Below, piece by piece: positions 1-64,000 of a stretch of 64,000 nt of DNA. The position numbers were made by a program, and so were the translations under genes. Source of the stretch: Nitrosophilus labii (GTDB taxonomy: Bacteria > Campylobacterota > Campylobacteria > Campylobacterales > Nitratiruptoraceae); contig NZ_AP022826.1 of assembly GCF_014466985.1 (NCBI RefSeq), positions 744,001 through 808,000 of the forward strand, written 5' to 3'. Below the pieces are notes generated by a model that was not told the origin of the DNA, made no database searches, and was given only the letters and a program-made list of their open reading frames with translations. Position 1 is the stretch's first letter. Each line of letters starts with the position of its first letter.

Positions 1-1850
1 CGAAAGAGTTAGAAACGATTTCAAAACAAGCAGAAAAAGAGCTAACTGATGCTGAAAGAGTTGCATTAAGTCCATTGGGACTTGGAAATACTAAGAAACT
101 TAAGATGAAACATGCTAAAGCAGCGGGTAAACACTGGAGTATCAGTTTTGAAGAGTTCAAAAAAGGTTTAGAGCCATATACACTTGATTACGTAGCAAGT
201 GTAGCAAAAGGTGATCCTGATGAGTCTTTGGATGAATTTAAAAGAAAATTAAAACTTCTTAAAGATCTATATGTTGAAAAAGGAAGAAAAGTAGTATCTT
301 TCTGGACGATGGGTATGAACCAGCATACAAGAGGTACTTGGGTTAACGAACAAAGCTATATGGTTCACTTTTTACTAGGAAAACAGGCCAAACCTGGTGA
401 TGGCGCATTCTCTTTAACGGGTCAGCCTAGTGCATGTGGTACGGCAAGAGAGGTTGGAACATTTGCCCATAGATTACCGGCAGATATGGTAGTTAAAAAT
501 CCAAAACATAGAGCTATCTCTGAAAAGATATGGAGACTTCCAAAAGGTACTCTCAATCCTAAAGTTGGTAGCCATATAGTTAAAATTATGAGAGACCTTG
601 AAGATGGTAAGATAAAATTTGCTTGGGTGCATGTATGTAACCCATGGCAAGATACGGCAAATGCAAATCACTGGATCAAAGCGGCAAGAACTATGGATAA
701 CTTTATAGTAGTAAGTGACGGTTATCCTGGAATAAGCGCTAAAGTTGCTGACCTTATCTTACCAAGTGCTATGATATATGAAAAATGGGGAGCTTACGGA
801 AACGCAGAAAGAAGAACTCAGCACTGGAGACAGCAGGTAACTCCTGTTGGAGAAGCTATGCCAGATTTATGGCAATATACTGAATTTGCAAAGAGATTTA
901 AATTAAAAGAGGTTTGGAAAGAGCACAGATTACCAGACGGAACCGTTCTGCCAGATGTTTTAGATGAAGCGAAGAAGATGGGTTACAGTCCTGAAGATAC
1001 GCTTTTTGATGTACTTTTTGCTAATGATTACTTAAAATCATTTAAGTGGCCTGATCCAATAGGTGAAGGTTTCCAAAATACTGAAGCTGAAGGCGATAAG
1101 AGAAACGTCAAAGGCACAGATGGAAAACCTTTTAAAGGATATGGTTTCTTTATCCAAAAAGCTCTTTGGGAAGAGTATAGAAAGTTTGGTGAAGGACATG
1201 GACACGATTATGCGCCATTTGACGTATATCATAAAGTAAGAGGACTTAGATGGCCTGTTGTTAACGGAAAAGATACTCCTTGGAGATTCAATGTTAACTA
1301 TGATCCATATGCTAAGATGGAAAAAGAAAAAGGTCATGTTAAAGGCGAATTTGCGTTCTATGGACACGCACTTAAAGCTATACCTCAAGGTAGCTTGACA
1401 GGTCCAGATAAAAATAAACCTAAAATCCATCTACCAAACAAAGCAAAAATATTCTTTAGGCCATATATGGAGCCACCTGAAACTCCAGATAATGAATATG
1501 ATACTTGGCTATGTACAGGTAGGGTTCTTGAACATTGGCATAGCGGTACTATGACAATGAGAGTTCCTGAATTATATAGAGCTGTTCCTGAAGCACTTTG
1601 TTATATGCATCCTGAAGATGCTAAAAAACGTGGTGTTAAAAGAGGAGACCTTGTTTGGGTAGAAAGTAGACGTGGCAAAGTTAAAGCAAGAGTCGAAACA
1701 AGAGGAAGAAACAGACCGCCAAAAGGACTTGTTTTCGTTCCTTGGTTTGATGAGAGGGTATATATTAATAAAGTTTGCTTGGATGCAACATGTCCAATAT
1801 CTAAACAGACTGATTATAAAAAATGTGCAGTTAAAATCTACAAAGCATAA
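1..1850 (+). CDS. napA: Periplasmic nitrate reductase catalytic subunit NapA (C-terminal two thirds)
   Basis: The frame is open from base 3, so the gene begins before the window; about 615 codons are visible. NapA reduces nitrate to nitrite in the periplasm at a bis-MGD molybdenum centre with one [4Fe-4S] cluster; the N-terminal Tat signal, cluster cysteines and Mo-ligand Cys are outside the window. Visible family marks are [27 protein letters not shown], the segment around [24 protein letters not shown], and the C-terminal cofactor-binding domain with [17 protein letters not shown]. The gene is followed at 14 bp by napG, the usual epsilonproteobacterial order. A TTG at 75 is in frame but is internal, not a start. 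Confidence 0.97.
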
Positions 1851-1864
1851 AGGAAGGAATTGTT

Positions 1865-2713
1865 TTGAGCAATTCTGGAATTGAAAAAAAGGGGGTGGGG
1901 ATGGATGAGAAAAAGTCTTCAAAAGTTAACGATAGAAGAAGATTTCTTATCCAAATGGCACAAAATGTTGCCATAGCTGGAGTAGGTGGCTTACTGTGGA
2001 GTGCCTATGTAGACGAGGTGAAAGCAGCGCCTTTGATACTTAGGCCTCCTGGAGCCAAAAAAGAGAATGAGTTTATAAGTCTTTGCATAAAGTGTGGGCT
2101 TTGTGTAGAAGCCTGCCCATATGATACTTTAATATTGGCAAAACCTGGAGACAATAAACCCACAGGTACGCCTTACTTTATTCCAAGGGATATTCCGTGC
2201 TATATGTGTGAAGATATCCCTTGTGTTCCACCTTGCCCTACTGGAGCCTTAGATAGTGATTCGGTTTCTGTGGTCAAGGATGGACAAAAGGTCTTTGACA
2301 TCATGAAAATGAGGATGGGCGTAGCTATAGTCGATATGAAATCATGTATCGCATTTTGGGGAATCCAGTGTGATGCGTGCTATAGAGCTTGTCCAATTTT
2401 AGATAAAGCCATATATTTAGAGTATAGAAAAAATGAAAGAACAGGTAAACATGCGTTTTTGTTGCCTGTAGTGGATCCAGACTACTGTACTGGCTGTGGA
2501 TTGTGTGAACACGCATGTGTAACTAAAGAGCCAGCAATAAGAGTTTTGCCAAGAGAAGTTGCTCTTGGTGAAGTTGGTAAACATTATGTTAAGGGATGGG
2601 ATAAATCTGACGAAAAGCGTCTAAAAGGATCAAAAGGTATTGAAACCACAGTAACCGAAAGAAGTAAAAAGAGTGCTATCGAATCTTTAAATGAAGGGAT
2701 AGACTTTGAATAG
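1865..2713 (+). CDS. napG: Ferredoxin-type protein NapG
   Basis: NapG is a periplasmic Fe-S protein that, with membrane NapH, passes electrons from menaquinol to NapAB. A twin-arginine signal (DRRRFLIQMAQ then AIAGVGG) is followed by four cysteine clusters: CIKCGLCVEACP, CYMCEDIPCVPPCP, CDACYRACP and CTGCGLCEHACV, fitting four [4Fe-4S] centres. The start is uncertain. TTG 1865 sits 6 nt after AAGGAAGG, while ATG 1901 is preceded only by a G-run; both leave the Tat motif intact. The 3' end overlaps napH by 8 bp. It is a paralogue of NosG at 23153, sharing the LRPPGA motif after the signal. Confidence 0.96.
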   Translation: MSNSGIEKKGVGMDEKKSSKVNDRRRFLIQMAQNVAIAGVGGLLWSAYVDEVKAAPLILRPPGAKKENEFISLCIKCGLCVEACPYDTLILAKPGDNKPTGTPYFIPRDIPCYMCEDIPCVPPCPTGALDSDSVSVVKDGQKVFDIMKMRMGVAIVDMKSCIAFWGIQCDACYRACPILDKAIYLEYRKNERTGKHAFLLPVVDPDYCTGCGLCEHACVTKEPAIRVLPREVALGEVGKHYVKGWDKSDEKRLKGSKGIETTVTERSKKSAIESLNEGIDFE

Positions 2714-3545
2714 ATTCATATATAAACATAGATTTTTGATCCTAAGGCGCTTAACTCAGATTTCAATACTTATTCTTTATATAGGTGCGAATATTTGGGG
2801 TTGGAAGATCCTTCAAGGAAATCTTAGTTCTTCCAATCTCTTAGAAACAGTTCCTTTAGCTGATCCTTATGCTGTTATGCAGATATTTGCGACAGGAAGT
2901 ATCGTTGCTATGGATGCACTTCTAGGTGCAGTTATTATAACTCTATTTTATATGGTTTTTGGTGGACGAGCCTTTTGTAGTTATGTCTGTCCTGTAAATA
3001 TGGTAACAGATCTTGCAAACTGGATTAGACGAAAATTTGAACTTGATAGGGTCGAGAAAAAATGGTGGGCTAGCCGCAATATAAGATATTGGGTAATGGG
3101 TTTGTCGTTTATTTTATCCTTTGCATTAGGTACGGCTGCCTTTGAACTAGTTAGCCCTGTCTCTATGACTCATAGAGGACTTGTGTTTGGTATGGGTTTT
3201 GGATGGGCTGCTATAGCCACCATTTTTCTTTTTGATCTGTTTGTATTGAAAAATGGCTGGTGTGGGCATATATGTCCTCTCGGTGGGTTTTACTCTTTGA
3301 TAGGTAGATTTAGCCTATTTAGAGTAAGACATAATCAGCCAAACTGTACTTTGTGTATGAAGTGTAAAGATGTATGTCCAGAAAAAGAGGTTCTTTATAT
3401 GATTGGAAAGAAGAGTATGAGCGTCAATATGGGCGAATGTACTCTTTGTGGTAGATGTGTAGAAGTTTGTGACGATGATGCTCTAAACTTTAGTATAAGA
3501 GATTTTGTTAAAAAAGGAGAAGATTATGAAGTTAAACAAAGTTAA
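2706..3545 (+). CDS. napH: Quinol dehydrogenase membrane component NapH
   Basis: NapH is an inner-membrane protein that oxidises quinol and hands electrons to NapG. Four hydrophobic segments are visible (about residues 12-30, 60-85, 128-150 and 160-185), with the family's CxxxCP motifs CSYVCPVNM and CGHICPLGG at membrane edges. Two C-terminal [4Fe-4S] motifs follow, CTLCMKCKDVCP and CTLCGRCVEVCD. At 279 aa it is normal for the family. It overlaps both napG (8 bp) and napB (20 bp), so the block is translationally coupled. NosH at 25098 is its paralogue. Confidence 0.96.
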   Translation: MNRFIYKHRFLILRRLTQISILILYIGANIWGWKILQGNLSSSNLLETVPLADPYAVMQIFATGSIVAMDALLGAVIITLFYMVFGGRAFCSYVCPVNMVTDLANWIRRKFELDRVEKKWWASRNIRYWVMGLSFILSFALGTAAFELVSPVSMTHRGLVFGMGFGWAAIATIFLFDLFVLKNGWCGHICPLGGFYSLIGRFSLFRVRHNQPNCTLCMKCKDVCPEKEVLYMIGKKSMSVNMGECTLCGRCVEVCDDDALNFSIRDFVKKGEDYEVKQS

Positions 3546-4107
3546 AGGAGTTGGTTTCTCATTTGTATTATTAGCACTTCTAGCTGCTGGTTGTGGCGCA
3601 GCTAATCAAAAAATGATCGATGATACTCAGCTTAGCTACAGAAATGTTCCTTTGACGGATGAAAAAGATGTGGCTCCTCCGCCGGTTGAATTCACAAAGG
3701 CGGCTCCTGGAACTGCTAAAAGATTTCAAAGAAGTTATGAAAATGCGCCGCCAATGATACCACACAGTGTTGAAGGTCTTTTGCCTATTACAAAAGATAA
3801 TAATGCCTGTTTAGGTTGTCATTTACCAAGTGTTGCTAAAAGTATGGGTGCAACACCTCTTTCGCCGACACACTTTAAAGATTTCTTTGCTGAAACAAAG
3901 GAGAAATTACAAAAATTTGATGGAGCCTCTAAAGTTCATCAAGGAAAAGATGATATTGCTCCACAAAGATTTAACTGTTCTCAATGCCATGCACCTCAGG
4001 CTAACGTCAAGCCTTTAGTTGCAAATAAGTTTAAGCCGGAATTTAGAAGTCCAGAAACTAAAAGCAAATCTACGCTGCTTGAACAGCTAAATGAGGGGAT
4101 TCAGTAG
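3526..4107 (+). CDS. napB: Dihaem cytochrome c subunit NapB, predicted lipoprotein
   Basis: NapB is the electron-transfer subunit of periplasmic nitrate reductase. Two haem c sites are visible, CLGCH near residue 92 and CSQCH near residue 145, with further His residues as ligands. I chose ATG 3526 because it follows AAAGGAGAAG and opens a proper export signal; an in-frame ATG at 3505 would bury that signal. The signal ends in LLALLAAGCG, a lipobox (LAAGC), so this NapB is predicted to be membrane-anchored instead of soluble. napF follows with a 1-bp overlap. Confidence 0.95.
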   Translation: MKLNKVKGVGFSFVLLALLAAGCGAANQKMIDDTQLSYRNVPLTDEKDVAPPPVEFTKAAPGTAKRFQRSYENAPPMIPHSVEGLLPITKDNNACLGCHLPSVAKSMGATPLSPTHFKDFFAETKEKLQKFDGASKVHQGKDDIAPQRFNCSQCHAPQANVKPLVANKFKPEFRSPETKSKSTLLEQLNEGIQ

Positions 4108-4589
4108 TGTCAAATAGGCGAGAGTTTTTCAGAAGTTTTGTTAAGCCTATTAAAAAAGAGGAGGTGGAATACCTCCACCCTCCTTATTTTAAAGAGCTGT
4201 CCGATTTTGAAAAATGCAAAGAGTGTGAAGATAAAAAATGTGTCGATGTGTGTGAAGAGAAAATCGTAAAAATTGTAGATAATAAGCCTGTTTTGTATTT
4301 TTCAGAGTCGGGTTGTACATTTTGTGATGAGTGTGCTAATGTTTGTAAATTGGAAGTATTAAGTATAGAAAACAAAAAAGATATCGGAAAAGCCAAAATT
4401 GATATTTTAAAATGTATAGCTTGGAATAAAACTGTATGTAGTTTATGCAACGATATATGTGATGAGAGAGCTATAAAGTTTTATTCATTTTTTAATCCGG
4501 AGATTGATAATAATCTTTGTAACGGTTGCGGTTTTTGTCTCAATGTTTGTCCAACATATGCTATTGAAATTAAAAGGGGGATGGTTTGA
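4107..4589 (+). CDS. napF: Ferredoxin-type protein NapF
   Basis: NapF is a cytoplasmic Fe-S protein implicated in NapA maturation or electron supply. The 160-aa product has the N-terminal NRREFFRSF motif and four cysteine groups: CKECEDKKCVDVCE, CTFCDECANVCK, CSLCNDICDE and CNGCGFCLNVCP. The start is GTG 4107, whose G is the last base of the napB TAG stop, and an alternative ATG start is not available nearby. It overlaps napL by 4 bp. Function is inferred from family and position; the Cys motifs are read directly. Confidence 0.9.
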   Translation: MSNRREFFRSFVKPIKKEEVEYLHPPYFKELSDFEKCKECEDKKCVDVCEEKIVKIVDNKPVLYFSESGCTFCDECANVCKLEVLSIENKKDIGKAKIDILKCIAWNKTVCSLCNDICDERAIKFYSFFNPEIDNNLCNGCGFCLNVCPTYAIEIKRGMV

Positions 4590-5530
4590 AAAAAGCAGCT
4601 GTTTTTATTCTTTTCGCGATATTTTCACTTTTTGCCGATATTAAACCTATAGAAGATATTAAAATAAACGGTGCTGTACTGGATATGGTTGTTGTTGGAG
4701 ATAATGTATATGTAGCTACAGATAAAAGTAAAGTTATAGTTTATGACTTAAATTTAAAAATGCTACAAGAGATAAAAGTTAGAAAAATAAAAGATTTTGT
4801 AGGAGAGCTTATAGATTCAGATATATATAGTGTAGATGTAATTGATAAAAAAGTTTTACTTTTAGCTCAAGCCGAAGATGGCTATAGTGAGTTATTTATC
4901 TATGAAGACGGAAAACTTGAAAAAGTTTTAGATAAAAGTTTGATGTTTTATGCAAAGGCGGCAAAGTTTGTGGATAAAGATAGTGTTATTATGGCTTTAA
5001 TGAGTGATGAAGTGGTTTTATATAATATAAGAGATAAAAAAGTAGTTTATAAAAAGAGTGCTGGAGAATATTTTTTTTCCGCAATGGCTATAAATAAAGC
5101 TAGAACTAAAGTTGTTATTGGAGATGAAGGAGGAGAGGTAGTAGTTTTAGATACAAAAACAGGTGATGTAATAAAAAAATTTGTAGATATTAACAAAGAC
5201 AAAATCTTATCTTTGTCAATTAACCAAGATTTTGTAACTGCAGGCGGTAGGGATCAAACACTAGTTATTTATAATCTTAATTTAGGAACAAACAAGAAGA
5301 TCAAAGGCGAATTTTTTGTTTATGTTGTATCAATTTCTCCAAGTAGCAGCTTAATTGCTTATGGTGATAATGAAAAATATGATATAAAAGTGATAGATTC
5401 AATAAATCTAGATAGAAAATTTCTTTTAAAAGGGCATAAAAACATAATAAATAAAATTGTTTTTATAAATGACAATATTTTGATTAGCGGTTCAGAAAGC
5501 GGGGAAATCAAAAAATGGAGGTTAAAATGA
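4586..5530 (+). CDS. napL: NapL, periplasmic WD40-like propeller protein
   Basis: A 314-aa protein with a Sec signal (MKKAAVFILFAIFSLFA) and repeating WD40-like blades, for example the VYDLNLK, VVVLDTKTGDV and LLKGHKNIINKIVF units. In Campylobacterota, napL sits at this point of the nap operon; it is not essential for nitrate reductase but affects activity, and its biochemical role is unknown. It starts at TTG 4586 inside the napF stop region (4-bp overlap) and ends in ATGA shared with napD. No cofactor motif is visible. Confidence 0.85.
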   Translation: MKKAAVFILFAIFSLFADIKPIEDIKINGAVLDMVVVGDNVYVATDKSKVIVYDLNLKMLQEIKVRKIKDFVGELIDSDIYSVDVIDKKVLLLAQAEDGYSELFIYEDGKLEKVLDKSLMFYAKAAKFVDKDSVIMALMSDEVVLYNIRDKKVVYKKSAGEYFFSAMAINKARTKVVIGDEGGEVVVLDTKTGDVIKKFVDINKDKILSLSINQDFVTAGGRDQTLVIYNLNLGTNKKIKGEFFVYVVSISPSSSLIAYGDNEKYDIKVIDSINLDRKFLLKGHKNIINKIVFINDNILISGSESGEIKKWRLK

Positions 5531-5877
5531 ATATTTCAAGTTGCGTTGTGAGATGTCATCCAAATGATTTGGAATCTGTTAAAAAAAGAGTTGAAGATAG
5601 TGGAGTTTGTGATATTCATATAGTTGATGAAAAAGGTTATATTGTAGTAACAATAGAAGGTGAAGGAATAGAGGAGGAGATAAATAAATTAAAAACTTTA
5701 CAGTTTTTAGAGGGTGTATTAAGTGCGGAAATGATCTACTCATATAGTGAAGAAGAGCTCGATAGGGCTAGAGAAAATTTTGAATTAATAGACAATCCGG
5801 TACCTGAAATTTTGGAAAAAGATGTTAGGGCTGAAGAGATTGTATATCATGGGGACTTAAAGAAAAAATATATATAA
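5527..5877 (+). CDS. napD: NapA Tat-signal chaperone NapD
   Basis: NapD binds the twin-arginine signal of NapA and holds back export until the cofactor is loaded. The start chosen is ATG 5527, 6 nt after GGAGG and overlapping the napL stop as ATGA; an ATG at 5515 lies before that ribosome site. The product of 116 aa has the small ferredoxin-like fold pattern (ISSCVVRCHPNDLESVKKRV at the N terminus) plus a charged C-terminal tail a little longer than enterobacterial NapD. It is the last gene of the classic nap block. Confidence 0.9.
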   Translation: MNISSCVVRCHPNDLESVKKRVEDSGVCDIHIVDEKGYIVVTIEGEGIEEEINKLKTLQFLEGVLSAEMIYSYSEEELDRARENFELIDNPVPEILEKDVRAEEIVYHGDLKKKYI

Positions 5878-5886
5878 GGAATTTAA

Positions 5887-6417
5887 ATGGATATTTCTTA
5901 TGATATGTTTATAGAAACAGAGGTACCAAAAGATGAACTAATTATTTCAAGGACTGATCTAAATGGAATTATAACTTATGCAAATGAAACTTTTGCTAGA
6001 ATCTCTGGCTATACTTCGGAGGATCTTATAGGAAAACCGCATAGTGTTTTAAGACATCCTGATATGCCTAGTAGAGTATTTAAAGAGTTGTGGGAGACTA
6101 TTAAAGCTGGAAAGACTTGGAGTGGTTATGTTAAAAACCTTAGAAAAGATAGAGGTTTTTATTGGGTTTATGCTGAAGTAAGTGGAGTATATAAAAATGG
6201 TAAACTTATCGAATATAAATCTATGAGAGGTTTCGTACCTAAAGATAAAAGAATACAGATGCAAAAACTTTATGATAAAATTAGACTGGAAGATAAAGAA
6301 AAAGTAAGAGAGATCTCATACATATCGTTTGATGTGTATTACAAAATCGTGACAAAAGCGAAACAGGAAAATATCGAGCCTAGTAAGTGGTTAGAAAAGT
6401 TAATTAAAAGTATATAA
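5887..6417 (+). CDS. Aer-like PAS-domain sensor protein
   Basis: A 176-aa soluble protein with one PAS domain (about residues 17-125). The motif TDLNGIITYANETF, then ISGYTSEDLIGKPHSVLRHP and GFYWVYAEVSGVYKNGKLI, is the Aer-type PAS signature, a fold that often binds FAD and senses redox state. No methyl-accepting, kinase or GGDEF domain follows; the last 50 residues are charged helix. It begins 9 bp after napD with its own AAGGA site and is probably co-transcribed with nap. A role in redox or energy taxis, or as an adaptor to a chemotaxis receptor, is inferred only. Confidence 0.8.
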   Translation: MDISYDMFIETEVPKDELIISRTDLNGIITYANETFARISGYTSEDLIGKPHSVLRHPDMPSRVFKELWETIKAGKTWSGYVKNLRKDRGFYWVYAEVSGVYKNGKLIEYKSMRGFVPKDKRIQMQKLYDKIRLEDKEKVREISYISFDVYYKIVTKAKQENIEPSKWLEKLIKSI

Positions 6418-6429
6418 AAATTATAAAAT

Positions 6430-6443
6430 TTGACTTATATCAA
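6430..6443 (+). promoter_or_regulatory. FNR-type operator upstream of porin gene
   Basis: TTGAC-TTAT-ATCAA is one mismatch from a perfect FNR-family palindrome (TTGAY-N4-RTCAA). Its centre (6436.5) lies about 41 bp before the start expected from a GATAAT -10 box at 6464-6469, the class II activator position. The likely binder is the regulator encoded at 7832-8470. Confidence 0.6.
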
Positions 6444-6563
6444 TAAACTTTAATAATAGTTGTGATAATATTTGCGTATGCAGCGACTGCAATTTATAAA
6501 AAAAGTACATTAAATAAAAAGTTAAATGTACAAAAAACAAACCAAATCTTAAAAGGAGTAAGA

Positions 6564-7781
6564 ATGAGAAAAGTACACTTGAGTTTGATGGCGGCGACTA
6601 TTTTGGCTGCAGGATTTACTACAACTGCTAATGCTAGCGCTTTGGAAAATATTTTAAGTGATGCACAATATAGTGTAGAGTTAAGACCGAGATATGAATA
6701 TGTGGATCAAGATGGTAAAGAGACTGCTAAAGCTCCAACTGTTAGAACTGCTTTAGGTTTGAAAGCTAACTTGTTTGAGACTGAGGGATTGAATGGTGAA
6801 ATCCAAATGATAAACGTGTCAAACTTTGGTTCAAACGGCTACTTTCCTGAAGCGACTAGTAGTTATGCTACTATTATGGATCCATCTCAAACTAGAGTAA
6901 CTCAAGCTAATATCTCATACAGTGCTAGTGATACTACCTTAATTGTGGGTAGAAAAATGGTAGTGTTAGATAACGCAAGATTTATCGGTAACGTTGGCTG
7001 GAGACAGATGCCACAAACTTATGATTTGGGAGCTGTTATATATAACGGCATAGAAAATCTCAGCCTATTGGGTGCTTACGTAACAAGAGTTCATACAGTT
7101 ACTCAAAATGGACAATTTGATACAGGAAGTATTTTGCTACACGCTACATATAAAGTAATACCAGAGTTAACTTTGACAGTATATGATTATATGATAGAAG
7201 ATTTTGCAGATCACATAGGTATTAGGGCTACAGGAAAGGTTGATCTAAACGGAGTAAAAGTTGCTTATGAGGCAGAATATGCAATTCAAACAGATCCAAC
7301 TCAAGAAGAAAACTCTAATAATATTAAACAAGATGCTGATTACTATAAGTTAGGATTAAGTACTACTCTTGATGCCTTTACTGTTGGGGTTGCTTATGAA
7401 CTTTTAGGTGAGGCAGGAAACGGAGCTAATGAATTTTATACTCCATTGGCTACTTTACATGCTATGAACGGTTGGGCCGATGTATTCTTAAGAGGAACTG
7501 GAAGTAATGTTGGTTTACAAGATATTAGTTTGAAAGTTGGTTATAATGCTGGTGAAATGGGTAAAGTTACTGCAATATATCACAGTTTCCAAAGTGACAA
7601 AGATCTCAATGGATATGATGATTTAGGTTCTGAGCTAGATATTGCGTATAAATATAAAATAAATAATAATATTGGGCTTCTTTTGAAGTATGCAGATTAT
7701 AGTGCAGGTGATAGTGTGTTTAATAAATCGGACACTACAAAATATTGGGTACAGTTAGATTACAAATTCAAGTCAGAGTAA
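6564..7781 (+). CDS. Outer-membrane porin (Campylobacterota major porin-like)
   Basis: A 405-aa outer-membrane beta-barrel candidate. The start is ATG 6564 after AAAAGGAG; this exposes a Sec signal ending near TTTANAS-A. The rest alternates hydrophobic and polar residues in beta-strand style and ends in YWVQLDYKFKSE, close to the usual aromatic C-terminal strand. It resembles the OprD-like or major porins of the phylum; substrate is not readable. Its place between nap and nor, and the FNR-type box upstream, suggest that it is induced with denitrification, perhaps for nitrate or nitrite uptake (inference). Confidence 0.75.
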   Translation: MRKVHLSLMAATILAAGFTTTANASALENILSDAQYSVELRPRYEYVDQDGKETAKAPTVRTALGLKANLFETEGLNGEIQMINVSNFGSNGYFPEATSSYATIMDPSQTRVTQANISYSASDTTLIVGRKMVVLDNARFIGNVGWRQMPQTYDLGAVIYNGIENLSLLGAYVTRVHTVTQNGQFDTGSILLHATYKVIPELTLTVYDYMIEDFADHIGIRATGKVDLNGVKVAYEAEYAIQTDPTQEENSNNIKQDADYYKLGLSTTLDAFTVGVAYELLGEAGNGANEFYTPLATLHAMNGWADVFLRGTGSNVGLQDISLKVGYNAGEMGKVTAIYHSFQSDKDLNGYDDLGSELDIAYKYKINNNIGLLLKYADYSAGDSVFNKSDTTKYWVQLDYKFKSE

Positions 7782-7789
7782 TCACTTTT

Positions 7790-7818
7790 GATGGCGGTTT
7801 ATCCGCCATCATTTTTTT
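7790..7818. terminator. Rho-independent terminator after porin gene
   Basis: GATGGCGG, loop TTTAT, CCGCCATC, then a run of seven T. The strong stem lies between two converging genes and, with the A-rich flank on the other side, may also stop the regulator transcript. Confidence 0.9.
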
Positions 7819-7831
7819 AATTATTATTATC

Positions 7832-8470
7832 TTATTCGTAGATAGAACGTAGGCCCTCTTTATTTACGATTTTGAATCCATCTTCGTTTTTCTCTATAAG
7901 TTTCAAAGTTTTTAGTTTCTTTAGAATTCTTGAAAAAGTTTCTGGAGCTATATGCAACTTTTCGGCAATTTGACTTTTTTTCATTTTTATAAAATCTTCT
8001 TCATGTTCATATATAAATTTGGCCACCCTAGCTGTTGAGTTCATTACTATATTGTTGGTTATAACATCTTCTAAAAACTTAATCTTCTTAGTTAAAGACT
8101 TTATAAACATAAAACTTATGTCAGGATTTCTCAAAAACTCTTGTTCGAACTCTTTATAGTCGATTAAAACAGCCTGACCGTCTGTTATAAATTCTGCACT
8201 TGCTGGATATGGCATGTTTTCTAAATTAACAATCTCTGCAATCAAAGATACTGGGTAAAAATGATGTAAAATAATCTTGTTGCCTTTTGTATCAGTTTTG
8301 TAAACTTGCAGTATACCGTCTGTTAATAAAATCAAAGATTTTGGTTTTTCTCCTTCAAAAAAAAGCATTGTGCCTTTTGTATAGTTATATGTTTTTGAAA
8401 TCTTTTTTAGTTTCTTTAATTGATCTTCATTTAGATTCTCAAATAGATAGTATTTGCTTAAGTTCTCCAT
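7832..8470 (-). CDS. CRP/FNR-family transcriptional regulator without cysteines
   Basis: A 212-aa regulator: cyclic-nucleotide-binding-like sensor domain (about 10-120, with GTMLFFEGEKPKSLILLTDG), a dimer helix, and a C-terminal winged helix-turn-helix (KKSQIAEKLHIAPETFSRIL). The recognition helix carries E-x-x-S-R (ETFSR) as in FNR, which reads TTGAT/C half-sites; three such boxes occur in this cluster. There is not one Cys in the protein, so it cannot hold an FNR-type [4Fe-4S] cluster. By family it is closer in concept to DNR/NnrR or NssR regulators, which answer NO or related signals, but the ligand is not shown by sequence. Confidence 0.9.
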   Translation of the reverse strand: MENLSKYYLFENLNEDQLKKLKKISKTYNYTKGTMLFFEGEKPKSLILLTDGILQVYKTDTKGNKIILHHFYPVSLIAEIVNLENMPYPASAEFITDGQAVLIDYKEFEQEFLRNPDISFMFIKSLTKKIKFLEDVITNNIVMNSTARVAKFIYEHEEDFIKMKKSQIAEKLHIAPETFSRILKKLKTLKLIEKNEDGFKIVNKEGLRSIYE

Positions 8471-8661
8471 CTTATCCTCTATTTTTTTAATAAATTATAT
8501 AACTATTTACTTAAAAAAAAACTATCATTTTAAAATTCCAATAAATTTTGCAAAGAAATATTAAAAATATCAATAAATTTTACCTATTGTGTGACTTAAT
8601 TGTGACATAAAAATAAAACTAATTTTAATTATTAACAAAAAAGGTTATTTTTTTAAGTTTT

Positions 8662-8675
8662 TTGACTAATGTCAA
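8662..8675 (+). promoter_or_regulatory. FNR/DNR-type operator upstream of the nor operon
   Basis: TTGAC-TAAT-GTCAA, a perfect palindrome of the FNR/NnrR family. The centre (8668.5) is about 41 bp before the start predicted from a TATAAA -10 at 8696-8701, which is the class II activator spacing. It lies between the divergent regulator gene and the nor genes, so it may also allow autoregulation. Confidence 0.75.
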
Positions 8676-8757
8676 AGAAAAATGTTCTATCAAATTATAA
8701 AATTTACTATAACTTTTGGTTTAAAGGTTGTATTAAACCTAAATTAAGGAGGAATAG

Positions 8758-9096
8758 ATGGAATACTACTTACAGGATATTCCTCACACTGATTTCTTAC
8801 ATATCTTTGTCGTTTCGGCAATGATAATAATTTTTGGTATGGGTTATGCTGCTTTTTTTACTGTCGTGAAAATGAAGTTGTTAAACAGGTATTTCATGAT
8901 TGCAGCATATCTCTCTTGGACTATTCAGGCAGCGTGTATGTATTACCTGGGTGTTTTATTAAGGGTAGAACCATATACGCAGAAAGTACTTATAGGTGCG
9001 ATGGTGGGGTATTTAATATTTCCTCATATTGTCTATTTTGTGCTTGACAAGGTTCACAGAAGATATGAGCATGAAGCTGAAATCAACCAAATCTAA
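8758..9096 (+). CDS. Small membrane protein preceding norC
   Basis: A 112-aa protein with three or four transmembrane segments (about residues 14-37, 44-66, 75-98) and a short charged tail KVHRRYEHEAE. AAGGAGG lies just before ATG 8758, and norC begins 13 bp after its stop, so the three nor genes form one operon. I do not recognise a named family. By place it could be an assembly or stability factor of NorCB, comparable in role to NorE/NorD-type accessories but not similar in sequence by eye. His and Tyr residues in the helices are scattered, with no clear metal motif. Confidence 0.75.
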   Translation: MEYYLQDIPHTDFLHIFVVSAMIIIFGMGYAAFFTVVKMKLLNRYFMIAAYLSWTIQAACMYYLGVLLRVEPYTQKVLIGAMVGYLIFPHIVYFVLDKVHRRYEHEAEINQI

Positions 9097-9108
9097 GAAG
9101 GAGGAACG

Positions 9109-9819
9109 ATGGAGAACAAGCCTACATCAGTATGGACCAGTAATCGCTTCTGGCGAAGGTCGGCAACATGGATTACAGGAGTTGCAGCAGTACTTTTAAT
9201 TCTTTTAACATTTGACTCTATGGGTCAAATGAAGATGGGTACTGCTGAGGATATTCAAAATAAGGTTACAAAGAGGATCCCTTCTCCGGTGGTAATCAAT
9301 TATAAGATAGATTATGTTTTGGATCCTTACAGGGGACATGAGGTACCTATAATAGGTGGGAAAGCTGTAGATAGTGCTACTGGTAAAGTAAGTAGCAAGT
9401 TTGAAGAAAAAGAGAAATTCTTTGGCAGAGATGACTGGAGTGAAGAGGAGGCAAGAGCTCTTATCCATAAAGGAAAACTTACGATTCAAGCAAAAAATTG
9501 CATGGATTGTCATACGCTTCTTGGAAACGGTGCTTATTATGCTCCAGATCTTACAAAAGCCTGGTTGGATCCAGCTTGGGGATCTGAAGGTCCTTTACAA
9601 GCTATGACTGGTGCTAACTCAAAAGAAGAAGCGATGGCGACATTTTTACAAAATCCTGATAAGTATCCTACTCATGAAAGAATGATGCCAAATTTGGGTA
9701 TTACACCTGAAGAGGCAAAAGCGGTAGTTGCTTATCTAAAATTTATGTCGGCTATCGATACTAATGGTTTCCCAAGAAACTTTGGTAAGATAAAAGGAGC
9801 GGTAGATGCAAGGAAATAG
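9109..9819 (+). CDS. norC: Nitric oxide reductase cytochrome c subunit NorC
   Basis: NorC receives electrons from periplasmic carriers and passes them to NorB for the reduction of 2 NO to N2O. One N-terminal membrane anchor (about residues 19-40) is followed by a periplasmic domain with the haem c motif CMDCH and the family run LLGNGAYYAPDLTKAWLDP; a Met in ERMMPNLGI is the probable sixth ligand. At 236 aa it is slightly longer than Pseudomonas NorC because of an insert between the helix and the haem (about residues 60-110). It overlaps norB by 14 bp. Confidence 0.95.
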   Translation: MENKPTSVWTSNRFWRRSATWITGVAAVLLILLTFDSMGQMKMGTAEDIQNKVTKRIPSPVVINYKIDYVLDPYRGHEVPIIGGKAVDSATGKVSSKFEEKEKFFGRDDWSEEEARALIHKGKLTIQAKNCMDCHTLLGNGAYYAPDLTKAWLDPAWGSEGPLQAMTGANSKEEAMATFLQNPDKYPTHERMMPNLGITPEEAKAVVAYLKFMSAIDTNGFPRNFGKIKGAVDARK

Positions 9820-11236
9820 ACTATACGAAGGACAAAAGCTTGCGCTTAAGTATTTTACGGTGGCTATAGTACTTTTTGGTGCCCAGTTGTTATTTGGGCT
9901 TATTGCTGCTATTCAGTATCTATATCCAAGCTTTTTATTTAATACTTTGGATTTTTCAATTGCAAGAATGGTTCATATAAATGCATTGGTTGTATGGTTG
10001 CTTTATGCAATGATTGGAGCGGTTTACTGGTTACTGCCTGATGAAGCTGGCGTAGAAGTGGTTGGCGTTAAATTAGGTACACTTGCTTTTTATGTATTGA
10101 CTGTTGCTGTTGCCATAGTAGTTCTTGTTTATATCTTTATCCAAGTTGGACCCGGAAATGAAATGACACTGTGGTTTATAACCGAAGGTAGAGAGTATAT
10201 AGAAGCTCCTAGATGGGCTGATATCGGTATAGTTGCTGTGGTTCTTGTTTTCTTATATAACGTATATGCAACAGTTTTAAAAGGAAAACATAGCGGTATT
10301 TTAGTAGTTTTAATGGCAGATTTGATTGCTTTGGCAGGTCTTTACTTAGCTGGTATGTTTTATACCGACAATATTGCGGTCGATCAATACTGGTGGTGGT
10401 GGGTTGTACACCTGTGGGTTGAAGCAACTTGGGAAGTATATGTTGCGGCCGTTGGTGGATATATTCTTATAAAAACACTAAATGCAAATAGACAAGTTGT
10501 TGAGATGTGGCTGTGGATCGAAGTAGCTATGATGTTTGGTTCTGGTATCCTCGGTCTTGGTCACCACTATTTCTGGATAGGAACACCTGAATATTGGTGG
10601 GAAATAGGTGCATTATTTAGTGCACTTGAGCCAGTACCATTGGTAGGTCTATTTGTACACGTACTGTATGATTGGGGTAAAGAGAGAGGAAAAGGAAACA
10701 ATATCAAAAACGTTCCTGCGTTTGCATGGTTGACGGTTGAGACTTTCGGTAACTTTTTAGGTGCAGGTGTTTGGGGATTTATGCATACATTGCCTCAAAT
10801 CAATCTTTATACACACGGTACGCAATGGCCAGCTGCACATGGACACCTAGCATTTTTTGGTGCTTATGTGGCTATTATGATCTCCGCTATTTATCTTGGG
10901 GTTCAAGGAAAAGCTGGATTTAAAGAGATGAAAATGACAAAAGCTGGTTGGTGGGCTATCTCTTTGATAACTGTTGGTGTACTTTTAATGACTGTTTCAT
11001 TAACTCTTTCCGCGTATGTACAAACTATGGTTGAGAGAGGTATGCATGGAGCCACTTGGGAAGGATATTTTATAGCACAAGCAAATCAATGGTTCGTTCA
11101 AGGCATGGGCTGGAGATTAGCTGCAGGCTTATCAGTTATAGCAGGTTATGCATTTTTGGTTTATGATTTATTAACAGTTACAAAAAAACAGCCAGCAGAA
11201 GTAATGGAAGGAGAGGCAGCGGCGCAAGCTGCATAA
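9806..11236 (+). CDS. norB: Nitric oxide reductase large subunit NorB
   Basis: NorB is the catalytic membrane subunit of cNOR, in the haem-copper oxidase superfamily. At 476 aa it has about twelve hydrophobic segments. Haem b and Fe_B ligands are visible in MVHINALVVWLLYAMIGAVY, WWWVVHLWVEATWEVY, LGHHYFWIGTPEYWWEIGAL and HTLPQINLYTHGTQW followed by AAHGHLAFFGAY. The Glu in HLWVEATWE belongs to the family's catalytic region. It uses separate NorC instead of the fused quinol-type N-terminal domain, so it is a cytochrome-dependent NOR. A small Ala-rich tail ends the protein. Confidence 0.96.
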   Translation: MQGNRLYEGQKLALKYFTVAIVLFGAQLLFGLIAAIQYLYPSFLFNTLDFSIARMVHINALVVWLLYAMIGAVYWLLPDEAGVEVVGVKLGTLAFYVLTVAVAIVVLVYIFIQVGPGNEMTLWFITEGREYIEAPRWADIGIVAVVLVFLYNVYATVLKGKHSGILVVLMADLIALAGLYLAGMFYTDNIAVDQYWWWWVVHLWVEATWEVYVAAVGGYILIKTLNANRQVVEMWLWIEVAMMFGSGILGLGHHYFWIGTPEYWWEIGALFSALEPVPLVGLFVHVLYDWGKERGKGNNIKNVPAFAWLTVETFGNFLGAGVWGFMHTLPQINLYTHGTQWPAAHGHLAFFGAYVAIMISAIYLGVQGKAGFKEMKMTKAGWWAISLITVGVLLMTVSLTLSAYVQTMVERGMHGATWEGYFIAQANQWFVQGMGWRLAAGLSVIAGYAFLVYDLLTVTKKQPAEVMEGEAAAQAA

Positions 11237-11302
11237 GCCTCCTTTTGGCTTAAGTAAGTAAAATTGATACATTAAATATATAAAACTTATAAAGGAGGGT
11301 TT

Positions 11303-11455
11303 ATGTTTGAGCCATGTACTGATATAGTATGTAGTTTTTGGTCTATACTAAATCAAGGACCAATGACACTTACAATTACACTTCATACTTTAATTGTGTT
11401 ACCAATGTTATGGATCTATTTTGATGAGAAAAAGAAACTACAAAGTGGAGAGTAA
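11303..11455 (+). CDS. Unrecognised 50-residue membrane protein between norB and nirS
   Basis: A short ORF with an ideal ribosome site (AAAGGAGGG 5-6 nt before ATG 11303). It begins MFEPCTDIVCSFW, has a hydrophobic segment at about residues 21-40, and ends in a charged tail DEKKKLQSGE. This looks like a single-span membrane protein with two N-terminal cysteines four residues apart. It sits 66 bp after norB and 64 bp before nirS in the same direction. No family is recognised. It may be an accessory to NorB or NirS. Confidence that it is translated rests on the ribosome site, the operon position and the membrane-protein composition. Confidence 0.65.
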   Translation: MFEPCTDIVCSFWSILNQGPMTLTITLHTLIVLPMLWIYFDEKKKLQSGE

Positions 11456-11519
11456 TCTCTTTACTTTGTATTGAGATAGTGGGTAGGGGAATAAACCAAC
11501 ATCTCAAAAGGAGTTAACG

Positions 11520-13184
11520 ATGAAACTAAAAATAGGTTTAAGTGCAATCTTGGCAGTTGGTCTACTTGGTGGAATAGCTACTAATGCAGATGCATCGGTA
11601 AAGCTTTCAAAAGAGGAGATGAAAAAAGCAACTGAAATCTATTTTGATAGATGTGCTGGTTGTCATGGTATGTTAAGAAAAGGTGCTTTAGGTCCAAATC
11701 TTTTACCTAAAAAGACAAAAGAAATGGGAACTGACGCTTTATATCATATTATATACAATGGTACTCCTGGTGGTATGCCTGACTGGGGTGCATCTGGCGA
11801 AATGAGTAAAGAAGAAACTAAACTTATGGCCAAATTTATTCAGTTAGATCCTGTTGCACCGCCTGAAAAATCTTTGGCTGATATGAAAAAGAGTTGGAAA
11901 GTACTTGTTCCACCTGAAAAAAGACCCACTAAGCCTGAAACAAATAGAAACTGGGAGAATTATTTTGGTATAGTATTAAGAGACGTTGGTAAGGTCGCCA
12001 TTGTAGATGGTGATACTAAAGAGCTTGTTAGTATCGTACCATCTGGTTTTGCTACCCACATCTTAAGAACTTCGAAATCTGGTAGATATATGTATGCCAT
12101 AGGTAGAGATGGAAAAGCTTCTGTTATAGATCTATGGATGAAAAAACCTCAAAACGTTGCAGAGATTAGGGTTTGTAACGATGCTAGAAGTATTGATACT
12201 TCAAAAGCAAAAGGTTATGAAGATGAATATGCTGTTGTAGGTTGTTATTGGCCTCCTTCTATTGTTACGTTAAAAGGTGACACACTTGAACCTCTAAAAA
12301 TTGTTTCAACTGCTAGTTATACATACGATACTGAAGAGTTTACAAGGGAGGCTAGAGTTGCATCTATAGTTGCTGACCATCACAAACCTGAGTGGGTTAT
12401 TAACGTAAAAGAGACAGGACAAGTTTGGCTTTATAACTATGCTGATCCAAACAACCCAAGAATTGCAATGCTTGAGGCTGAAAGATATTTGCATGATGGT
12501 GGTTGGGATTTGACAAAGAGATATTTCTTGGTTGCTGCAAATGCTAGAGATAAAGTAGTTGCAGTAGATACTAAAGACGGTGAAGTTGCTGCTATTATTC
12601 CAAGTGGTGGTACAAAACCACACCCTGGACGTGGCGCTAATATCAACCATCCAAAATATGGTCCATTGTGGGCAACTGGACATATAGGTTCAAATGATAT
12701 CAGTTTTATAGGTACAGATCCAACTTATCATCCGCAATATGCTTGGAGAGTCGTTAAAAAGATAAGCTTGCCTGGCGTTGGTGGTGGTAACTTGTTTATC
12801 AAAACACACCCAGCATCAAAATATATCATAGCAGATAGACCTGTTAATCCAGATAGAAAACTTCAAACTCAACTATATGTAATTGATAAAAGTACGCTTG
12901 AAGTTGTAAAAACTATCAAAATTCCTAAAAAATATATTAAAGAAAGAACAGTTAAAGTTAATGGCAAGAAAATTAAAGTTAAACCAAGAGGCCCAGTTCA
13001 TATTGAATTTAACAAAGATGGTGATGAATTTTGGGTAAGTGTTTGGGGTAACAAGCTTGTACCTTCGGCTATATTAGTTTATGATGCTGAATCATTAAAA
13101 CTCAAAAAAGCAATTGAGGGTGATTGGGTAAGAACTCCAACCGGTAAATTTAACGTATTTAACACTAAATACGATATTTATTAA
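11520..13184 (+). CDS. nirS: Cytochrome cd1 nitrite reductase NirS
   Basis: NirS reduces nitrite to NO in the periplasm. A Sec signal (MKLKIGLSAILAVGLLGGIATNADA) leads to a cytochrome c domain with CAGCH near residue 46 and GGMPDWG, followed by an eight-blade d1 propeller (about residues 140-554). d1-domain marks include the NYFGIVLRDVGKVAIVDGD stretch, VADHHKPEW, KPHPGRGANI and WATGHIGSNDI, which include candidate active-site His residues. The 554 aa length is normal for the family. It has its own AAAGGAG site, and a hairpin follows the stop, separating it partly from the d1 synthesis genes. Confidence 0.97.
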   Translation: MKLKIGLSAILAVGLLGGIATNADASVKLSKEEMKKATEIYFDRCAGCHGMLRKGALGPNLLPKKTKEMGTDALYHIIYNGTPGGMPDWGASGEMSKEETKLMAKFIQLDPVAPPEKSLADMKKSWKVLVPPEKRPTKPETNRNWENYFGIVLRDVGKVAIVDGDTKELVSIVPSGFATHILRTSKSGRYMYAIGRDGKASVIDLWMKKPQNVAEIRVCNDARSIDTSKAKGYEDEYAVVGCYWPPSIVTLKGDTLEPLKIVSTASYTYDTEEFTREARVASIVADHHKPEWVINVKETGQVWLYNYADPNNPRIAMLEAERYLHDGGWDLTKRYFLVAANARDKVVAVDTKDGEVAAIIPSGGTKPHPGRGANINHPKYGPLWATGHIGSNDISFIGTDPTYHPQYAWRVVKKISLPGVGGGNLFIKTHPASKYIIADRPVNPDRKLQTQLYVIDKSTLEVVKTIKIPKKYIKERTVKVNGKKIKVKPRGPVHIEFNKDGDEFWVSVWGNKLVPSAILVYDAESLKLKKAIEGDWVRTPTGKFNVFNTKYDIY

Positions 13185-13186
13185 TT

Positions 13187-13211
13187 TTAATCCGGCTTTA
13201 TGCCGGATTAA
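13187..13211 (+). terminator. Hairpin after nirS (terminator or attenuator)
   Basis: TTAATCCGGC, loop TTTAT, GCCGGATTAA: a perfect 10-bp stem directly after the nirS stop. The following T-tract is weak (TACTATTTT), so partial readthrough into the haem d1 genes is likely; this would give more nirS than biosynthesis mRNA. Confidence 0.6.
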
Positions 13212-13235
13212 TACTATTTTAGTAAAATTTGATGG

Positions 13236-13277
13236 GTGAGAAGTGGCAAGAAGTTCTTGCTATTTCCCACCCCTCAC
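13236..13277 (+). repeat. Imperfect hairpin upstream of nirN-like gene
   Basis: GTGAG/CTCAC and GTGG/CCAC arms enclose the inner palindrome GCAAGAAGTTCTTGC. The structure ends just before the AGGGAGG ribosome site of the next gene, so it could shape mRNA stability or translation. Comparable intergenic inverted repeats occur at 16089 and 25030. Confidence 0.5.
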
Positions 13278-13291
13278 AAGAGGGAGGTATT

Positions 13292-14986
13292 ATGAAGAAG
13301 CTGCTATTTTCTCTGTTATTTTTAATTACTGCTTTATTCGCAGAATCAAAATTTGATAGTTTTTATGTACATCAACTAGAAAGTAAGTTGGATACTAGCG
13401 GTAAAGAACTTTACCTGAAATATTGTGCATCTTGCCATCATGAAAAAAGACTAGGGGTAAGTGGTCCTCCTTTACTACCTGTTTTTTTAAGAAAAATTAG
13501 TGATAAAAAACTACATGATATTATTAAAAACTCTCTTCCTCAAACATTGATGCCCAAATTTGATTTTTTATCGGATAAAGATATAGATGCGATTGTAAAA
13601 TATCTAAGGACCCCTGCAAAAAATGTAGTTTGGAATCTGGATAACATCAAAAAATCGTATCAGATGATTGATAAGAAAAAAAGAGATATAGGTATAAAAA
13701 ATATAGAAAATGTTTCTTTGGTAGTGGAAAGAGGTGCTAATCGTGTTTGGATTATGGAAGACGAAAAGGTATTAGACTGGTTTAGCTTCAAAAACGTACA
13801 CGGGGGACTTAAATATACTCTTGATGGCAAAAGTTTTTATGTTCCGACCAGAGACGGATGGATCGGTCATTATTCATTAGAAGAGGGAAGACTTAAAGAT
13901 AAGATAAGAGCTTGTGTCAATCTTAGAAATATTAGCCTGAGCAGGGACGGTAAAAGGATATTTGCGACATGTTTGCTGCCTCAGTCTGTTGTAATTTTTG
14001 ATTCTAAAACTCTAGAGCCTATTAATAAAATTGATGTAGATGGAAAAATTAGTGCTCTTTATGAGCTATATAGCAAAGATGAGGCAATTTTTACTTTTAG
14101 AGATAAAGCAAAACTTGTTAAAGTTGATACAAATACTTTGGAATTCAGATATTTTGATCTAAAAATGCCAATAGAAGACTTTTTTATAGACCCATTTGAA
14201 GAGTATATTATAGGAACTACTAGAAAAGGAAGCAGATTAAGTATATATAGTATCGATTCATTAGAAAAAGTTTTTGAATCAAACATTGAGGGTATGCCCC
14301 ATCTTTTCAGTGCAACTTACTGGTATAAAGATGGAAAGTTTTACTTTGCAACTCCACATCTTAAAAAACCGTATGTAACAATTTGGCAGATGTATGATTG
14401 GAAACTTATTAAAAAGATAGATATTGGAGGTGATGGTTTTTTTGTAAAAACACATCCGGCTTCAGCATATTTGTGGGCTGATAACGGTAATGATGAGCTC
14501 ATTTTGATAGATAAAAAAGATTATAGTATAGAAAAAAGAGTTCCAGTTAAAGGAAAAAGATATATTCATACCGAATTTAGTGGAGACGGTAGATATGCTT
14601 ATTTAAGTATATATGAGAGTGATGGAGAATTGATCGTGTTACAAAGTGATACGTTTAAAGAGATTGTGAGGTATTTTGCAAATGTTCCTGTTGGGAAATA
14701 CAATTTTATAAATAAAAATAGGGTATTTTACCCAAGACTTTTTGGTATGAGTATATTTAAAGAGAAGTGTTGGGGGTGTCATCACCAAACTGCTGAAGCT
14801 TTTGGTCCTCCTTTTAGTGAAATTGCTAAAAAAAGAGATGAAGGAGAGATAATTTCTCAGATAGTAGATCCAAAACATACCTATAAAGAACTCGGTTACA
14901 AAAGAAACTCTATGCCGGCGTTTAATCTAAACGAAAAAGAGTTAAAGAGTATAGTCGATTATATAAAAAGTTGGAAGGATAAGTAG
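13292..14986 (+). CDS. NirN-like d1-propeller protein with two cytochrome c domains
   Basis: A 564-aa periplasmic protein starting at ATG 13292 (after AGGGAGG; in-frame codons upstream would hide the signal MKKLLFSLLFLITALFAES). Domains in order: cytochrome c with CASCHH near residue 44, a d1-type eight-blade propeller like NirN/NirF/NirS (about 120-470), then a second cytochrome c near the C terminus with CWGCHH and GPPF. NirN converts dihydro-haem d1 to d1 and normally has only the first c domain. The extra c domain is unusual and could replace a separate NirC-type carrier. The 3' end overlaps nirJ by 1 bp. Confidence 0.82.
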   Translation: MKKLLFSLLFLITALFAESKFDSFYVHQLESKLDTSGKELYLKYCASCHHEKRLGVSGPPLLPVFLRKISDKKLHDIIKNSLPQTLMPKFDFLSDKDIDAIVKYLRTPAKNVVWNLDNIKKSYQMIDKKKRDIGIKNIENVSLVVERGANRVWIMEDEKVLDWFSFKNVHGGLKYTLDGKSFYVPTRDGWIGHYSLEEGRLKDKIRACVNLRNISLSRDGKRIFATCLLPQSVVIFDSKTLEPINKIDVDGKISALYELYSKDEAIFTFRDKAKLVKVDTNTLEFRYFDLKMPIEDFFIDPFEEYIIGTTRKGSRLSIYSIDSLEKVFESNIEGMPHLFSATYWYKDGKFYFATPHLKKPYVTIWQMYDWKLIKKIDIGGDGFFVKTHPASAYLWADNGNDELILIDKKDYSIEKRVPVKGKRYIHTEFSGDGRYAYLSIYESDGELIVLQSDTFKEIVRYFANVPVGKYNFINKNRVFYPRLFGMSIFKEKCWGCHHQTAEAFGPPFSEIAKKRDEGEIISQIVDPKHTYKELGYKRNSMPAFNLNEKELKSIVDYIKSWKDK

Positions 14987-16089
14987 TGTTTAGATTATCA
15001 AACCTTCTAAAATCGACTTTAGAAGGTAAAGAACAAAGAAGTTTAAACGGCTCTATACTTATCTGGAATTTTACTAACAGATGTAATCTATCATGTTTGC
15101 ACTGCTATAGTAAATCGGGACTTGAAGAGAGTGATACTTTAAGTACAGAAAAGATTTTACAAACCATACCAAAACTTAAAAAAGCTGGCATCAGATTTGT
15201 AATATTTTCTGGTGGAGAACCTTTAGCAAGAAGAGATATTTTTGAAATAGCTAAAGCTTTCAAACAAGAGGGAATTTTTACTTATCTTTCTACTAATGGA
15301 CTTTATATCAATTCAGGAAATGTTAAAAAAATCATAGATACTTTTAGCTATATTGGTATCAGTATTGATGGAACGCCAGAAGTTCACGATAGATTTAGGG
15401 GACTGACGGGTTCATACGAAAAGAGTATGAAGTCAATAGATCTTATCCATGATAATGGTGGAAAAGTGGGTATAAGGTTTACAATAACAAAAGAGACTAT
15501 TGATTCGCTTTCGCATATTTTCCAAGTTAGTGAAGTGAAGGGGATAGATAAGATATACATATCGCATCTCGTCTATTCCGGAAGAGGTCTTGATAATCTA
15601 AAAATGGATCTTACTAAAGAGCAAAGAAAAATAGTCGTTGAATACATTATAAATAAAGCTTTCGAATATTATGAAAAAGGTTTGGATATAGATATAGTTA
15701 CTGGAAATATGGAGATGGACTCAATCTTTTTTTTAAATAAGTTTACAAAAAAATATCCTCATTTTAGTCACATTTTAAAGGAGAAACTCAAAAAGTGGGG
15801 TGGAAATAGTGCCGGACGTAATCTAGTAAATATTAATAGTGAAGGAGATGTTAAACCAGACCCCTTTTTTCCTATAAAAATTGGAAATATTTTTAAAAAG
15901 TCTTTTGATGAGATTTGGCTTGATGAAAAAAATGATCTTTTAGAAAAATTGAGAAAAAGACCTCGTGAAATAGGTGGAAAATGTAAAGAGTGTGAATATA
16001 TTGAAATATGTAACGGAGGAAGCAGACCAAGAGCTTGGGCTATTTACGACGACATCTGGGCTGAAGATCCTAGTTGTTATATTAAATAG
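14986..16089 (+). CDS. nirJ: Haem d1 biosynthesis radical SAM protein NirJ
   Basis: NirJ removes propionate groups from didecarboxysiroheme, giving the d1 carbonyls. The radical SAM CxxxCxxC motif is CNLSCLHC near residue 33, followed by the FSGGEPLARRDIFEIA SAM-binding motif and SIDGTPEVHDRFRG. A C-terminal SPASM-like region has Cys residues in GGKCKECEYIEICNGGSRPR and DPSCYIK, for a second cluster. At 367 aa the length is normal for NirJ. The start is GTG 14986, overlapping the previous stop. Other SPASM enzymes look similar, but the neighbours fix the identification. Confidence 0.92.
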   Translation: MFRLSNLLKSTLEGKEQRSLNGSILIWNFTNRCNLSCLHCYSKSGLEESDTLSTEKILQTIPKLKKAGIRFVIFSGGEPLARRDIFEIAKAFKQEGIFTYLSTNGLYINSGNVKKIIDTFSYIGISIDGTPEVHDRFRGLTGSYEKSMKSIDLIHDNGGKVGIRFTITKETIDSLSHIFQVSEVKGIDKIYISHLVYSGRGLDNLKMDLTKEQRKIVVEYIINKAFEYYEKGLDIDIVTGNMEMDSIFFLNKFTKKYPHFSHILKEKLKKWGGNSAGRNLVNINSEGDVKPDPFFPIKIGNIFKKSFDEIWLDEKNDLLEKLRKRPREIGGKCKECEYIEICNGGSRPRAWAIYDDIWAEDPSCYIK

Positions 16090-16160
16090 GAATTAGGAAT
16101 TTGGAATTAGACATTAGAATATTCTTTTTCCAAATTCCTAATTCCCAATTCCCAATTCCA
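16089..16160 (+). repeat. AATT-rich inverted and tandem repeats between nirJ and nirF
   Basis: GGAATTAGGAATTTGG (16089-16104) is repeated as its exact reverse complement at 16130-16145. A shorter tandem AATTCCC unit then runs up to the AAAGGA ribosome site of nirF. The RNA would fold into a 16-bp stem with a 25-nt loop. It lacks a T-tract, so it is more like a processing or stability hairpin or a minisatellite than a terminator. Confidence 0.75.
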
Positions 16161-16170
16161 AAGGATTATA

Positions 16171-17247
16171 ATGAAGAAATTATTTTTATTTATCGTTTTA
16201 ATATTCAATCTTTTTGCTTCAGAAAAAATTTTTGTTGTTGAGAGGGAAAATAGCGCTTTAGCGGTTATCGAGAATCATAAGTTTAAAAATGAGATCAAAA
16301 ATATGCATAACTTCAATCATGCTGTTGTGAAGTTTATAGAAGATGATGGATATGCAATAACTAGAGATGGGTATCTAATAAAATTTGATCCGATAAAAGA
16401 GAAGAAAGTTAAAGAGGTTAAAGCTAGTAAAAGCGCTATAGGCTTTACTTTAACTAAAAATTATGTTGCAGTTGCCAACTACGCAAATAAAAATGTTCAG
16501 ATATTTGATAGAGATTTGAATCTATTACAAACTATAGAAACTGGTTCTAAAAATGTAGGTATTAAAGTTTATAAAAATTATCTAGTTTTTGCATGTATGG
16601 ATACAGACGAGCTTTGGGTACTTGAAGATTTAAATAAAGGAGTGAGTAATCCTAAGTTTAAACTTGTAAAAAAGGTAGAAAATGCCGGAGAGGTTCCTTT
16701 TGACGCAATGATAAACAAAAATCTTTATGTTGTCGGTTTTTTTAACTCTCCTTTTGTAGGTGTATTGAATTTAGATACTTTTGAGTATAGAAAAATTCCT
16801 TTAAGACTTGATAAAAAAAGTGTTGTTTTGAAAGTTCCTCATTTTGGTTTCTGGTCTATTATGAAAGATAAATTCTTTATACCTGCAGTAGGTGATAATA
16901 AAGTTTTTGTTTTTGATAAGAATTTCAATTATATAAAAGCAATAGAAGTGGAAGGAAATCCTGTATTTACCTCTTTAAGTCCAAAAAGAGTATATTTAGC
17001 AGTAACATTTAGCGGTAAAAAATTTCCTATAGTTCAAATAATAGATACAAAATCCTTAAAAGTAATAAAAAGATTCGATTTTGGCGGAATGGTTTTACAT
17101 GTTAGATGGAGTAATGAAGAACCTATTTTATATGTTTCTAATAACGGAAAAAGTGAAGTAGTAGGAGTGAGTACAAAAACTTGGAAAGAAAGATTTAAAA
17201 TAGAAGTACCAAAACCTTCAGGTATTTTTATATATAAAAATAATTAA
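16171..17247 (+). CDS. nirF: Haem d1 biosynthesis protein NirF
   Basis: A 358-aa d1-propeller protein without a c-haem motif. It has a Sec signal MKKLFLFIVLIFNLFAS, then beta-propeller repeats such as KIFVVERENSALAVIENHKF and VYLAVTFSGKKFPIVQIIDT; the former resembles the NirF N terminus. NirF is needed for haem d1 formation in the periplasm, and acts near NirN at the last steps. The gene has the AAAGGA site after the repeat region and is followed at 28 bp by nirE. A different d1-like propeller function cannot be excluded by eye. Confidence 0.85.
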   Translation: MKKLFLFIVLIFNLFASEKIFVVERENSALAVIENHKFKNEIKNMHNFNHAVVKFIEDDGYAITRDGYLIKFDPIKEKKVKEVKASKSAIGFTLTKNYVAVANYANKNVQIFDRDLNLLQTIETGSKNVGIKVYKNYLVFACMDTDELWVLEDLNKGVSNPKFKLVKKVENAGEVPFDAMINKNLYVVGFFNSPFVGVLNLDTFEYRKIPLRLDKKSVVLKVPHFGFWSIMKDKFFIPAVGDNKVFVFDKNFNYIKAIEVEGNPVFTSLSPKRVYLAVTFSGKKFPIVQIIDTKSLKVIKRFDFGGMVLHVRWSNEEPILYVSNNGKSEVVGVSTKTWKERFKIEVPKPSGIFIYKNN

Positions 17248-17275
17248 TGTATATTTATATCCAAAAGGACATAAA

Positions 17276-18010
17276 ATGGGCAAAGTTTATTTAACTGGTG
17301 CAGGGCCTGGAGATATTGAACTATTAACACTTAAAGCGGCTAGGGTGATTAAAAAAGCAGATATTATTATATATGATAGGCTTGCAAATCCAGAGATATT
17401 AAATATGTGTAAAGATGGTTGCGAATTTATTTATGTAGGTAAAGAGGACGGTAAACATATACTTCCACAAAATGAGATCAATGAAGTTATATACAAATCA
17501 GCCTTAAAATCAGGTATAGTAGTTAGATTAAAAGGTGGTGATCCTTTTGTTTTTGGTAGAGGAGGAGAAGAAGGAGCTTATCTAAGAGAAAGAGGAATCG
17601 AATTTGAAGTAATTCCTGGTATTACTTCTGCCATTAGCGTTCCTGCTTATGCCGGTATTCCGGTAACTCATAGAGGTATTTCTGTATCTTTTAGAGTAGT
17701 AACAGGACATGAAGCTCCCAATAAAGAGGTTTCACAAATTCCTTGGCAGAACTTTAAAACAGATGATACTATCGTTTTTTTGATGGGACTACACAATCTT
17801 GATAAAATTGCCAACAAACTTATTGAGATTGGCAAGCCTAAAGATTTTCCTGTTGCTGTGATAAGTAGAGGTACGACTAAGGATCAAAAAACTGTTGTGG
17901 GTACACTTCAAGATATTTATGAAAAGGCAAAAGATCTTCCTACTCCTGCTTTAATAGTAGTTGGTAAAGTAGTTAACCTTAGAGATGAATTAAATTGGTT
18001 TGAAAGATAA
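17276..18010 (+). CDS. nirE: Uroporphyrinogen-III C-methyltransferase (NirE/CobA type)
   Basis: SAM-dependent methylation of uroporphyrinogen III to precorrin-2, the first committed step to siroheme and haem d1. The 244-aa single-domain protein shows the SUMT motifs VYLTGAGPGDIELLTLKA, RLKGGDPFVFGRGGEE, VIPGITSAISVPAYAGIPVT and HRG. No CysG dehydrogenase/ferrochelatase domain is fused. In this operon the function is most likely NirE, but it may also serve siroheme. It closes the nir block; a gap of about 310 bp precedes nosZ. Confidence 0.93.
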   Translation: MGKVYLTGAGPGDIELLTLKAARVIKKADIIIYDRLANPEILNMCKDGCEFIYVGKEDGKHILPQNEINEVIYKSALKSGIVVRLKGGDPFVFGRGGEEGAYLRERGIEFEVIPGITSAISVPAYAGIPVTHRGISVSFRVVTGHEAPNKEVSQIPWQNFKTDDTIVFLMGLHNLDKIANKLIEIGKPKDFPVAVISRGTTKDQKTVVGTLQDIYEKAKDLPTPALIVVGKVVNLRDELNWFER

Positions 18011-18319
18011 ACTAGATTTAAAATTTAAGCATAATATAGTCAAAAAAGGTTTCTTCTATAAGCTTACATAAGTCTCAATATTTTCTACAAATGCCATAAA
18101 ATTGTTAATTTTATAAGAGTTAAAAAATAATTAACGAAAGTCACACAAATATAATATACCGTTTTATTTTTTTAAGAATATTCAATTTTTTTTAAATAAA
18201 AATTATAATACATATAATAATAACCAAAAAAATACTTTCAAAACTTAATAAGTTAATATATATTTAAGTGTTTAGGAATTATAATTGAATTAACACTAAT
18301 TTAACAAAGGAGGCAAAAT
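18011..18319 (+). promoter_or_regulatory. AT-rich intergenic region carrying the nosZ promoter
   Basis: No gene is seen. The region holds a TATAAT at 18280-18285 as the best -10 candidate for nosZ. About 41 bp before the expected start is a weak dyad AACTTAATAAGTT (18242-18254), a poor match to an FNR-type box. AAGTCACACAA at 18138-18148 also occurs in reverse orientation before the nor operon (8587-8597). TTAAC occurs twice just before the ribosome site AAAGGAGG. Confidence 0.45.
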
Positions 18320-20929
18320 ATGCAAGCGGGACATATGCTCAAAAAGCTGCTTAGTACAGCTGCGGCCCTGTGTATGATTTCAAGTTTCGCGACTGCTCAG
18401 AGCGAACTTGAAAAGATTATGAAAGAGAGAGGTTTAACGCAAGATGATATACTTGCTGCTGCAAAGACCTATACTCCAAGCGGCAAAAGGGATAAATATA
18501 TAGTTTTTAGTTCAGGAGGACAGTCCGGCCAGATTATGGTTTACGGTGTACCATCGATGAGAATATTAAAATTTATCGGTGTTTTTACTCCGGAGCCTTG
18601 GCAAGGTTGGGGATATGATGATGATACCAAGAAAGTACTCCAGCAAGGTTGGTATCGTGGAAAACCTATTACATGGGGAGATACGCACCATCCGGCAATT
18701 TCGGAGACGAACGGAGTTTATGACGGTAAATGGCTAGCTATAAACGACAAAGCAAATCCTAGAATTGCTATTATAGATCTTGAAGATTTTGTTACAAAGC
18801 AGATAGTAGTTAATCCTGTTTTTAAGTCTGATCACGGTGGAGCTTTCTTTACTCCAAATAGTGAATATATTTTAGAAGCGTGTCAATACGCTGCACCGTT
18901 TGATAATGAATATCATCCTATAGAAGAGTATGCTGACGTGTATAGAGGCGGAGTAACATGTTGGAAATTTGATCATAAAAACGGCAAGGTTATTCCTGAA
19001 GAATCATTTACAATCGAAATGCCTCCGTATATGCAAGATTTAAGCGACGCTGGTAAAGAGTTAAGTTATGGATGGGGGTTTACAAACTCATTCAACTCAG
19101 AAATGTATACGGGAGGTATTGAAAAAGGTCTTCCTCCTTTTGAAGCTGGTATGAGTAGAAACGATACCGACTTCTTACATGTCTATAACTGGAAAAAGCT
19201 TGCTGAACTTGCAAAAGATCCGAAAAATGTTAAAATCATCAACGGACATAAAGTAATTCCTATTGAAGTAGCTGTAAAAAATGACTGTCTTTTCTTGATT
19301 CCTGAACCTAAATCACCACACGGTGTAGATGTTAGTCCAGATGGAAGATATATTATAGTTTGCGGTAAACTTGATACCCACGCTACTGTATATGATTTTA
19401 AAAAGATTCAAAAACTTATCAAAAATAAAGAGTATGCGGGAAAAGATCCTTATGGAATACCTATCTTGGATATGAAAAAAGCTATGCATTGTCAAGCCGA
19501 ACTTGGACTAGGACCGCTTCATAACCAGTATGGTCCAAAATGGAAAACAGAAGGAGAAGTATATACTTCACTTTATGTTGATAGTCAGGTTGTAAAATGG
19601 AACTATCTAACTTGTGAAGTTAAAGATAAAGTAAACGTAAATTATAACATTGGACACCTATGCGGTATGGAAGGTAAAACTAGAGATCCTCAAGGAGAAT
19701 ACATCATAGCATTGAATAAACTTGCTATCGATAGATTTAATCCGATTGGACCACTTCATCCGCAAAACCATCAGCTTATAGATATAAGCGGTAAAAAGAT
19801 GAAACTATTATACGATATGCCTGTACCTTTAGGTGAGCCTCACCAAGCTGTTGCTATTAGAGCAGAAAAACTTCACACTGAAGTTAGATATCCTATGGGT
19901 ACCAATCCTTTTACCGGAAAAATTCATGAGGGTAAAACTCTTGCAGGGCAAGAAAGGATCGTTAGAAAAGGAAATCATGTTTATGTATACGGAACAGTGG
20001 TTAGAAGTCACATAAATCCAGAACGCGTAACTGTTAATAAGGGAGATATAGTAACTTTTTACTTAACAAACCTAGAAAGAGCTGAGGACGAGACTCATGG
20101 ATTTACTGTCGATTGGTACAATGTTCACGCTTCTTTAGAGCCTGGAAAAACTGTAGCTGTTACCTTTAAAGCGGATATGGAAGGGGTATTTCCGTATTAC
20201 TGTACAGAGTTCTGTTCCGCACTTCATTTAGAGATGATGGGTTACTTGCTTGTTAAAGATCCAAATAAAAAGTATAAGTCAGTTAAGAAAATCAAGCTCA
20301 AAAAAATGAGCAAAGAACAGCTAATGAAAGAGTATAAAAAGACAGTTGCTCTTAACGAAGCTACTAAGAAAGTTATCTTAAGTGTTGTTAAGTTCTTAAA
20401 AGATAACCATTACGAGAAGTATCCTGTAGTTAAACAACTTGTTGATGACGCTATGGATCAGTTCAATAAAGTTCCGGCCGAAGAGAAAAAAGCTGAAGAA
20501 GCACTCAAAAAAGGCGATATCGATACCGCAATCAACTTCCAATATCAAGCTTGGCAGTATTTAGTAAAAACTGCAGACGTGGGTATCAGAGTCAAAGACT
20601 TACTAGTTAAAAAGTTAGCTACTCCAATGAGCGAAGCTGCAAAAAGAGGAGAAGTTGCATTTGCTGAAGGTGGATGTAATGGATGTCACGTTATAGGAAA
20701 AGTTAGCTCAGGACCTGATTTGGTTGGTGTTCTAAAAAGACATGAAAATGGTGAGCAGTGGGTTGCTGACTTTATCAAAGATCCGGAAAAATATTATAGC
20801 GATCCTTATGTAAAAGCTATGATAGACTACTTCAACCTTAAAATGCCTAACCAGCATATGAGCGATCAAGAGGTAAAAGATATCATCGAATATCTCAAGT
20901 GGATCGACGAAAACGCTCATCTCTTCTAA
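18320..20929 (+). CDS. nosZ: Clade II nitrous oxide reductase NosZ with C-terminal haem c
   Basis: NosZ reduces N2O to N2 in the periplasm. The export signal (about residues 7-27, LKKLLSTAAALCMISSFATA) has no twin arginine, so it is Sec-type, typical of clade II. Cu_Z His ligands lie in GDTHHPAIS, SDHGGAFF, SPHGVDVSPDG, GLGPLHNQYG, NIGHLCGMEG and PLGEPHQAV. The Cu_A site is visible in ETHGFTVDWYNVHASL and YYCTEFCSALHLEMMGY. A linker helix region (about 640-750) then leads to a cytochrome c domain with CNGCH near residue 785, giving 869 aa, the size of the Wolinella-type enzyme. AAAGGAGG precedes ATG 18320. Confidence 0.98.
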   Translation: MQAGHMLKKLLSTAAALCMISSFATAQSELEKIMKERGLTQDDILAAAKTYTPSGKRDKYIVFSSGGQSGQIMVYGVPSMRILKFIGVFTPEPWQGWGYDDDTKKVLQQGWYRGKPITWGDTHHPAISETNGVYDGKWLAINDKANPRIAIIDLEDFVTKQIVVNPVFKSDHGGAFFTPNSEYILEACQYAAPFDNEYHPIEEYADVYRGGVTCWKFDHKNGKVIPEESFTIEMPPYMQDLSDAGKELSYGWGFTNSFNSEMYTGGIEKGLPPFEAGMSRNDTDFLHVYNWKKLAELAKDPKNVKIINGHKVIPIEVAVKNDCLFLIPEPKSPHGVDVSPDGRYIIVCGKLDTHATVYDFKKIQKLIKNKEYAGKDPYGIPILDMKKAMHCQAELGLGPLHNQYGPKWKTEGEVYTSLYVDSQVVKWNYLTCEVKDKVNVNYNIGHLCGMEGKTRDPQGEYIIALNKLAIDRFNPIGPLHPQNHQLIDISGKKMKLLYDMPVPLGEPHQAVAIRAEKLHTEVRYPMGTNPFTGKIHEGKTLAGQERIVRKGNHVYVYGTVVRSHINPERVTVNKGDIVTFYLTNLERAEDETHGFTVDWYNVHASLEPGKTVAVTFKADMEGVFPYYCTEFCSALHLEMMGYLLVKDPNKKYKSVKKIKLKKMSKEQLMKEYKKTVALNEATKKVILSVVKFLKDNHYEKYPVVKQLVDDAMDQFNKVPAEEKKAEEALKKGDIDTAINFQYQAWQYLVKTADVGIRVKDLLVKKLATPMSEAAKRGEVAFAEGGCNGCHVIGKVSSGPDLVGVLKRHENGEQWVADFIKDPEKYYSDPYVKAMIDYFNLKMPNQHMSDQEVKDIIEYLKWIDENAHLF

Positions 20930-20935
20930 TCATAA

Positions 20936-20957
20936 GAGGGGGACTCCCCCTCATTTT
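20936..20957 (+). terminator. Hairpin after nosZ
   Basis: GAGGGGG, loop ACT, CCCCCTC, followed by ATTTT. A GC-rich stem right after the nosZ stop with a short T-run; it probably separates the strong nosZ message from the maturation operon, which has its own promoter. Confidence 0.7.
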
Positions 20958-21062
20958 CCTCATATGATTTACGTTTGTCTTTAGTAATATTTTAATAACA
21001 AAATATAACACTCTCTTATAAATATTAGCTGAAGTTATTATAAAGATAAATGTAAATTATAT

Positions 21063-21076
21063 TTGATTATAATCAA
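21063..21076 (+). promoter_or_regulatory. Perfect FNR box upstream of nosB operon
   Basis: TTGAT-TATA-ATCAA matches the FNR consensus exactly. Its centre (21069.5) is 41-42 bp before the start predicted from the TATAAT at 21099-21104, the class II activator arrangement. This marks 21136-28442 as a separately promoted operon. Confidence 0.8.
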
Positions 21077-21135
21077 TATATAAAACAAGAAAAGAGGGTA
21101 TAATTGATAATTATGAAAAACATAAAGGAAGCCTT

Positions 21136-21936
21136 ATGAACAGCTCTAGTATAAAGTACAAAATATTTGCGATGATCGCTTTTGGTATATTGCTTTATTG
21201 GTTTGTTATTCCGGCTGTGTTGACTCATAACGTCCCTGATTTGGCTAAAGCTGGAAAAGCGGATAAAATCCCCGAAATAGCATATAAAGCTTGGGATTTT
21301 TACCAAAAAGGCAGATACGTAAGTCCCAATACTCCGCCGGAAGCTTTAGATAAGAATGGAAATCAACACTTGAAAAATATGATCAAATATAATGCGGAAA
21401 TAGGTGTGGCGAGTGCACCTATATGGTATGTATCTTTAGAAGCACCTAACTATCCAAAAGATGCTTTTCCTGAGGGGATTCCAGTTTATTATCATTTTGA
21501 TGGATTTAGTGGTGACGTACATGAGATGAATACCATAAATCACTTTATAGGCATGGATCCTATGGAGAGAGGAGCGCCGTATCTTAGAGCTATTGCACCT
21601 TATGTTTTGGTTCTTTTGGCCTTTTCTTATGTACTGTTTATACTTTATGATTGGAAATGGTTAAATTATATTATGTGGATAGCTGTTGCTTTGCCAGTTA
21701 TATTTTTAGGTTTTTATGCATATTGGTTATATTGGTTTGGACATCATATGCATGACTGGGGCGCTTTTAAGATAAAACCTTTTATGCCTACAGTCTTTGG
21801 GGATGGAAAAGTGGCACAGTTTACGACACATTCATATCCCACTATAGGCTTTTGGCTTCTTTTGGCTATAAGCGTTTTTACGCTTTTGGCGATTTTATCT
21901 AAAAATAAATATTTAAAAGCTAAGAAAGTACAATGA
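21136..21936 (+). CDS. nosB: NosB-like membrane protein of clade II nos cluster
   Basis: A 266-aa membrane protein with an N-terminal span (about 12-30), a periplasmic part of about 110 residues, and three or four C-terminal spans (from about 150 on, including LRAIAPYVLVLLAFSYVLFI). His-rich motifs YHFDGFSGDVHEMNTINHF and WFGHHMHDWGAF are candidate metal or haem ligands. Its place directly after nosZ and before nosD is diagnostic of clade II clusters, where it is called nosB; its function is not known, although a role in electron transfer is suspected. The 3' end overlaps nosD by 4 bp. Confidence 0.85.
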   Translation: MNSSSIKYKIFAMIAFGILLYWFVIPAVLTHNVPDLAKAGKADKIPEIAYKAWDFYQKGRYVSPNTPPEALDKNGNQHLKNMIKYNAEIGVASAPIWYVSLEAPNYPKDAFPEGIPVYYHFDGFSGDVHEMNTINHFIGMDPMERGAPYLRAIAPYVLVLLAFSYVLFILYDWKWLNYIMWIAVALPVIFLGFYAYWLYWFGHHMHDWGAFKIKPFMPTVFGDGKVAQFTTHSYPTIGFWLLLAISVFTLLAILSKNKYLKAKKVQ

Positions 21937-23156
21937 AAATAGCGATTCTGCTGATGACTCTTTTTTTATCACTAAGCGCTAATCAGTTGCAAAAAGTGAT
22001 AGATAGAGCTTCAGCAGGATCTAAGATAGAGCTGCCAGAAGGCGTTTTTGAAGGAAATATAGTAATAAACAAGCCCTTAATGATTGTTGGTCAGGGTGAG
22101 AAAACAGTTATTAAGGGTAGGGGTGAAGGAACTGTTATAAAGATAAGAAGTTCCAATGTGATCATTGAAAACGTAACTATAACAGACAGTGGTTCGAGAC
22201 ATGAAGATGTAGATGCGGCTATATCTATAAAAGATGCCAAATTTTGCAGGATAAAAAACTGCATAATCAAAAACTGTCTTTTTGGTATAGATTTACAAAA
22301 TGTAAAAAATTCAGTTATCGAAAATAACTATATCTCTTCTAAAGATCTCACTTTAGGATTAAGAGGCGACGGTGTAAGACTTTGGTATAGCAACGATAAT
22401 ATTTTAAGAAAAAATAGACTCTATAAATCTAGAGATTTTGTGATTTGGTATAGTCACGGCAATCTTATAGAAGAGAACGAGGGTGAGTACGGAAGATACT
22501 CTTTGCACTTTATGTATGCGGGGAAAAATATAGTAAGAAAAAATGTTTATAAACATAATAGTGTGGGTATTTTTTTTATGTACTCTAAAGATACGATTGC
22601 CGAAGATAATATAGTAATAAGTTCGTTGGGAACAACCGGTATAGGGATAGGTCTAAAAGATGCCTCTAACTTTATTATTAAAAACAACACAATACTCTAT
22701 TGTGCGAAAGGTTTTTATATAGATAGATCACCATTTCAGCCTGATATGAGCAATAAACTGATCGGAAACAAGATTTTATACAACTCAATTGGAATGCACT
22801 TTCATTCTTTGAGTATTAATAACATTATCGAAAAAAATGTTTTTAAAGGTAATATTGAAAATGTTTATGATGATTCGGGAAAGGGTATAACCCACTCTGT
22901 ACAAAATCATTGGAGTTTGAATTTTTGGGACGATTATCAAGGTTTTGATAGAGATGGAGACGGAATAGGCGATATACCTTATAATCTTTACTATTATGCC
23001 GATAAGATGTGGCTATTAAATCCAAATGTTAAGTTTTTTTACGGTTCACCTGTTATTTCAATACTAAATTTTTTGGCAAAGTTGGCTCCTTTTTCGGAGC
23101 CTTTAAAACTTTTGACCGATCCAAAGCCGTTAATGTATGAAGGGGAGGCGTTATGA
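21933..23156 (+). CDS. nosD: Copper-centre maturation protein NosD
   Basis: NosD is a periplasmic beta-helix protein that acts with the NosFY ABC transporter to assemble the Cu_Z site of NosZ. A Sec signal (MKIAILLMTLFLSLSA) is followed by right-handed beta-helix (CASH) repeats over about residues 50-320, for example RIKNCIIKNCLFGIDLQNV and NSVIENNYISS. The C-terminal end has the family motif NFWDDYQGFDRDGDGIGD. At 407 aa it is normal. It is coupled to nosB and nosG by 4-bp overlaps. Confidence 0.95.
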   Translation: MKIAILLMTLFLSLSANQLQKVIDRASAGSKIELPEGVFEGNIVINKPLMIVGQGEKTVIKGRGEGTVIKIRSSNVIIENVTITDSGSRHEDVDAAISIKDAKFCRIKNCIIKNCLFGIDLQNVKNSVIENNYISSKDLTLGLRGDGVRLWYSNDNILRKNRLYKSRDFVIWYSHGNLIEENEGEYGRYSLHFMYAGKNIVRKNVYKHNSVGIFFMYSKDTIAEDNIVISSLGTTGIGIGLKDASNFIIKNNTILYCAKGFYIDRSPFQPDMSNKLIGNKILYNSIGMHFHSLSINNIIEKNVFKGNIENVYDDSGKGITHSVQNHWSLNFWDDYQGFDRDGDGIGDIPYNLYYYADKMWLLNPNVKFFYGSPVISILNFLAKLAPFSEPLKLLTDPKPLMYEGEAL

Positions 23157-23938
23157 CACAAGAAGAGAAAAAAAGAAGAGAATTTATAAAGAAGATGGCT
23201 GGTCTTGGTGTATTAGGACTAGCTGCGGCAGCCGGGATCTACTCCGCGCAACATTTAAAAGCAGAAGAGTTAAGACTTAGGCCTCCGGGAGCTTTAGAAG
23301 AGGATCAGTTTTTGGCTCTTTGTATAAAGTGTGGTCAATGTTTACAGGTTTGTCCTTATGACTCCATTATTTTGGAAGGCTTAGATGGTAAAGCAGGCGT
23401 AGGTACGGCATATATCGATCCTGATAGAAGAGGATGTTACCTTTGTAAAGCTTTTCCTTGTATATTAGCTTGTCCAAGCGGTGCATTGGATCATGAAAAA
23501 GCTGATATCAAATTTGTTCATATGGGGATGGCCGTTATAGTAAACGAAAAGGCCTGTTTGGCACTATATAACAAGCCGGTTCCAGATAGTGCTGTTGATG
23601 CCATTTATGAGCACTCGTTGGCTTTGAGTAAAGAAGAAAGAAGAGAGAAAAAGATAAAAGATGAAGCAAATCAAAGCGAAAAGAGAGAGCTTCAAGTAGA
23701 GTTACTAAAAAAACTTGAAAAGTTTAGAGGTAAAGATTGCACTATATGTGCAGATCTTTGTCCTTTTCATCCAGATCCCTCTTTAGCTATAGGGATGGTT
23801 GCCAAAAATGGAGGATATATTCCCGAGATTAGAGAAAAATGTGTCGGTTGTGGCGCTTGTGTGGAGCTCTGCCCTACAGACGTTTTAAAAATTGTTCCTC
23901 GAGCTACTTATGAGGAAATTTACGATAAGAGAGGTTAA
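23153..23938 (+). CDS. nosG: Ferredoxin-type protein NosG (NapG paralogue)
   Basis: A 261-aa exported Fe-S protein with a twin-arginine signal (KRREFIKKMAGLG) and four cysteine clusters: CIKCGQCLQVCP, CYLCKAFPCILACP, CTICADLCPFHPD and CVGCGACVELCP. The conserved LRLRPPGALEED segment after the signal matches NapG at 1865. It is thought to take electrons from NosH and the quinol pool towards NosZ through the NosC cytochromes. One clear difference from NapG is a charged insert (about residues 155-185, rich in Lys/Glu) before the third cluster. Confidence 0.94.
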   Translation: MTQEEKKRREFIKKMAGLGVLGLAAAAGIYSAQHLKAEELRLRPPGALEEDQFLALCIKCGQCLQVCPYDSIILEGLDGKAGVGTAYIDPDRRGCYLCKAFPCILACPSGALDHEKADIKFVHMGMAVIVNEKACLALYNKPVPDSAVDAIYEHSLALSKEERREKKIKDEANQSEKRELQVELLKKLEKFRGKDCTICADLCPFHPDPSLAIGMVAKNGGYIPEIREKCVGCGACVELCPTDVLKIVPRATYEEIYDKRG

Positions 23939-23940
23939 TT

Positions 23941-24522
23941 ATGAGGTTTTATGGAAAAAAAAGTATCGCTATTTTATTTGCAACTGCTGTAATTTTTGCA
24001 GGTTGTGAAAGTAAAGATAAAAAAGAGGAACAAAAAGATAGTGTTGAAACTCCAAAAGAGATAAAAGTTACAGAGGGCGTAGTAAAAGAGCAAAAAACTG
24101 AGAGTAAAGAGGTTGATAAAGGGGAGTTTTACTACTCTTACAAAGAGAATGAGAAAAACGAGGCAGAAATTGAAGAGGAAGAGTCATATACGCCTATAGA
24201 CGCATATAGAAGAGTTAGATCCCCTTATGAAAGAGTTCAGATATCACTACTTGCAAATAAACTAAGCAAAGATTTTTTAGTTCACTGTTCAGCGTGTCAT
24301 GATGATTATGCAAACGGGATTATCGGACCATCTTTGCTTGATAAAAATGAGACTTTTATTTATAACAGACTTGTAGCATATAAAAACAGAAAAAAGGCAA
24401 ACGTATTGATGAAAGATTTGGTTTCTAAAATGAGTGATGAAAAACTTAAATCTTTGGCTAAAGAGATTGCTGATTTTAATGAAAAAGTAAGAAAAATTCA
24501 AGCTGGCGAAAAAGTTGAATAA
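23941..24522 (+). CDS. nosC1: Monohaem cytochrome c NosC1, predicted lipoprotein
   Basis: A 193-aa cytochrome with a lipoprotein signal (AVIFAGCES; Cys about residue 21), a charged low-complexity linker rich in Lys and Glu (about 25-80), and a haem c motif CSACH near residue 117 followed by GIIGPSLL. The final part is helical. In clade II clusters nosC1 and nosC2 encode small cytochromes that probably link NosGH to NosZ. Next gene nosC2 begins 7 bp downstream and has the same layout. Confidence 0.88.
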   Translation: MRFYGKKSIAILFATAVIFAGCESKDKKEEQKDSVETPKEIKVTEGVVKEQKTESKEVDKGEFYYSYKENEKNEAEIEEEESYTPIDAYRRVRSPYERVQISLLANKLSKDFLVHCSACHDDYANGIIGPSLLDKNETFIYNRLVAYKNRKKANVLMKDLVSKMSDEKLKSLAKEIADFNEKVRKIQAGEKVE

Positions 24523-24529
24523 AGGATAA

Positions 24530-25027
24530 ATGATGATAAGACACATAATAGCACTAATATCTGGAGCATTAACAGTTGCGGCGATAGTCTATATGGCTAA
24601 ATTAGATATAGAGGCGGAGAAACTCAAAAAAATAGAAGAAATAATAGAGAAATCAAAGCTTGAAGTTCCTGTAGCAAAAACTACTCAGCCTATTCAACAG
24701 CAGCAAGAAGAAGAGGAGGAGAGTGAAGAAGAGAAGCAGCTTAAGATGCTAAAAGAGAAAGCCGGAAATATGTCGGCCTTTGAAGTGAGTCCTCTATATA
24801 GAAGAAACTGTGCTTCTTGTCATGGAGTTAACGGTAATGGAGCTGTTGGTCCTAAACTACTCGGTAAGTCCAAAGATGAGATATTGCAAGCTCTTAAAGA
24901 TTTTAAATCTGGAAAAAGAAAAAATTATGTTATGTACGGTCTTCTTAGCAACATGAAAGAAGAAGATCTTATAAGTTTAGCCGAAGAGATTTCTCAATTT
25001 GACGAAAAATTAAAAGCTGCACAATAA
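24530..25027 (+). CDS. nosC2: Monohaem cytochrome c NosC2, membrane-anchored
   Basis: A 165-aa cytochrome with an uncleaved N-terminal helix (IRHIIALISGALTVAAIVYM), a Gln/Glu-rich linker (QQQQEEEEESEEE region), and haem motif CASCH near residue 99 with GVNGNGAVGPKLLG. The C-terminal helix repeats that of NosC1 (EEISQFDEKLKAAQ compare EIADFNEKVRKIQAG), so the two are likely duplicates. The probable role is electron transfer to NosZ. Confidence 0.88.
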   Translation: MMIRHIIALISGALTVAAIVYMAKLDIEAEKLKKIEEIIEKSKLEVPVAKTTQPIQQQQEEEEESEEEKQLKMLKEKAGNMSAFEVSPLYRRNCASCHGVNGNGAVGPKLLGKSKDEILQALKDFKSGKRKNYVMYGLLSNMKEEDLISLAEEISQFDEKLKAAQ

Positions 25028-25029
25028 TA

Positions 25030-25080
25030 GATGAATGGTGATGAGTGTTTTAACGCTTTTCTTAACTCATCCCTCATTAT
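25030..25080 (+). repeat. Imperfect inverted repeat between nosC2 and nosH
   Basis: A GATGAATGGTGATGAGT arm is followed, after a 17-nt A/T-rich loop, by the partly complementary ACTCATCCCTCAT. No T-tract follows directly, and the nosH ribosome site (AAAGGAGGGG) lies 10 bp downstream. It is the only sizeable gap in the nosB-nosL2 operon and may be an mRNA-processing hairpin. Confidence 0.5.
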
Positions 25081-25097
25081 TTTAAAAAGGAGGGGGA

Positions 25098-26009
25098 ATG
25101 GATAGATATAACTGGAGTACAAAAGAGCTAGTAAACGCACCTTTGCTCTCTACGCTCTATTATAAGACAAAAGATGGAAAAATAAAGCCAACATGGAGAT
25201 TTTGGAGGTGGCTTAGTGTTATATTAATAAATTTGGCCTTTTTCCTATCTTTTTATTTTGATATTCAGTTTTTAGAAGGAACATTAACCGGTTCTAGACT
25301 TCTTGGGTTTCATTTGATCGATCCTTTTGTAACCCTTGAGATATTGGCTGCTGAGCACCATATTCATACTAATATAATAATCGGTACTTTAACGATTATA
25401 GGGTTCTATTTTATTGTTGGAGGAAAGGCTTTTTGTGGATGGGTCTGTCCTTATGGTCTTTTGAGTGAGATAGGAGAGAGGATCCACCAAATACTAGTAA
25501 ACAAACGTATAATTAAAGAGAGAAGTTTCAACCCTAGAGTTAGATATCTTTTTTGGGTTATATTTTTAGCGGCTGCCGCAATAGATGGTTATCTAGTATT
25601 TGAGATGATAAATCCAGTAGGGATAATAAGTAGATTTATAGTTTACGGCTGGAGTCTAGCTATAGTTTGGGTACTTGTGATTTTATCGATAGAGATATTT
25701 TTTTCAAGGCGTGCTTGGTGTAAATATATGTGTCCTATAGGAACTACATACAGTTTTATTGGGTGGATAAGCCCTATGAAAGTACAGTGGGATATGGAAA
25801 AATGCGATCACTGTATGGCTTGCTTTGCCGCTTGTCCAGAAGATCATGTTTTAGAATTCGCTAAAGCTAAATATGACGAAGAGAGAAAGAAAAAAGGGAT
25901 AACTAAAGAGTTTGTTAAAGATGGTGATTGTATAATGTGTGCAAGATGTTTTGACGTATGCCATACCGATGCTTATAACTTTGAATTTAGGATGAAGAAT
26001 ATTATATGA
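25098..26009 (+). CDS. nosH: Quinol dehydrogenase membrane component NosH (NapH paralogue)
   Basis: A 303-aa membrane Fe-S protein: about four or five spans, the paired CxxxCP motifs CGWVCPYGL and CKYMCPIGT, and C-terminal [4Fe-4S] motifs CDHCMACFAACPEDH and CIMCARCFDVCHTD. It is the NosH/NapH type and likely oxidises menaquinol and passes electrons to NosG. A stretch with IHTNIIIGTLTIIGFYFIVG marks the second span. It overlaps nosF by 4 bp. Confidence 0.94.
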   Translation: MDRYNWSTKELVNAPLLSTLYYKTKDGKIKPTWRFWRWLSVILINLAFFLSFYFDIQFLEGTLTGSRLLGFHLIDPFVTLEILAAEHHIHTNIIIGTLTIIGFYFIVGGKAFCGWVCPYGLLSEIGERIHQILVNKRIIKERSFNPRVRYLFWVIFLAAAAIDGYLVFEMINPVGIISRFIVYGWSLAIVWVLVILSIEIFFSRRAWCKYMCPIGTTYSFIGWISPMKVQWDMEKCDHCMACFAACPEDHVLEFAKAKYDEERKKKGITKEFVKDGDCIMCARCFDVCHTDAYNFEFRMKNII

Positions 26010-26650
26010 TAGAAGTTAAAAATGCCGTTAAAAGCTTTATGGGGGTAAAAGTTTTAGATAATGTCTCGTTAAAAATAGACCAGGGAGACAAAATAGCTTT
26101 AATGGGGCCTAATGGTGCTGGAAAAACAACTCTTGTAAGATCCATTTTGGGTTTTTATCATCTTGATAGTGGCAATATAGAAGTAAATGGTTTTAGTCCC
26201 TACAAAAATAGAACAAAAGTTTTAGAAAATATAAGTTTCATTCCCCAAACTCCTCCTCCTATAAAGTTAAATATTGAAGAGCTTTTAGAATATGTCTCTA
26301 AAAGCTCAAAAGTGAGTCCTCAAACGATAGAAGAAGAGGCTCGTAAAATGGATCTGAACATAAAAAAGAATCTAAAAAAGCCTTTTTTTAAACTAAGCGG
26401 CGGTATGAAGCAAAAGCTCCTTATCGCCATAGCTATAGCCAAAAATACCGATATTCTCATTTTTGATGAACCAACAGCCAATTTGGATCCAAAAGCAAGA
26501 GAGAAATTTTATAATCTATTGAAAGAACTTGATAAAAAAACTTCCGCTATATATATAACACACAGAATAGAAGAGATAGAGGGGTTAGTAAACAGAAAAA
26601 TATATATGGATTTAGGAAAAATAGTAGAAGATGAAAAGATTGTAAATTAG
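26006..26650 (+). CDS. nosF: ABC transporter ATP-binding protein NosF
   Basis: A 214-aa ATPase with Walker A GPNGAGKTT, Q-loop in FIPQTPPP, signature LSGGMKQKL, Walker B ILIFDEPTA and the switch His in YITHR. With NosY (27102) and periplasmic NosD it forms the ABC machine needed for Cu_Z sulfide/copper assembly in NosZ. It is shorter than many NosF proteins (about 300 aa) because it lacks the C-terminal extension, as is usual in this phylum. Confidence 0.93.
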   Translation: MIEVKNAVKSFMGVKVLDNVSLKIDQGDKIALMGPNGAGKTTLVRSILGFYHLDSGNIEVNGFSPYKNRTKVLENISFIPQTPPPIKLNIEELLEYVSKSSKVSPQTIEEEARKMDLNIKKNLKKPFFKLSGGMKQKLLIAIAIAKNTDILIFDEPTANLDPKAREKFYNLLKELDKKTSAIYITHRIEEIEGLVNRKIYMDLGKIVEDEKIVN

Positions 26651-26658
26651 GATGTAAA

Positions 26659-27105
26659 ATGAGGCTGAAAAAGATATTTTTTTTTAATCTATTGATAATT
26701 TTCACTCTTTTTTTAACTGGTTGCGAAAAGAAAGATTATACCAAAGAGCCTCCTAAGCTGCACTGGGATAGAGATATGTGTGAACGATGTAAGATGGCTA
26801 TAAGCGATAGAAAGTTTGCCGTGGAGGCTATAGGAGAAGATGGAAAAGTTTACAGATTTGATGATATAGGATGTTTGATACTTTGGCAAAATAAGGAACA
26901 TCCTGAGATAAGATTTAAAAAAATCTGGATAAAAGACGCAAAAAGTGGAAAATGGATTGATGCTAAAAAAGCAAAATATACAACTGATAGTATCACCCCT
27001 ATGGGTTATGGTTTTGCGGCATTTAATGAGAATGAAAAACCAGAAAATAAAGAGATTATAGATTATGAAGAAGTAAAAAGAAGAGTTATAAAGATAGGAA
27101 GATGA
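26659..27105 (+). CDS. nosL: Copper chaperone lipoprotein NosL
   Basis: NosL is an outer-facing lipoprotein that delivers Cu(I) to NosZ. The 148-aa product has a lipobox (LFLTGCEK; Cys near residue 22), the Cu-binding motif MCERCKMAI, and the family's FDDIGCLILW and WIDAKKAKY segments. Its place between nosF and nosY is as in other clade II clusters. It overlaps nosY by 4 bp. Confidence 0.94.
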   Translation: MRLKKIFFFNLLIIFTLFLTGCEKKDYTKEPPKLHWDRDMCERCKMAISDRKFAVEAIGEDGKVYRFDDIGCLILWQNKEHPEIRFKKIWIKDAKSGKWIDAKKAKYTTDSITPMGYGFAAFNENEKPENKEIIDYEEVKRRVIKIGR

Positions 27106-27932
27106 TGAAAAATCTTTTTTTGATTGCAAAACTGGATATTAGAGAATCGATGAGGTCTAAATGGTTTTTTGTCTATCTTCTTGTCTTTGGCGGATTGATG
27201 GCACTTTTTTTCGTAACAGGAATTACTGATTCAGTCGTAATGGGTTTTACAGGTCTTAGTAGGCTTCTTTTAGTATATATGCAAGTAACTATAGTTATAC
27301 TTCCTATTTTTATACTAATCACAACGGTAAAATCGATTTCTGGAGATAGAGAGAGTGCGATTTTAGAGTATATGCTATCTTTTGCTGTTTCGCTTAGAGA
27401 TTATTACTGGGGTAAGATGTTGGGCCGTTTTTTTATAGTTTTTTTTCCGATAATCTTAGCTCTAGTTTTAGGTGTGATGTGGGGAGTTTTCAAAGGCGGT
27501 GAACTTCCTTGGAAGATGCTATTTATCTATAGTGCGCTTTTGTTTTCTATGTGTGCGGTATTTTTAGGGATAGCTTTTTTTATATCTACTGTGGTAAAAT
27601 CACACGATGTAGCTTTAGGAGCCTCTTTTGTAGTTTGGATAATACTGCTTGCTTTTTTAGATATCGCTTTAATAGGACTTATGCTTCAAAACAGATGGAA
27701 CGATGAGTTTATCATATCTTTAGCTCTTTTTAATCCTATGGAGGTTTTCAGAGTCGGAGCCATATCTTTGTTCGATCCTGAACTTACGGTTATGGGACCT
27801 GTAGCATACTTTTTACTTGATACTTTCGGTCATAAACTCTTTATTACTTATTCTATACTTTATCCTCTTGGTTTGGGAGTGATTTTTGCTTATTTAGGAT
27901 ATCTCTATTTTATAAAAAAAGATCTGCTTTAG
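27102..27932 (+). CDS. nosY: ABC transporter permease NosY
   Basis: A 276-aa inner-membrane protein with six hydrophobic segments, starting with the family's cytoplasmic DIRESMRSKWFFVYLLVF and including ISGDRESAILEYML, which faces the ATPase in the NosY/ABC-2 family. It pairs with NosF. ATG 27102 overlaps the nosL stop; an ATG at 27105 is an equal alternative. Confidence 0.93.
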   Translation: MMKNLFLIAKLDIRESMRSKWFFVYLLVFGGLMALFFVTGITDSVVMGFTGLSRLLLVYMQVTIVILPIFILITTVKSISGDRESAILEYMLSFAVSLRDYYWGKMLGRFFIVFFPIILALVLGVMWGVFKGGELPWKMLFIYSALLFSMCAVFLGIAFFISTVVKSHDVALGASFVVWIILLAFLDIALIGLMLQNRWNDEFIISLALFNPMEVFRVGAISLFDPELTVMGPVAYFLLDTFGHKLFITYSILYPLGLGVIFAYLGYLYFIKKDLL

Positions 27933-27944
27933 GAGGACGCTAAA

Positions 27945-28442
27945 ATGAGAAAACTGTTTTTATTGAGTGTAATTGCTCTATTTACTTTTGCATCGCCTCA
28001 AAAAGACCCTAACAAAGACAAAGAAATTGTGCCGCCAAAAAATTTAGATCCAGTCTATATGCTTGATGTAACAAAATATCCGAAATTTAATGCAAAAATC
28101 ATTCTAAGCAGCGATAAAGAGGTGGTTTTTAGCTGTCCTAAAGCGATGTTTGATTTCTACTTTAGACCTTTTGACTATCCTGAATATAAAGTTAAAGAGG
28201 AGAAGGATTTTAAGAAACTTTTAGTAAAAGATTATTTAACTGGAGAGTGGATAGATGCAAAAAAAGCTTATTATATTTTTGGTAGCAGACTATCCGGACC
28301 TAAAGGAGATGATCTCATTCCACTAAAAAGCAAAGATCACGTTAATATCTATATGCTCAAATACGGTGGAAGCAGAGTTTTGACTTTTCCCGATATAAAA
28401 CAGAGAGGATATGCGCTTATAAAATATTTAGATATGCCTTAA
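27945..28442 (+). CDS. Second NosL-like protein at the end of the nos operon
   Basis: A 165-aa exported protein (Sec signal MRKLFLLSVIALFTFAS; no lipobox). Its core follows NosL: a region with VFSCPKAMFDFYF, then YLTGEWIDAKKAYYIFGSRLSGPKGDDLIPL, the latter matching the NosL WIDAKKAKY and following MGYG part. The Cu-binding CxxC of NosL is replaced by a single Cys. AGGAGG precedes ATG 27945, 12 bp after nosY. Likely a divergent copper-delivery or nos-assembly partner; the function is inferred from similarity and place. Confidence 0.8.
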   Translation: MRKLFLLSVIALFTFASPQKDPNKDKEIVPPKNLDPVYMLDVTKYPKFNAKIILSSDKEVVFSCPKAMFDFYFRPFDYPEYKVKEEKDFKKLLVKDYLTGEWIDAKKAYYIFGSRLSGPKGDDLIPLKSKDHVNIYMLKYGGSRVLTFPDIKQRGYALIKYLDMP

Positions 28443-28462
28443 ATTTTTTTTAGGGTCAAGAC

Positions 28463-28491
28463 TAGTTTAGCAATAAAAATATGCTAAACTA
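28463..28491 (+). terminator. Hairpin after the nos operon
   Basis: TAGTTTAGCA, 9-nt loop, TGCTAAACTA: a perfect 10-bp stem 20 bp after the last nos gene. No T-tract follows, so it may be a weak terminator. It could instead belong to the end of the IS1595-type element whose remnant begins 8 bp further on. Confidence 0.45.
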
Positions 28492-28498
28492 TATCGAT

Positions 28499-28585
28499 AT
28501 GAAGGGCAAAAATAGATATATAAAAAATGCGCATATTTCAGAGAGAAAATTTAAAGAAATTCTGAAATGTTTAGAATGCCCCTAA
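28499..28585 (+). pseudogene. IS1595-type transposase N-terminal remnant
   Basis: ATG 28499 opens a 28-codon frame whose KNRYIKNAHISERKFKEIL is the typical start of IS1595-family (IS1016-like) transposases, just before their Ala-Thr-Gln helix-turn-helix. The frame then stops (ECP then TAA), and nothing further of the transposase is present. It is a truncated relic at the edge of the mobile-element scrap-yard. Recognition rests on one short motif. Confidence 0.55.
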
Positions 28586-28754
28586 AATTTCAGACAACAA
28601 AATCTAATAATTAGTCCTCCATGAAAAACGCTCATTTTTCTTCAATTTTCATACCAAAGCCCAACTTTTACTCCAAGTAAATACAAATAGATTAGTTTTG
28701 CTTTTTGCACTTGTAAAGTTGTAATTCGCAATAATTTAATATTTTGTAAAAAAA
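28586..28754. other. Gene-free junction DNA left of the IS3 element
   Basis: I see no supported gene here. The stretch is AT-rich and contains AATTAGTCCTCC, close to the reverse complement of GGAGGGACTAATT at 33010-33022 on the far side of the scrap-yard. This suggests both are cut edges of the same or related element. Confidence 0.4.
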
Positions 28755-28781
28755 TGTAATGACCCCTTTCTTCCTGCACAC

Positions 28782-28877
28782 CTAAGCTACTAAACGAAAC
28801 ACTTCTGCAGGCGTTTGGTACTGCAGCGCTGAATGCTTTCGTTTTTGATTGTAAAAATTGATCCATTCTCCAATAAT
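28782..28877 (-). pseudogene. IS3-family OrfB, C-terminal fragment
   Basis: On the minus strand the frame reads GEWINFYNQKRKHSALQYQT then PAEVFRLVA and a stop: the end of an IS3 OrfB integrase (the W..YN..R.HSAL...TPAE signature). It is separated from the rest of orfB (31617-32347) by the IS256 insertion. Joining at the 8-bp duplication continues KIIG-EWINFYN in frame with no lost codon, giving a 272-residue OrfB. Confidence 0.85.
28870..28877. repeat. Target-site duplication of outer IS256 element (left copy)
   Basis: CCAATAAT here is repeated at 31617-31624, directly flanking the outer IS256-family element. Eight bp is the duplication size expected for that family. Confidence 0.9.
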
Positions 28878-29047
28878 GACAGTGTACACTAAAGTTCGCA
28901 ATTTCACTTGAAGACTCTTTTTTAGATTTTGAAATCTTCAAAAGAGTTGGATAGACTTCCCAGTGAGGAATAAAGCAAGCAGGAGGAAACCAATCTAAAA
29001 GAAATAATAGCAAAAAAATAGATGAAACAAAAATATTCAAAGAGATA

Positions 29048-30214
29048 ATGACACAGTTTGTAGTTGATGAAGATCCACTTTTATCAATGATGAAATGGAT
29101 GATGGAACAGTTGATGAAGATTGAGTCCGAGATGAAAGTTGGAGCTAAAAAAGGTGAGCATAATAGTGAGAGAAAAAGCTATTTCAGTGGTTATAGACCA
29201 AGAAGGTTCGATACGAGACTAGGGACAGTTTATCTTATGATTCCAAAGATAAGAAAAGGTGGCTACATTCCCTTTTTCATCACCGAAAAGAGAAGAAGTG
29301 AACAGGCTCTGATTTCGATGGTGAAAGAGGCATACGTCAATGGAATATCAACAAGAAAGATAGAGCGCCTTGCAAAAGAGCTTGGAATCGAGAATATCAG
29401 TGCTTCGCAGGTATCACAAATCAATAAGGGATTGGACGAGCAAGTTGAAAAGTTTCGCAACCGTTCTTTGGAAAAAGAGTATCCCAACGCAAGGGTTGAC
29501 GCTTTGTATGAGAAAGTGAGAGACTATGAAGGAAGAGTGGTATCTACCGCTATTATGATAGCTTATGGTGTAACACTAGAAGGCAAAAGAGAAGTATTAG
29601 CCATAGAGCCATTTATCAATGAGTCTTATGAGACTTGGAGAAATTTCTTTGAGAGACTCAAAGAAAGAGGATTACAAAAGATTGCTTTGCTTATTAGTGA
29701 TGTACATTTAGGGATTCAAAAGGCTTTCAAAGAGAGTTTTATTGGCGCATCATGGCAACGGTGTAAAGTCCATTTTATGCGTAATATCCTGGCTCATGTT
29801 CCACCTAAAGCAAAAGAGAAATTTGCAGCCAAACTTAAAACTATTTGGCTACAAGAGGGCAAAAAAGATGCATTCATAATAGCACAGATGATTATAGAGG
29901 AGTTTCGCAAAAAATTCCCTGAAGCTACCCAAGTGCTTCAAAATGGATTGGAAGACTCTTTGCAGTTTTATCACTTCCCGCAAATTGATAAAAGGAGGAT
30001 AAGTTCGACAAATGTGTTAGAAAGAATCAACAAGGAGATTAGAAGACGCTCTAAAGTAGTATCTGTTTTTCCATCAAGAGAGTCCTATATTAGACTCATT
30101 ACCACATACTTGATGGAGTACACTGAAGACTGGGAGATTGAGAGAAGTTATATTCATCCACAAAAGCTTCAAGAGGTGATGGAAATCTATGAAGCGCAGC
30201 TTAAAGCTGCTTGA
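29048..30214 (+). CDS. IS256-family (mutator) transposase, apparently intact
   Basis: A 388-aa DDE transposase of the IS256/mutator type. Candidate catalytic residues lie in ARVDALYEKVRD, LLISDVHLGIQKAF and STNVLERINKEIRRRSK (the Asp, Asp, Glu positions), with the family's WQRCKVHFMRNIL between them. The frame is open upstream to 28967 without a good start codon, so a few N-terminal residues before ATG 29048 are possible; GGAGG at 28982-28986 could serve an unusual start. It is different in sequence from the inner element's transposase. Confidence 0.92.
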   Translation: MTQFVVDEDPLLSMMKWMMEQLMKIESEMKVGAKKGEHNSERKSYFSGYRPRRFDTRLGTVYLMIPKIRKGGYIPFFITEKRRSEQALISMVKEAYVNGISTRKIERLAKELGIENISASQVSQINKGLDEQVEKFRNRSLEKEYPNARVDALYEKVRDYEGRVVSTAIMIAYGVTLEGKREVLAIEPFINESYETWRNFFERLKERGLQKIALLISDVHLGIQKAFKESFIGASWQRCKVHFMRNILAHVPPKAKEKFAAKLKTIWLQEGKKDAFIIAQMIIEEFRKKFPEATQVLQNGLEDSLQFYHFPQIDKRRISSTNVLERINKEIRRRSKVVSVFPSRESYIRLITTYLMEYTEDWEIERSYIHPQKLQEVMEIYEAQLKAA

Positions 30215-30223
30215 TATGCAATG

Positions 30224-30231
30224 AAATATAA
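30224..30231. repeat. Target-site duplication of inner IS256 element (left copy)
   Basis: AAATATAA here is repeated at 31568-31575, directly flanking the inner element. It shows insertion just downstream of the outer transposase gene. Confidence 0.9.
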
Positions 30232-31567
30232 GGGACTGTAAAATAAACTGTGTAAACCACCTAAAGCCCTTAAAACCTTAGCGTGTATATTTTTGCATAA
30301 TTTCACTGAAAAATATACAAAGCTGAGGATAGATTTCACTCCAGCTTCTGATTTTTGTATTACTCCATTTGTGCTGTACCTCCTGTGTGGCAAGATAAAG
30401 AAGCTTAAAAGCTGAATCGATGGTTGGAAAAGAACCCACAGACTTTGTTCTTTTTTTAATATTTGAATTTATCGATTCTATGGGATTTGTCGTATAAATC
30501 AGTTTTCTTATAGCTTGGGGATATTTAAAAAATGTAGATAGCTCATTCCAGTTAGATTGCCAAGACTGGGTAATATGGGGATATTTTTGACCCCATTTGT
30601 CATTAAAATTTGTAAGAGCAAGCTCTGCTTCTTCTTCGGTTGATGAAGTGTAGATACTCTTTAAATCTTTAGCTACCTCTTTTCTATCTTTCCAAGATAC
30701 AAATTTTAGGCTATTTCTGATCTGGTGTACAATACATCTTTGAATTTCTGCCTTTGGATAAACTGCCTCTATAGCCTCTTTAAATCCATTTAGTCCGTCT
30801 ATTGCAAATATCAATACATCTTCAACACCTCTGTTTTTTATCTCATTTAAAAGTGTTAACCACTGTTTAGAACTTTCATTTTCACCTATCCATATACCAA
30901 GAATATCTTTTTTCCCTTCAAGAGTTATGCCTAGCATTATATATGCAGCAATATTTTTAACTACTCTATCCACTCTTATTTTTAAAACTGTAGCATCCAT
31001 AAATATTATCGGATATATTGCCTCTAGCGGACGACTATGCCACTCTTTTGCCTTATCTATTATTGCTTCTGTTATATTGGAAATTGTCTGAATAGAAAGT
31101 TCATACCCATATAAATCATCAAGATGGTGTTGAAATCTGTTCACTCATCCCTTTTGCATATAAAGACAAAATTAAATCTTCTGTCCCCTTTATGAGAGTC
31201 TGTCGCTTCTTGATAAGCTTTGGTTCGAAGGTAGCGTTTCTGTCTCTTGGTATCTTAACCTCTATATCCCCATATTTGGACTTTAAAGTTTTTTCACTGT
31301 ATCCATTACGATAATTTGGATTATCTGAAACTTGATGCTTCTCATATCCTAAATGCTCAGTTAACTCTACTTCTGTAGCAGTCTGATAAACCTCTTTTAA
31401 AAGACCTTTGAATTCTTCCAAGATCTCATCAATATCTATCCCCTTTCCCTCTTTGATAGCTTTTTTTACCTCTTCTGTATTGATATACCTCATTGTGTAA
31501 ATCCTTTTTATTCTTTAATTTTATCTAATCTTTTTATAAGGATTTACACAGTTATTTTTACACTCCC
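30232..31567 (-). mobile_element. Inner IS256-family insertion sequence
   Basis: The ends are near-perfect inverted repeats: GGGACTGTAAAATAAACTG at 30232 and GGGAGTGTAAAAATAACTG read inward from 31567, both followed by TGTAAA. Flanked by the AAATATAA duplications. The length of 1,336 bp is typical. Its transposase is on the minus strand and is frameshifted, so this copy is probably inactive alone. Confidence 0.93.
30278..31493 (-). pseudogene. IS256-family transposase disrupted by a frameshift
   Basis: Two overlapping minus-strand frames make one transposase of about 405 codons. Codons from 31493 encode the N-terminal part up to LILSLYAKGMSEQ; the next frame continues at FQHHLDDLYGYELSIQTISN to 30278. 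The family normally reads smoothly from KGMS to QHHL, so a small indel (net -2 or +1) near 31125-31140 breaks it. Catalytic positions are in IIFMDATVLKIRV, IFAIDGLNGFKEA and TNPIESINSNIKKRTK, all in the second part. Programmed frameshifting is not usual for IS256. Confidence 0.88.
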
Positions 31568-31616
31568 AAATATAACTTGCTGGGAAGGAAAATTGCGAAT
31601 TTTTCTTGACATTATC

Positions 31617-32347
31617 CCAATAATTTTATTAGCCTCCTTGAGTGATTTGAAGTTATAGTGCCAGATACACTCTTCCTTGATGGTTCGGAAGAACCTTTCA
31701 ATCATACCATTTTGTTCAGGAGTGTAGGGAGTAATAAATTCCTGAGTAAAATTATAATCTTTGATTGTTTTGGTGAATGATTTGCTGCTAAAAACTAGAT
31801 CATTGTCGCTTCGTAATACAATGGGCTCTTTCAATCGCTGGAGTCTTCCGAAACGGTAGATTAGATCTTCTTGCAAAGCTGCCTCTGCTGTGTTTGCTTT
31901 ACCGCTTTTTGAGAGTCTCCATCCAACGATTTCACAGGTACAAGTATCAATCATGCAAGCTAAAGTACTCCAGCCATCATTGATACTGTAGATGCGGGTC
32001 ATATCGATTGCCCATCTTTGATTGGGATAGTGTGAACGTGAAGGCATCATTTTGGCTCTTGGCCTATGCCCTTTGGAACGCTTTCTTACCTGCCAACTTT
32101 TTAGTTGCAGAATGCACTGCACTGCTTTTTTGTTCATTCCAAGCAGCAAAGCTAAACGACGATAGCCATACGTTGGAAACTTTTCAATCATCTCTTTGAC
32201 TTTTTTAACACGCCCTTCATCTAGTTTTTGCATTCTTTTAATTGGTTTATAATAAAAGCTCCTGCATGGAAGTTCAAAAAGAGAACAAAGCTTTGTGATG
32301 CTGATTGAGTAACCTTCACTTCTCATCTCGCTCTGAACTTGCATCAC
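31617..32347 (-). pseudogene. IS3-family OrfB, N-terminal 90 percent
   Basis: The minus-strand frame from GTG 32347 encodes an HTH_21/rve integrase: SITKLCSLFELPCRSFYYK, NQRWAIDMTRIYS (first D), VLRSDNDLVF (second D) and TPYTPEQNGMIERFFRTIKEE (the E). It is broken at KIIG by the IS256 insertion; the frame runs on through inserted sequence to 31544 with 24 foreign residues. GTG 32347 overlaps the orfA stop. The missing C-terminus is at 28782-28877. Confidence 0.88.
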
Positions 32348-32664
32348 TTCTTCTCTTTTCCGAACAGAGCGTCGTACTTTTTTAATGCGATATTCTCCAA
32401 TGTCAATTCACCGATGACTGCCTTCATATCTTTTATCTTCTCTTCATATATAGCAGCAATATCTTTAGGTCTGGCACGAAGCTGATTCTCCATATCTCTG
32501 CGTGCATCTTCCATCCACTCCTCTATTTCCCCAGGCGTCAAATCATACTTTCTCGCAACTTCAGTTACTGTTGTTTTTCCTTGAAAAATATCCATAACGA
32601 TGGAAGCTTTCTTTTTTGCTGTAAAACGCTTTATCTCTTCTTGATTTTTATTTAATTTCTCCAT
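32344..32664 (-). CDS. IS3-family OrfA (helix-turn-helix protein)
   Basis: A 106-aa protein with the Tnp_1-type HTH (FTAKKKASIVMDIFQGKTTV then TEVARKYDLTPGEIEEW) and a C-terminal leucine-zipper-like helix (IGELTLENIALKKYDALF). Such OrfA proteins bind IS ends and are fused to OrfB by -1 frameshifting. Here orfA and orfB overlap by four bases (GTGA on the minus strand), so re-initiation is an alternative. Confidence 0.88.
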   Translation of the reverse strand: MEKLNKNQEEIKRFTAKKKASIVMDIFQGKTTVTEVARKYDLTPGEIEEWMEDARRDMENQLRARPKDIAAIYEEKIKDMKAVIGELTLENIALKKYDALFGKEKK

Positions 32665-32732
32665 TTTTGTTGACCCTTTTGTTTCTTACTCTTTATGTAT
32701 TATATCCTGTGCAGTTGGGTGGGGTTAGGATA

Positions 32733-32909
32733 GGTCTTCCCTCGTTACTGTAGTATTTTTCAAACTCTTTTCCAAAAACAGTTCAATCTATTGTATCTGC
32801 CAAAGCAATAAGCGGATCGTTACTATCAAGCATATTCTCTTAAAGATGGATAAAAGAGATTTGGTTGGTTTGATTTAATAGTAGATTTAGCAAGCATTTT
32901 TTCATCCAT
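32733..32909 (-). pseudogene. IS5-type transposase N-terminal relic
   Basis: On the minus strand from ATG 32909: MDEKMLAKSTIKSNQPNLFY, then after a frameshift MLDSNDPLIALADTID, a TGA where the family has Trp, and VFGKEFEKYYSNEGRP. This is the usual N-terminal pattern of IS5-like transposases, ahead of the missing PIRLMVGLL. The relic ends exactly where the IS3 element begins, so IS3 inserted into it; its continuation on the other side of IS3 is not present. Two inactivating changes show that it is old. Confidence 0.7.
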
Positions 32910-33006
32910 CTCGACTAGAAGTTTCCTCTATCTTTATAGTTTATTAGTTGAAAATTATACCTTTTTACTACCTCAGATGCCCTTAAATTAGAGCTTTTTA
33001 AGGCTT

Positions 33007-33168
33007 TTAGGAGGGACTAATTAATGTGTATCTTACTCTCCATATTTTGCTGTCATTGGGTTTTATTTCCAGTAGTAAACCGTTGCTATCGCTTAATCTG
33101 TATATTTTGTCTTTAGGCTTTGAAATTTTAATTTTTCTATCGCTTAGAGGAGTTGCGATTCTGCACAT
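33007..33168 (-). pseudogene. Tyrosine integrase, N-terminal arm-binding domain remnant
   Basis: A 53-codon minus-strand frame from ATG 33168: MCRIATPLSDRKIKISKPKD, then KIYRLSDSNGLLLEIKP and SKIWRVRY. This is the DUF4102 arm-type DNA-binding start of P4-like phage/island integrases (T-x-LTD-x-x-I-x-x-A-K-P-x-x-K pattern, then W-RF-RY). The match stops after RY, and the catalytic domain is gone. It lies just downstream of a tRNA gene on the same strand, the classical place for an island integrase. Confidence 0.75.
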
Positions 33169-33355
33169 TTTGAACCTCTTTTATTGAGTATAAAAATGAT
33201 GCTTATTGAGTAATGAATGATTATACTCAATAACATACTCAAATTGCAATGAGTACGGGTAGTGTTTTTTGAGTATTGCTGAGAAGGCTTTTGTCTTGTT
33301 TTTGTCGATTTTAGGGATTTGAGGTATTTTTGAGAAAAACAAAAAGAATGCTCGG
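33169..33355. other. AT-rich gap between integrase remnant and tRNA
   Basis: No gene is supported here. On the minus strand the tRNA 3' flank carries a T-rich run (33330-33349) that could end the tRNA transcript. The stretch around 33180-33260 has several GAGTA(A/T) repeats (GTATTGAGTA-like units on both strands), possible arm-site remnants of the lost element. Confidence 0.4.
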
Positions 33356-33429
33356 TGGGCTCGGCAGGACTCGAACCTGCGACCAACCGGTTATGAGCCG
33401 GTTGCTCTAACCAACTGAGCTACGAGCCC
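33356..33429 (-). tRNA. tRNA with CAU anticodon (elongator Met, or Ile2)
   Basis: The minus strand gives a 74-nt cloverleaf: acceptor GGGCTCG/CGAGCCC, D arm GCTC...GAGC with AGTTGGTTA loop, anticodon stem ACCGG/CCGGT with loop CTCATAA (anticodon CAU), T arm GCAGG/CCTGC with TTCGAGT loop, discriminator A. The next bases are CCG, so the 3' CCA is not fully encoded. CAU tRNAs with this loop are elongator Met or lysidine-modified Ile2; I cannot separate them. Its flanks pair with each other (GAATGTTCGGT against ACCGAGCATTC), extending the acceptor helix by 11 bp. Confidence 0.95.
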
Positions 33430-33472
33430 ACCGAACATTCTTGTGGGGTTGTCGTCGCTTTGTTCCTCGGAC

Positions 33473-33507
33473 GAGCCGGTTGCTCTAACCAACTGAGCTA
33501 CGAGCCC
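33473..33507 (-). pseudogene. Duplicated 5' half of the tRNA-CAU gene
   Basis: These 35 bases are identical to the first 35 of the intact tRNA (acceptor 5' strand, whole D arm, anticodon 5' stem and the CTC entering the loop). They lie 43 bp upstream of the intact gene on the same strand and stop at the anticodon loop. The promoter at 33534-33562 faces this half copy first. It looks like a displaced half left by site-specific integration at the anticodon loop, or a tandem duplication. Confidence 0.9.
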
Positions 33508-33518
33508 GAAGCTCTTAA

Positions 33519-34625
33519 TCAAGTACGGGTGGAATTATACAAAAAATTAAAACGAAATGCAAGTAGATGTTCCAAAATCCCAAATAAGATCATAAAATTT
33601 ACAAAACTGCTCCCACCATAACTAAAAAGAGGAAGTGGTACTCCGACCACAGGGGCTAGTCCTATGGTCATAGCTATATTTACGCTCATATACATAAAAA
33701 GTAAAAGAGCGATGCTAGTTGCTACAACTTGTGTAAAATAGTCTCCTTTTAGTTTATAGTTTAGACTAAGTATATGTATAATCAAAAGGGCATATAAAAA
33801 AACTAAAAATAGTGCTCCGAAAAATCCATATCTTTCTACGTAATAGGCAAAAATAAAATCGCTAGAGGCTATAGGTAAAAATTTTAGTTGAGTTTGAGTG
33901 GCTTCATCTTTCTCTTTTCCGGTTAGTCCTCCCGAACCTATGGCTATGATGGATTGCTGCACATGGTAGCTAGGTTTTTCGCTTAAAAAGTCGTGAATCC
34001 TCTTTTTTTGATAATCGTGTAGAAGATATTTGTAAGATATAGGAGTAAAAATAGCTAAAAAGATAGTGATTGTAGTCCAAATTTTCCAGTTTACTCCTAT
34101 TACGAAAAGTACGCCGTATCCTATGATAAGTAGTATCAAAGCAGTACCCAGATCCGGCTCTTTGGCTATGAGTATGAAAGGTAAAAGTATGTAAAAGGAG
34201 ATTTTTAAAAACTCTTTCCATCCATAGCCGCTTTTTGGTGGAGGATTTTCTTGTATAAGGTAAGCTAACATCAAAATAAATGCCGGTTTGAAGATCTCCG
34301 AAGGTTGGATTGTAAAGTGAATGAAAGGCAGCTCCAACCATCTTTGTGCTCCAAGTTTACTAACACCGAAAAGATCCACACTTATAAGAAGAGCTATATT
34401 GATCCAGTATATGGTAGGGATAAGCCATTTGTACTCTCTAAGAGGAGTGAGAAAAAAAACAATAAATGCTCCGACCCCTACAGATATATAAACTATCTGT
34501 TTTTTTGAAAGCAAAGGATCTATTTCTGAGATAAGGGAGAAAGAGATTGCAACGATAGGGATAATTAAAAGTATCAAAATAAAATCAAAATGTGTTATTA
34601 TTCGTCTATCTATCATAAGTCTCAT
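33519..34625 (-). CDS. rodA: SEDS-family peptidoglycan glycosyltransferase RodA
   Basis: RodA polymerises lipid II in the elongasome with PBP2 (mrdA, 63266). The 368-aa protein has about ten membrane spans and SEDS motifs: GAQRWLELPFIHFTIQPSEI, KEPDLGTALILLIIGYGVLF, GSGGLTGKEKD and APVVGVPLPLFSYGGSSFV. The loop Asp of KEPDLGTA is the putative catalytic residue. A nearby FtsW function is possible, but the length and the QPSEIFKPA-type motif suit RodA. The last codons overlap the tRNA promoter, and the stop lies only 12 bp from the tRNA half copy. Confidence 0.92.
   Translation of the reverse strand: MRLMIDRRIITHFDFILILLIIPIVAISFSLISEIDPLLSKKQIVYISVGVGAFIVFFLTPLREYKWLIPTIYWINIALLISVDLFGVSKLGAQRWLELPFIHFTIQPSEIFKPAFILMLAYLIQENPPPKSGYGWKEFLKISFYILLPFILIAKEPDLGTALILLIIGYGVLFVIGVNWKIWTTITIFLAIFTPISYKYLLHDYQKKRIHDFLSEKPSYHVQQSIIAIGSGGLTGKEKDEATQTQLKFLPIASSDFIFAYYVERYGFFGALFLVFLYALLIIHILSLNYKLKGDYFTQVVATSIALLLFMYMSVNIAMTIGLAPVVGVPLPLFSYGGSSFVNFMILFGILEHLLAFRFNFLYNSTRT
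33534..33562 (-). promoter_or_regulatory. Sigma-70-type promoter of the tRNA locus
   Basis: On the minus strand TTGCAT (33562-33557), 17-bp spacer, TATAAT (33539-33534). The predicted start near 33527 lies 20 nt before the tRNA half copy. The promoter is embedded in the last codons of rodA. Confidence 0.7.
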
Positions 34626-34681
34626 TATTTTTCCTGATAAAAATATGTAAAATTATATCAAGTAAAAGAGGTTTTGTTTCT

Positions 34682-35644
34682 ATGAATGAAAAAATAGTTG
34701 TCGATAAAGAGGAGAGATTAGATAAATTTTTGGTTGAATATTTTCAGGTATCTAGAAACCAAATAGAGTCTTTAATAAAGAAAGGTTATGTAAAAGTAAA
34801 TGAAAAAGAGGTCAAAAAAGCTGGTTTTAAACTCAAAAAAAGCGATTTGATTGATATCCGGTTTCCAGATATGCAAAAGAGTGAACCCGTTAAAGTAGAT
34901 TTTGATATAGAAGTGATTCATGAAGATGAGGATATTGTAGTTTTGAATAAGCCAAGCGGCATAACCGTTCATCCCGCTTCTAGCGTAAAAGAGGCTACAG
35001 TAGTGGATTGGCTTAAAAAGAGGGGAGTCTCTTTATCTACTATAGCCGGCGAAGAGAGACACGGAATAGTTCATAGACTAGATAAAGAGACAAGCGGTTT
35101 GATGGTTGTAGCAAAAAATAATGAATCTCATAAGTTTTTGTCAAATCAGCTTCAAGACAAGAGTATGGGAAGATATTATCTTGCTATTATAGAGCCTCCT
35201 TTGAAAGAGAATACAATAGTTGAAAAAGAGATTGCAAGAAATCCTAAAAATAGACTGAAAATGGCCGTTATTGCCGGTGGCAGATACGCAAAAACAGCTT
35301 TTGTCAAAATAGAAGAGAGTCTAGATGGAACAACTGAACTTATAGGCGCAAAACTTTTTACCGGAAGAACGCATCAGATAAGAGTTCATCTAAATGCGAT
35401 AGGTAGACACATACTTGGCGATAGTTTATACGGTTTTAAGAGCCGAAGTGCTAAAATAGAGAGGGTTTTTTTACACGCTTATATACTTTATCTTATTCAT
35501 CCAAGATACAAGAAAGAGATAAAGTTTGTGGCTCCTTTGCCTGAAGATATGAGTCAGTATTTGAAAAAAAGATATGATTGGGGGAAAACAGATGAGAAAA
35601 TATTACCTGATAAGTTTGATAGGCTTTTTGATTTTGTTTCTTAG
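34682..35644 (+). CDS. rluD: Ribosomal large-subunit pseudouridine synthase RluD-like
   Basis: A 320-aa RluA-family pseudouridine synthase: N-terminal S4 domain (about 10-60, LDKFLVEYFQVSRNQIESLI), then catalytic domain with the motif HRLDKETSGLMVVAKN containing the catalytic Asp, and LFTGRTHQIRVHLNAIG. The S4 domain plus catalytic region indicates the RluD/RluC group that modifies 23S rRNA; RluD is the usual call. It is divergent from rodA with a 56-bp gap. Its end overlaps the next gene's start by 53 bp. Confidence 0.9.
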   Translation: MNEKIVVDKEERLDKFLVEYFQVSRNQIESLIKKGYVKVNEKEVKKAGFKLKKSDLIDIRFPDMQKSEPVKVDFDIEVIHEDEDIVVLNKPSGITVHPASSVKEATVVDWLKKRGVSLSTIAGEERHGIVHRLDKETSGLMVVAKNNESHKFLSNQLQDKSMGRYYLAIIEPPLKENTIVEKEIARNPKNRLKMAVIAGGRYAKTAFVKIEESLDGTTELIGAKLFTGRTHQIRVHLNAIGRHILGDSLYGFKSRSAKIERVFLHAYILYLIHPRYKKEIKFVAPLPEDMSQYLKKRYDWGKTDEKILPDKFDRLFDFVS

Positions 35645-36833
35645 CGGTTGTGCTAAACAGCCAAGAGTAAGTCAAAAACCAAAGATTGATACGACTTTAC
35701 CAAAAGTTCAAGAGATTAGAGTTATAGCTGATATTACAAGTGTAGCTTTTGAGTGGACTCCTGTATATGATGAAAGAGTTGAAGGGTATTATCTATATAG
35801 AAGTTCGCAAAATTCTGCTAAATTAAAAAGAGTTGCCGTTATAGAAGATAGATTTACTTCACATTACGTAGATAGCGGACTAAAACCTAATACGCAGTAT
35901 TTTTACAGAATGTCGACTTATGACGAAGATGGACGCGAATCCGTTCCAAGTGATGTTGTAAAGATAAAGACTCTGCCTTTGATCGAGTCTGTTAGTTTCA
36001 TAGAAGCTATCAGCAATCTTCCAAGAAGAGTGAAAATTATCTGGAGACCTCATCCAAACCCTAGAGTAAAAGAGTATATTGTAGAAAGAAGCGAGCCGGA
36101 TAATCGGGATTGGAAAAAGATAGCTACGATAAAAGGTAGGCTTCAAGCAGAATATATAGATAAAGGACTAAAGGATAATCATTTATATTTTTACAGAGTT
36201 AAAGTAAAAACCTATGACGGTATCGTATCGGCCCCTAGTAAAGTAGTTAAAGCCTTTACAAAGCCAAGGCCAAAGATTGTTAAAGATTTAAAAGCTACAA
36301 CCGATTTACCAAAGAAAATAGTAGTTAGTTGGAAGAAAAACCCAGAATCAGACATAAGCCATTATAACGTTTACAGAAGTTCGGTATCTAATCTATTTTT
36401 CACGCTCCATGCAAAAGTTAAAAAGAATGAATATACTGATATGATTGGAGAAGACGGGGTAGTTAAGTTTTATAAAGTAACGGCCGTAGATAAAGATGGA
36501 CTAGAGAGTTTTAAACAAGACACACCTGTTATGGGTTCAACGCTTCCAAAACCTGAGGCTCCTGTAATAATCTCTTCCAATATAGAAGGCAATTCTGTTA
36601 TTATAAAATGGCATCCAAGAGATGATAGAGCGGTAAGTTATATGGTTGTTAAGATAGAAAAGCAGGGCTTTTTAAACTCTAAAGAGTATAAATATAAAAA
36701 TATAAAAAATACTACTTTTAAAGATAGTTCTATCATTCCGAACGTAAAATATACATATATAATATATGCCGTTGATAGATACGGTATAATTTCGAAGCCT
36801 TCGGAAGAGGTTGAGATCTATATAAAAAAGTAA
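35592..36833 (+). CDS. Fibronectin type III repeat lipoprotein
   Basis: A 413-aa lipoprotein starting at ATG 35592 (earlier in-frame ATG 35574 is less likely), with signal LIGFLILFLSGCAKQ (lipobox LSGC). It carries four fibronectin type III-like domains of about 95 residues, each with the pattern W..........Y..YRS and YFYR(M/V) near its end, e.g. YYLYRSSQ, YIVERSEPD, YNVYRSS and YMVVKIEK. The phylum has similar fn3 lipoproteins beside trmB and ftsE; the role is unknown, perhaps envelope scaffolding. The start lies inside rluD, so expression is coupled. Confidence 0.88.
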   Translation: MRKYYLISLIGFLILFLSGCAKQPRVSQKPKIDTTLPKVQEIRVIADITSVAFEWTPVYDERVEGYYLYRSSQNSAKLKRVAVIEDRFTSHYVDSGLKPNTQYFYRMSTYDEDGRESVPSDVVKIKTLPLIESVSFIEAISNLPRRVKIIWRPHPNPRVKEYIVERSEPDNRDWKKIATIKGRLQAEYIDKGLKDNHLYFYRVKVKTYDGIVSAPSKVVKAFTKPRPKIVKDLKATTDLPKKIVVSWKKNPESDISHYNVYRSSVSNLFFTLHAKVKKNEYTDMIGEDGVVKFYKVTAVDKDGLESFKQDTPVMGSTLPKPEAPVIISSNIEGNSVIIKWHPRDDRAVSYMVVKIEKQGFLNSKEYKYKNIKNTTFKDSSIIPNVKYTYIIYAVDRYGIISKPSEEVEIYIKK

Positions 36834-36836
36834 GAT

Positions 36837-38018
36837 ATGCCTCATATAGTAGTAAAAGATTATAAAAGGTTTACAGTACCCGTTAAAAAAGAGAAGTTTG
36901 ATTTTTTATGGTTCGCAGAGCCTTTAATAAACGCAAAAGAGAAACTAGTAGGAGCAATTTACGAAAAGACTCCCTTTTTGATTACCTTGAAAGATAATAA
37001 AAGAGGAGAAACCGTTATAAAAAGCGATAAAGTTACTAGACTTTCTCCTACGACGGTAGTCAAAAAAGCTCTTAAAAACTTTTGCGAACTTGCCGAATGT
37101 GACGTTATAAGAACCAACATATCTCAAATTAGCGACAGACATCTTAAAAAGAGCGAAGAGTTTCTAAAAACAATAGAGTTCTTTGCAGATAACTTTCCAA
37201 AAAATAGAGAGGTTTGGATAGAGATAGGTTTTGGAAGTGGAAGGTATCTTCTATATCAGGCTAAAAACAATCCGGACACTCTTTTTATAGGGATAGAGAT
37301 ACATAGACCCTCGATAGAACAAGTTTTAAAACAGATAGAGATCCAAAAACTTGAAAATCTTTATATCATAGATTATGACGCAAGACTATTTTTAGAGTTT
37401 GTCCCCTCAAACATAGTTGGCAAAATTTTTGTTCATTTTCCGGTTCCATGGGACAAAAAGCCTCATAGAAGAGTTATATCAAAAAAGTTTATCCAAGAGG
37501 CAAAAAGAGTTTTAAAAGTTGGAGGAGTTTTAGAACTTAGAACAGATAGTAAAAACTATTTTGACTACTCTTTGGAGCTCTTTTTGGAACAAAACAGAGT
37601 CAAATTGGAAGTAACGAAAAATATTAAGCCTCCAATTACTAGCAAGTATGAAGATAGATGGAGAAGATTGCAAAAAGATATTTACGATATAAGAATGGTA
37701 AATCTAGAAAAATCAGCACCATTGAAGATAAGTTTTGGCTTTGATTTTGAAAAAGAGTTTGATATAGAAAAAATCATAAAAAATTTTGACAGCAAACCGA
37801 AAGTTTTCGAGGACTATTTTGTCCATTTTGAGAGAGTTTATAAAATCGACGAAAACAGAATATTGCTGAGATTATCTTTTGGAAATTTTGACAGACCTGA
37901 GCATAAATATATATTGATAGAGGGTAAAAATGCATCCTATTTTTCAAAAAAACCGGTTTTGTCAAAAGCAAATATCGAGGCTCACAAAAAAATAGAAGAG
38001 TTGTTACATGGCAAATAA
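36837..38018 (+). CDS. trmB: tRNA (guanine-N7)-methyltransferase TrmB, long form
   Basis: SAM-dependent m7G46 methylation of tRNA. The methyltransferase core (about residues 120-260) shows EIGFGSGRYLLYQAKNNPD (SAM motif), GIEIHRPSIEQVL and VHFPVPWDKKPHRRVISKKF. It is 393 aa, nearly double the E. coli protein, with an N-terminal domain of about 115 residues and a C-terminal one of about 120. Such extended forms are usual in Campylobacterota; the function of the added parts is not known. It overlaps ftsE by 11 bp. Confidence 0.92.
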   Translation: MPHIVVKDYKRFTVPVKKEKFDFLWFAEPLINAKEKLVGAIYEKTPFLITLKDNKRGETVIKSDKVTRLSPTTVVKKALKNFCELAECDVIRTNISQISDRHLKKSEEFLKTIEFFADNFPKNREVWIEIGFGSGRYLLYQAKNNPDTLFIGIEIHRPSIEQVLKQIEIQKLENLYIIDYDARLFLEFVPSNIVGKIFVHFPVPWDKKPHRRVISKKFIQEAKRVLKVGGVLELRTDSKNYFDYSLELFLEQNRVKLEVTKNIKPPITSKYEDRWRRLQKDIYDIRMVNLEKSAPLKISFGFDFEKEFDIEKIIKNFDSKPKVFEDYFVHFERVYKIDENRILLRLSFGNFDRPEHKYILIEGKNASYFSKKPVLSKANIEAHKKIEELLHGK

Positions 38019-38682
38019 GGTTATAGTAGCGGAAGATTTGACGCTGGCATACAAAAAGGATGAACCGGTTATAAAAAATAGCAGTTTTAGTATAGAGAGC
38101 GGAAGTTTTATTTTTATAACGGGACCAAGCGGAAGCGGAAAATCTACGCTTATAAAATCTTTTTATGGAGCACTGAAGCCACTTAAAGGAGAATTGATTA
38201 TAGGCGGGGTTGAACTGCATAATATCAAAAAATCGAAACTTAGTTTTTTGAGAAAATATTTAGGGATAATTTTTCAAGATTATAAACTCATAAACGAATG
38301 GAGTGTTAAAAAAAATGTAATGCTGCCTCTTTTGATAGCAGGATATTCAAAAGAGGTTTGCGAAAATCAGACTAAAAAGCTTTTAAAACATGTAAAACTC
38401 TCAAACAAAGCCGACAAATATCCTTTGGAACTTAGCGGAGGAGAGCAGCAAAGAGTAGCAATGGCAAGAGCTCTTGCACATAATCCTGTTATCATTCTCG
38501 CCGATGAACCAACCGGTAATCTAGACGATTACTCATCCAACCTGATTTGGAATCTTCTTGTTGGGGCAAATGAACAGCTAGGCACTACCGTTGTGGTAGT
38601 TACGCATCACATTCCTTCTCAGTTTCATGTAAATTTCAAACATTTCCATATCGAGGACGGTACTGTTTATGAAATCTCTTAA
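38008..38682 (+). CDS. ftsE: Cell division ATP-binding protein FtsE
   Basis: A 224-aa ABC ATPase: Walker [15 protein letters not shown]-loop in [10 protein letters not shown], signature [15 protein letters not shown], Walker [14 protein letters not shown], switch His in VVTHH. The YKLI after the Q-loop is the FtsE pattern. With FtsX it transmits a cytoplasmic division signal to a periplasmic hydrolase activator; here the envC-like gene follows in the same operon. It overlaps trmB (11 bp) and ftsX (14 bp). Confidence 0.93.
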
Positions 38683-39475
38683 AAATCATCTATCTTTGAT
38701 AATCCCGCTTTTTTCTATATTTTTTGCAATCGAATTTTACGTGATATTAGATAGAGTCATAAAAAGTTATGAGAACAACTTAAGAGACGATTATACGATT
38801 TTGCTAGTTGCAAACAAAGACATTAAAAACGAAGATGTAAGTTCATATGTTGATTTGGCAAATCTTGAAATAATTGATCCAAAATTTATGATAGATAGAC
38901 TTCAAAAAGATGATATATCTATAGATATTGAAGAGCTAAGAACATTTTTGCCTAAATTTTACAAGGTAAAGTTGGAACATTTTCCCTCATCAAAAGAGTT
39001 AAAAAGTATTAAAGAGCGATTAAAAAGAGTTGACGGAGTTGAGAGAGTGGAAACTTTTTCCAAATCTCATACTAAAATATATACTCTTTTGATAGTGTTA
39101 AAACAGATATCGAAGATTTTTATGGGGATTATTGCTATAATAAGTTTTTTGCTGATTTTGAAACAGATTCAGGTTTGGTATTTGGAGCATAAAGAGCGAA
39201 TGTATATAATGGAGCTTTTTGGAGCGCCTCTTTGGATGAGAAGCGGCGTTTTGATAAGACTAGCCATAATCGATACGATACTAAGTGTTGTGAGCGTATA
39301 TGGAGTCTTTTACTATCTGTTAAATTCAAATATTTTACAAAATCTAATAGGTGAGATCTATTTTAGTTTTGACTCTTCTAATCTGTTGAACGACTCTGCT
39401 ATTTTGGTTGTAGTAGGACTCTTCATAACGCTTTTTAGTGTAATTTTTGTTTCTATAAGGCAAGTGAAGGAATGA
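38669..39475 (+). CDS. ftsX: Cell division protein FtsX
   Basis: A 268-aa membrane protein with the FtsX layout: an N-terminal helix (about 9-27), a periplasmic domain (about 30-150, containing DPKFMIDRLQKDD and the GVERVE strand), then three C-terminal spans with GIIAIISFLLILKQIQVWYL, and the cytoplasmic RMYIMELFGAPLWMRSGVLI coupling loop. The sequence is poorly conserved as usual; the operon with ftsE makes the call. It overlaps the next gene by 4 bp. Confidence 0.9.
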   Translation: MKSLKNHLSLIIPLFSIFFAIEFYVILDRVIKSYENNLRDDYTILLVANKDIKNEDVSSYVDLANLEIIDPKFMIDRLQKDDISIDIEELRTFLPKFYKVKLEHFPSSKELKSIKERLKRVDGVERVETFSKSHTKIYTLLIVLKQISKIFMGIIAIISFLLILKQIQVWYLEHKERMYIMELFGAPLWMRSGVLIRLAIIDTILSVVSVYGVFYYLLNSNILQNLIGEIYFSFDSSNLLNDSAILVVVGLFITLFSVIFVSIRQVKE

Positions 39476-40662
39476 TTTTCAAAACCGTTTTTGCTATTTT
39501 TCTCTGTTTTTTATCTTTAAATGCAAAAAGCGATATTGATAAAAAGATCTACTACTCTAAAAAAGAGCTTCAAAAAAAAGAGAAAAATATAATCGGTTTA
39601 AATACCAAACTTGACAAAATAGCAAAAGAGATAAGAAAAAAACAAAATGAGTTACAAAAAATAGAAAAAAAACTTATAGAACTTACAAAAGAGTTAAAGG
39701 AGAAAGAACAGTTTTACAAAGATAGCAAAGATAGATTGCAAAATATACAAAAGAGTGAAAAAGAGCTGATAAAAAAACAAGAGAGTTTGAAAGAGCAGTT
39801 AACTTTATTAATAGCTAAGTATTTTTCAAAATCGTTAATAACACAAAATTTAGAAAATAAAAATTTTGAAGATGTTTTAAATGAGGAGCTGTTAAAAGCT
39901 ATCAAAAAAAGTGAGAAAAACAAGATATTAAAGATAGGAAGTATCTATAACAGTACAAAAAAACTGTTAGAAAAAGAGCAGACAAAGATATCTGAACTTC
40001 AAAAAGAGATAGAAAATCTCGATAAAAAAAGAAAAGAGCTAATAAGTCTCAAAAGTAAAAAAGAGAAATCACTAAAGAGTCTGAAAAAAAAGAAAAAAGA
40101 GTATAAAAAAGCGCTAGATACTCTTTTAAATGAGCAAAGAAGCTTAAGAGCTACCTTAAATAGACTTCAAATCTTAAAAGAGGAAAAAAGTAAAGTTGCT
40201 AAGAAAAGTAAACAAAATAGCGTAAAAGTAAGAAATATAGGAAACTCTTATCAAAGTGTCAAAACGATAAGATATAGAGGTCCAAAAACAATACCTCCAT
40301 TGGATAAATTTGTTATAACTAAAAAATATGGCAAATATGTTGATCCAATATACAACATAAAAATTTTCAATGAATCTATCGAGCTAAAACCTTTGAAACC
40401 AAACGCCAAAGTAAAAAATGTTTTAAATGGAAAGGTGATTTTGGCTAAAAAAACTCCACATCTAAATAATGTTATCATCATCAAACATAAAGGCGGTTTG
40501 TATACTATATATGCTCATATAGACAAAATCGCTCCTACTATCAAAAAAGGTAAAAAAGTTAAAAAAGGGTACGTTATAGGTAGAGTCAACAATAAACTTA
40601 CTTTTGAAGTTACAAAAAACAGATATCATATCAATCCTCTTGAACTTATAAGAGTCAAGTAA
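39472..40662 (+). CDS. EnvC-like hydrolase activator with degenerate LytM domain
   Basis: A 396-aa exported protein: Sec signal (MIFKTVFAIFLCFLSLNA), a long Lys/Glu-rich coiled coil (about residues 20-250), and a C-terminal M23/LytM domain. The zinc site is not kept. Active enzymes have H-x-x-x-D after the first strand; here the place reads IFNESIEL. The later HLHFE reads KLTFEV, and only the YAHI His is kept. This mirrors EnvC, which activates amidases in place of cutting the wall itself. The operon with ftsEX fits, and an Amidase_3 enzyme is at 46281. Confidence 0.88.
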   Translation: MIFKTVFAIFLCFLSLNAKSDIDKKIYYSKKELQKKEKNIIGLNTKLDKIAKEIRKKQNELQKIEKKLIELTKELKEKEQFYKDSKDRLQNIQKSEKELIKKQESLKEQLTLLIAKYFSKSLITQNLENKNFEDVLNEELLKAIKKSEKNKILKIGSIYNSTKKLLEKEQTKISELQKEIENLDKKRKELISLKSKKEKSLKSLKKKKKEYKKALDTLLNEQRSLRATLNRLQILKEEKSKVAKKSKQNSVKVRNIGNSYQSVKTIRYRGPKTIPPLDKFVITKKYGKYVDPIYNIKIFNESIELKPLKPNAKVKNVLNGKVILAKKTPHLNNVIIIKHKGGLYTIYAHIDKIAPTIKKGKKVKKGYVIGRVNNKLTFEVTKNRYHINPLELIRVK

Positions 40663-40736
40663 ACTTTTTAACCTCTTATTCTAATGAATTCCTAAAGAGT
40701 TTTTAAGTAAAATTGGCAAACAAAAAATAGAGGTAA

Positions 40737-41453
<717 letters not shown>

Positions 41454-41583
41454 GTTATTGAGTTGATGAGTGGTGAATATAAGATGAGTAGGGAAGGGAA
41501 AAAGAAACTTTTTTTGTTAATTTATTTTTATTATTACCACACTACTCTTGACGATTATACTTACTAAATTAAAAGGAGAATAA
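41454..41583. other. Intergenic region with partial dyad between pyrH and rpoZ
   Basis: The 130 bp hold a purine-rich arm (GATGAGTGGTGAATATAA) and a distant partly complementary arm (TTATTACCACACTACTC), with an A/T-rich middle. A TATACT at 41558-41563 is a possible -10 for rpoZ and spoT. No gene is seen. Confidence 0.4.
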
Positions 41584-41799
41584 ATGAGATTGGAAAAAGC
41601 TGCTGCAAAAGCTTTGGAGAGAGTGAATTTTGACAGATACCTTTTGTCGGTAGTTGTTGCAAAAAGAGCTAATGAACTTGCATTGGGTGCTGAACCGCTT
41701 GTAAATGTAGATATTAAAAAAACAAAATATACGGATGTAGCTATTATGGAGATAGCTGAAGGTTTGATAAAAATTGATGTTGAGAGATATGATAGATAA
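41584..41799 (+). CDS. rpoZ: RNA polymerase omega subunit RpoZ
   Basis: A 71-aa protein with the omega pattern MRLEKAAAKALERVNFDRYL, VVAKRANELALGAEPLV and the C-terminal TDVAIMEIAEGLIK. Omega supports assembly of the beta-prime subunit and binds ppGpp. It lies 17 bp before spoT, the common rpoZ-spoT pair. AAAGGAG precedes ATG 41584. Confidence 0.93.
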   Translation: MRLEKAAAKALERVNFDRYLLSVVVAKRANELALGAEPLVNVDIKKTKYTDVAIMEIAEGLIKIDVERYDR

Positions 41800-41816
41800 G
41801 CAAAAGTTTTTTATCT

Positions 41817-43961
41817 ATGAAAAAATTTATCGAGAAGATTAAAGAGTGTCATGATATTGAAGAAGCCAAAAATATACTCTTTGGTACTATAAAAAAAAAT
41901 CCTAAAGTAGAATTTGCTCTAAACTTCGCAATCAAATCCCACAAAGACCAATATAGAAAAAGTGGTGAACCCTATGTGGTTCATCCTATCTTGGTAGCTG
42001 CAATCGTTGCTTATATCTCTCATGATGAAACTATGGTTATAGCTTCACTGCTCCATGATGTGGTAGAGGATACTTCGGTTACCATAGATGAAATCAAAAG
42101 CAATTTTGGAGAAGATGTGGCTACGCTTGTGGAGGGACTTACGAAGATCGTCGAAATTCGCGGTGAAAGTCTGATCCCGTCATATTCCAACGAGAAACTG
42201 ATAACATCGGCTTTAAGTTTTAGAAAAATACTACTTGCTTCTATTAAAGATGTAAGAGTCTTAGTTATAAAACTTTGCGATAGACTTCACAATATGCTCA
42301 CATTAGATGCTCTTGATGAGAAGAAGCGAAAAAGAATAGCAGAAGAGACGCTTGTAGTTTACGCGCCTATAGCGCATAGGCTAGGGATCTCTTTTTTGAA
42401 AAATATTTTAGAAGATCTAAGTTTTTATTACATCTTTCCTAAAGAGTATAAAAAGATAGACGATTTTTTAAAATCTCACAAGCAAGAACTTCAAATAAAG
42501 CTTAATAACTTTATAGATAACGTAAAGAAGATAATGGTAAAAAACGGTTTTAGATATAATGAATTTACCATTATCAGCAGAATCAAACACTACTACTCCA
42601 TATACCTTAAAATGCAAAGAAAAGGGATCTCGATAGAAGAGGTTCTTGATCTTTTGGCTATTAGAGTTTTAGTAAAACATAAAATAGACTGTTATAAAGC
42701 TTTAGGAGCTATTCATCTAAACTTTAAACCACTTATAATGCGATTTAAAGACTATATAGCCATACCTAAAGATAACGGATACCAAACGATTCATACTACA
42801 GTTTTTGACAACACTTCCATCTTTGAAGTTCAAATAAGAACGTTCGATATGCATAAAACCGCCGAGTACGGTGTGGCTGCACACTGGAAATATAAACTGG
42901 GACTTGATAGTATAAATCTAAAATGGCTTGAAAATCTACAGTATCAAAACGACAATATAGAAGAGTTTTACGAGCTTGTTAAAAACGATCTTTTCAGTGA
43001 AGATATTTCTGTCTTTTCTCCAAAAGGAGATCTCTTTACTCTTCCTAGAGGAGCGGTTGCGCTCGACTTTGCCTACGCGATTCATTCTGATATAGGCCAT
43101 AGAGCAAAAGAGGTTTATATCAACAAACAAAAAAGTACGCTTTTAACCGAACTTAAAAATGGAGATATTGTAAAAATCGTAACCGCAGATAAACCTATAC
43201 TTAGATGCAGTTGGATAGATGCGGTAAAAACTTCAAAAGCCAAAGAGCAGATGAGGCAAGCTTGTAAACAAAAAATCAAAGAGATAAATGCCAAAAGCGC
43301 TATAAATATCTTAGCTAGTGAGTTAAAGGTATCTCAAGAGGAAATTATAAAGTGGATTGAAGAAAATTCTCTTTTGCAGACTATTTATAAAGTACCTGTT
43401 GATATCAATTTTTTCAAAGATGTTAAAAACAGATTTTTGGCGCAACTTAGGAAAAAAAAGAAGATTTTGCCATTTATCGGTGCCAAAATTATAAAATTAA
43501 AAGAGCTGCTTTTAGATAATTTTATAATATATTCGAGTTATAATATAAATTCTGTTGAATTTGATTATTGCTGCAATCCCAAAATGGGAGATGAGATTGT
43601 AGCTTTTAAAAAGGGAAACAGTGCTATAATTCATCATAAACTTTGTGAAAAAGCGGCTGAACTGATAGAACAGGGCGAGCCTATGCTTTTTATAGCTTGG
43701 TCAAATAGTAGATTGCCAAGATATAAACTGCTTGTATCTTTGCAAAATAAAAAGGGTGCATTAGCCGCTTTGTTACAACATTTAGCTAAACTTGATATAA
43801 ACGTTGTTTCGATAGAGCTTGGACACAATTTAGAATATAGCAATATTTGTGAGTTGGAGATTGAGACAAATATAAGCGATAGTGAAACTTTAAGAAAGAA
43901 GCTGGAACCTAAAGCAAAAGTTATCGAAATAACCGGAAGCGACGACGCATATAAAAAATAA
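41817..43961 (+). CDS. spoT: Bifunctional (p)ppGpp synthetase/hydrolase SpoT
   Basis: A 714-aa Rel/Spo enzyme. Hydrolase HD domain (about 30-180) with YVVHPILVAAIVA and SLLHDVVEDT is intact. Synthetase domain (about 230-345) holds IISRIKHYYSIYLKMQRKG and DNGYQTIHTTVF with EVQIRTFDMHKTAEYGVAAHW. TGS domain (about 390-450) and a C-terminal ACT domain (about 635-705) follow. Both catalytic halves look functional, so this is the single stringent-response enzyme expected in the phylum. It starts at ATG 41817, 17 bp after rpoZ. Confidence 0.95.
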   Translation: MKKFIEKIKECHDIEEAKNILFGTIKKNPKVEFALNFAIKSHKDQYRKSGEPYVVHPILVAAIVAYISHDETMVIASLLHDVVEDTSVTIDEIKSNFGEDVATLVEGLTKIVEIRGESLIPSYSNEKLITSALSFRKILLASIKDVRVLVIKLCDRLHNMLTLDALDEKKRKRIAEETLVVYAPIAHRLGISFLKNILEDLSFYYIFPKEYKKIDDFLKSHKQELQIKLNNFIDNVKKIMVKNGFRYNEFTIISRIKHYYSIYLKMQRKGISIEEVLDLLAIRVLVKHKIDCYKALGAIHLNFKPLIMRFKDYIAIPKDNGYQTIHTTVFDNTSIFEVQIRTFDMHKTAEYGVAAHWKYKLGLDSINLKWLENLQYQNDNIEEFYELVKNDLFSEDISVFSPKGDLFTLPRGAVALDFAYAIHSDIGHRAKEVYINKQKSTLLTELKNGDIVKIVTADKPILRCSWIDAVKTSKAKEQMRQACKQKIKEINAKSAINILASELKVSQEEIIKWIEENSLLQTIYKVPVDINFFKDVKNRFLAQLRKKKKILPFIGAKIIKLKELLLDNFIIYSSYNINSVEFDYCCNPKMGDEIVAFKKGNSAIIHHKLCEKAAELIEQGEPMLFIAWSNSRLPRYKLLVSLQNKKGALAALLQHLAKLDINVVSIELGHNLEYSNICELEIETNISDSETLRKKLEPKAKVIEITGSDDAYKK

Positions 43962-43988
43962 TGAATGAAAGATAAATAAGGGGAGTTA

Positions 43989-45191
43989 ATGGTAAAAGAG
44001 GCAATGGCTGAAATAGTTAGAGGAACGGCTGAAATTATAGATAAAGAGAAGATAGAAAAACTTTTAAAAGAGTATTATGAAGAGGGAAAGCACTATTATG
44101 TAAAGGCAGGTTTTGATCCAACAGCACCGGATCTTCATTTAGGGCATACGGTTTTACTTCAAAAACTTGCTACGTTTCAAAAATATGGAGGGATTATTCA
44201 GTTTATTATAGGCGATTTTACGGCTATGATTGGCGATCCTACCGGTAAGAGTGAAACAAGGAAAAAGCTTGATAGAGAGACGGTTTTAAAAAATGCAAAA
44301 AGTTACGAAGAACAAGTTTTTAAGATACTTGATCCCGACAAAACCCAAGTGCTCTTTAACTCACAATGGATAGATAAGCTTGGGGCTAGCGGACTTGTTG
44401 AGCTTACAACTTTAGTAAGTGTCGCGAGAATGCTAGAACGCGATGACTTTGAAAAAAGATATAAAGCAGGAAAACCGATAGCTATAAGTGAATTTATCTA
44501 TCCTCTGCTACAAGGATACGATAGCGTATATTTAAAAAGTGATATTGAAATAGGCGGCACAGACCAAAAATTTAACCTTTTAATGGGAAGGCAACTTCAA
44601 AGAAGTTTCAGTGTTGGCAAAGAGCAAGCCGTTTTAATGATGCCAATACTCGAAGGACTTGACGGTGTTCAAAAGATGAGTAAATCTTTAGGCAACTATA
44701 TAGGGGTTGATGAAGAGCCCAATACAATGTTTGCAAAAGTTATGAGTATATCTGACGAATTGATGTGGAGATATTATGAGCTACTTAGTTCTAAATCTTT
44801 AGAAGAGATCGAGATATTAAAAGAGGGAGTAAAAGAGGGTAAAGTTCACCCTAAGTACGCAAAAGAGCTTTTGGCCGCTGAAATTACGGCTAGGTTTCAT
44901 GGTGACGAAGCGGCAAAAGCGGCGAAGGAAGAGTTTGACAGAGTTCATAAACAAAACGATATTCCAAGCGATATAGCCGAGTATGAACTAAAAGGACATA
45001 TATGGATCGCTAAAGCTTTGGTGGAATGCGCTTTAGAGCCTTCTACATCTCAAGCAAGAAGAGATATTCAAGCCGGAGCCGTAAGAGTAAATAAAGAGAA
45101 AATTTCCGATAAGGATCTTCATCTAGAAGAGGGTGAGTATATTTTGCAAGTTGGAAAAAGAAAATTTGCCAAATTAAAGGTTACGAAGTGA
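43989..45191 (+). CDS. tyrS: Tyrosyl-tRNA synthetase TyrS
   Basis: A 400-aa class I synthetase of the bacterial long type (TyrRS-2/TyrZ-like): [15 protein letters not shown] (HIGH-like), [17 protein letters not shown], the [13 protein letters not shown] tyrosine pocket, [11 protein letters not shown] (KMSKS) and a C-terminal S4 domain ([17 protein letters not shown]). GGGGAG precedes ATG 43989. It overlaps the next gene by 4 bp. Confidence 0.96.
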
Positions 45192-46285
45192 AACTACAAC
45201 CGTTAAAAATAGGAAAGCATGAGATAAAATACCCCATCATTCAAGGGGGTATGGGGGTAGGTATTAGTTGGGACAGGCTAGCTGGCAACGTTTCGAAAGA
45301 GGGTGGTTTAGGTGTTATAAGCACCGTAGGAACCGGATATTATGAAAATAAAAAATATATAGAAAAAGAGATAGCAGGACGGCCTTTAGAGACCAAAAAT
45401 TTCTACTCTAGAAAAGCTCTTTTTAAAATATTTGAAAATGCGAGAAAGATATGTGGTGATGTTCCACTTGGTGCAAATATTTTATATGCTATAAACGATT
45501 ATGGTAGAGTTGTTAGAGACACCTGTGAGGCAGGAGCTGATATAATCATAACAGGAGCAGGTCTTCCAACAAATATGCCCGAATTTACAGAAGGATTCAG
45601 TGATGTAGCTTTAGTTCCTATAGTCTCTAGCGCAAAAGCCTTAAAAATAATCTGCAAAAGATGGGAAAAAAGATACAACAGAGTTCCTGACGCGGTTATA
45701 GTTGAAGGGCCTCTTAGCGGCGGGCATCAAGGATTTACGTATGAGCAGTGTTTTATGGAAGAGTACAGACTTGAAAATATCGTTCCTCAAGTTATCGAAG
45801 AGGCAAAAAAATGGGGAAATATTCCAGTAATAGCGGCCGGCGGAATCTGGGATCATGAAGATATCGTGAAATTTATCGAGCTTGGCGCTGCTGGAGTTCA
45901 GATAGGTACTAGATTTATAGGAACATTTGAGTGTGATGCGCACGAAAACTTTAAGCAGATTTTATTGAATGCTAAAAAAGAGGATATTTTGCTTCTAAAA
46001 TCTCCTGTGGGGTATCCCGCTAGAGGAATAAAAACTAATCTCATCGAGTTAGTAGAGAAGAGAGAAGGACCGGCTATAAAGTGTATAAGCAACTGTGTGG
46101 CTCCATGTCAAAGAGGTGTTGAAGCAAAAGAGGTGGGTTACTGTATAGCTGATAGGCTGAGCGATGCTTATTTAGGCGATAAAGAGCTAGGGCTCTTTTT
46201 TAGTGGCGCCAACGGTTATAGACTAGATAAGCTAATCTCTGTTAAAGAGTTGATGGAAATTTTAGTTAAAGGAGAGTCCAATTAA
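45188..46285 (+). CDS. Nitronate monooxygenase / FabK-like flavoprotein
   Basis: A 365-aa FMN-dependent TIM-barrel protein. Motifs are [62 protein letters not shown] and [20 protein letters not shown]. The family oxidises nitronates or, as FabK, reduces enoyl-ACP; sequence alone does not decide. GHQG, the flavin-site His motif, is present. The C terminus holds a Cys-rich stretch [12 protein letters not shown] typical of the epsilonproteobacterial group. The start is GTG 45188, within the tyrS stop. Confidence 0.85.
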
Positions 46286-47690
46286 AAAGATTTTTCTTTT
46301 TACTCTTCTTTTTTCCTTTCTTCTTGCTTCTAAATATCCTATGTTGGATCAGGCAAACGAGTTATTAAGATCCAAAAATCAGCAATCTATAATAAAATCA
46401 TACAATAGTTTTAAGACCTTATATATTCGTTCTATTTTAGAATCGGACGAGAATCTAAAAAAAGAGGCTTTAAAGGGGCTTATTGAGAGTTCTAAGAAGC
46501 TTGGTTTTGATTATAGAGATTATGAACAGGAGCTAAAGAGATTATCTAGCAAGTCTGAAAATGTTCCAAAAAAAGTTGTAAAGGTTGAGAAAAAGATTAA
46601 AAAAGATATAAAAAAAGAGAGTATAGATAGCTCTAAAAAAATTGTACTCAAATCTATAAAACTAAAAAAAGGTGAAGTGGAGTTATATTTTTCCGATCTT
46701 TTGGATAAAAATAGTATAAAAAGTTTTATTTTAGCCGATAAAAAAAGTTCAATATATAAAAAAGTTTTTGATATAAAGTCAATCTGGCCTTATCCTAAGA
46801 GAGAGTACTCTCTAAGAAGCGTAAAAAAGATGAAGATCGCTCAATTTAACAAAGATTGGGCGAGAGTCGTATTTGAAGATAACAAACCTATTAAAATAGA
46901 TTTTAATATAGAAAAAGATGTTTTAAAGATCTTTTTAAACGGCAATAAAAAAAAGGAAGAAAAAGTCGTAGAAAAAGATAAAAAGTATGACTATCGATTT
47001 TATAGAACTCAAAAAACTATTGTTATCGATCCAGGACACGGCGGAAAGGACGCCGGCGCAGTTGGTTATAAAAGAAAAAAAGAGAAAGATGCCGTTTTAG
47101 CCGTAGCTAAAAAGTTATACAAAGAGCTAAAAAATAGAGGATACAAAGTATATCTAACAAGAACGAAAGACTACTTTGTAGAACTAAGAAACAGAACAAA
47201 ATACGCAAACAGAAGAATGGCTGATATATTTATATCTATACATGCCAATGCTGCGCCTAAAAAGAGCAAATATCTTAGTATGAGAGGTATTGAGACGTTC
47301 TTTTTATCGCCGGCTAGAAGCAAAAGAGCAAAAAGGGTAGCCGCTTTAGAAAACAGAGCCGATTTGGACTCAATGGGATATTTTTCTAAAATGACTTTTT
47401 TGAATTTTTTAAATAGAGAAAAGATAATAGCCTCAAACAAACTTGCTATAGATATCCAAAAAGGGATGCTTTATAATCTTAGAAAACATTTTAAAGATGT
47501 TCAAGACGGAGGTGTAAGAGAGGGGCCTTTTTGGGTTTTAGTCGGCGCTCAGATGCCTTCAGTTTTGATAGAGATAGGTTATATTACAAATCCAACCGAA
47601 GCAAGAAGGATCTTTAATCCATATTATCAAACATTGCTTGCTAAAGGTATAGCCGACGGTATAGATAGCTATTTTGAGAAAAATAGATAG
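46281..47690 (+). CDS. N-acetylmuramoyl-L-alanine amidase (Amidase_3), apparent ATT start
   Basis: A zinc amidase that cuts the stem peptide from MurNAc. The catalytic domain (about residues 250-465) has VIDPGHGGKDAGAVGYKRKK, IFISIHANA, and LIEIGYITNPTEARR (His, Glu, His, Glu ligands). An AMIN-like domain lies at about 115-215. The first ATG (46341) would cut off the signal [17 protein letters not shown]. The only in-frame start-like codon before it is ATT 46281, 4 nt after GGAGAG; the frame is closed by TAG at 46263. ATT is the best start. It overlaps the previous stop by 5 bp. Confidence 0.88.
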   Translation: MKKIFLFTLLFSFLLASKYPMLDQANELLRSKNQQSIIKSYNSFKTLYIRSILESDENLKKEALKGLIESSKKLGFDYRDYEQELKRLSSKSENVPKKVVKVEKKIKKDIKKESIDSSKKIVLKSIKLKKGEVELYFSDLLDKNSIKSFILADKKSSIYKKVFDIKSIWPYPKREYSLRSVKKMKIAQFNKDWARVVFEDNKPIKIDFNIEKDVLKIFLNGNKKKEEKVVEKDKKYDYRFYRTQKTIVIDPGHGGKDAGAVGYKRKKEKDAVLAVAKKLYKELKNRGYKVYLTRTKDYFVELRNRTKYANRRMADIFISIHANAAPKKSKYLSMRGIETFFLSPARSKRAKRVAALENRADLDSMGYFSKMTFLNFLNREKIIASNKLAIDIQKGMLYNLRKHFKDVQDGGVREGPFWVLVGAQMPSVLIEIGYITNPTEARRIFNPYYQTLLAKGIADGIDSYFEKNR

Positions 47691-47788
47691 CACAAGCAGA
47701 AAATGTAGGATTTTGGTAACAACTATAACCAAAAGGTATTATGCTGTTTACAGAGTCTATTTTACGGTTTTAATTGAGTATATTTTTA

Positions 47789-47809
47789 TACCGGGAGTTG
47801 TTCCCGGTA
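47789..47809. terminator. Shared hairpin between converging genes
   Basis: TACCGGGA, loop GTTGT, TCCCGGTA between the amidase (+) and ppa (-) genes, ending 3 bp before the ppa stop. T-runs are weak on both sides; a bidirectional terminator is likely. Confidence 0.6.
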
Positions 47810-47812
47810 AGT

Positions 47813-48331
47813 TTATTTGTAGTTTTCTATAGCCTCTTGAAGAATTTTTTCCGCTTCCTCTTTTCCCTTGTAATCTTTAACTTTTACCCATTTGTTTGGT
47901 TCTAGCATTTTGTATGTCTCAAAGAAGTTTTTAATCTTTTCCAAGGTAGATTTTGGAAGATCTTCAATATCTTTAATCTCATCATATTTTGGATCTACTT
48001 TGCTAACGGGTACAGCTAGAAGTTTTTCATCCATACCGCTTTCATCTTCCATGATCAAAACGCCTATAAGTCTACATTTTATAACGCTTCCGGCTTGTAA
48101 AGGGTATTCGTTTAAAACCAAAATATCTGCTGGATCGCCGTCAGCGGCCAACGTATTTGGAACAAAACCGTAGTTTGCAGGATAAAACATAGCGCTATAA
48201 AGTACCCTATCTACAAAGATGGCGCCGCTTTCTTTGTCTATTTCGTATTTGACGTTTGAACCGTAAGGTATCTCTATAAGGGCGTGAACTTTTTCCGGAT
48301 TTTCACCGTGTCCTATTTTGTTAATATCCAT
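47813..48331 (-). CDS. ppa: Inorganic pyrophosphatase Ppa
   Basis: Family I soluble pyrophosphatase, PPi to 2 Pi. The start is ATG 48331 (MDINKIGHGENPEKVHALIE) with TAGGAGA upstream; the open frame to 48427 lacks family similarity. The 172-aa product shows IPYGSNVKYEIDKES, YPANYGFVP and the metal motif DGDPADILVL, then VPVSKVDPKYDEI. Length is typical. Confidence 0.96.
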   Translation of the reverse strand: MDINKIGHGENPEKVHALIEIPYGSNVKYEIDKESGAIFVDRVLYSAMFYPANYGFVPNTLAADGDPADILVLNEYPLQAGSVIKCRLIGVLIMEDESGMDEKLLAVPVSKVDPKYDEIKDIEDLPKSTLEKIKNFFETYKMLEPNKWVKVKDYKGKEEAEKILQEAIENYK

Positions 48332-48395
48332 AGCTTCTCCTACTAAAAGTTTTGTAGTATTATATACTAAATTGGTTTTATAAAAGATTAGAGAA

Positions 48396-48797
48396 CTATT
48401 TTGATTTGGAGAGTCTTCTTTCAACATCGTCCAAAAAAGAGAGAAAAGATTCTTCGTCCCAATACCCTAAAACTGGTCTTATAATGTTTCCTCCTTTAGA
48501 TGTTATAAAAAAGGTGGTAGGAGTGATTTTAGAGTTGATATATTTTGGTAGTCTCTTTTCGTTATTATAAACTTTTATGGGTACAAAATTATGATTTATC
48601 CGTTTTATAATTTGTTTATTTTTGAAAGTAGTGTGCAACATCTTTTCGCACCATTTACAGTTGTGACTCTCGAAAAAAACCATCAACGGCTTTTTTTCCT
48701 TGTTTGCTCTATTTAAAGCGATGTTAAAGTCTCTCTCCCACTCTATTTGAGAAGCAAAAAGCAAAAAAGGTATCAATAAAAACAAAAACTTTTTCAT
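48396..48797 (-). CDS. Exported thioredoxin-like protein
   Basis: A 133-aa periplasmic protein: Sec signal MKKFLFLLIPFLLFAS, then a thioredoxin fold with active-site pair in ESHNCKWCEKMLHTTF and the cis-Pro in KITPTTFFITS. This is the Thioredoxin_7/SoxW-like group. It lies 9 bp downstream of a cytochrome c gene on the same strand and may reduce cysteines during cytochrome maturation or act in repair. The specific partner is unknown. Confidence 0.85.
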   Translation of the reverse strand: MKKFLFLLIPFLLFASQIEWERDFNIALNRANKEKKPLMVFFESHNCKWCEKMLHTTFKNKQIIKRINHNFVPIKVYNNEKRLPKYINSKITPTTFFITSKGGNIIRPVLGYWDEESFLSFLDDVERRLSKSK

Positions 48798-48806
48798 ACT
48801 CTTTCC

Positions 48807-49136
48807 TTATCCGCAATTTAATCCGTCGCAGCTTCTTACGACTCCCTTATCCCGAGCATTGTTCATCATAAAGTCTCTTAGCGCTTTCATCCTTCTTTCA
48901 AAATAGCTGCTATTAATCTTTTTAGTAGCGCTTTTATCATATTTATGGATATTTTTTAGATTTTGGGCGCTATTATCAAACATCTCTTTCCACTCTTCGC
49001 TCTCTAACATTGCCGCGCCTTTAAAGGCCGGCCCGTGACAAGAGGAGCAGAGTTTTTTGTAGGTAACCATACCTTTGGCGCTATAAGCAAAGCTATAAGT
49101 TGCCAATAGTGCCGCTACAAGCAGAGATTTTTTCAT
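48807..49136 (-). CDS. Small periplasmic cytochrome c
   Basis: A 109-aa protein with Sec signal MKKSLLVAALLATYSFAYS and a haem motif CSSCH at about residue 30 (KLCSSCHGPAFKGAAML). Two further Cys near the end (VVRSCDGLNCG) could form a disulfide. No clear Met ligand motif of class I; MLESEEW or MKALRDFMM could provide it. It sits between an AhpD-like and a thioredoxin-like gene with spacings of 3 and 9 bp, clearly one operon. The function is not known. Confidence 0.85.
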   Translation of the reverse strand: MKKSLLVAALLATYSFAYSAKGMVTYKKLCSSCHGPAFKGAAMLESEEWKEMFDNSAQNLKNIHKYDKSATKKINSSYFERRMKALRDFMMNNARDKGVVRSCDGLNCG

Positions 49137-49139
49137 ATT

Positions 49140-49673
49140 TTATCCTTCACTGAGTCCAAATACGTTTGAGAGCGTATTTATATAGTTAAAATATCCCGTA
49201 ATCGCTACGGCCTCTAAGATTTGAGATTCGCTCCAACCCATATCTTTTAATCTCTCAATATCCTCTTTTGTGATTTTGTAGTTATCTTTTTTGGATGCCC
49301 TTATACAAAAATTTAAAAGAGCTTTTGTCTTTTCATCTACATTCATTGCATCTACTCCTTTTAGGACTTCTTCAATCTCTTCTTCTTGCATTCCTAACAT
49401 TTTGGCAATACCTTTATGTACATCTACGCACATTTTACAGCTATTCTCTTTTGAGATTAAAAGCGCTATAGACTCTTTTATACTGTAAGGAAGTTCAGTC
49501 TCTTTTAAAAGATATGACTGCACCATAGTATCCGTTGCTTCATATATATCTTTTCTGATAGCTAACAGTTTGAAAATCTCTCCAAGTTTTCCCGTTTTTT
49601 CCAATATAGGTCTAGCTTTTTCTTGAATTTGCGGGTCCATCTCTTCAAATTCCGGTAGTTTTATATATGCCAT
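49140..49673 (-). CDS. AhpD/carboxymuconolactone decarboxylase-family protein
   Basis: A 177-aa protein with the alkylhydroperoxidase active-site motif in KENSCKMCVDVHKGIAK (E-x-x-x-C-x-x-C-x-x-x-H). The fold is all-helical, and the ending GWSESQILEAVAITGYFNYI is typical of the YurZ/AhpD group. The likely role is peroxide defence or a thiol peroxidase-like function. It is in an operon with tetR upstream (12-bp gap) and a cytochrome c downstream, suggesting an oxidative or toxic-compound response unit. Confidence 0.85.
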   Translation of the reverse strand: MAYIKLPEFEEMDPQIQEKARPILEKTGKLGEIFKLLAIRKDIYEATDTMVQSYLLKETELPYSIKESIALLISKENSCKMCVDVHKGIAKMLGMQEEEIEEVLKGVDAMNVDEKTKALLNFCIRASKKDNYKITKEDIERLKDMGWSESQILEAVAITGYFNYINTLSNVFGLSEG

Positions 49674-49685
49674 TTATCTTCCTTT

Positions 49686-50288
49686 TTATGATTTGCACTC
49701 TTGTAAGTTTTTGAACGATTTTTCCGTAAGATATGGGTAAAAAACCCTCTCTATCTGTTCAGTGACTCTTTTTACGCTTTTTTTATCGACTTTTTCTCCC
49801 AAAAGAAGTAGATATGGAGTCCAAAATTGACTGTACAACATAATAGTATCTGCTAAGTATGTGATAGTCTCTTTTGGAATCTCTTTAAGACACCCTTTTT
49901 CAATAAGATGTGAAATAAGCTTTAAAAGTTTTTCATACTGTTTTTTGTTATCTTCTAAAACCTCATTTGCCAAATGTTTATCTCTATTTATCAACAGTAG
50001 TAACTCTTTTCTAAGGAAACGGTACTCCCACCAAGTTTTTGCTACAAAATCGCAATAATTTTTCATTTCGCACAAATCGTCAGGCAACCTTTTGTTTTCG
50101 AAGTCGATAATATCTCTCATCTGTCGATATAATGCCCTTATAATATCCTCTTTGTTTTTAAAGTGGTAGTAAAGGTTTCCGGGACTTATGCCTGCGGCCT
50201 TTGCTATGTGGTTTGTGGTTATACTTTTTGTATCGTTGTCGTTAAATAGTTTCAGAGCCGTCTGTAAAATTTTCTCTTTAGTATTCAC
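49686..50288 (-). CDS. TetR-family transcriptional regulator
   Basis: A 200-aa repressor: N-terminal HTH (TKEKILQTALKLFNDNDTK then ITTNHIAKAAGISPGNLYYHFKNKEDI) and a ligand domain of about 140 residues. The start is GTG 50288, MNTKEKI. A perfect palindrome overlapping its promoter (50297-50318) argues for autoregulation of the tetR-ahpD-cytochrome-thioredoxin operon. The effector is unknown; two Cys in the ligand part (DLCEMKNYCD) are notable as possible sensors. Confidence 0.92.
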   Translation of the reverse strand: MNTKEKILQTALKLFNDNDTKSITTNHIAKAAGISPGNLYYHFKNKEDIIRALYRQMRDIIDFENKRLPDDLCEMKNYCDFVAKTWWEYRFLRKELLLLINRDKHLANEVLEDNKKQYEKLLKLISHLIEKGCLKEIPKETITYLADTIMLYSQFWTPYLLLLGEKVDKKSVKRVTEQIERVFYPYLTEKSFKNLQECKS

Positions 50289-50296
50289 TACACACC

Positions 50297-50318
50297 TTTT
50301 AGAGTAATTACTCTAAAA
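50297..50318. promoter_or_regulatory. TetR operator: perfect 22-bp palindrome
   Basis: The half-site TTTTAGAGTAA is followed at once by its exact reverse complement. It lies between the -10 box and the GTG start of tetR, overlapping the ribosome site, so binding would block transcription. Confidence 0.85.
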
Positions 50319-50346
50319 TGATATATAAAAAATTATAATATGTCAA
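50318..50346 (-). promoter_or_regulatory. Sigma-70 promoter of the tetR operon
   Basis: On the minus strand TTGACA (50346-50341), a 17-bp spacer, TATCAT (50323-50318): near-consensus and optimally spaced. The operator palindrome starts where the -10 ends. Confidence 0.8.
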
Positions 50347-50628
50347 ATTTTTTTCTCATAGATAAAGATTATTAAAGCATAGATTATATAATTGAATGCT
50401 CTAAAAAATTACTAAATTTCACTCAGGCAAGTTGAAATTTTTAGTAAAGCTAACGCTTGTAAATTTTATTAGAAAGTGCTAAACAAGCGTACTTTTTTAG
50501 CCTTTTGGCGAACATAAAATTTTCAAGCTAAAATTTCAAATCCTTCGTTTTATTTGTAATTTTTCAGAGGTCTCAATTGACTTTATAAATCGCTACTGTA
50601 TACCAGTTCAAAAGATTTCAAAGTGTTT
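50347..50628. other. Structured AT-rich gap with inverted repeats, no gene seen
   Basis: No coding frame is supported. It holds dyads such as ACGCTTGT (50451-50458) with ACAAGCGT (50483-50490), and AAATTTCA/TGAAATTT around 50413-50438, plus a repeated AAATTTTA/TAAAATTT theme. It might encode a structured RNA or be an old repeat relic; I do not recognise a known RNA. Confidence 0.4.
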
Positions 50629-50904
50629 TTAGAGGATTTCGTATGAGATTGAGTATTCTATATCGCTGAAGTATCTATCTAATATTTTTTCAATGTTTTG
50701 CAATCTTTTTTGAATATCCTCCTCGCTTAAGGCTAAAAAAACTATTGCAATCTCAGCCTCTTTTGGGTATTCACTTGAGATATCTAAAGTGGAGATGTTT
50801 AATTTTGAGAGTCTCTCTTTTATAGAGTTTAAGATTTTTCTTCTTCCTTTTAGGCTTTCGACGTAGGGAAGGTCTAGGGTTATTAAGAGATTTACTATAT
50901 GCAA
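50629..50904 (-). CDS. DUF503 (YlxP-like) family protein
   Basis: A 91-aa protein with the DUF503 pattern: an N-terminal strand, LPYVESLKGRRKILNSIKER, and a later AEIAIVFLALSEEDIQKRLQ. In many bacteria the family (YlxP) sits near rbfA and infB, and may have a ribosome-related role; here it is downstream of a cinA-like gene, overlapping it by 10 bp. Function is unassigned. Confidence 0.75.
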   Translation of the reverse strand: MHIVNLLITLDLPYVESLKGRRKILNSIKERLSKLNISTLDISSEYPKEAEIAIVFLALSEEDIQKRLQNIEKILDRYFSDIEYSISYEIL

Positions 50905-51653
50905 TTTGTACCTTTGTGATATTTAAAACCTCTCTTTTTTACTTCTTCGATAAAGAAATCTATCCATCTTTTCGCCTCATTTTCATCATAAGAGGCAATA
51001 GAGATAACATCTTTATATGTGCCCTTTTCAATTGCCGGCAAAGAAGAGAATTCTATATTTTTAGGTATCATTTCCATTATATCCATAAGATCATTTTCAC
51101 TTGCTTCTACACATATAGTAAATCTATGTTTATTAGGGGCTTTTGGATAAAATCTATCAAGAGCGTACTTGATCATGGGGTGCGACATTTGGGGAAATCC
51201 GGGAACAAAAAAATATCTCTCATCTAGAAAAAATCCAGGAACGTTATTTATCGGATTTGGTAAAAGCCCTGAGTTTATGGGGAGATTTGCCATATTTATC
51301 CTATGTGGATAGGCTTTTTCTTTAAATTGATTTATTATTAGATTTTTAGCCTCCTGGTTAGTTTCCATTGATGAGTTTCTAAACACTTTGGCCGCTATTT
51401 CTCTCGTAAAGTCGTCTGGAGTGGCTCCGATACCGCCAAAACTGAACATTACGCCGTTGGGATCTTTTTTGACTAGTTTAAAGATCTCTTCGATAAAGGA
51501 TGGTTTGTCGGTTATGATAAAAGAGGCGGTAAGCTCCCAGCCTCTTTTTAAAAGCTCGTTTTTTACGAAATTAAAGTGTTTATCCTCTCTTCTGCCGTTT
51601 AGTATTTCGGTTCCGATGATTACAAGATAGAAATTTGGGTTTTTGATCGCCAT
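50895..51653 (-). CDS. CinA-type molybdopterin-binding domain protein
   Basis: A 252-aa protein of the competence/damage-inducible CinA N-terminal (MoaB/MogA-like) type: YLVIIGTEILNGRREDKH, DPNGVMFSFGGIGATPDDFT and NPINNVPGFFLDERYFFVPG. The C-terminal PncC amidase domain of full CinA is missing. CinA N-domains have ADP-ribose pyrophosphatase/NMN-related activity. The gene lies 14 bp after adk on the same strand. Confidence 0.85.
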   Translation of the reverse strand: MAIKNPNFYLVIIGTEILNGRREDKHFNFVKNELLKRGWELTASFIITDKPSFIEEIFKLVKKDPNGVMFSFGGIGATPDDFTREIAAKVFRNSSMETNQEAKNLIINQFKEKAYPHRINMANLPINSGLLPNPINNVPGFFLDERYFFVPGFPQMSHPMIKYALDRFYPKAPNKHRFTICVEASENDLMDIMEMIPKNIEFSSLPAIEKGTYKDVISIASYDENEAKRWIDFFIEEVKKRGFKYHKGTNCI

Positions 51654-51667
51654 TTATAAAACTTAGA

Positions 51668-52240
51668 CTATATTTTACTTTTTATAAACTCCTCCATCTC
51701 GTCAACTATCTCTTCTATACCTCTCTCACCGTCGATTTTTTTAAGGACTCCCTTTTCTTCATAAAACTTTTCTATTGCGGCAAGCGGCTCTAGATAGACT
51801 TTCATCCTGTTTTTGAAAACCTCTTCGTTATCATCCGCGCCTCTTGCTCTTCCCAAAACTCTCTCTTTTGCCGTCTCTTCACTAACTACTACTTCTATAA
51901 CCGCTTCTAGTTTAATATCTGGATTTTTATCTAGTATTTCATCTAGTGCATTCATCTGCTCTACACTTCTTGGAAATCCGTCTATTAGGATAACATCTTT
52001 ATCGCTATTTTTTATAGCGCTTACTATAGTATCGATAACTATCTCTAAAGGAACTAGCTTACCGTTATCTATATAACTTGCTATAGTAGCGCCTAAAGCA
52101 GTTCCTTTTTTAACCTCTTCTCTCAAAAGCTCTCCAGTAGAGTAGTGAGCCACTATATCACCGTTTCTTTTTGCTATGATCTCCGCATCCGTGGTTTTAC
52201 CGCTTCCCGGCGCTCCTATGATTAAAAAAAGTTTTTTCAT
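51668..52240 (-). CDS. adk: Adenylate kinase Adk (short form)
   Basis: AMP + ATP to 2 ADP. The 190-aa protein has the P-loop [42 protein letters not shown] and an arginine motif [17 protein letters not shown]. The zinc-binding/long LID insert is absent, the short form used by Campylobacterota. GGAGAAG precedes ATG 52240. Confidence 0.96.
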
Positions 52241-52346
52241 AACTTCTCCTCTTTTGTTAAGTTTTTATGTTTTTTTGTTACTAAAAATCTTCAAATTTAT
52301 TTGACTAATTATCTTGATGACAAATTATATTTTTCACTGTTTAATT

Positions 52347-52574
52347 CTATCTGATTTTTTCGACGAGTATCTTTTCGGCTTGGCCTCTACACATCGCTAT
52401 TTTGGTTCCGTTTGCTTCTATTTGAATCGGACCAAAAAAACCCTTATTGAGTACTTTTATAACATCACCTATTATAAATCCCATCGCGTTTAGATGACAT
52501 TTAAACTCGTCGCATTCACCGTCGTATCCAACAACTTTTACTATATCTCCGCTTTTAGCCTCAATCAGTTTCAT
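52347..52574 (-). CDS. FeoA-domain protein
   Basis: A 75-aa SH3-like protein, start ATG 52574 overlapping the aspS stop as ATGA. The pattern [19 protein letters not shown], then [40 protein letters not shown] matches FeoA, a small partner of the FeoB ferrous-iron transporter. No feoB follows in the window, so it could act on a distant feoB or be a stand-alone FeoA-type protein. The open frame upstream to 52658 is the aspS shadow. Confidence 0.88.
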
Positions 52575-54328
52575 ACTTTTTTGGATTCTCTCACTCTTAT
52601 GTGTAACTCTTTTAATTGTTCTGTTTCTACCGGACTTGGCGCGTTTGTAAGCAAACATTGAGCCTTTTGGGTTTTTGGAAAGGCTATGACGTCTCTTATG
52701 TTGTCTCTTTTAGTTAAAAGCATAATAAGTCTATCAAAACCTATCGCAAAACCGCCGTGAGGAGGTGCGCCAAACTTCAATGCTTCAAGCAAAAATCCAA
52801 ATTTTTCGTTAGCTTCTTCTTCGCTTATACCCAAAATTTCGAAAACTTTTTTCTGTATCTGGAGTTTGTGTATCCTTATACTGCCTCCTCCAAGTTCTAC
52901 CCCGTTTACTACCATATCGTATGCTTCGCTCGTAATATCTTCTATCTCTTCTTTATCTATGTTTTTAGGCATTGTAAATGGGTGGTGAAGTGCTTTTACT
53001 TTGACATGTCCCTCTTCGATTTCAAACATCGGAAAGTCTACAACCCATAAAAACTCATATCTAGAAGGATCTTTAAGATTTAAAATATCGCCAAGTTTAT
53101 CTCTAAGTCTTCCCATATAGTCTAAAACTACCTTTTTACTACCGGCTCCAAAAAAGATAAGATCGCCTGCTTTAACCTCGGTTCTTTCTATCAAAGCGCT
53201 CTTTTCCTCTTCGCTTAAAAATTTCACTATAGGACCTTGAAGTTCTCCGTTCTCTTTTACTTTAACCCACGCAAGACCTTTTGCACCAAATTTTGCTACA
53301 AACTCAGTTAAGTAGTCAATCTCTTTTCTAGTTAGTTTATCTCCTCCCGGAACAGGGAGGGCTTTGATACGGTTTAGATTTTTAAACTGCGCAATCTCCC
53401 TAAAGACTTTTAGTTGTGTATTTTCAAAGATATCTATTACGTCAACAAGTTTTAGATCAAATCTAAGGTCAGGTTTATCGGTTCCGTAACTTTCCATAGC
53501 CTCTTTGTACGGCATTCTTCTAAAAGGAGTTTTTATGTTTATGCCGCAAGCCGCAAATATAGTTTTTATAAGTCCCTCTGCCACCTCTATAACATCATCT
53601 TCGGTGCAAAAACTCATCTCTACATCTATCTGGGTAAATTCTGGCTGTCTGTCAGCTCTTAGATCCTCGTCTCTGAAGCATTTAGCAATCTGAAAATATC
53701 TGTCAAATCCGCTAACCATCAAAAGCTGTTTGAAAAGTTGAGGAGATTGTGGAAGGGCGTAAAACTCTCCCGGATAAAGTCTGCTTGGAACAAGATAGTC
53801 TCTTGCGCCTTCTGGAGTAGATTTTGTTAGTATAGGAGTTTCAACCTCCAAAAAGCCGTTTGCATCTAAAAAGTTTCTAGCTGCGATAGCCGCTTTACTT
53901 CTAAGTTTAAAAGTGTCGAAAGCCTTTTTTGTTCTAAGATCTAAATATCTGTATTTTAATCTTATCTCTTCGTTTACGTTTTCATCGCCTAAAACAAAAG
54001 GCGTAGGTTCGCTTCTGTTTTCAATGGTTAACTCTTCGACTACAACTTCTATCTTGCCGGTTTTAAGTTTTGGGTTTTCAAGTCCTTCGCCTCTTAGTCT
54101 GACTTTTCCTTTGGCTATCAAAACATATTCGTCTCTTACTTCTGTGGCTACTTTGTGAGCATTTTGGCTATCGGCCGGATCGCAGACAAGCTGTACGATA
54201 CCACTTTTGTCTCTTAGGTCTATGAAAATAACTCCGCCGTGGTCTCTGTAGCTGTTTGCCCAACCGCAAAGAACTACCTCTTTTCCAATATCATTCTCAT
54301 TTAGTTCCGCACAATAGTCTGTTCTCAA
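52571..54328 (-). CDS. aspS: Aspartyl-tRNA synthetase AspS
   Basis: A 585-aa class II synthetase of the bacterial type. Anticodon-binding OB-fold at the N terminus ([20 protein letters not shown]), motif 2 region with [30 protein letters not shown], the GAD insertion (about 290-410), and motif 3 in [19 protein letters not shown]. In most Campylobacterota this enzyme is non-discriminating (Asp/Asn) when asnS is absent; that cannot be judged here. Start TTG or GTG alternatives are not needed; the frame begins [13 protein letters not shown] at 54328. Confidence 0.96.
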
Positions 54329-54444
54329 ATCTCATCCTTTAAGCTCTATTTTGAGGGTGATTATATCAAAGATATGCTTTAAGTTATGATAAAATTATAG
54401 TTTTGAGTCTAGTTGGCTGATTATGAGAGTTTTGAAGGAAAATA

Positions 54445-55284
54445 ATGGAGATTAAAAGAGTCGGTATCGTATTGAGACCATCCGCACCCGATCTAAAAGA
54501 GCTTTTTTTTAAGATAAAAAACGCTTTTGAAAAAGAGGGGATAGAGGTTCTTATAGATAGTATAAGTGCATCGATGATCGGTGTTTTAGGACAAGAGTTT
54601 GACGTATTATGTAAAAAGAGCGATATTTTGACCTCAATAGGAGGCGATGGGACACTTATCTCTTTAGTTAGAAGAAGCTACAGATACCACAAACCTGTTC
54701 TTGGAATATATGTGGGAAAACTAGGATTTTTAACGGATGTTTTACCGGATGAGATAGAAGATTTCATAAAAAAATTGAAAAAAAATCAAGTTAGGATAGA
54801 TAACAGAATGATGATGGAAGCGTCTATTAGCGGTAAAGATGAAAAAATGTTCTCCTTTAACGACATAGTTATAACTAGACAAGCTATTTCAAAAATGATA
54901 CATATAGACGCATTTATAGATAAAAAATGGTTCAATACTTACTACGGAGATGGACTTATCATATCAACGCCTACAGGCTCAACAGCTTACAATCTAGCTT
55001 CGGGCGGTCCTGTTGTTTATCCTTTGACTAACGCATATATTTTAACGCCAATCTGTCCACACTCACTTACTCAAAGACCTTTAGTGCTTCCAGCGGAGTT
55101 TGAGATACAGATAAAAACGAAGAGCGAAAACGCATTAATGGTTGTGGACGGCCAAGAGATTTATGAGTTTTCTCCAAATGAGACTATAACCATAAAAAGG
55201 GCTCAGATAGGAGCTAAACTGATCCATAGACTCGAGAGAAACTATTTTGAGGTTTTAAGAGAGAAACTTCATTGGGGGATGTAG
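54445..55284 (+). CDS. nadK: NAD kinase NadK
   Basis: NAD+ + ATP to NADP+. The 279-aa product has the diagnostic TSIGGDGTLISLVR, then GKLGFLTDVLPDE, FNDIVITRQ, YYGDGLIISTPTGSTAYNLA and CPHSLTQRPLVLPAE. AAGGAAAATA precedes ATG 54445. It is followed directly by recN (start adjoining its stop), a very common pair. Confidence 0.96.
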   Translation: MEIKRVGIVLRPSAPDLKELFFKIKNAFEKEGIEVLIDSISASMIGVLGQEFDVLCKKSDILTSIGGDGTLISLVRRSYRYHKPVLGIYVGKLGFLTDVLPDEIEDFIKKLKKNQVRIDNRMMMEASISGKDEKMFSFNDIVITRQAISKMIHIDAFIDKKWFNTYYGDGLIISTPTGSTAYNLASGGPVVYPLTNAYILTPICPHSLTQRPLVLPAEFEIQIKTKSENALMVVDGQEIYEFSPNETITIKRAQIGAKLIHRLERNYFEVLREKLHWGM

Positions 55285-56817
55285 TTGATAGAGAGACTTT
55301 ATCTAAAAGATTGCCTCTCTTTTAGGGAGGCTGAACTTGAATTTAAAGATGGACTTATAGTTTTTACAGGTCCTAGTGGTGCCGGTAAATCGGTACTTAT
55401 AAATTCCATTTTGGCTCTTTTTGGACTTAAGGCTCCCCAAGCTAAAATAAGCGAGATCACTTTAACAAACGATACTGATCTTGAGAGATTTGGTTTTGAT
55501 AACGAAGAGATAATAGTTGTTAAAGGGATCAAGAAGGAGAAAGTTCGATTTTTTTTGAACTCGCAAATGATCTCTAAAAGGGTTTTAAAAGAGGTTTTCA
55601 AAGAGAGGGTTGGATATCTGAGTCAAAAAGATGAAAATATATTTAAAAATCAAAATATTTTAAAGATTATAGATGATATTTGCGAAAAAAAATTTGAAAA
55701 ATTTTCAACTTTGAAAGAGGAGTTTAAAGAGAAGTTTTTAAAATATAAAGATATAGAAGATAGATTATGTAGAATATTAGAAGATGAAAAAAGAGTAAAC
55801 GAACTTATGGAGTTTGCTAAGTTCGAGATAGAAAAGATTGATAAAATTTCACCGAAAATAGGCGAATACGAAGAGTTGTTACAGATAAAAAAAGAGCTCT
55901 CCAAAAGAGAGAAGATAGAAGAGGCTATAAATAGAGCCGAAGGCATTTTTGAATACGAATCAATGGTGTATGAAGCGTTAGATAAAATAGGAAAGGATTC
56001 ATCCTTTTTCGATGAGGCTATGAACGAGTTAAGGTCTATTTTTGAAGACCAAAAAAATAGACTTTTTGAGCTTGATAATATTGAAATAGAGGATGTGTTA
56101 AACAGATTAGAAGAGTTATCTGAGCTTAAAAGAAGATATGGCTCAATCGAAGATGCACTTGAATATAAAGAGGAAAAGATAAAAGAGTTAAGAGAGTATG
56201 AAAATCTAAGTTTTGAAAAAAGCAATCTGGAAAAAGATAAAAGTGAGCTAAAAAGAGTTTTAAAGAGTTTATCTGAAGAGATATCAAAATTTAGACAAGA
56301 AGCCATAAAAAGTCTAAAGGAGGATATCAACTCCTATACTAAAGAGTTAAAACTCCCTTTTGTAGATTTTAGATATGAAAAAAAAGAGTTGGATATCGAA
56401 GGAGAAGATTTTTTTAAAATAGAACTAAAAGGTGTGGGTTTTGAAAATATAAGTTCCGGGGAGTTTAATAGATTGAGGTTGGCTCTACTTGCTTCTTGGA
56501 GCAGATATAAACAAACTAAGGGACAAATACTTATTTTAGATGAGATAGACGCAAATGTAAGCGGTGAAGAGTCTATGGGTATAGCTAAGATTTTGAAAAA
56601 ACTCTCTAAAAGTTATCAGATTTTTGCCATATCTCATCAAGCGCAGCTTAGTTCTGTAGCCAATCAGCATTTTTTAGTTGTTAGAGAAAATGAAGAGAGT
56701 AGAGTTTTAGAGCTCGATTTTGAAAAAAAGATAGATGAGATAGCAAGAATCATAAGCGGAGAGAATATTACAAAAGAGGCAAAAGAGTTTGCTAGAAGGA
56801 TTTTGAGTAGGAAATAA
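55285..56817 (+). CDS. recN: DNA repair protein RecN
   Basis: An SMC-like ATPase acting in double-strand-break repair. At 510 aa it has Walker A GPSGAGKSVLINSI near residue 30, a long coiled coil (about 140-380, rich in Glu/Lys), and C-terminal ABC motifs ISSGEFNRLRLALLASW and ILILDEIDANVSGEE followed by ISHQAQL. The start is TTG 55285, directly after the nadK TAG. It is somewhat shorter than E. coli RecN (553 aa), mainly in the coil. Confidence 0.95.
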   Translation: MIERLYLKDCLSFREAELEFKDGLIVFTGPSGAGKSVLINSILALFGLKAPQAKISEITLTNDTDLERFGFDNEEIIVVKGIKKEKVRFFLNSQMISKRVLKEVFKERVGYLSQKDENIFKNQNILKIIDDICEKKFEKFSTLKEEFKEKFLKYKDIEDRLCRILEDEKRVNELMEFAKFEIEKIDKISPKIGEYEELLQIKKELSKREKIEEAINRAEGIFEYESMVYEALDKIGKDSSFFDEAMNELRSIFEDQKNRLFELDNIEIEDVLNRLEELSELKRRYGSIEDALEYKEEKIKELREYENLSFEKSNLEKDKSELKRVLKSLSEEISKFRQEAIKSLKEDINSYTKELKLPFVDFRYEKKELDIEGEDFFKIELKGVGFENISSGEFNRLRLALLASWSRYKQTKGQILILDEIDANVSGEESMGIAKILKKLSKSYQIFAISHQAQLSSVANQHFLVVRENEESRVLELDFEKKIDEIARIISGENITKEAKEFARRILSRK

Positions 56818-56905
56818 GGTAGTTAGGTGGTAAGGTGGTAGGGTGATAAGGGGGTAGGGAAAGATAGAAAAATCCAATATCCATTGTCTATTGTCCAATA
56901 TCTAT
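56818..56905 (+). repeat. G-rich and pyrimidine minisatellite between recN and tatD
   Basis: The first half is built of degenerate GGTGGTAAGG/GGTGATAAGG units (about 56820-56860). The second is built of CCAATATCCATTGTC/ATTGTCCAATATCT units (56874-56905) that end just before the tatD ribosome site. Such short-unit arrays look like variable-number repeats. A chance frame on the minus strand through it is not a gene. Confidence 0.7.
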
Positions 56906-56921
56906 CTAATAAGGAGATATT

Positions 56922-57710
56922 TTGTTAATCGATACTCATTGCCATCTTGATGATGAAAGATTTGAAGAAGATCTAGATGAGGTAATAAAAAGAGCTTTTA
57001 AAAACGGTGTAAAAGCTTTTGTGATCCCAGGAGCCGATCCCGATGATCTAGAAAAAGCAAAAAATATAAGCGAGAGGTACGATGAGATCTTTTTTGCCGC
57101 GGGGGTTCATCCCTATGAGATAGAAAAATTTGACGAAAGAGCGCTCAAAGAGTATTTAAAACATCCAAAATGTATAGCGGTTGGGGAGTGTGGGTTGGAT
57201 TATTACAGACTTCCAAAAGATGAAACGGAGAAAAAAGAGGAAAAAGAGAGACAAAAAGAGATTTTTTCTAAACATATAAAGTTAGCTAAAGAAGTCCAAA
57301 AACCTTTAATAGTTCATATCAGAGAGGCAAGTTTTGACTCTAAAGAGATCTTAATCAATAACGGAGCCAAAGATGTTGGAGGAGTATTGCACTGTTTCAA
57401 TGCCAGCGAGATTTTACTTGAACTCTCAAATTACGGTTTTTATTTTGGTATAGGCGGTGTTATTACCTTTAAAAATGCGAAAAAACTTGTAAATATTTTG
57501 CCAAAAATCCCAAAAGATAAAATCGTTTTAGAAACTGACGCTCCATATTTGACTCCACATCCTTATAGAGGAAAAAGAAATGAGCCAGCTTATACACTTT
57601 ATGTGGCTCAAAAAATTGCAGAAATTTTAGGTATGGATCTTGCAGATGTATGTAGTATTACTATTAAAAATGCCAAAAGAGTATTTAAAGAGCTGGAAAA
57701 AATTGTATAA
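56922..57710 (+). CDS. tatD: TatD-family metal-dependent hydrolase
   Basis: A 262-aa TIM-barrel nuclease: LIDTHCHLDDERFEEDLDE (metal HxH), VHPYEIEKFD, AVGECGLDYYRL, PLIVHIREASFD, GVLHCFNAS and LETDAPYLTPHPYRGKRNEP. The start is TTG 56922, 5 nt after AAGGAG. The family acts as 3'-5' DNase in DNA repair or as a D-aminoacyl-like hydrolase. The gene is first in a run into the lytic transglycosylase gene. Confidence 0.93.
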   Translation: MLIDTHCHLDDERFEEDLDEVIKRAFKNGVKAFVIPGADPDDLEKAKNISERYDEIFFAAGVHPYEIEKFDERALKEYLKHPKCIAVGECGLDYYRLPKDETEKKEEKERQKEIFSKHIKLAKEVQKPLIVHIREASFDSKEILINNGAKDVGGVLHCFNASEILLELSNYGFYFGIGGVITFKNAKKLVNILPKIPKDKIVLETDAPYLTPHPYRGKRNEPAYTLYVAQKIAEILGMDLADVCSITIKNAKRVFKELEKIV

Positions 57711-57741
57711 TAATATCTAAAAATAGAAATTAGGAGTATTT

Positions 57742-58950
57742 TTGAGAAGGGGATTAGCGTTAATATTGCTTTTTTTTGTAAATTTATATGCAAGTTTGGA
57801 TATAGGTGGCTACTACAATAAAGAGATTGAGATCTTAAGAAGTTTAGATATAGACCCATCTTTCGTAACTAATAGATATTATATAAATATAAAAAAAGAG
57901 TATGAAAAATACAAAAAACGCCATTTTTTCAATACGCAAAGTAAATCGTTTATATATATTCCTACGATAAAGAGACTTATGAGTGAAGCAAGAGTTCCTC
58001 AAGTTTTTCTTTTTATGGCTATGGCCGAATCAAACTTTTCGCTTCACGCTAAATCCCACAAAAAAGCTGTAGGACTTTGGCAGTTTATACCGCAAACAGC
58101 GAAAAAATACGGGCTTAGAATCGATGAGTATGTAGATGAGAGAAAAGATCCGGTAAAATCGACAAAAGCGGCTATTAGATATCTACAAGATCTCTATGCA
58201 AAATTTGGAAGATGGTATCTTGCTGCTCTTGCGTATAACTCAGGAGAAGGGAGGGTAGCAAGAGCTATCAAAAAAGCCAAAACGAAAAAGCTAGAAGTAC
58301 TTATTGATCCAAAAAAGAGGTATTTGCCTAAAGAGAGTAGAAGATATATAAGAAAGATTATAGCACTTGCATTGATGGGAAATGATGAGAACTATTTTTT
58401 AAAGGACGATTTTGACTATATATTAAATAGAGGCTCTGCATACTCTTTGGCGGTAGTAAAAGTTAGAGGCGGCGACGTTTTAAGCGATATAGCCGAAAGC
58501 ATAAAGATAAAAGAGTCAATTTTAAGAGAGCTTAACGCACATTTAAAATACGGTTTTGTACCGCCTTACGTAAAAGAGTACGATATATATATACCCTATA
58601 TAAAACTTGCCGATTTTAAGGATAACTATAGACCTACTGATAAAAAGAGAGCTTACATAGTCTATAGAGTAAAAAGAGGAGACTCTTTGGTAAAAATTGC
58701 TAGAAAATACGATATTTCATATAAAGTTATAAAAGACTTTAATAAACTAAAATCAAATATTTTAAGAGTAAATCAAACTCTTATAATACCTGTACCTAAA
58801 AAGAGTAAAATTGTTTACAAAGTAAAAAAGGGTGATACTCTTTTATCTATTTCTAAAAGATATGGCATAAGTGTATCAAAGTTGAAAAAACTTAACGAAA
58901 AAAAAGATAATATGATTAGAGTTGGAGAGAGACTTGTTATTATCAATTAG
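57742..58950 (+). CDS. mltD: Membrane-bound lytic murein transglycosylase D (MltD-like)
   Basis: A 402-aa exported enzyme that cuts the glycan between MurNAc and GlcNAc. A short signal ([18 protein letters not shown]) has no lipobox. The SLT domain (about 90-220) has [20 protein letters not shown] (catalytic Glu), [16 protein letters not shown] and [16 protein letters not shown]. Two LysM domains close it, [20 protein letters not shown] and [20 protein letters not shown]. The start TTG 57742 follows TAGGAG. It overlaps rlpA by 17 bp. Confidence 0.93.
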
Positions 58951-59707
58951 GAGTTTTTTATTTTTATTTTTTCTGATATTTATATTCAGTGGGTGTGCTC
59001 AAAGAAGTTTTGTTTACTACTCTCCTACAGAAAAAAGTTACGGTAAACCTAAAAGCTCTTTTGCCGTACACAGAGCCACAATGAGACCTTATAAAGTAGG
59101 TGGAAAAACATACTATCCTACAGTAGTTAGAGTTGGTACCAAATATAGAGGAACTGCTAGCTGGTATGGACCTAATTTTCACGGAAAAAAGACAAGTAAC
59201 GGCGAATATTATAATATGTACGAACTTACTGCGGCACACAAAACTCTACCTATGAATACTATGGTAAAAGTTACAAATCTAAATAACGGCAGAAGTGTTG
59301 TAGTTAGAATAAACGACAGAGGACCTTTTGTCAAAAATAGAATCATCGATCTATCTTACGCCGCTGCAAAAAAGATCGGAGTGATTGGAAAAGGTACGGC
59401 TCCTGTTGAGATAGAAGTTTTGGGATTTGATAAAACTATTGCTACTTTAGCATCAGGAGCCAAAAAAGAGGTTGAAATAGGAAATTTTGGAGTACAGATC
59501 GCCTCATTTAGGAGATTTGAGGGTGCTCAAATCACGAAAAAGAGGTATGCTCAGGTAGATGGAAGATATAGAGCCGTTATAAAAAAGTTTATTGTTGATG
59601 ACGAACCTCTATATAGAGTATGGCTTATAGGTTTTGAAAGCGAAGATGAAGCTAGAGATTTTATTGCTTCGGGAAGATTTCCCGGCGCTTTCGTGGTTAG
59701 AGAATAG
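58934..59707 (+). CDS. rlpA: Septal ring lytic transglycosylase RlpA (lipoprotein)
   Basis: A 257-aa lipoprotein with signal [17 protein letters not shown] (lipobox FSGC), a double-psi beta-barrel ([59 protein letters not shown]) and a C-terminal SPOR domain (about 175-257) that binds denuded glycan at division sites. The start is not certain: TTG 58922 or TTG 58934 (after GGAGAGAG) both fit and lie inside mltD; there is no ATG. The Asp of NDRGPF is the presumed catalytic residue. Confidence 0.9.
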
Positions 59708-59727
59708 TGTAAGATTAAAGGATCGGT

Positions 59728-60300
59728 ATGGTTGAGATAAAAAGAGTAACGAAAGAGACGGATATTTTTGTAAAACTAGATATTAAGGGAACCGGTAAAT
59801 ATCGTATTGACACAGGTATAGGTTTTTTCGATCATATGCTTCAGAGTTTAGCCAAACATGCGTATTTTGATCTTGAAATAGAGTGTAAAGGTGACCTTCA
59901 CGTAGATTTTCATCATAGTGTAGAAGATGTAGGAATCGTTTTGGGGGAAGCTTTTAATAAAGCTGTATTCCCTTTGAAAAACAAAGAGCGATTTGGCGAT
60001 GCGGTAGTCGTTATGGATGAAGCCGCCGTTGAGTGTTCACTTGATCTTTCAAATAGACCTTTTTTATTGTATGAAGTAGATATTGAGGGCAAAATCGGAG
60101 AGTTTGATTGTGAACTTTTCGAAGAGTTTTTCAGAGCTTTTGTTTACAACGCCAAAATTACCACACATATTGTTAAAAAAAGAGGAAAAAACAGACACCA
60201 TATAGCAGAAGCCGCATTTAAATCTTTAGCTGTGGCATTAAGAAGAGCTCTAAAAGAGAGTGATAAAGCTTCTATTCCAAGTACGAAAGGTGTGCTTTGA
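59728..60300 (+). CDS. hisB: Imidazoleglycerol-phosphate dehydratase HisB
   Basis: Step six of histidine synthesis, a monofunctional 190-aa enzyme. Mn-binding repeats are GIGFFDHMLQSLAKHAYFDL, DVHHSVED-like DFHHSVEDVGIVLGEAF, and ITTHIVKKRGKNRHHIAEAAF. No phosphatase domain is fused. It lies alone between wall and LPS genes, without other his genes in the window, and overlaps kdsC by 4 bp. Confidence 0.95.
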   Translation: MVEIKRVTKETDIFVKLDIKGTGKYRIDTGIGFFDHMLQSLAKHAYFDLEIECKGDLHVDFHHSVEDVGIVLGEAFNKAVFPLKNKERFGDAVVVMDEAAVECSLDLSNRPFLLYEVDIEGKIGEFDCELFEEFFRAFVYNAKITTHIVKKRGKNRHHIAEAAFKSLAVALRRALKESDKASIPSTKGVL

Positions 60301-60800
60301 TAGAGCTTTTGATTTTGGACGTTGACGGATGTATGACAAATGGAAAGATTATATATACTAACAGCGAAGATGAGCTCAAAGAGTTTAACGTAAAAGACGG
60401 TTTTGCTATAAAGCAGTGGATGAGATTTGGAAAAAAGGTAGCCATAGTAACTGGAAGAGATTCTAAAATTGTGGAAAGAAGAGCGAGAGAGTTAGGAGTT
60501 GATTATCTTTATCAGGGAGTAAAAAACAAACTGGAGGCTCTTTTAAAAATTAAAGAGGATTGTGGATTGGATTTTAAAAATATTGCAGCTATAGGCGATG
60601 ATTTAAACGACTTTAGACTACTTAAAAAAGTTGGAATAAGTTTTGCGCCAAACGATGCCGTTGATTTTTTGCACTCACACGTAGATGTAGTGCTTTCTAA
60701 AAAAGGTGGAGACGGAGCGGTTAGGGAAATGATAGAATATCTTCTTAAAAAAGAGGGTCTTTTTAAAGAGTATCTCAATTTTTGGATTGAGGAAATATAG
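60297..60800 (+). CDS. kdsC: KDO-8-phosphate phosphatase KdsC
   Basis: HAD-family phosphatase making KDO for LPS. The 167-aa product has LLILDVDGCMTNGKI (catalytic Asp pair), NVKDGFAIKQWMRFGKKVAI, VTGRDSKIVERRARELGV and AIGDDLNDFRLLKKVG. It lacks the large cap, as expected. The start is TTG 60297, overlapping hisB. lptC and lptA follow, which act later on LPS; so the group is coherent. Confidence 0.93.
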   Translation: MIELLILDVDGCMTNGKIIYTNSEDELKEFNVKDGFAIKQWMRFGKKVAIVTGRDSKIVERRARELGVDYLYQGVKNKLEALLKIKEDCGLDFKNIAAIGDDLNDFRLLKKVGISFAPNDAVDFLHSHVDVVLSKKGGDGAVREMIEYLLKKEGLFKEYLNFWIEEI

Positions 60801-61313
60801 TTGAAACTGATCTATTTTTTACTATCTTTAATACTTTTTTTCTTTATATGGACTATCTATGTGAAGCCTTATAGATTGGATATCAAAAGCGCTAAAGATA
60901 TCCCGGAGGTTGTTTTTAAAGATTTTGTAACTTATGAGATAAATAAAAATGGACTTGAAACAAAACTTTTTGGACAAATAGGAAAAAAATATAAAGACAG
61001 ATTGGAGATTGAAGATATTAAATATTATGGCTACAAAGAACCAAAAGAGGAGTTAAAGGCAAAAAAAGGAGTTTATAAAAAAGATATTATTTATCTGTAC
61101 GGTAAAATTTTTTATAAAACGAAGGATATTAGTTTTTTTTCCGAACAAGCTGAGTACGATACTCAAAAAGAGATAATAAAAAGTAAAACTAGATTTAGTC
61201 TTTTTACCAATAGTGCTGAAGTTGTGGGAACTGATTTGATTTATTATAGAAATAAAGGTAAAATTTTGGCTAAAAATATAGAAGCAAAAATATATGAGAA
61301 GAAGAGAAAATGA
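60801..61313 (+). CDS. lptC: LPS export protein LptC
   Basis: A 170-aa bitopic protein: N-terminal helix (LIYFLLSLILFFFIWTIYV) and a periplasmic LptC jelly-roll domain with VFKDFVTYEINKNGLETKLF and FFSEQAEYDTQKEIIKSKT. It takes LPS from LptBFG and passes it to LptA. The start TTG 60801 immediately follows the kdsC stop. Sequence conservation is low; the order kdsC-lptC-lptA supports the call. Confidence 0.87.
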   Translation: MKLIYFLLSLILFFFIWTIYVKPYRLDIKSAKDIPEVVFKDFVTYEINKNGLETKLFGQIGKKYKDRLEIEDIKYYGYKEPKEELKAKKGVYKKDIIYLYGKIFYKTKDISFFSEQAEYDTQKEIIKSKTRFSLFTNSAEVVGTDLIYYRNKGKILAKNIEAKIYEKKRK

Positions 61314-61795
61314 GTATAAAAAAGATAGTTACTTATATGTTTTTAGTGTCTCTATCTCTTTTTGCGGCCGATGTGGAGATAACATCAAAAGCATTTGAAG
61401 CTGATGAGAAAAAACTTATATCTATATTTACGGGTGACGTAGATATTAAAAAAGGCAAAGATAGGATAAAAGCACAAAAAGTTATAGTGTATTTTGATAA
61501 AGATAGAAAGCCTATAAAATATGAAGCTTTTAAAAACGTAAAGTTTAAGATAGTTTTGGATGATAACAAATCTTATGAGGGTAAAGCGCAAAAGATAGTT
61601 TATTTGCCAAGTAAGCTAGAGTATATTTTAGAAAAAGATGTTTTTATTTTGCAAAAACCGGAAATGAGAAAGATATATGGCGAAAAAATAGTAGTAAATA
61701 GGCTTACCGGTCAAGCTTCAGTAAAAGGCGATAAAGATAAACCGGTAAAATTTATCTTTAAAATTGAAGAAAACTCAACAAAGGTAGATAAGTGA
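61310..61795 (+). CDS. lptA: LPS transport periplasmic protein LptA
   Basis: A 161-aa periplasmic protein with Sec signal (about residues 1-20, ending SLSLFAA) and an OstA/LptA domain: VEITSKAFEADEKKLISIFT, GDVDIKKGKDRIKAQKVIVY and KIYGEKIVVNRLTGQASVKG. LptA bridges LptC and the outer-membrane LptD. It overlaps lptC and engB by 4 bp each. Confidence 0.92.
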   Translation: MSIKKIVTYMFLVSLSLFAADVEITSKAFEADEKKLISIFTGDVDIKKGKDRIKAQKVIVYFDKDRKPIKYEAFKNVKFKIVLDDNKSYEGKAQKIVYLPSKLEYILEKDVFILQKPEMRKIYGEKIVVNRLTGQASVKGDKDKPVKFIFKIEENSTKVDK

Positions 61796-62394
61796 TAAAG
61801 GCTGTTAAAGCCTTCTTCGTGACTTCTGCACCTTCTATAAAGGAGGCTCCTCCTGAGAGTTTAAGCGAAGTGGCTTTTTTAGGAAGAAGTAATGTAGGAA
61901 AAAGCTCCTTGCTTAACTCTTTGGTGGAGAGAAAAAATCTAGCAAAAAGTTCAGCAACTCCGGGAAAAACAAGACTTATAAATTTTTTCGATATAGAGTA
62001 TAAAAGCGATGAAGATATTTTTCCTTTGATGTTTGTGGATTTACCCGGGTTTGGGTATGCGAAAGCATCTAAAAGTTTAAAGAACGAATGGCAAAAAAAT
62101 CTTACGCAATTTGTTAAAAATAGAGCATCTATAAGAGTTTATATACTTTTAAGAGATGCAAGACATCCTAAGCTAAAGATAGATGAAGATGCAAAAGAGT
62201 TTATAAAAACGATAAGAAAACCGGATCAAAAACTAATAGAAGTTTTTACTAAAGTTGACAAACTAAAACAAAAAGAGCTTTCAAAATTAAAAAGAGATTT
62301 TCCCGATGCAATTTTGGTATCAAACACAAAAAAAAGAGGTATTGAAGAACTTAAAAAAGAGATTATAAAAACTGTTTTTGGAAAAGAGGTATGA
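61792..62394 (+). CDS. engB: Ribosome biogenesis GTPase EngB (YsxC/YihA)
   Basis: A 200-aa GTPase needed for 50S assembly. Motifs are FLGRSNVGKSSLLNSLV (G1), SATPGKTRLINFF (G2), FVDLPGFGYAKASKSL (G3), EVFTKVDKL (G4) and VSNTKKRG (G5). The start GTG 61792 overlaps the lptA stop. The order lptC-lptA-engB matches Campylobacter. Confidence 0.95.
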   Translation: MIKAVKAFFVTSAPSIKEAPPESLSEVAFLGRSNVGKSSLLNSLVERKNLAKSSATPGKTRLINFFDIEYKSDEDIFPLMFVDLPGFGYAKASKSLKNEWQKNLTQFVKNRASIRVYILLRDARHPKLKIDEDAKEFIKTIRKPDQKLIEVFTKVDKLKQKELSKLKRDFPDAILVSNTKKRGIEELKKEIIKTVFGKEV

Positions 62395-62852
62395 AGATAA
62401 CCTATTGTAAACCTAAACTTTATCATATTGAAGATATGCAAAGGGTTGTTAAAAAGGCTGTTGAAGAGGGTATAATACTTCCAAGAAGCGATGATGAAAT
62501 AGCAACAAATATTAGATCTTACATAATAGCTCAAAAAGATAAAAAGATTATTGGTTTTACCGCTTTGCATATTCATACAAAAACATTAGCCGAAATTAGA
62601 AGTTTGATAGTTGATGAAAACTTTAGGGGTTTGGGAGTAGGTAAAAATTTGGTTTTAAAGGCTATCCAAGAGGGTAAAGAGTTAGGCGTACAAGAGATAC
62701 TCTCATTAACTTACAGTAAAGAGTTTTTTGAGAAATTGGGCTTTATAGAGATCGAAAAAGAGAAAATCCCTGAGCATAAAATCTGGGCAGATTGTATAAA
62801 ATGCAAACATTTTCCTATATGCAACGAAATATCGATGATAAAAAAAATATAA
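62391..62852 (+). CDS. Short N-acetylglutamate synthase-like acetyltransferase (ArgA/GNAT)
   Basis: A 153-aa GNAT enzyme. EIRSLIVDENFRGLGVGKNL is the acetyl-CoA site, with GIILPRSDDEIATNIRSYI at the N terminus and FFEKLGFIEIEKEKIPEHKI then CIKCKHFPICNE at the end. This Cys pattern and the LPRS motif are typical of stand-alone short ArgA-type enzymes that acetylate glutamate in arginine synthesis. The assay is needed to separate this from other GNATs. It overlaps engB by 4 bp. Confidence 0.82.
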   Translation: MKITYCKPKLYHIEDMQRVVKKAVEEGIILPRSDDEIATNIRSYIIAQKDKKIIGFTALHIHTKTLAEIRSLIVDENFRGLGVGKNLVLKAIQEGKELGVQEILSLTYSKEFFEKLGFIEIEKEKIPEHKIWADCIKCKHFPICNEISMIKKI

Positions 62853-63265
62853 GAAATTTTTTTATATTTTTACTTTCAATTTTATATGAAACGTTAACTA
62901 CTATATATTTATTTCTTCCGCCCCTTTTGGGTGTCGCTTTTTGGTTTTTTTTGAATAATAAAGAGAGTAAATCGTTAAATTTTTATATATTAATTTATAC
63001 TCTTTTTTTTGAAGCAGATCACTCTTTACCTTTTTTTAGTACTTTTTTATTTTTTATTTTTTTAAAAAATGTTTTTTTGAAACTGTATAAATATTTTTTA
63101 CAAATTTTTATTTTAAAAGTTTTTGCAGTGGTAACTTTTTATCTTACCTATCCTGTTTTTATATTTTTGTTGCATAAAATTTTTAAAACAGATATCATAA
63201 TTGTAAATTCAGACTATTTTGGATATATATTGATTGAGATTTTTTTAGTGTTGGTTGTTGGATAG
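62819..63265 (+). CDS. Small membrane protein before mrdA (MreD-like)
   Basis: A hydrophobic protein of about 148 aa with four to five spans, very rich in Phe, Leu and Ile. Start codons ATG 62792, 62801 and 62819 all lie inside the previous gene; 62819 is the shortest overlap (34 bp). No ribosome site is clear. The place just before the PBP2 gene and the size suggest an MreD-type elongasome protein, as in the matching locus of Campylobacter; sequence support is weak. Confidence 0.6.
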   Translation: MQRNIDDKKNIRNFFIFLLSILYETLTTIYLFLPPLLGVAFWFFLNNKESKSLNFYILIYTLFFEADHSLPFFSTFLFFIFLKNVFLKLYKYFLQIFILKVFAVVTFYLTYPVFIFLLHKIFKTDIIIVNSDYFGYILIEIFLVLVVG

Positions 63266-64000
63266 ATGAGATTAAAGATTTTTTTCTACCTGTTTTTGCT
63301 TGTATGGATAGTTCTTCTGAGCAAGGTTTACTACCTTAGTATTAAATCTAATAGTTATTATGAATCTTTAGCCAAACAAAATATGATCAAAAAAGAGTGG
63401 ATTATTCCCACAAGAGGAGAGATTCTTGATAGAAATTTAAAACCTCTAGCAGTGAACAATATAGGATTTAAAATAAAGGTTAAACCGCATCTATCATATA
63501 AGAAAAAAATCAAAGAACTTAATACCACAATAGATTATATTCACTCCCTTTTTCCAAATCTTGATAAAGCGAAAATGTATAGAAAATATAAAAGAAAGGA
63601 TTCTCCTTACAATCACGATTTTATAGAAGTTGTGAGTTTTATTCCTTATGAAGAGGTTCTTCCCCATTTTGTAAAGTTAAATCTAAAAAAAGATATTTTG
63701 GTAGAACCTACGTTTAAAAGATACTATCCCAATAAAGATTTGGCTTCTCATATTATAGGTTATGTCTCAAGGACAAATAAAAAAGAGGCAAAAAGAGATC
63801 AAGTTGCAAAACTTGTTGGAATTATAGGTAAAGCGGGAGTCGAAAAATATTATAACAAATATCTTCAAGGCGAACTTGGATATAGACTTGTAAAAGTAAC
63901 CGCTTTTAACGAAGAGATAGAGACTCTTGAACAAAAAGAACCAAAAGAGAATAGAGATCTTGTTTTGACGATAGATATAAGACTTCAAAAATATATAGAA
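63266..64000 (+). CDS. mrdA: Penicillin-binding protein 2 MrdA (N-terminal part)
   Basis: The peptidoglycan transpeptidase of cell elongation, partner of RodA (33519). ATG 63266 follows the previous stop by one base with GGTTGTTGGATAG upstream. It has an N-terminal membrane helix (FFYLFLLVWIVLLSKVYYL), IPTRGEILDRNLKPLAVNN and the pedestal domain with SHIIGYVSRTNKKEAK, GIIGKAGVEKYYNKYLQGELG. The gene runs off the window at codon 245, before the SxxK active site. Confidence 0.93.
   Translation, partial: MRLKIFFYLFLLVWIVLLSKVYYLSIKSNSYYESLAKQNMIKKEWIIPTRGEILDRNLKPLAVNNIGFKIKVKPHLSYKKKIKELNTTIDYIHSLFPNLDKAKMYRKYKRKDSPYNHDFIEVVSFIPYEEVLPHFVKLNLKKDILVEPTFKRYYPNKDLASHIIGYVSRTNKKEAKRDQVAKLVGIIGKAGVEKYYNKYLQGELGYRLVKVTAFNEEIETLEQKEPKENRDLVLTIDIRLQKYIE

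Follow-up and report, generated by a model that had tools for sequence, protein, structure and literature searches.

How does a broken half of a tRNA gene come to lie between a promoter and an intact copy of the same gene, and which of the two is older? This question is raised by a 64,000-nt window of the Nitrosophilus labii genome (GCF_014466985.1, NZ_AP022826.1, positions 744,001 to 808,000; genome G000), which is the whole stretch of DNA that we analyzed and whose numbering we use here. An intact tRNA gene with the anticodon CAT lies at 33356 to 33429 on the minus strand (Rfam RF00005, 76.8 bits; ARAGORN gives 33354 to 33429). On the same strand, positions 33473 to 33507 are identical to 33395 to 33429 (35/35 nt, start-to-start offset 78 nt), and the 43 nt between the half and the intact tRNA (33430 to 33472, minus strand) form a spacer that we call X. 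Chance is ruled out for an exact 35-nt repeat 78 nt apart. Read from the sequence, the first base of the repeat is nucleotide 1 of the tRNA and its last base is C34, inside the anticodon. The sequence-only reading of this locus had described a 35-nt exact copy of the 5′ half and a 43-nt spacer, and we confirmed the coordinates of both. Three further points were borne out: the break lies in the anticodon loop, mobile DNA is nearby, and the promoter reaches the half before the intact gene. ARAGORN labels the intact tRNA Met. Of six matches to a pattern for this tRNA in the genome, three were confirmed by ARAGORN as CAT tRNAs. CAT tRNAs come in three kinds; thus, this genome probably has no second copy of the kind found in the window. 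By its resemblance, we presume that it could be the lysidine-type isoleucine tRNA.

The question of age depends on the promoter. The conserved upstream neighbor is an FtsW/RodA-family gene (rodA; 33519 to 34625, minus strand), and the half begins 11 nt past its stop codon. The end of rodA contains TTGCAT-17-TATAAT (33534 to 33562, minus strand; −35 at 33562 to 33557, −10 at 33539 to 33534), which is very probably a promoter. The earlier reading described this promoter as near consensus. Its −35 element is weak, with 3/6 matches to TTGACA, and the site was not listed by a consensus scan that required at least 4/6 matches. The distance from TATAAT to the half is 26 nt, and the 20 nt given earlier suits a predicted start site, not the −10. 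We counted conservation in the 25 loci with rodA upstream, after dropping the 5 of 30 loci without it. TATAAT and TTGC are kept in 25/25 and TTGC[AT]T in 24/25. The promoter overlaps rodA codons, so protein constraint may account for part of this conservation. In the window, TATAAT lies 104 nt ahead of the intact tRNA. The same promoter is present in 22 relatives that have no 5′ half, and there TATAAT is 14 to 54 nt ahead of the intact tRNA. The half therefore sits at the promoter distance of plain tRNAs in relatives, and judging from this spacing it is probably the original 5′ end of the gene, with the intact copy as the newcomer. To call the half a copy was thus probably the reverse of what happened, since the fragment occupies the ancestral place.

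We searched with the region in 60 genomes, that of the window and 59 more, and read the state of the locus in 30 of 37 loci. In the sister genome G002, the order is 5′ half, X, whole tRNA, short trailer (approximately 14 to 20 nt, varying with the chosen start of the 3′ half), and 3′ half; one tRNA is nested between the anticodon-split halves of another. The same nested layout, with decayed halves, is found in genome G008 of Nitratiruptor, a deep-sea vent bacterium to which the organism of the window is related. A second 5′-half match (at most 8 mismatches) was present only in G000, G002, and G008 (3/30 loci). The earlier proposal of a tRNA-half-like small RNA is left without support, because the half differs at 7/35 positions in G008 and is missing in 27/30 loci. 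The outer halves tile one tRNA, running from nucleotide 1 to 34 and then from nucleotide 33/34 (a displaced copy in G000, described below) or approximately 35 to 37 (G002). The spacer measures 43 nt in G000 and G002 and 40 nt in G008, and no element with an integrase occupies that gap. Seven loci of the genus Nitratiruptor (G006, G007, G009, G012, G013, G016, and G017) have the tRNA followed by a trailer and a decayed 3′ half. This arrangement is doubtful in G019, and no half was visible by eye in G001, G003, G004, or G005.

A 69-nt query with X (E ≤ 1e-8) against 398 genomes of the order matched G000, G002, and G008 (3/398), and an exact pattern spanning the half/X junction matched 2/398. We built a tree of 22 RodA proteins from the 25 loci, leaving out G013, G038, and G041, for which the protein was too short or not found. 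The nested state requires two changes on the best tree, whose well-supported branches force only one. In the window, the trailer is AGCATTCTT (33344 to 33352, minus strand), seen in the sequence and as an arm of an inverted repeat, with a T-rich stretch behind it. G002 and G008 share the first 8 nt of this trailer, whereas the full-length trailer is common to G002 and Nitratiruptor. Since G002 keeps the full Nitratiruptor trailer and its sister G000 just 8 nt, further integration and deletion must be assumed.

Could the mobile DNA now beside the tRNA have produced the half, as the sequence-only reading had supposed? Approximately 185 nt past the tRNA lies a truncated tyrosine integrase (Arm-DNA-bind_3, 53 aa; 33007 to 33168, minus strand), of which the N-terminal domain alone is left. 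We take it to be of the P4 type; a tyrosine integrase right after the tRNA is what an island of this type has, and the window is in this respect like P4-type islands at tRNA 3′ ends. Beyond it are an IS3-type transposase pair (rve and HTH_Tnp_1; 31544 to 32664, minus strand), a Mutator-type transposase in two pieces (30278 to 31493, minus strand), and a second Mutator-type transposase (29048 to 30214, plus strand). Just ahead of the integrase start, TTATTGAGTATAA and its reverse complement (13 nt each, 27 nt apart; 33181 to 33233) form an inverted pair that perhaps serves as operator or arm sites. The integrase query matched 18 of the 60 genomes, among them that of the window, and 17 of the 18 other integrase loci scanned contain a tRNA or tmRNA gene. 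Relatives of the integrase adjoin tmRNA and tRNA-Sec genes in L043, L046, L049, and L054. A 405-aa integrase frame also lies downstream of a CAT tRNA after rodA in G021 (L047).

In the genomes of G002 and G008, however, the integrase query gave no match at E ≤ 0.001, and there the tRNA is followed by the 3′ half, not by the island (the G002 contig ends approximately 0.45 kb further). Because the island lies on the 3′ side of the tRNA, and because genomes that share the half and the spacer have no match to its integrase, it does not account for that half. Among 14 integrase-adjacent tRNAs in loci of approximately 3 kb (L043, L046, L050, L057, and L059 were left out), none had a half copy of at least 75% identity. 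Thus, a half beside a tRNA is no routine outcome of integration. A truncated P4-type integrase beside a tRNA is in itself nothing unusual. The earlier reading had also held that the same half in relatives without mobile DNA would point to an old tandem duplication. In part this applies, as G002 and G008 carry the half with no match to the island's integrase, but a plain tandem duplication does not follow either, because the spacer is no copy of the leader. X was compared with five leaders, and of 2000 shuffles 852 to 1902 did as well; we rejected a tandem duplication of leader and half.

In G000, a 43-nt 3′ half (88%) lies at C1:1,177,228 (L061:12229-12271), 400 kb from the tRNA and in the opposite orientation. 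The next gene after it is a small cytochrome-like gene, a relative of which comes next after the plain tRNA in G001 (60%, 66%, and 67% in separate comparisons). A large polymerase-like gene, which we take to be dnaE, lies 45 kb further. Its order, side, and strand with respect to the tRNA agree with those in G001, where it is approximately 2.5 kb off. The tie of the 3′ half to its cytochrome-like neighbor rests on the single relative G001; the gene is elsewhere in G005, had no match in G003, and has a 62% paralogue on the second contig (C2) of G000. From position and strand, one inversion of approximately 400 kb would reunite rodA, the tRNA, the broken island, and the 3′ half. IS-related pieces approximately 1.4 to 1.5 kb ahead of the displaced 3′ half match positions 30113 to 30231 (87%) and 31568 to 31616 (92%) of the window, which is consistent with such an inversion. 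Only if it took place would the displaced fragment be the other end of the P4-type island. The overlap found both where the half meets X and where the displaced 3′ half begins is TC only, not approximately 7 nt. The displaced 3′ half, the G002 3′ half, and the G017 relic all carry two T-arm changes (CAGG to TAGA), so these three may be one old relic. We considered whether the sequence to the left of the displaced 3′ half is a decayed tRNA with trailer and rejected this, since 967 and 1219 of 2000 shuffles did as well, although MAFFT aligns it loosely with the trailers.

We also looked for an origin of the spacer. The last 13 to 14 nt of X pair with the trailer, so that the acceptor stem of 7 bp becomes part of an inverted repeat of 20 nt (95%; 33344 to 33363 versus 33423 to 33442). 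With this arm removed, X of G000 resembles X of G008, and of 5000 shuffles 2 did as well. A weak hairpin, TCGTC...GACGA, spans the half/X junction (−4.9 kcal/mol in G000 and G002, −4.5 in G008), and its stem is retained with an altered loop between genomes. As a decayed direct 3′ half, X of G000 was matched by 1878 of 5000 shuffles, and X of G008, with a weak signal, by 90 of 5000. An inverted copy of trailer and 3′ half was rejected, since nothing beyond the 13- to 14-nt arm stands. X without the arm, compared with the reverse complement of the G002 3′ half, was equaled or bettered by 6 of 2000 shuffles (X of G000) and 4 of 2000 (X of G002). The other 13 of 15 such comparisons gave at least 209 of 2000, and duplex energies gave 52 to 325 of 500 shuffles over 15 comparisons.

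Among phages and plasmids, 1416 and 424 records matched, none over 80% of the query, and the matches listed (20 of 1416 and 20 of 424) all fall on the intact tRNA and up to approximately 20 nt beside it. A pattern match in a viral contig was taken as chance, as ARAGORN finds no tRNA in that contig. In genome contigs, the same pattern occurs in six stretches: the contigs of G002 and G016, three of Nocardia, and one of Binatia. At its 3′ end, the window's tRNA has an encoded CCG (33353 to 33355, minus strand) where comparison with other tRNAs shows CCA to be usual. CCG is encoded by all three nested tRNAs and CCA in 26 of 27 other loci, as well as in 12/12 other G000 tRNAs examined. The exception is L036, the G010 tRNA, which is likewise without an encoded CCA.

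We favor, at about an even chance, the explanation that the locus carries scars of integrase-type recombination at the anticodon loop, left by elements that were later lost. From the structure, the conserved promoter, the nested layout in relatives, and the displaced 3′ half with its neighbor, we infer the following course. Recombination at the anticodon loop, most likely by a tyrosine integrase acting at an attachment subsite there, would have imported DNA with a replacement tRNA, while the old 5′ end stayed with its own promoter. The products would be a 5′ fragment upstream, as in the window, and a 3′ fragment downstream (G002 and G008) or 400 kb off (G000). The elements would later have been lost, with X and a short trailer remaining. 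Next to the intact tRNA, a P4-type island presumably also integrated and was later disrupted, IS elements now adjoining it, and an inversion may have carried the 3′ fragment away in G000. At present, the promoter would read through the half and X, and RNase P would remove both as a 5′ leader. Several points count against this explanation. No element remains at X, with none ending in X found in the genome, phage/plasmid, and viral-contig searches, and many relatives have no half at all, which requires losses. The TC-only overlap, the 14 integrase-adjacent tRNAs without a half copy, the extra integration and deletion needed for the trailers, the two changes on the best rodA tree, and the reliance on G001 for the neighbor of the 3′ half also weigh against it.

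The main alternative is a single event, in which X, tRNA, and trailer were inserted together into the old anticodon loop, splitting and replacing the gene; relatives that have just a 3′ half or none would have lost parts later by direct-repeat slippage. The tiling of the outer halves speaks for this, as do the inverted repeats where X ends and the trailer begins and the likeness of the armless X in G000 and G008. The homology of inner and outer gene also extends from nucleotide 1 to the 3′ end of the tRNA and no further, as one would see with two distinct genes. However, the searches with X found no such element, several losses are needed on the rodA tree, and we know of no recombinase that routinely inserts a whole tRNA into an anticodon loop; we consider this course possible, but clearly on the unlikely side. 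A version in which X, tRNA, and trailer are a minimal cassette with inverted arms, moved between genera into the anticodon loop of a resident tRNA and taking its promoter, seems to us very improbable.

A course without any integrase is doubtful, and more so than a single insertion. Slippage or template switching at the tRNA hairpin could have duplicated the 5′ half with templated filler, copying the trailer into the leader. The reverse-complement arm of X abuts the acceptor stem as this predicts, and the two low shuffle counts against the G002 3′ half agree with it, but the remaining 13 of 15 comparisons and the duplex energies are unremarkable, only the arm stands, and it would be unexplained why the half stops where the 3′ half starts. 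We regard as least probable of all that the half and X work as a leader, regulating or processing the transcript or yielding a stable tRNA-half-like RNA. In its favor, X is alike in G000 and G008 while the half differs, the TCGTC/GACGA stem persists although its loop has changed, and the leader is able to pair with the trailer. Against this, the half has decayed in G008 and is missing from most loci, and the hairpin in X is weak and present in only three genomes. When a 200-nt transcript was folded in silico, the free optimum (−83.9 kcal/mol) was not a full cloverleaf. Forcing the inner cloverleaf gave −80.3, a cost of 3.6, and when the outer half was made to pair with the inner 3′ half the energy was −61.8, a cost of 22.1. 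The interrupted older gene looks like a fossil, without sign of a new RNA.

In the Islander report (PMC4383910), the anticodon loop is the crossover site in 2083 of 3919 islands. By its count, the fragment is a 5′ one in 159 islands and a 3′ one in 3760, so the earlier remark that a 5′ half is opposite to the usual case was right, but such a half is not unprecedented. The window resembles these tRNA-targeted islands in its tRNA with a displaced fragment, in the anticodon-loop break, and in an upstream 5′ fragment as expected for the rare 5′ class, having a true tRNA end and lying on the same strand as the intact tRNA. It is unlike them, as they are described there, in that 43 nt and not an element separates fragment and tRNA and in that fragments flank the tRNA on both sides in G002 and G008. 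An archaeal system, according to its description, also uses the 5′ half; its new gene is driven from the integrase promoter, whereas that of the window is apparently driven from the original promoter. In split and intron-bearing tRNA genes, going by the excerpted accounts (PMC4033280, PMC4090602), the tRNA is likewise interrupted at or near the anticodon, but the interrupted gene in the window looks dead and an intact copy lies inside it. Among the titles and abstract openings listed in the literature searched, no nested bacterial tRNA was found. The locus illustrates how one copy of a tRNA gene can take the place of another behind an unchanged promoter, with the old halves left as markers. 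It also calls for caution, in that of a tRNA and a fragment next to it, the fragment may be the older and not the newer.
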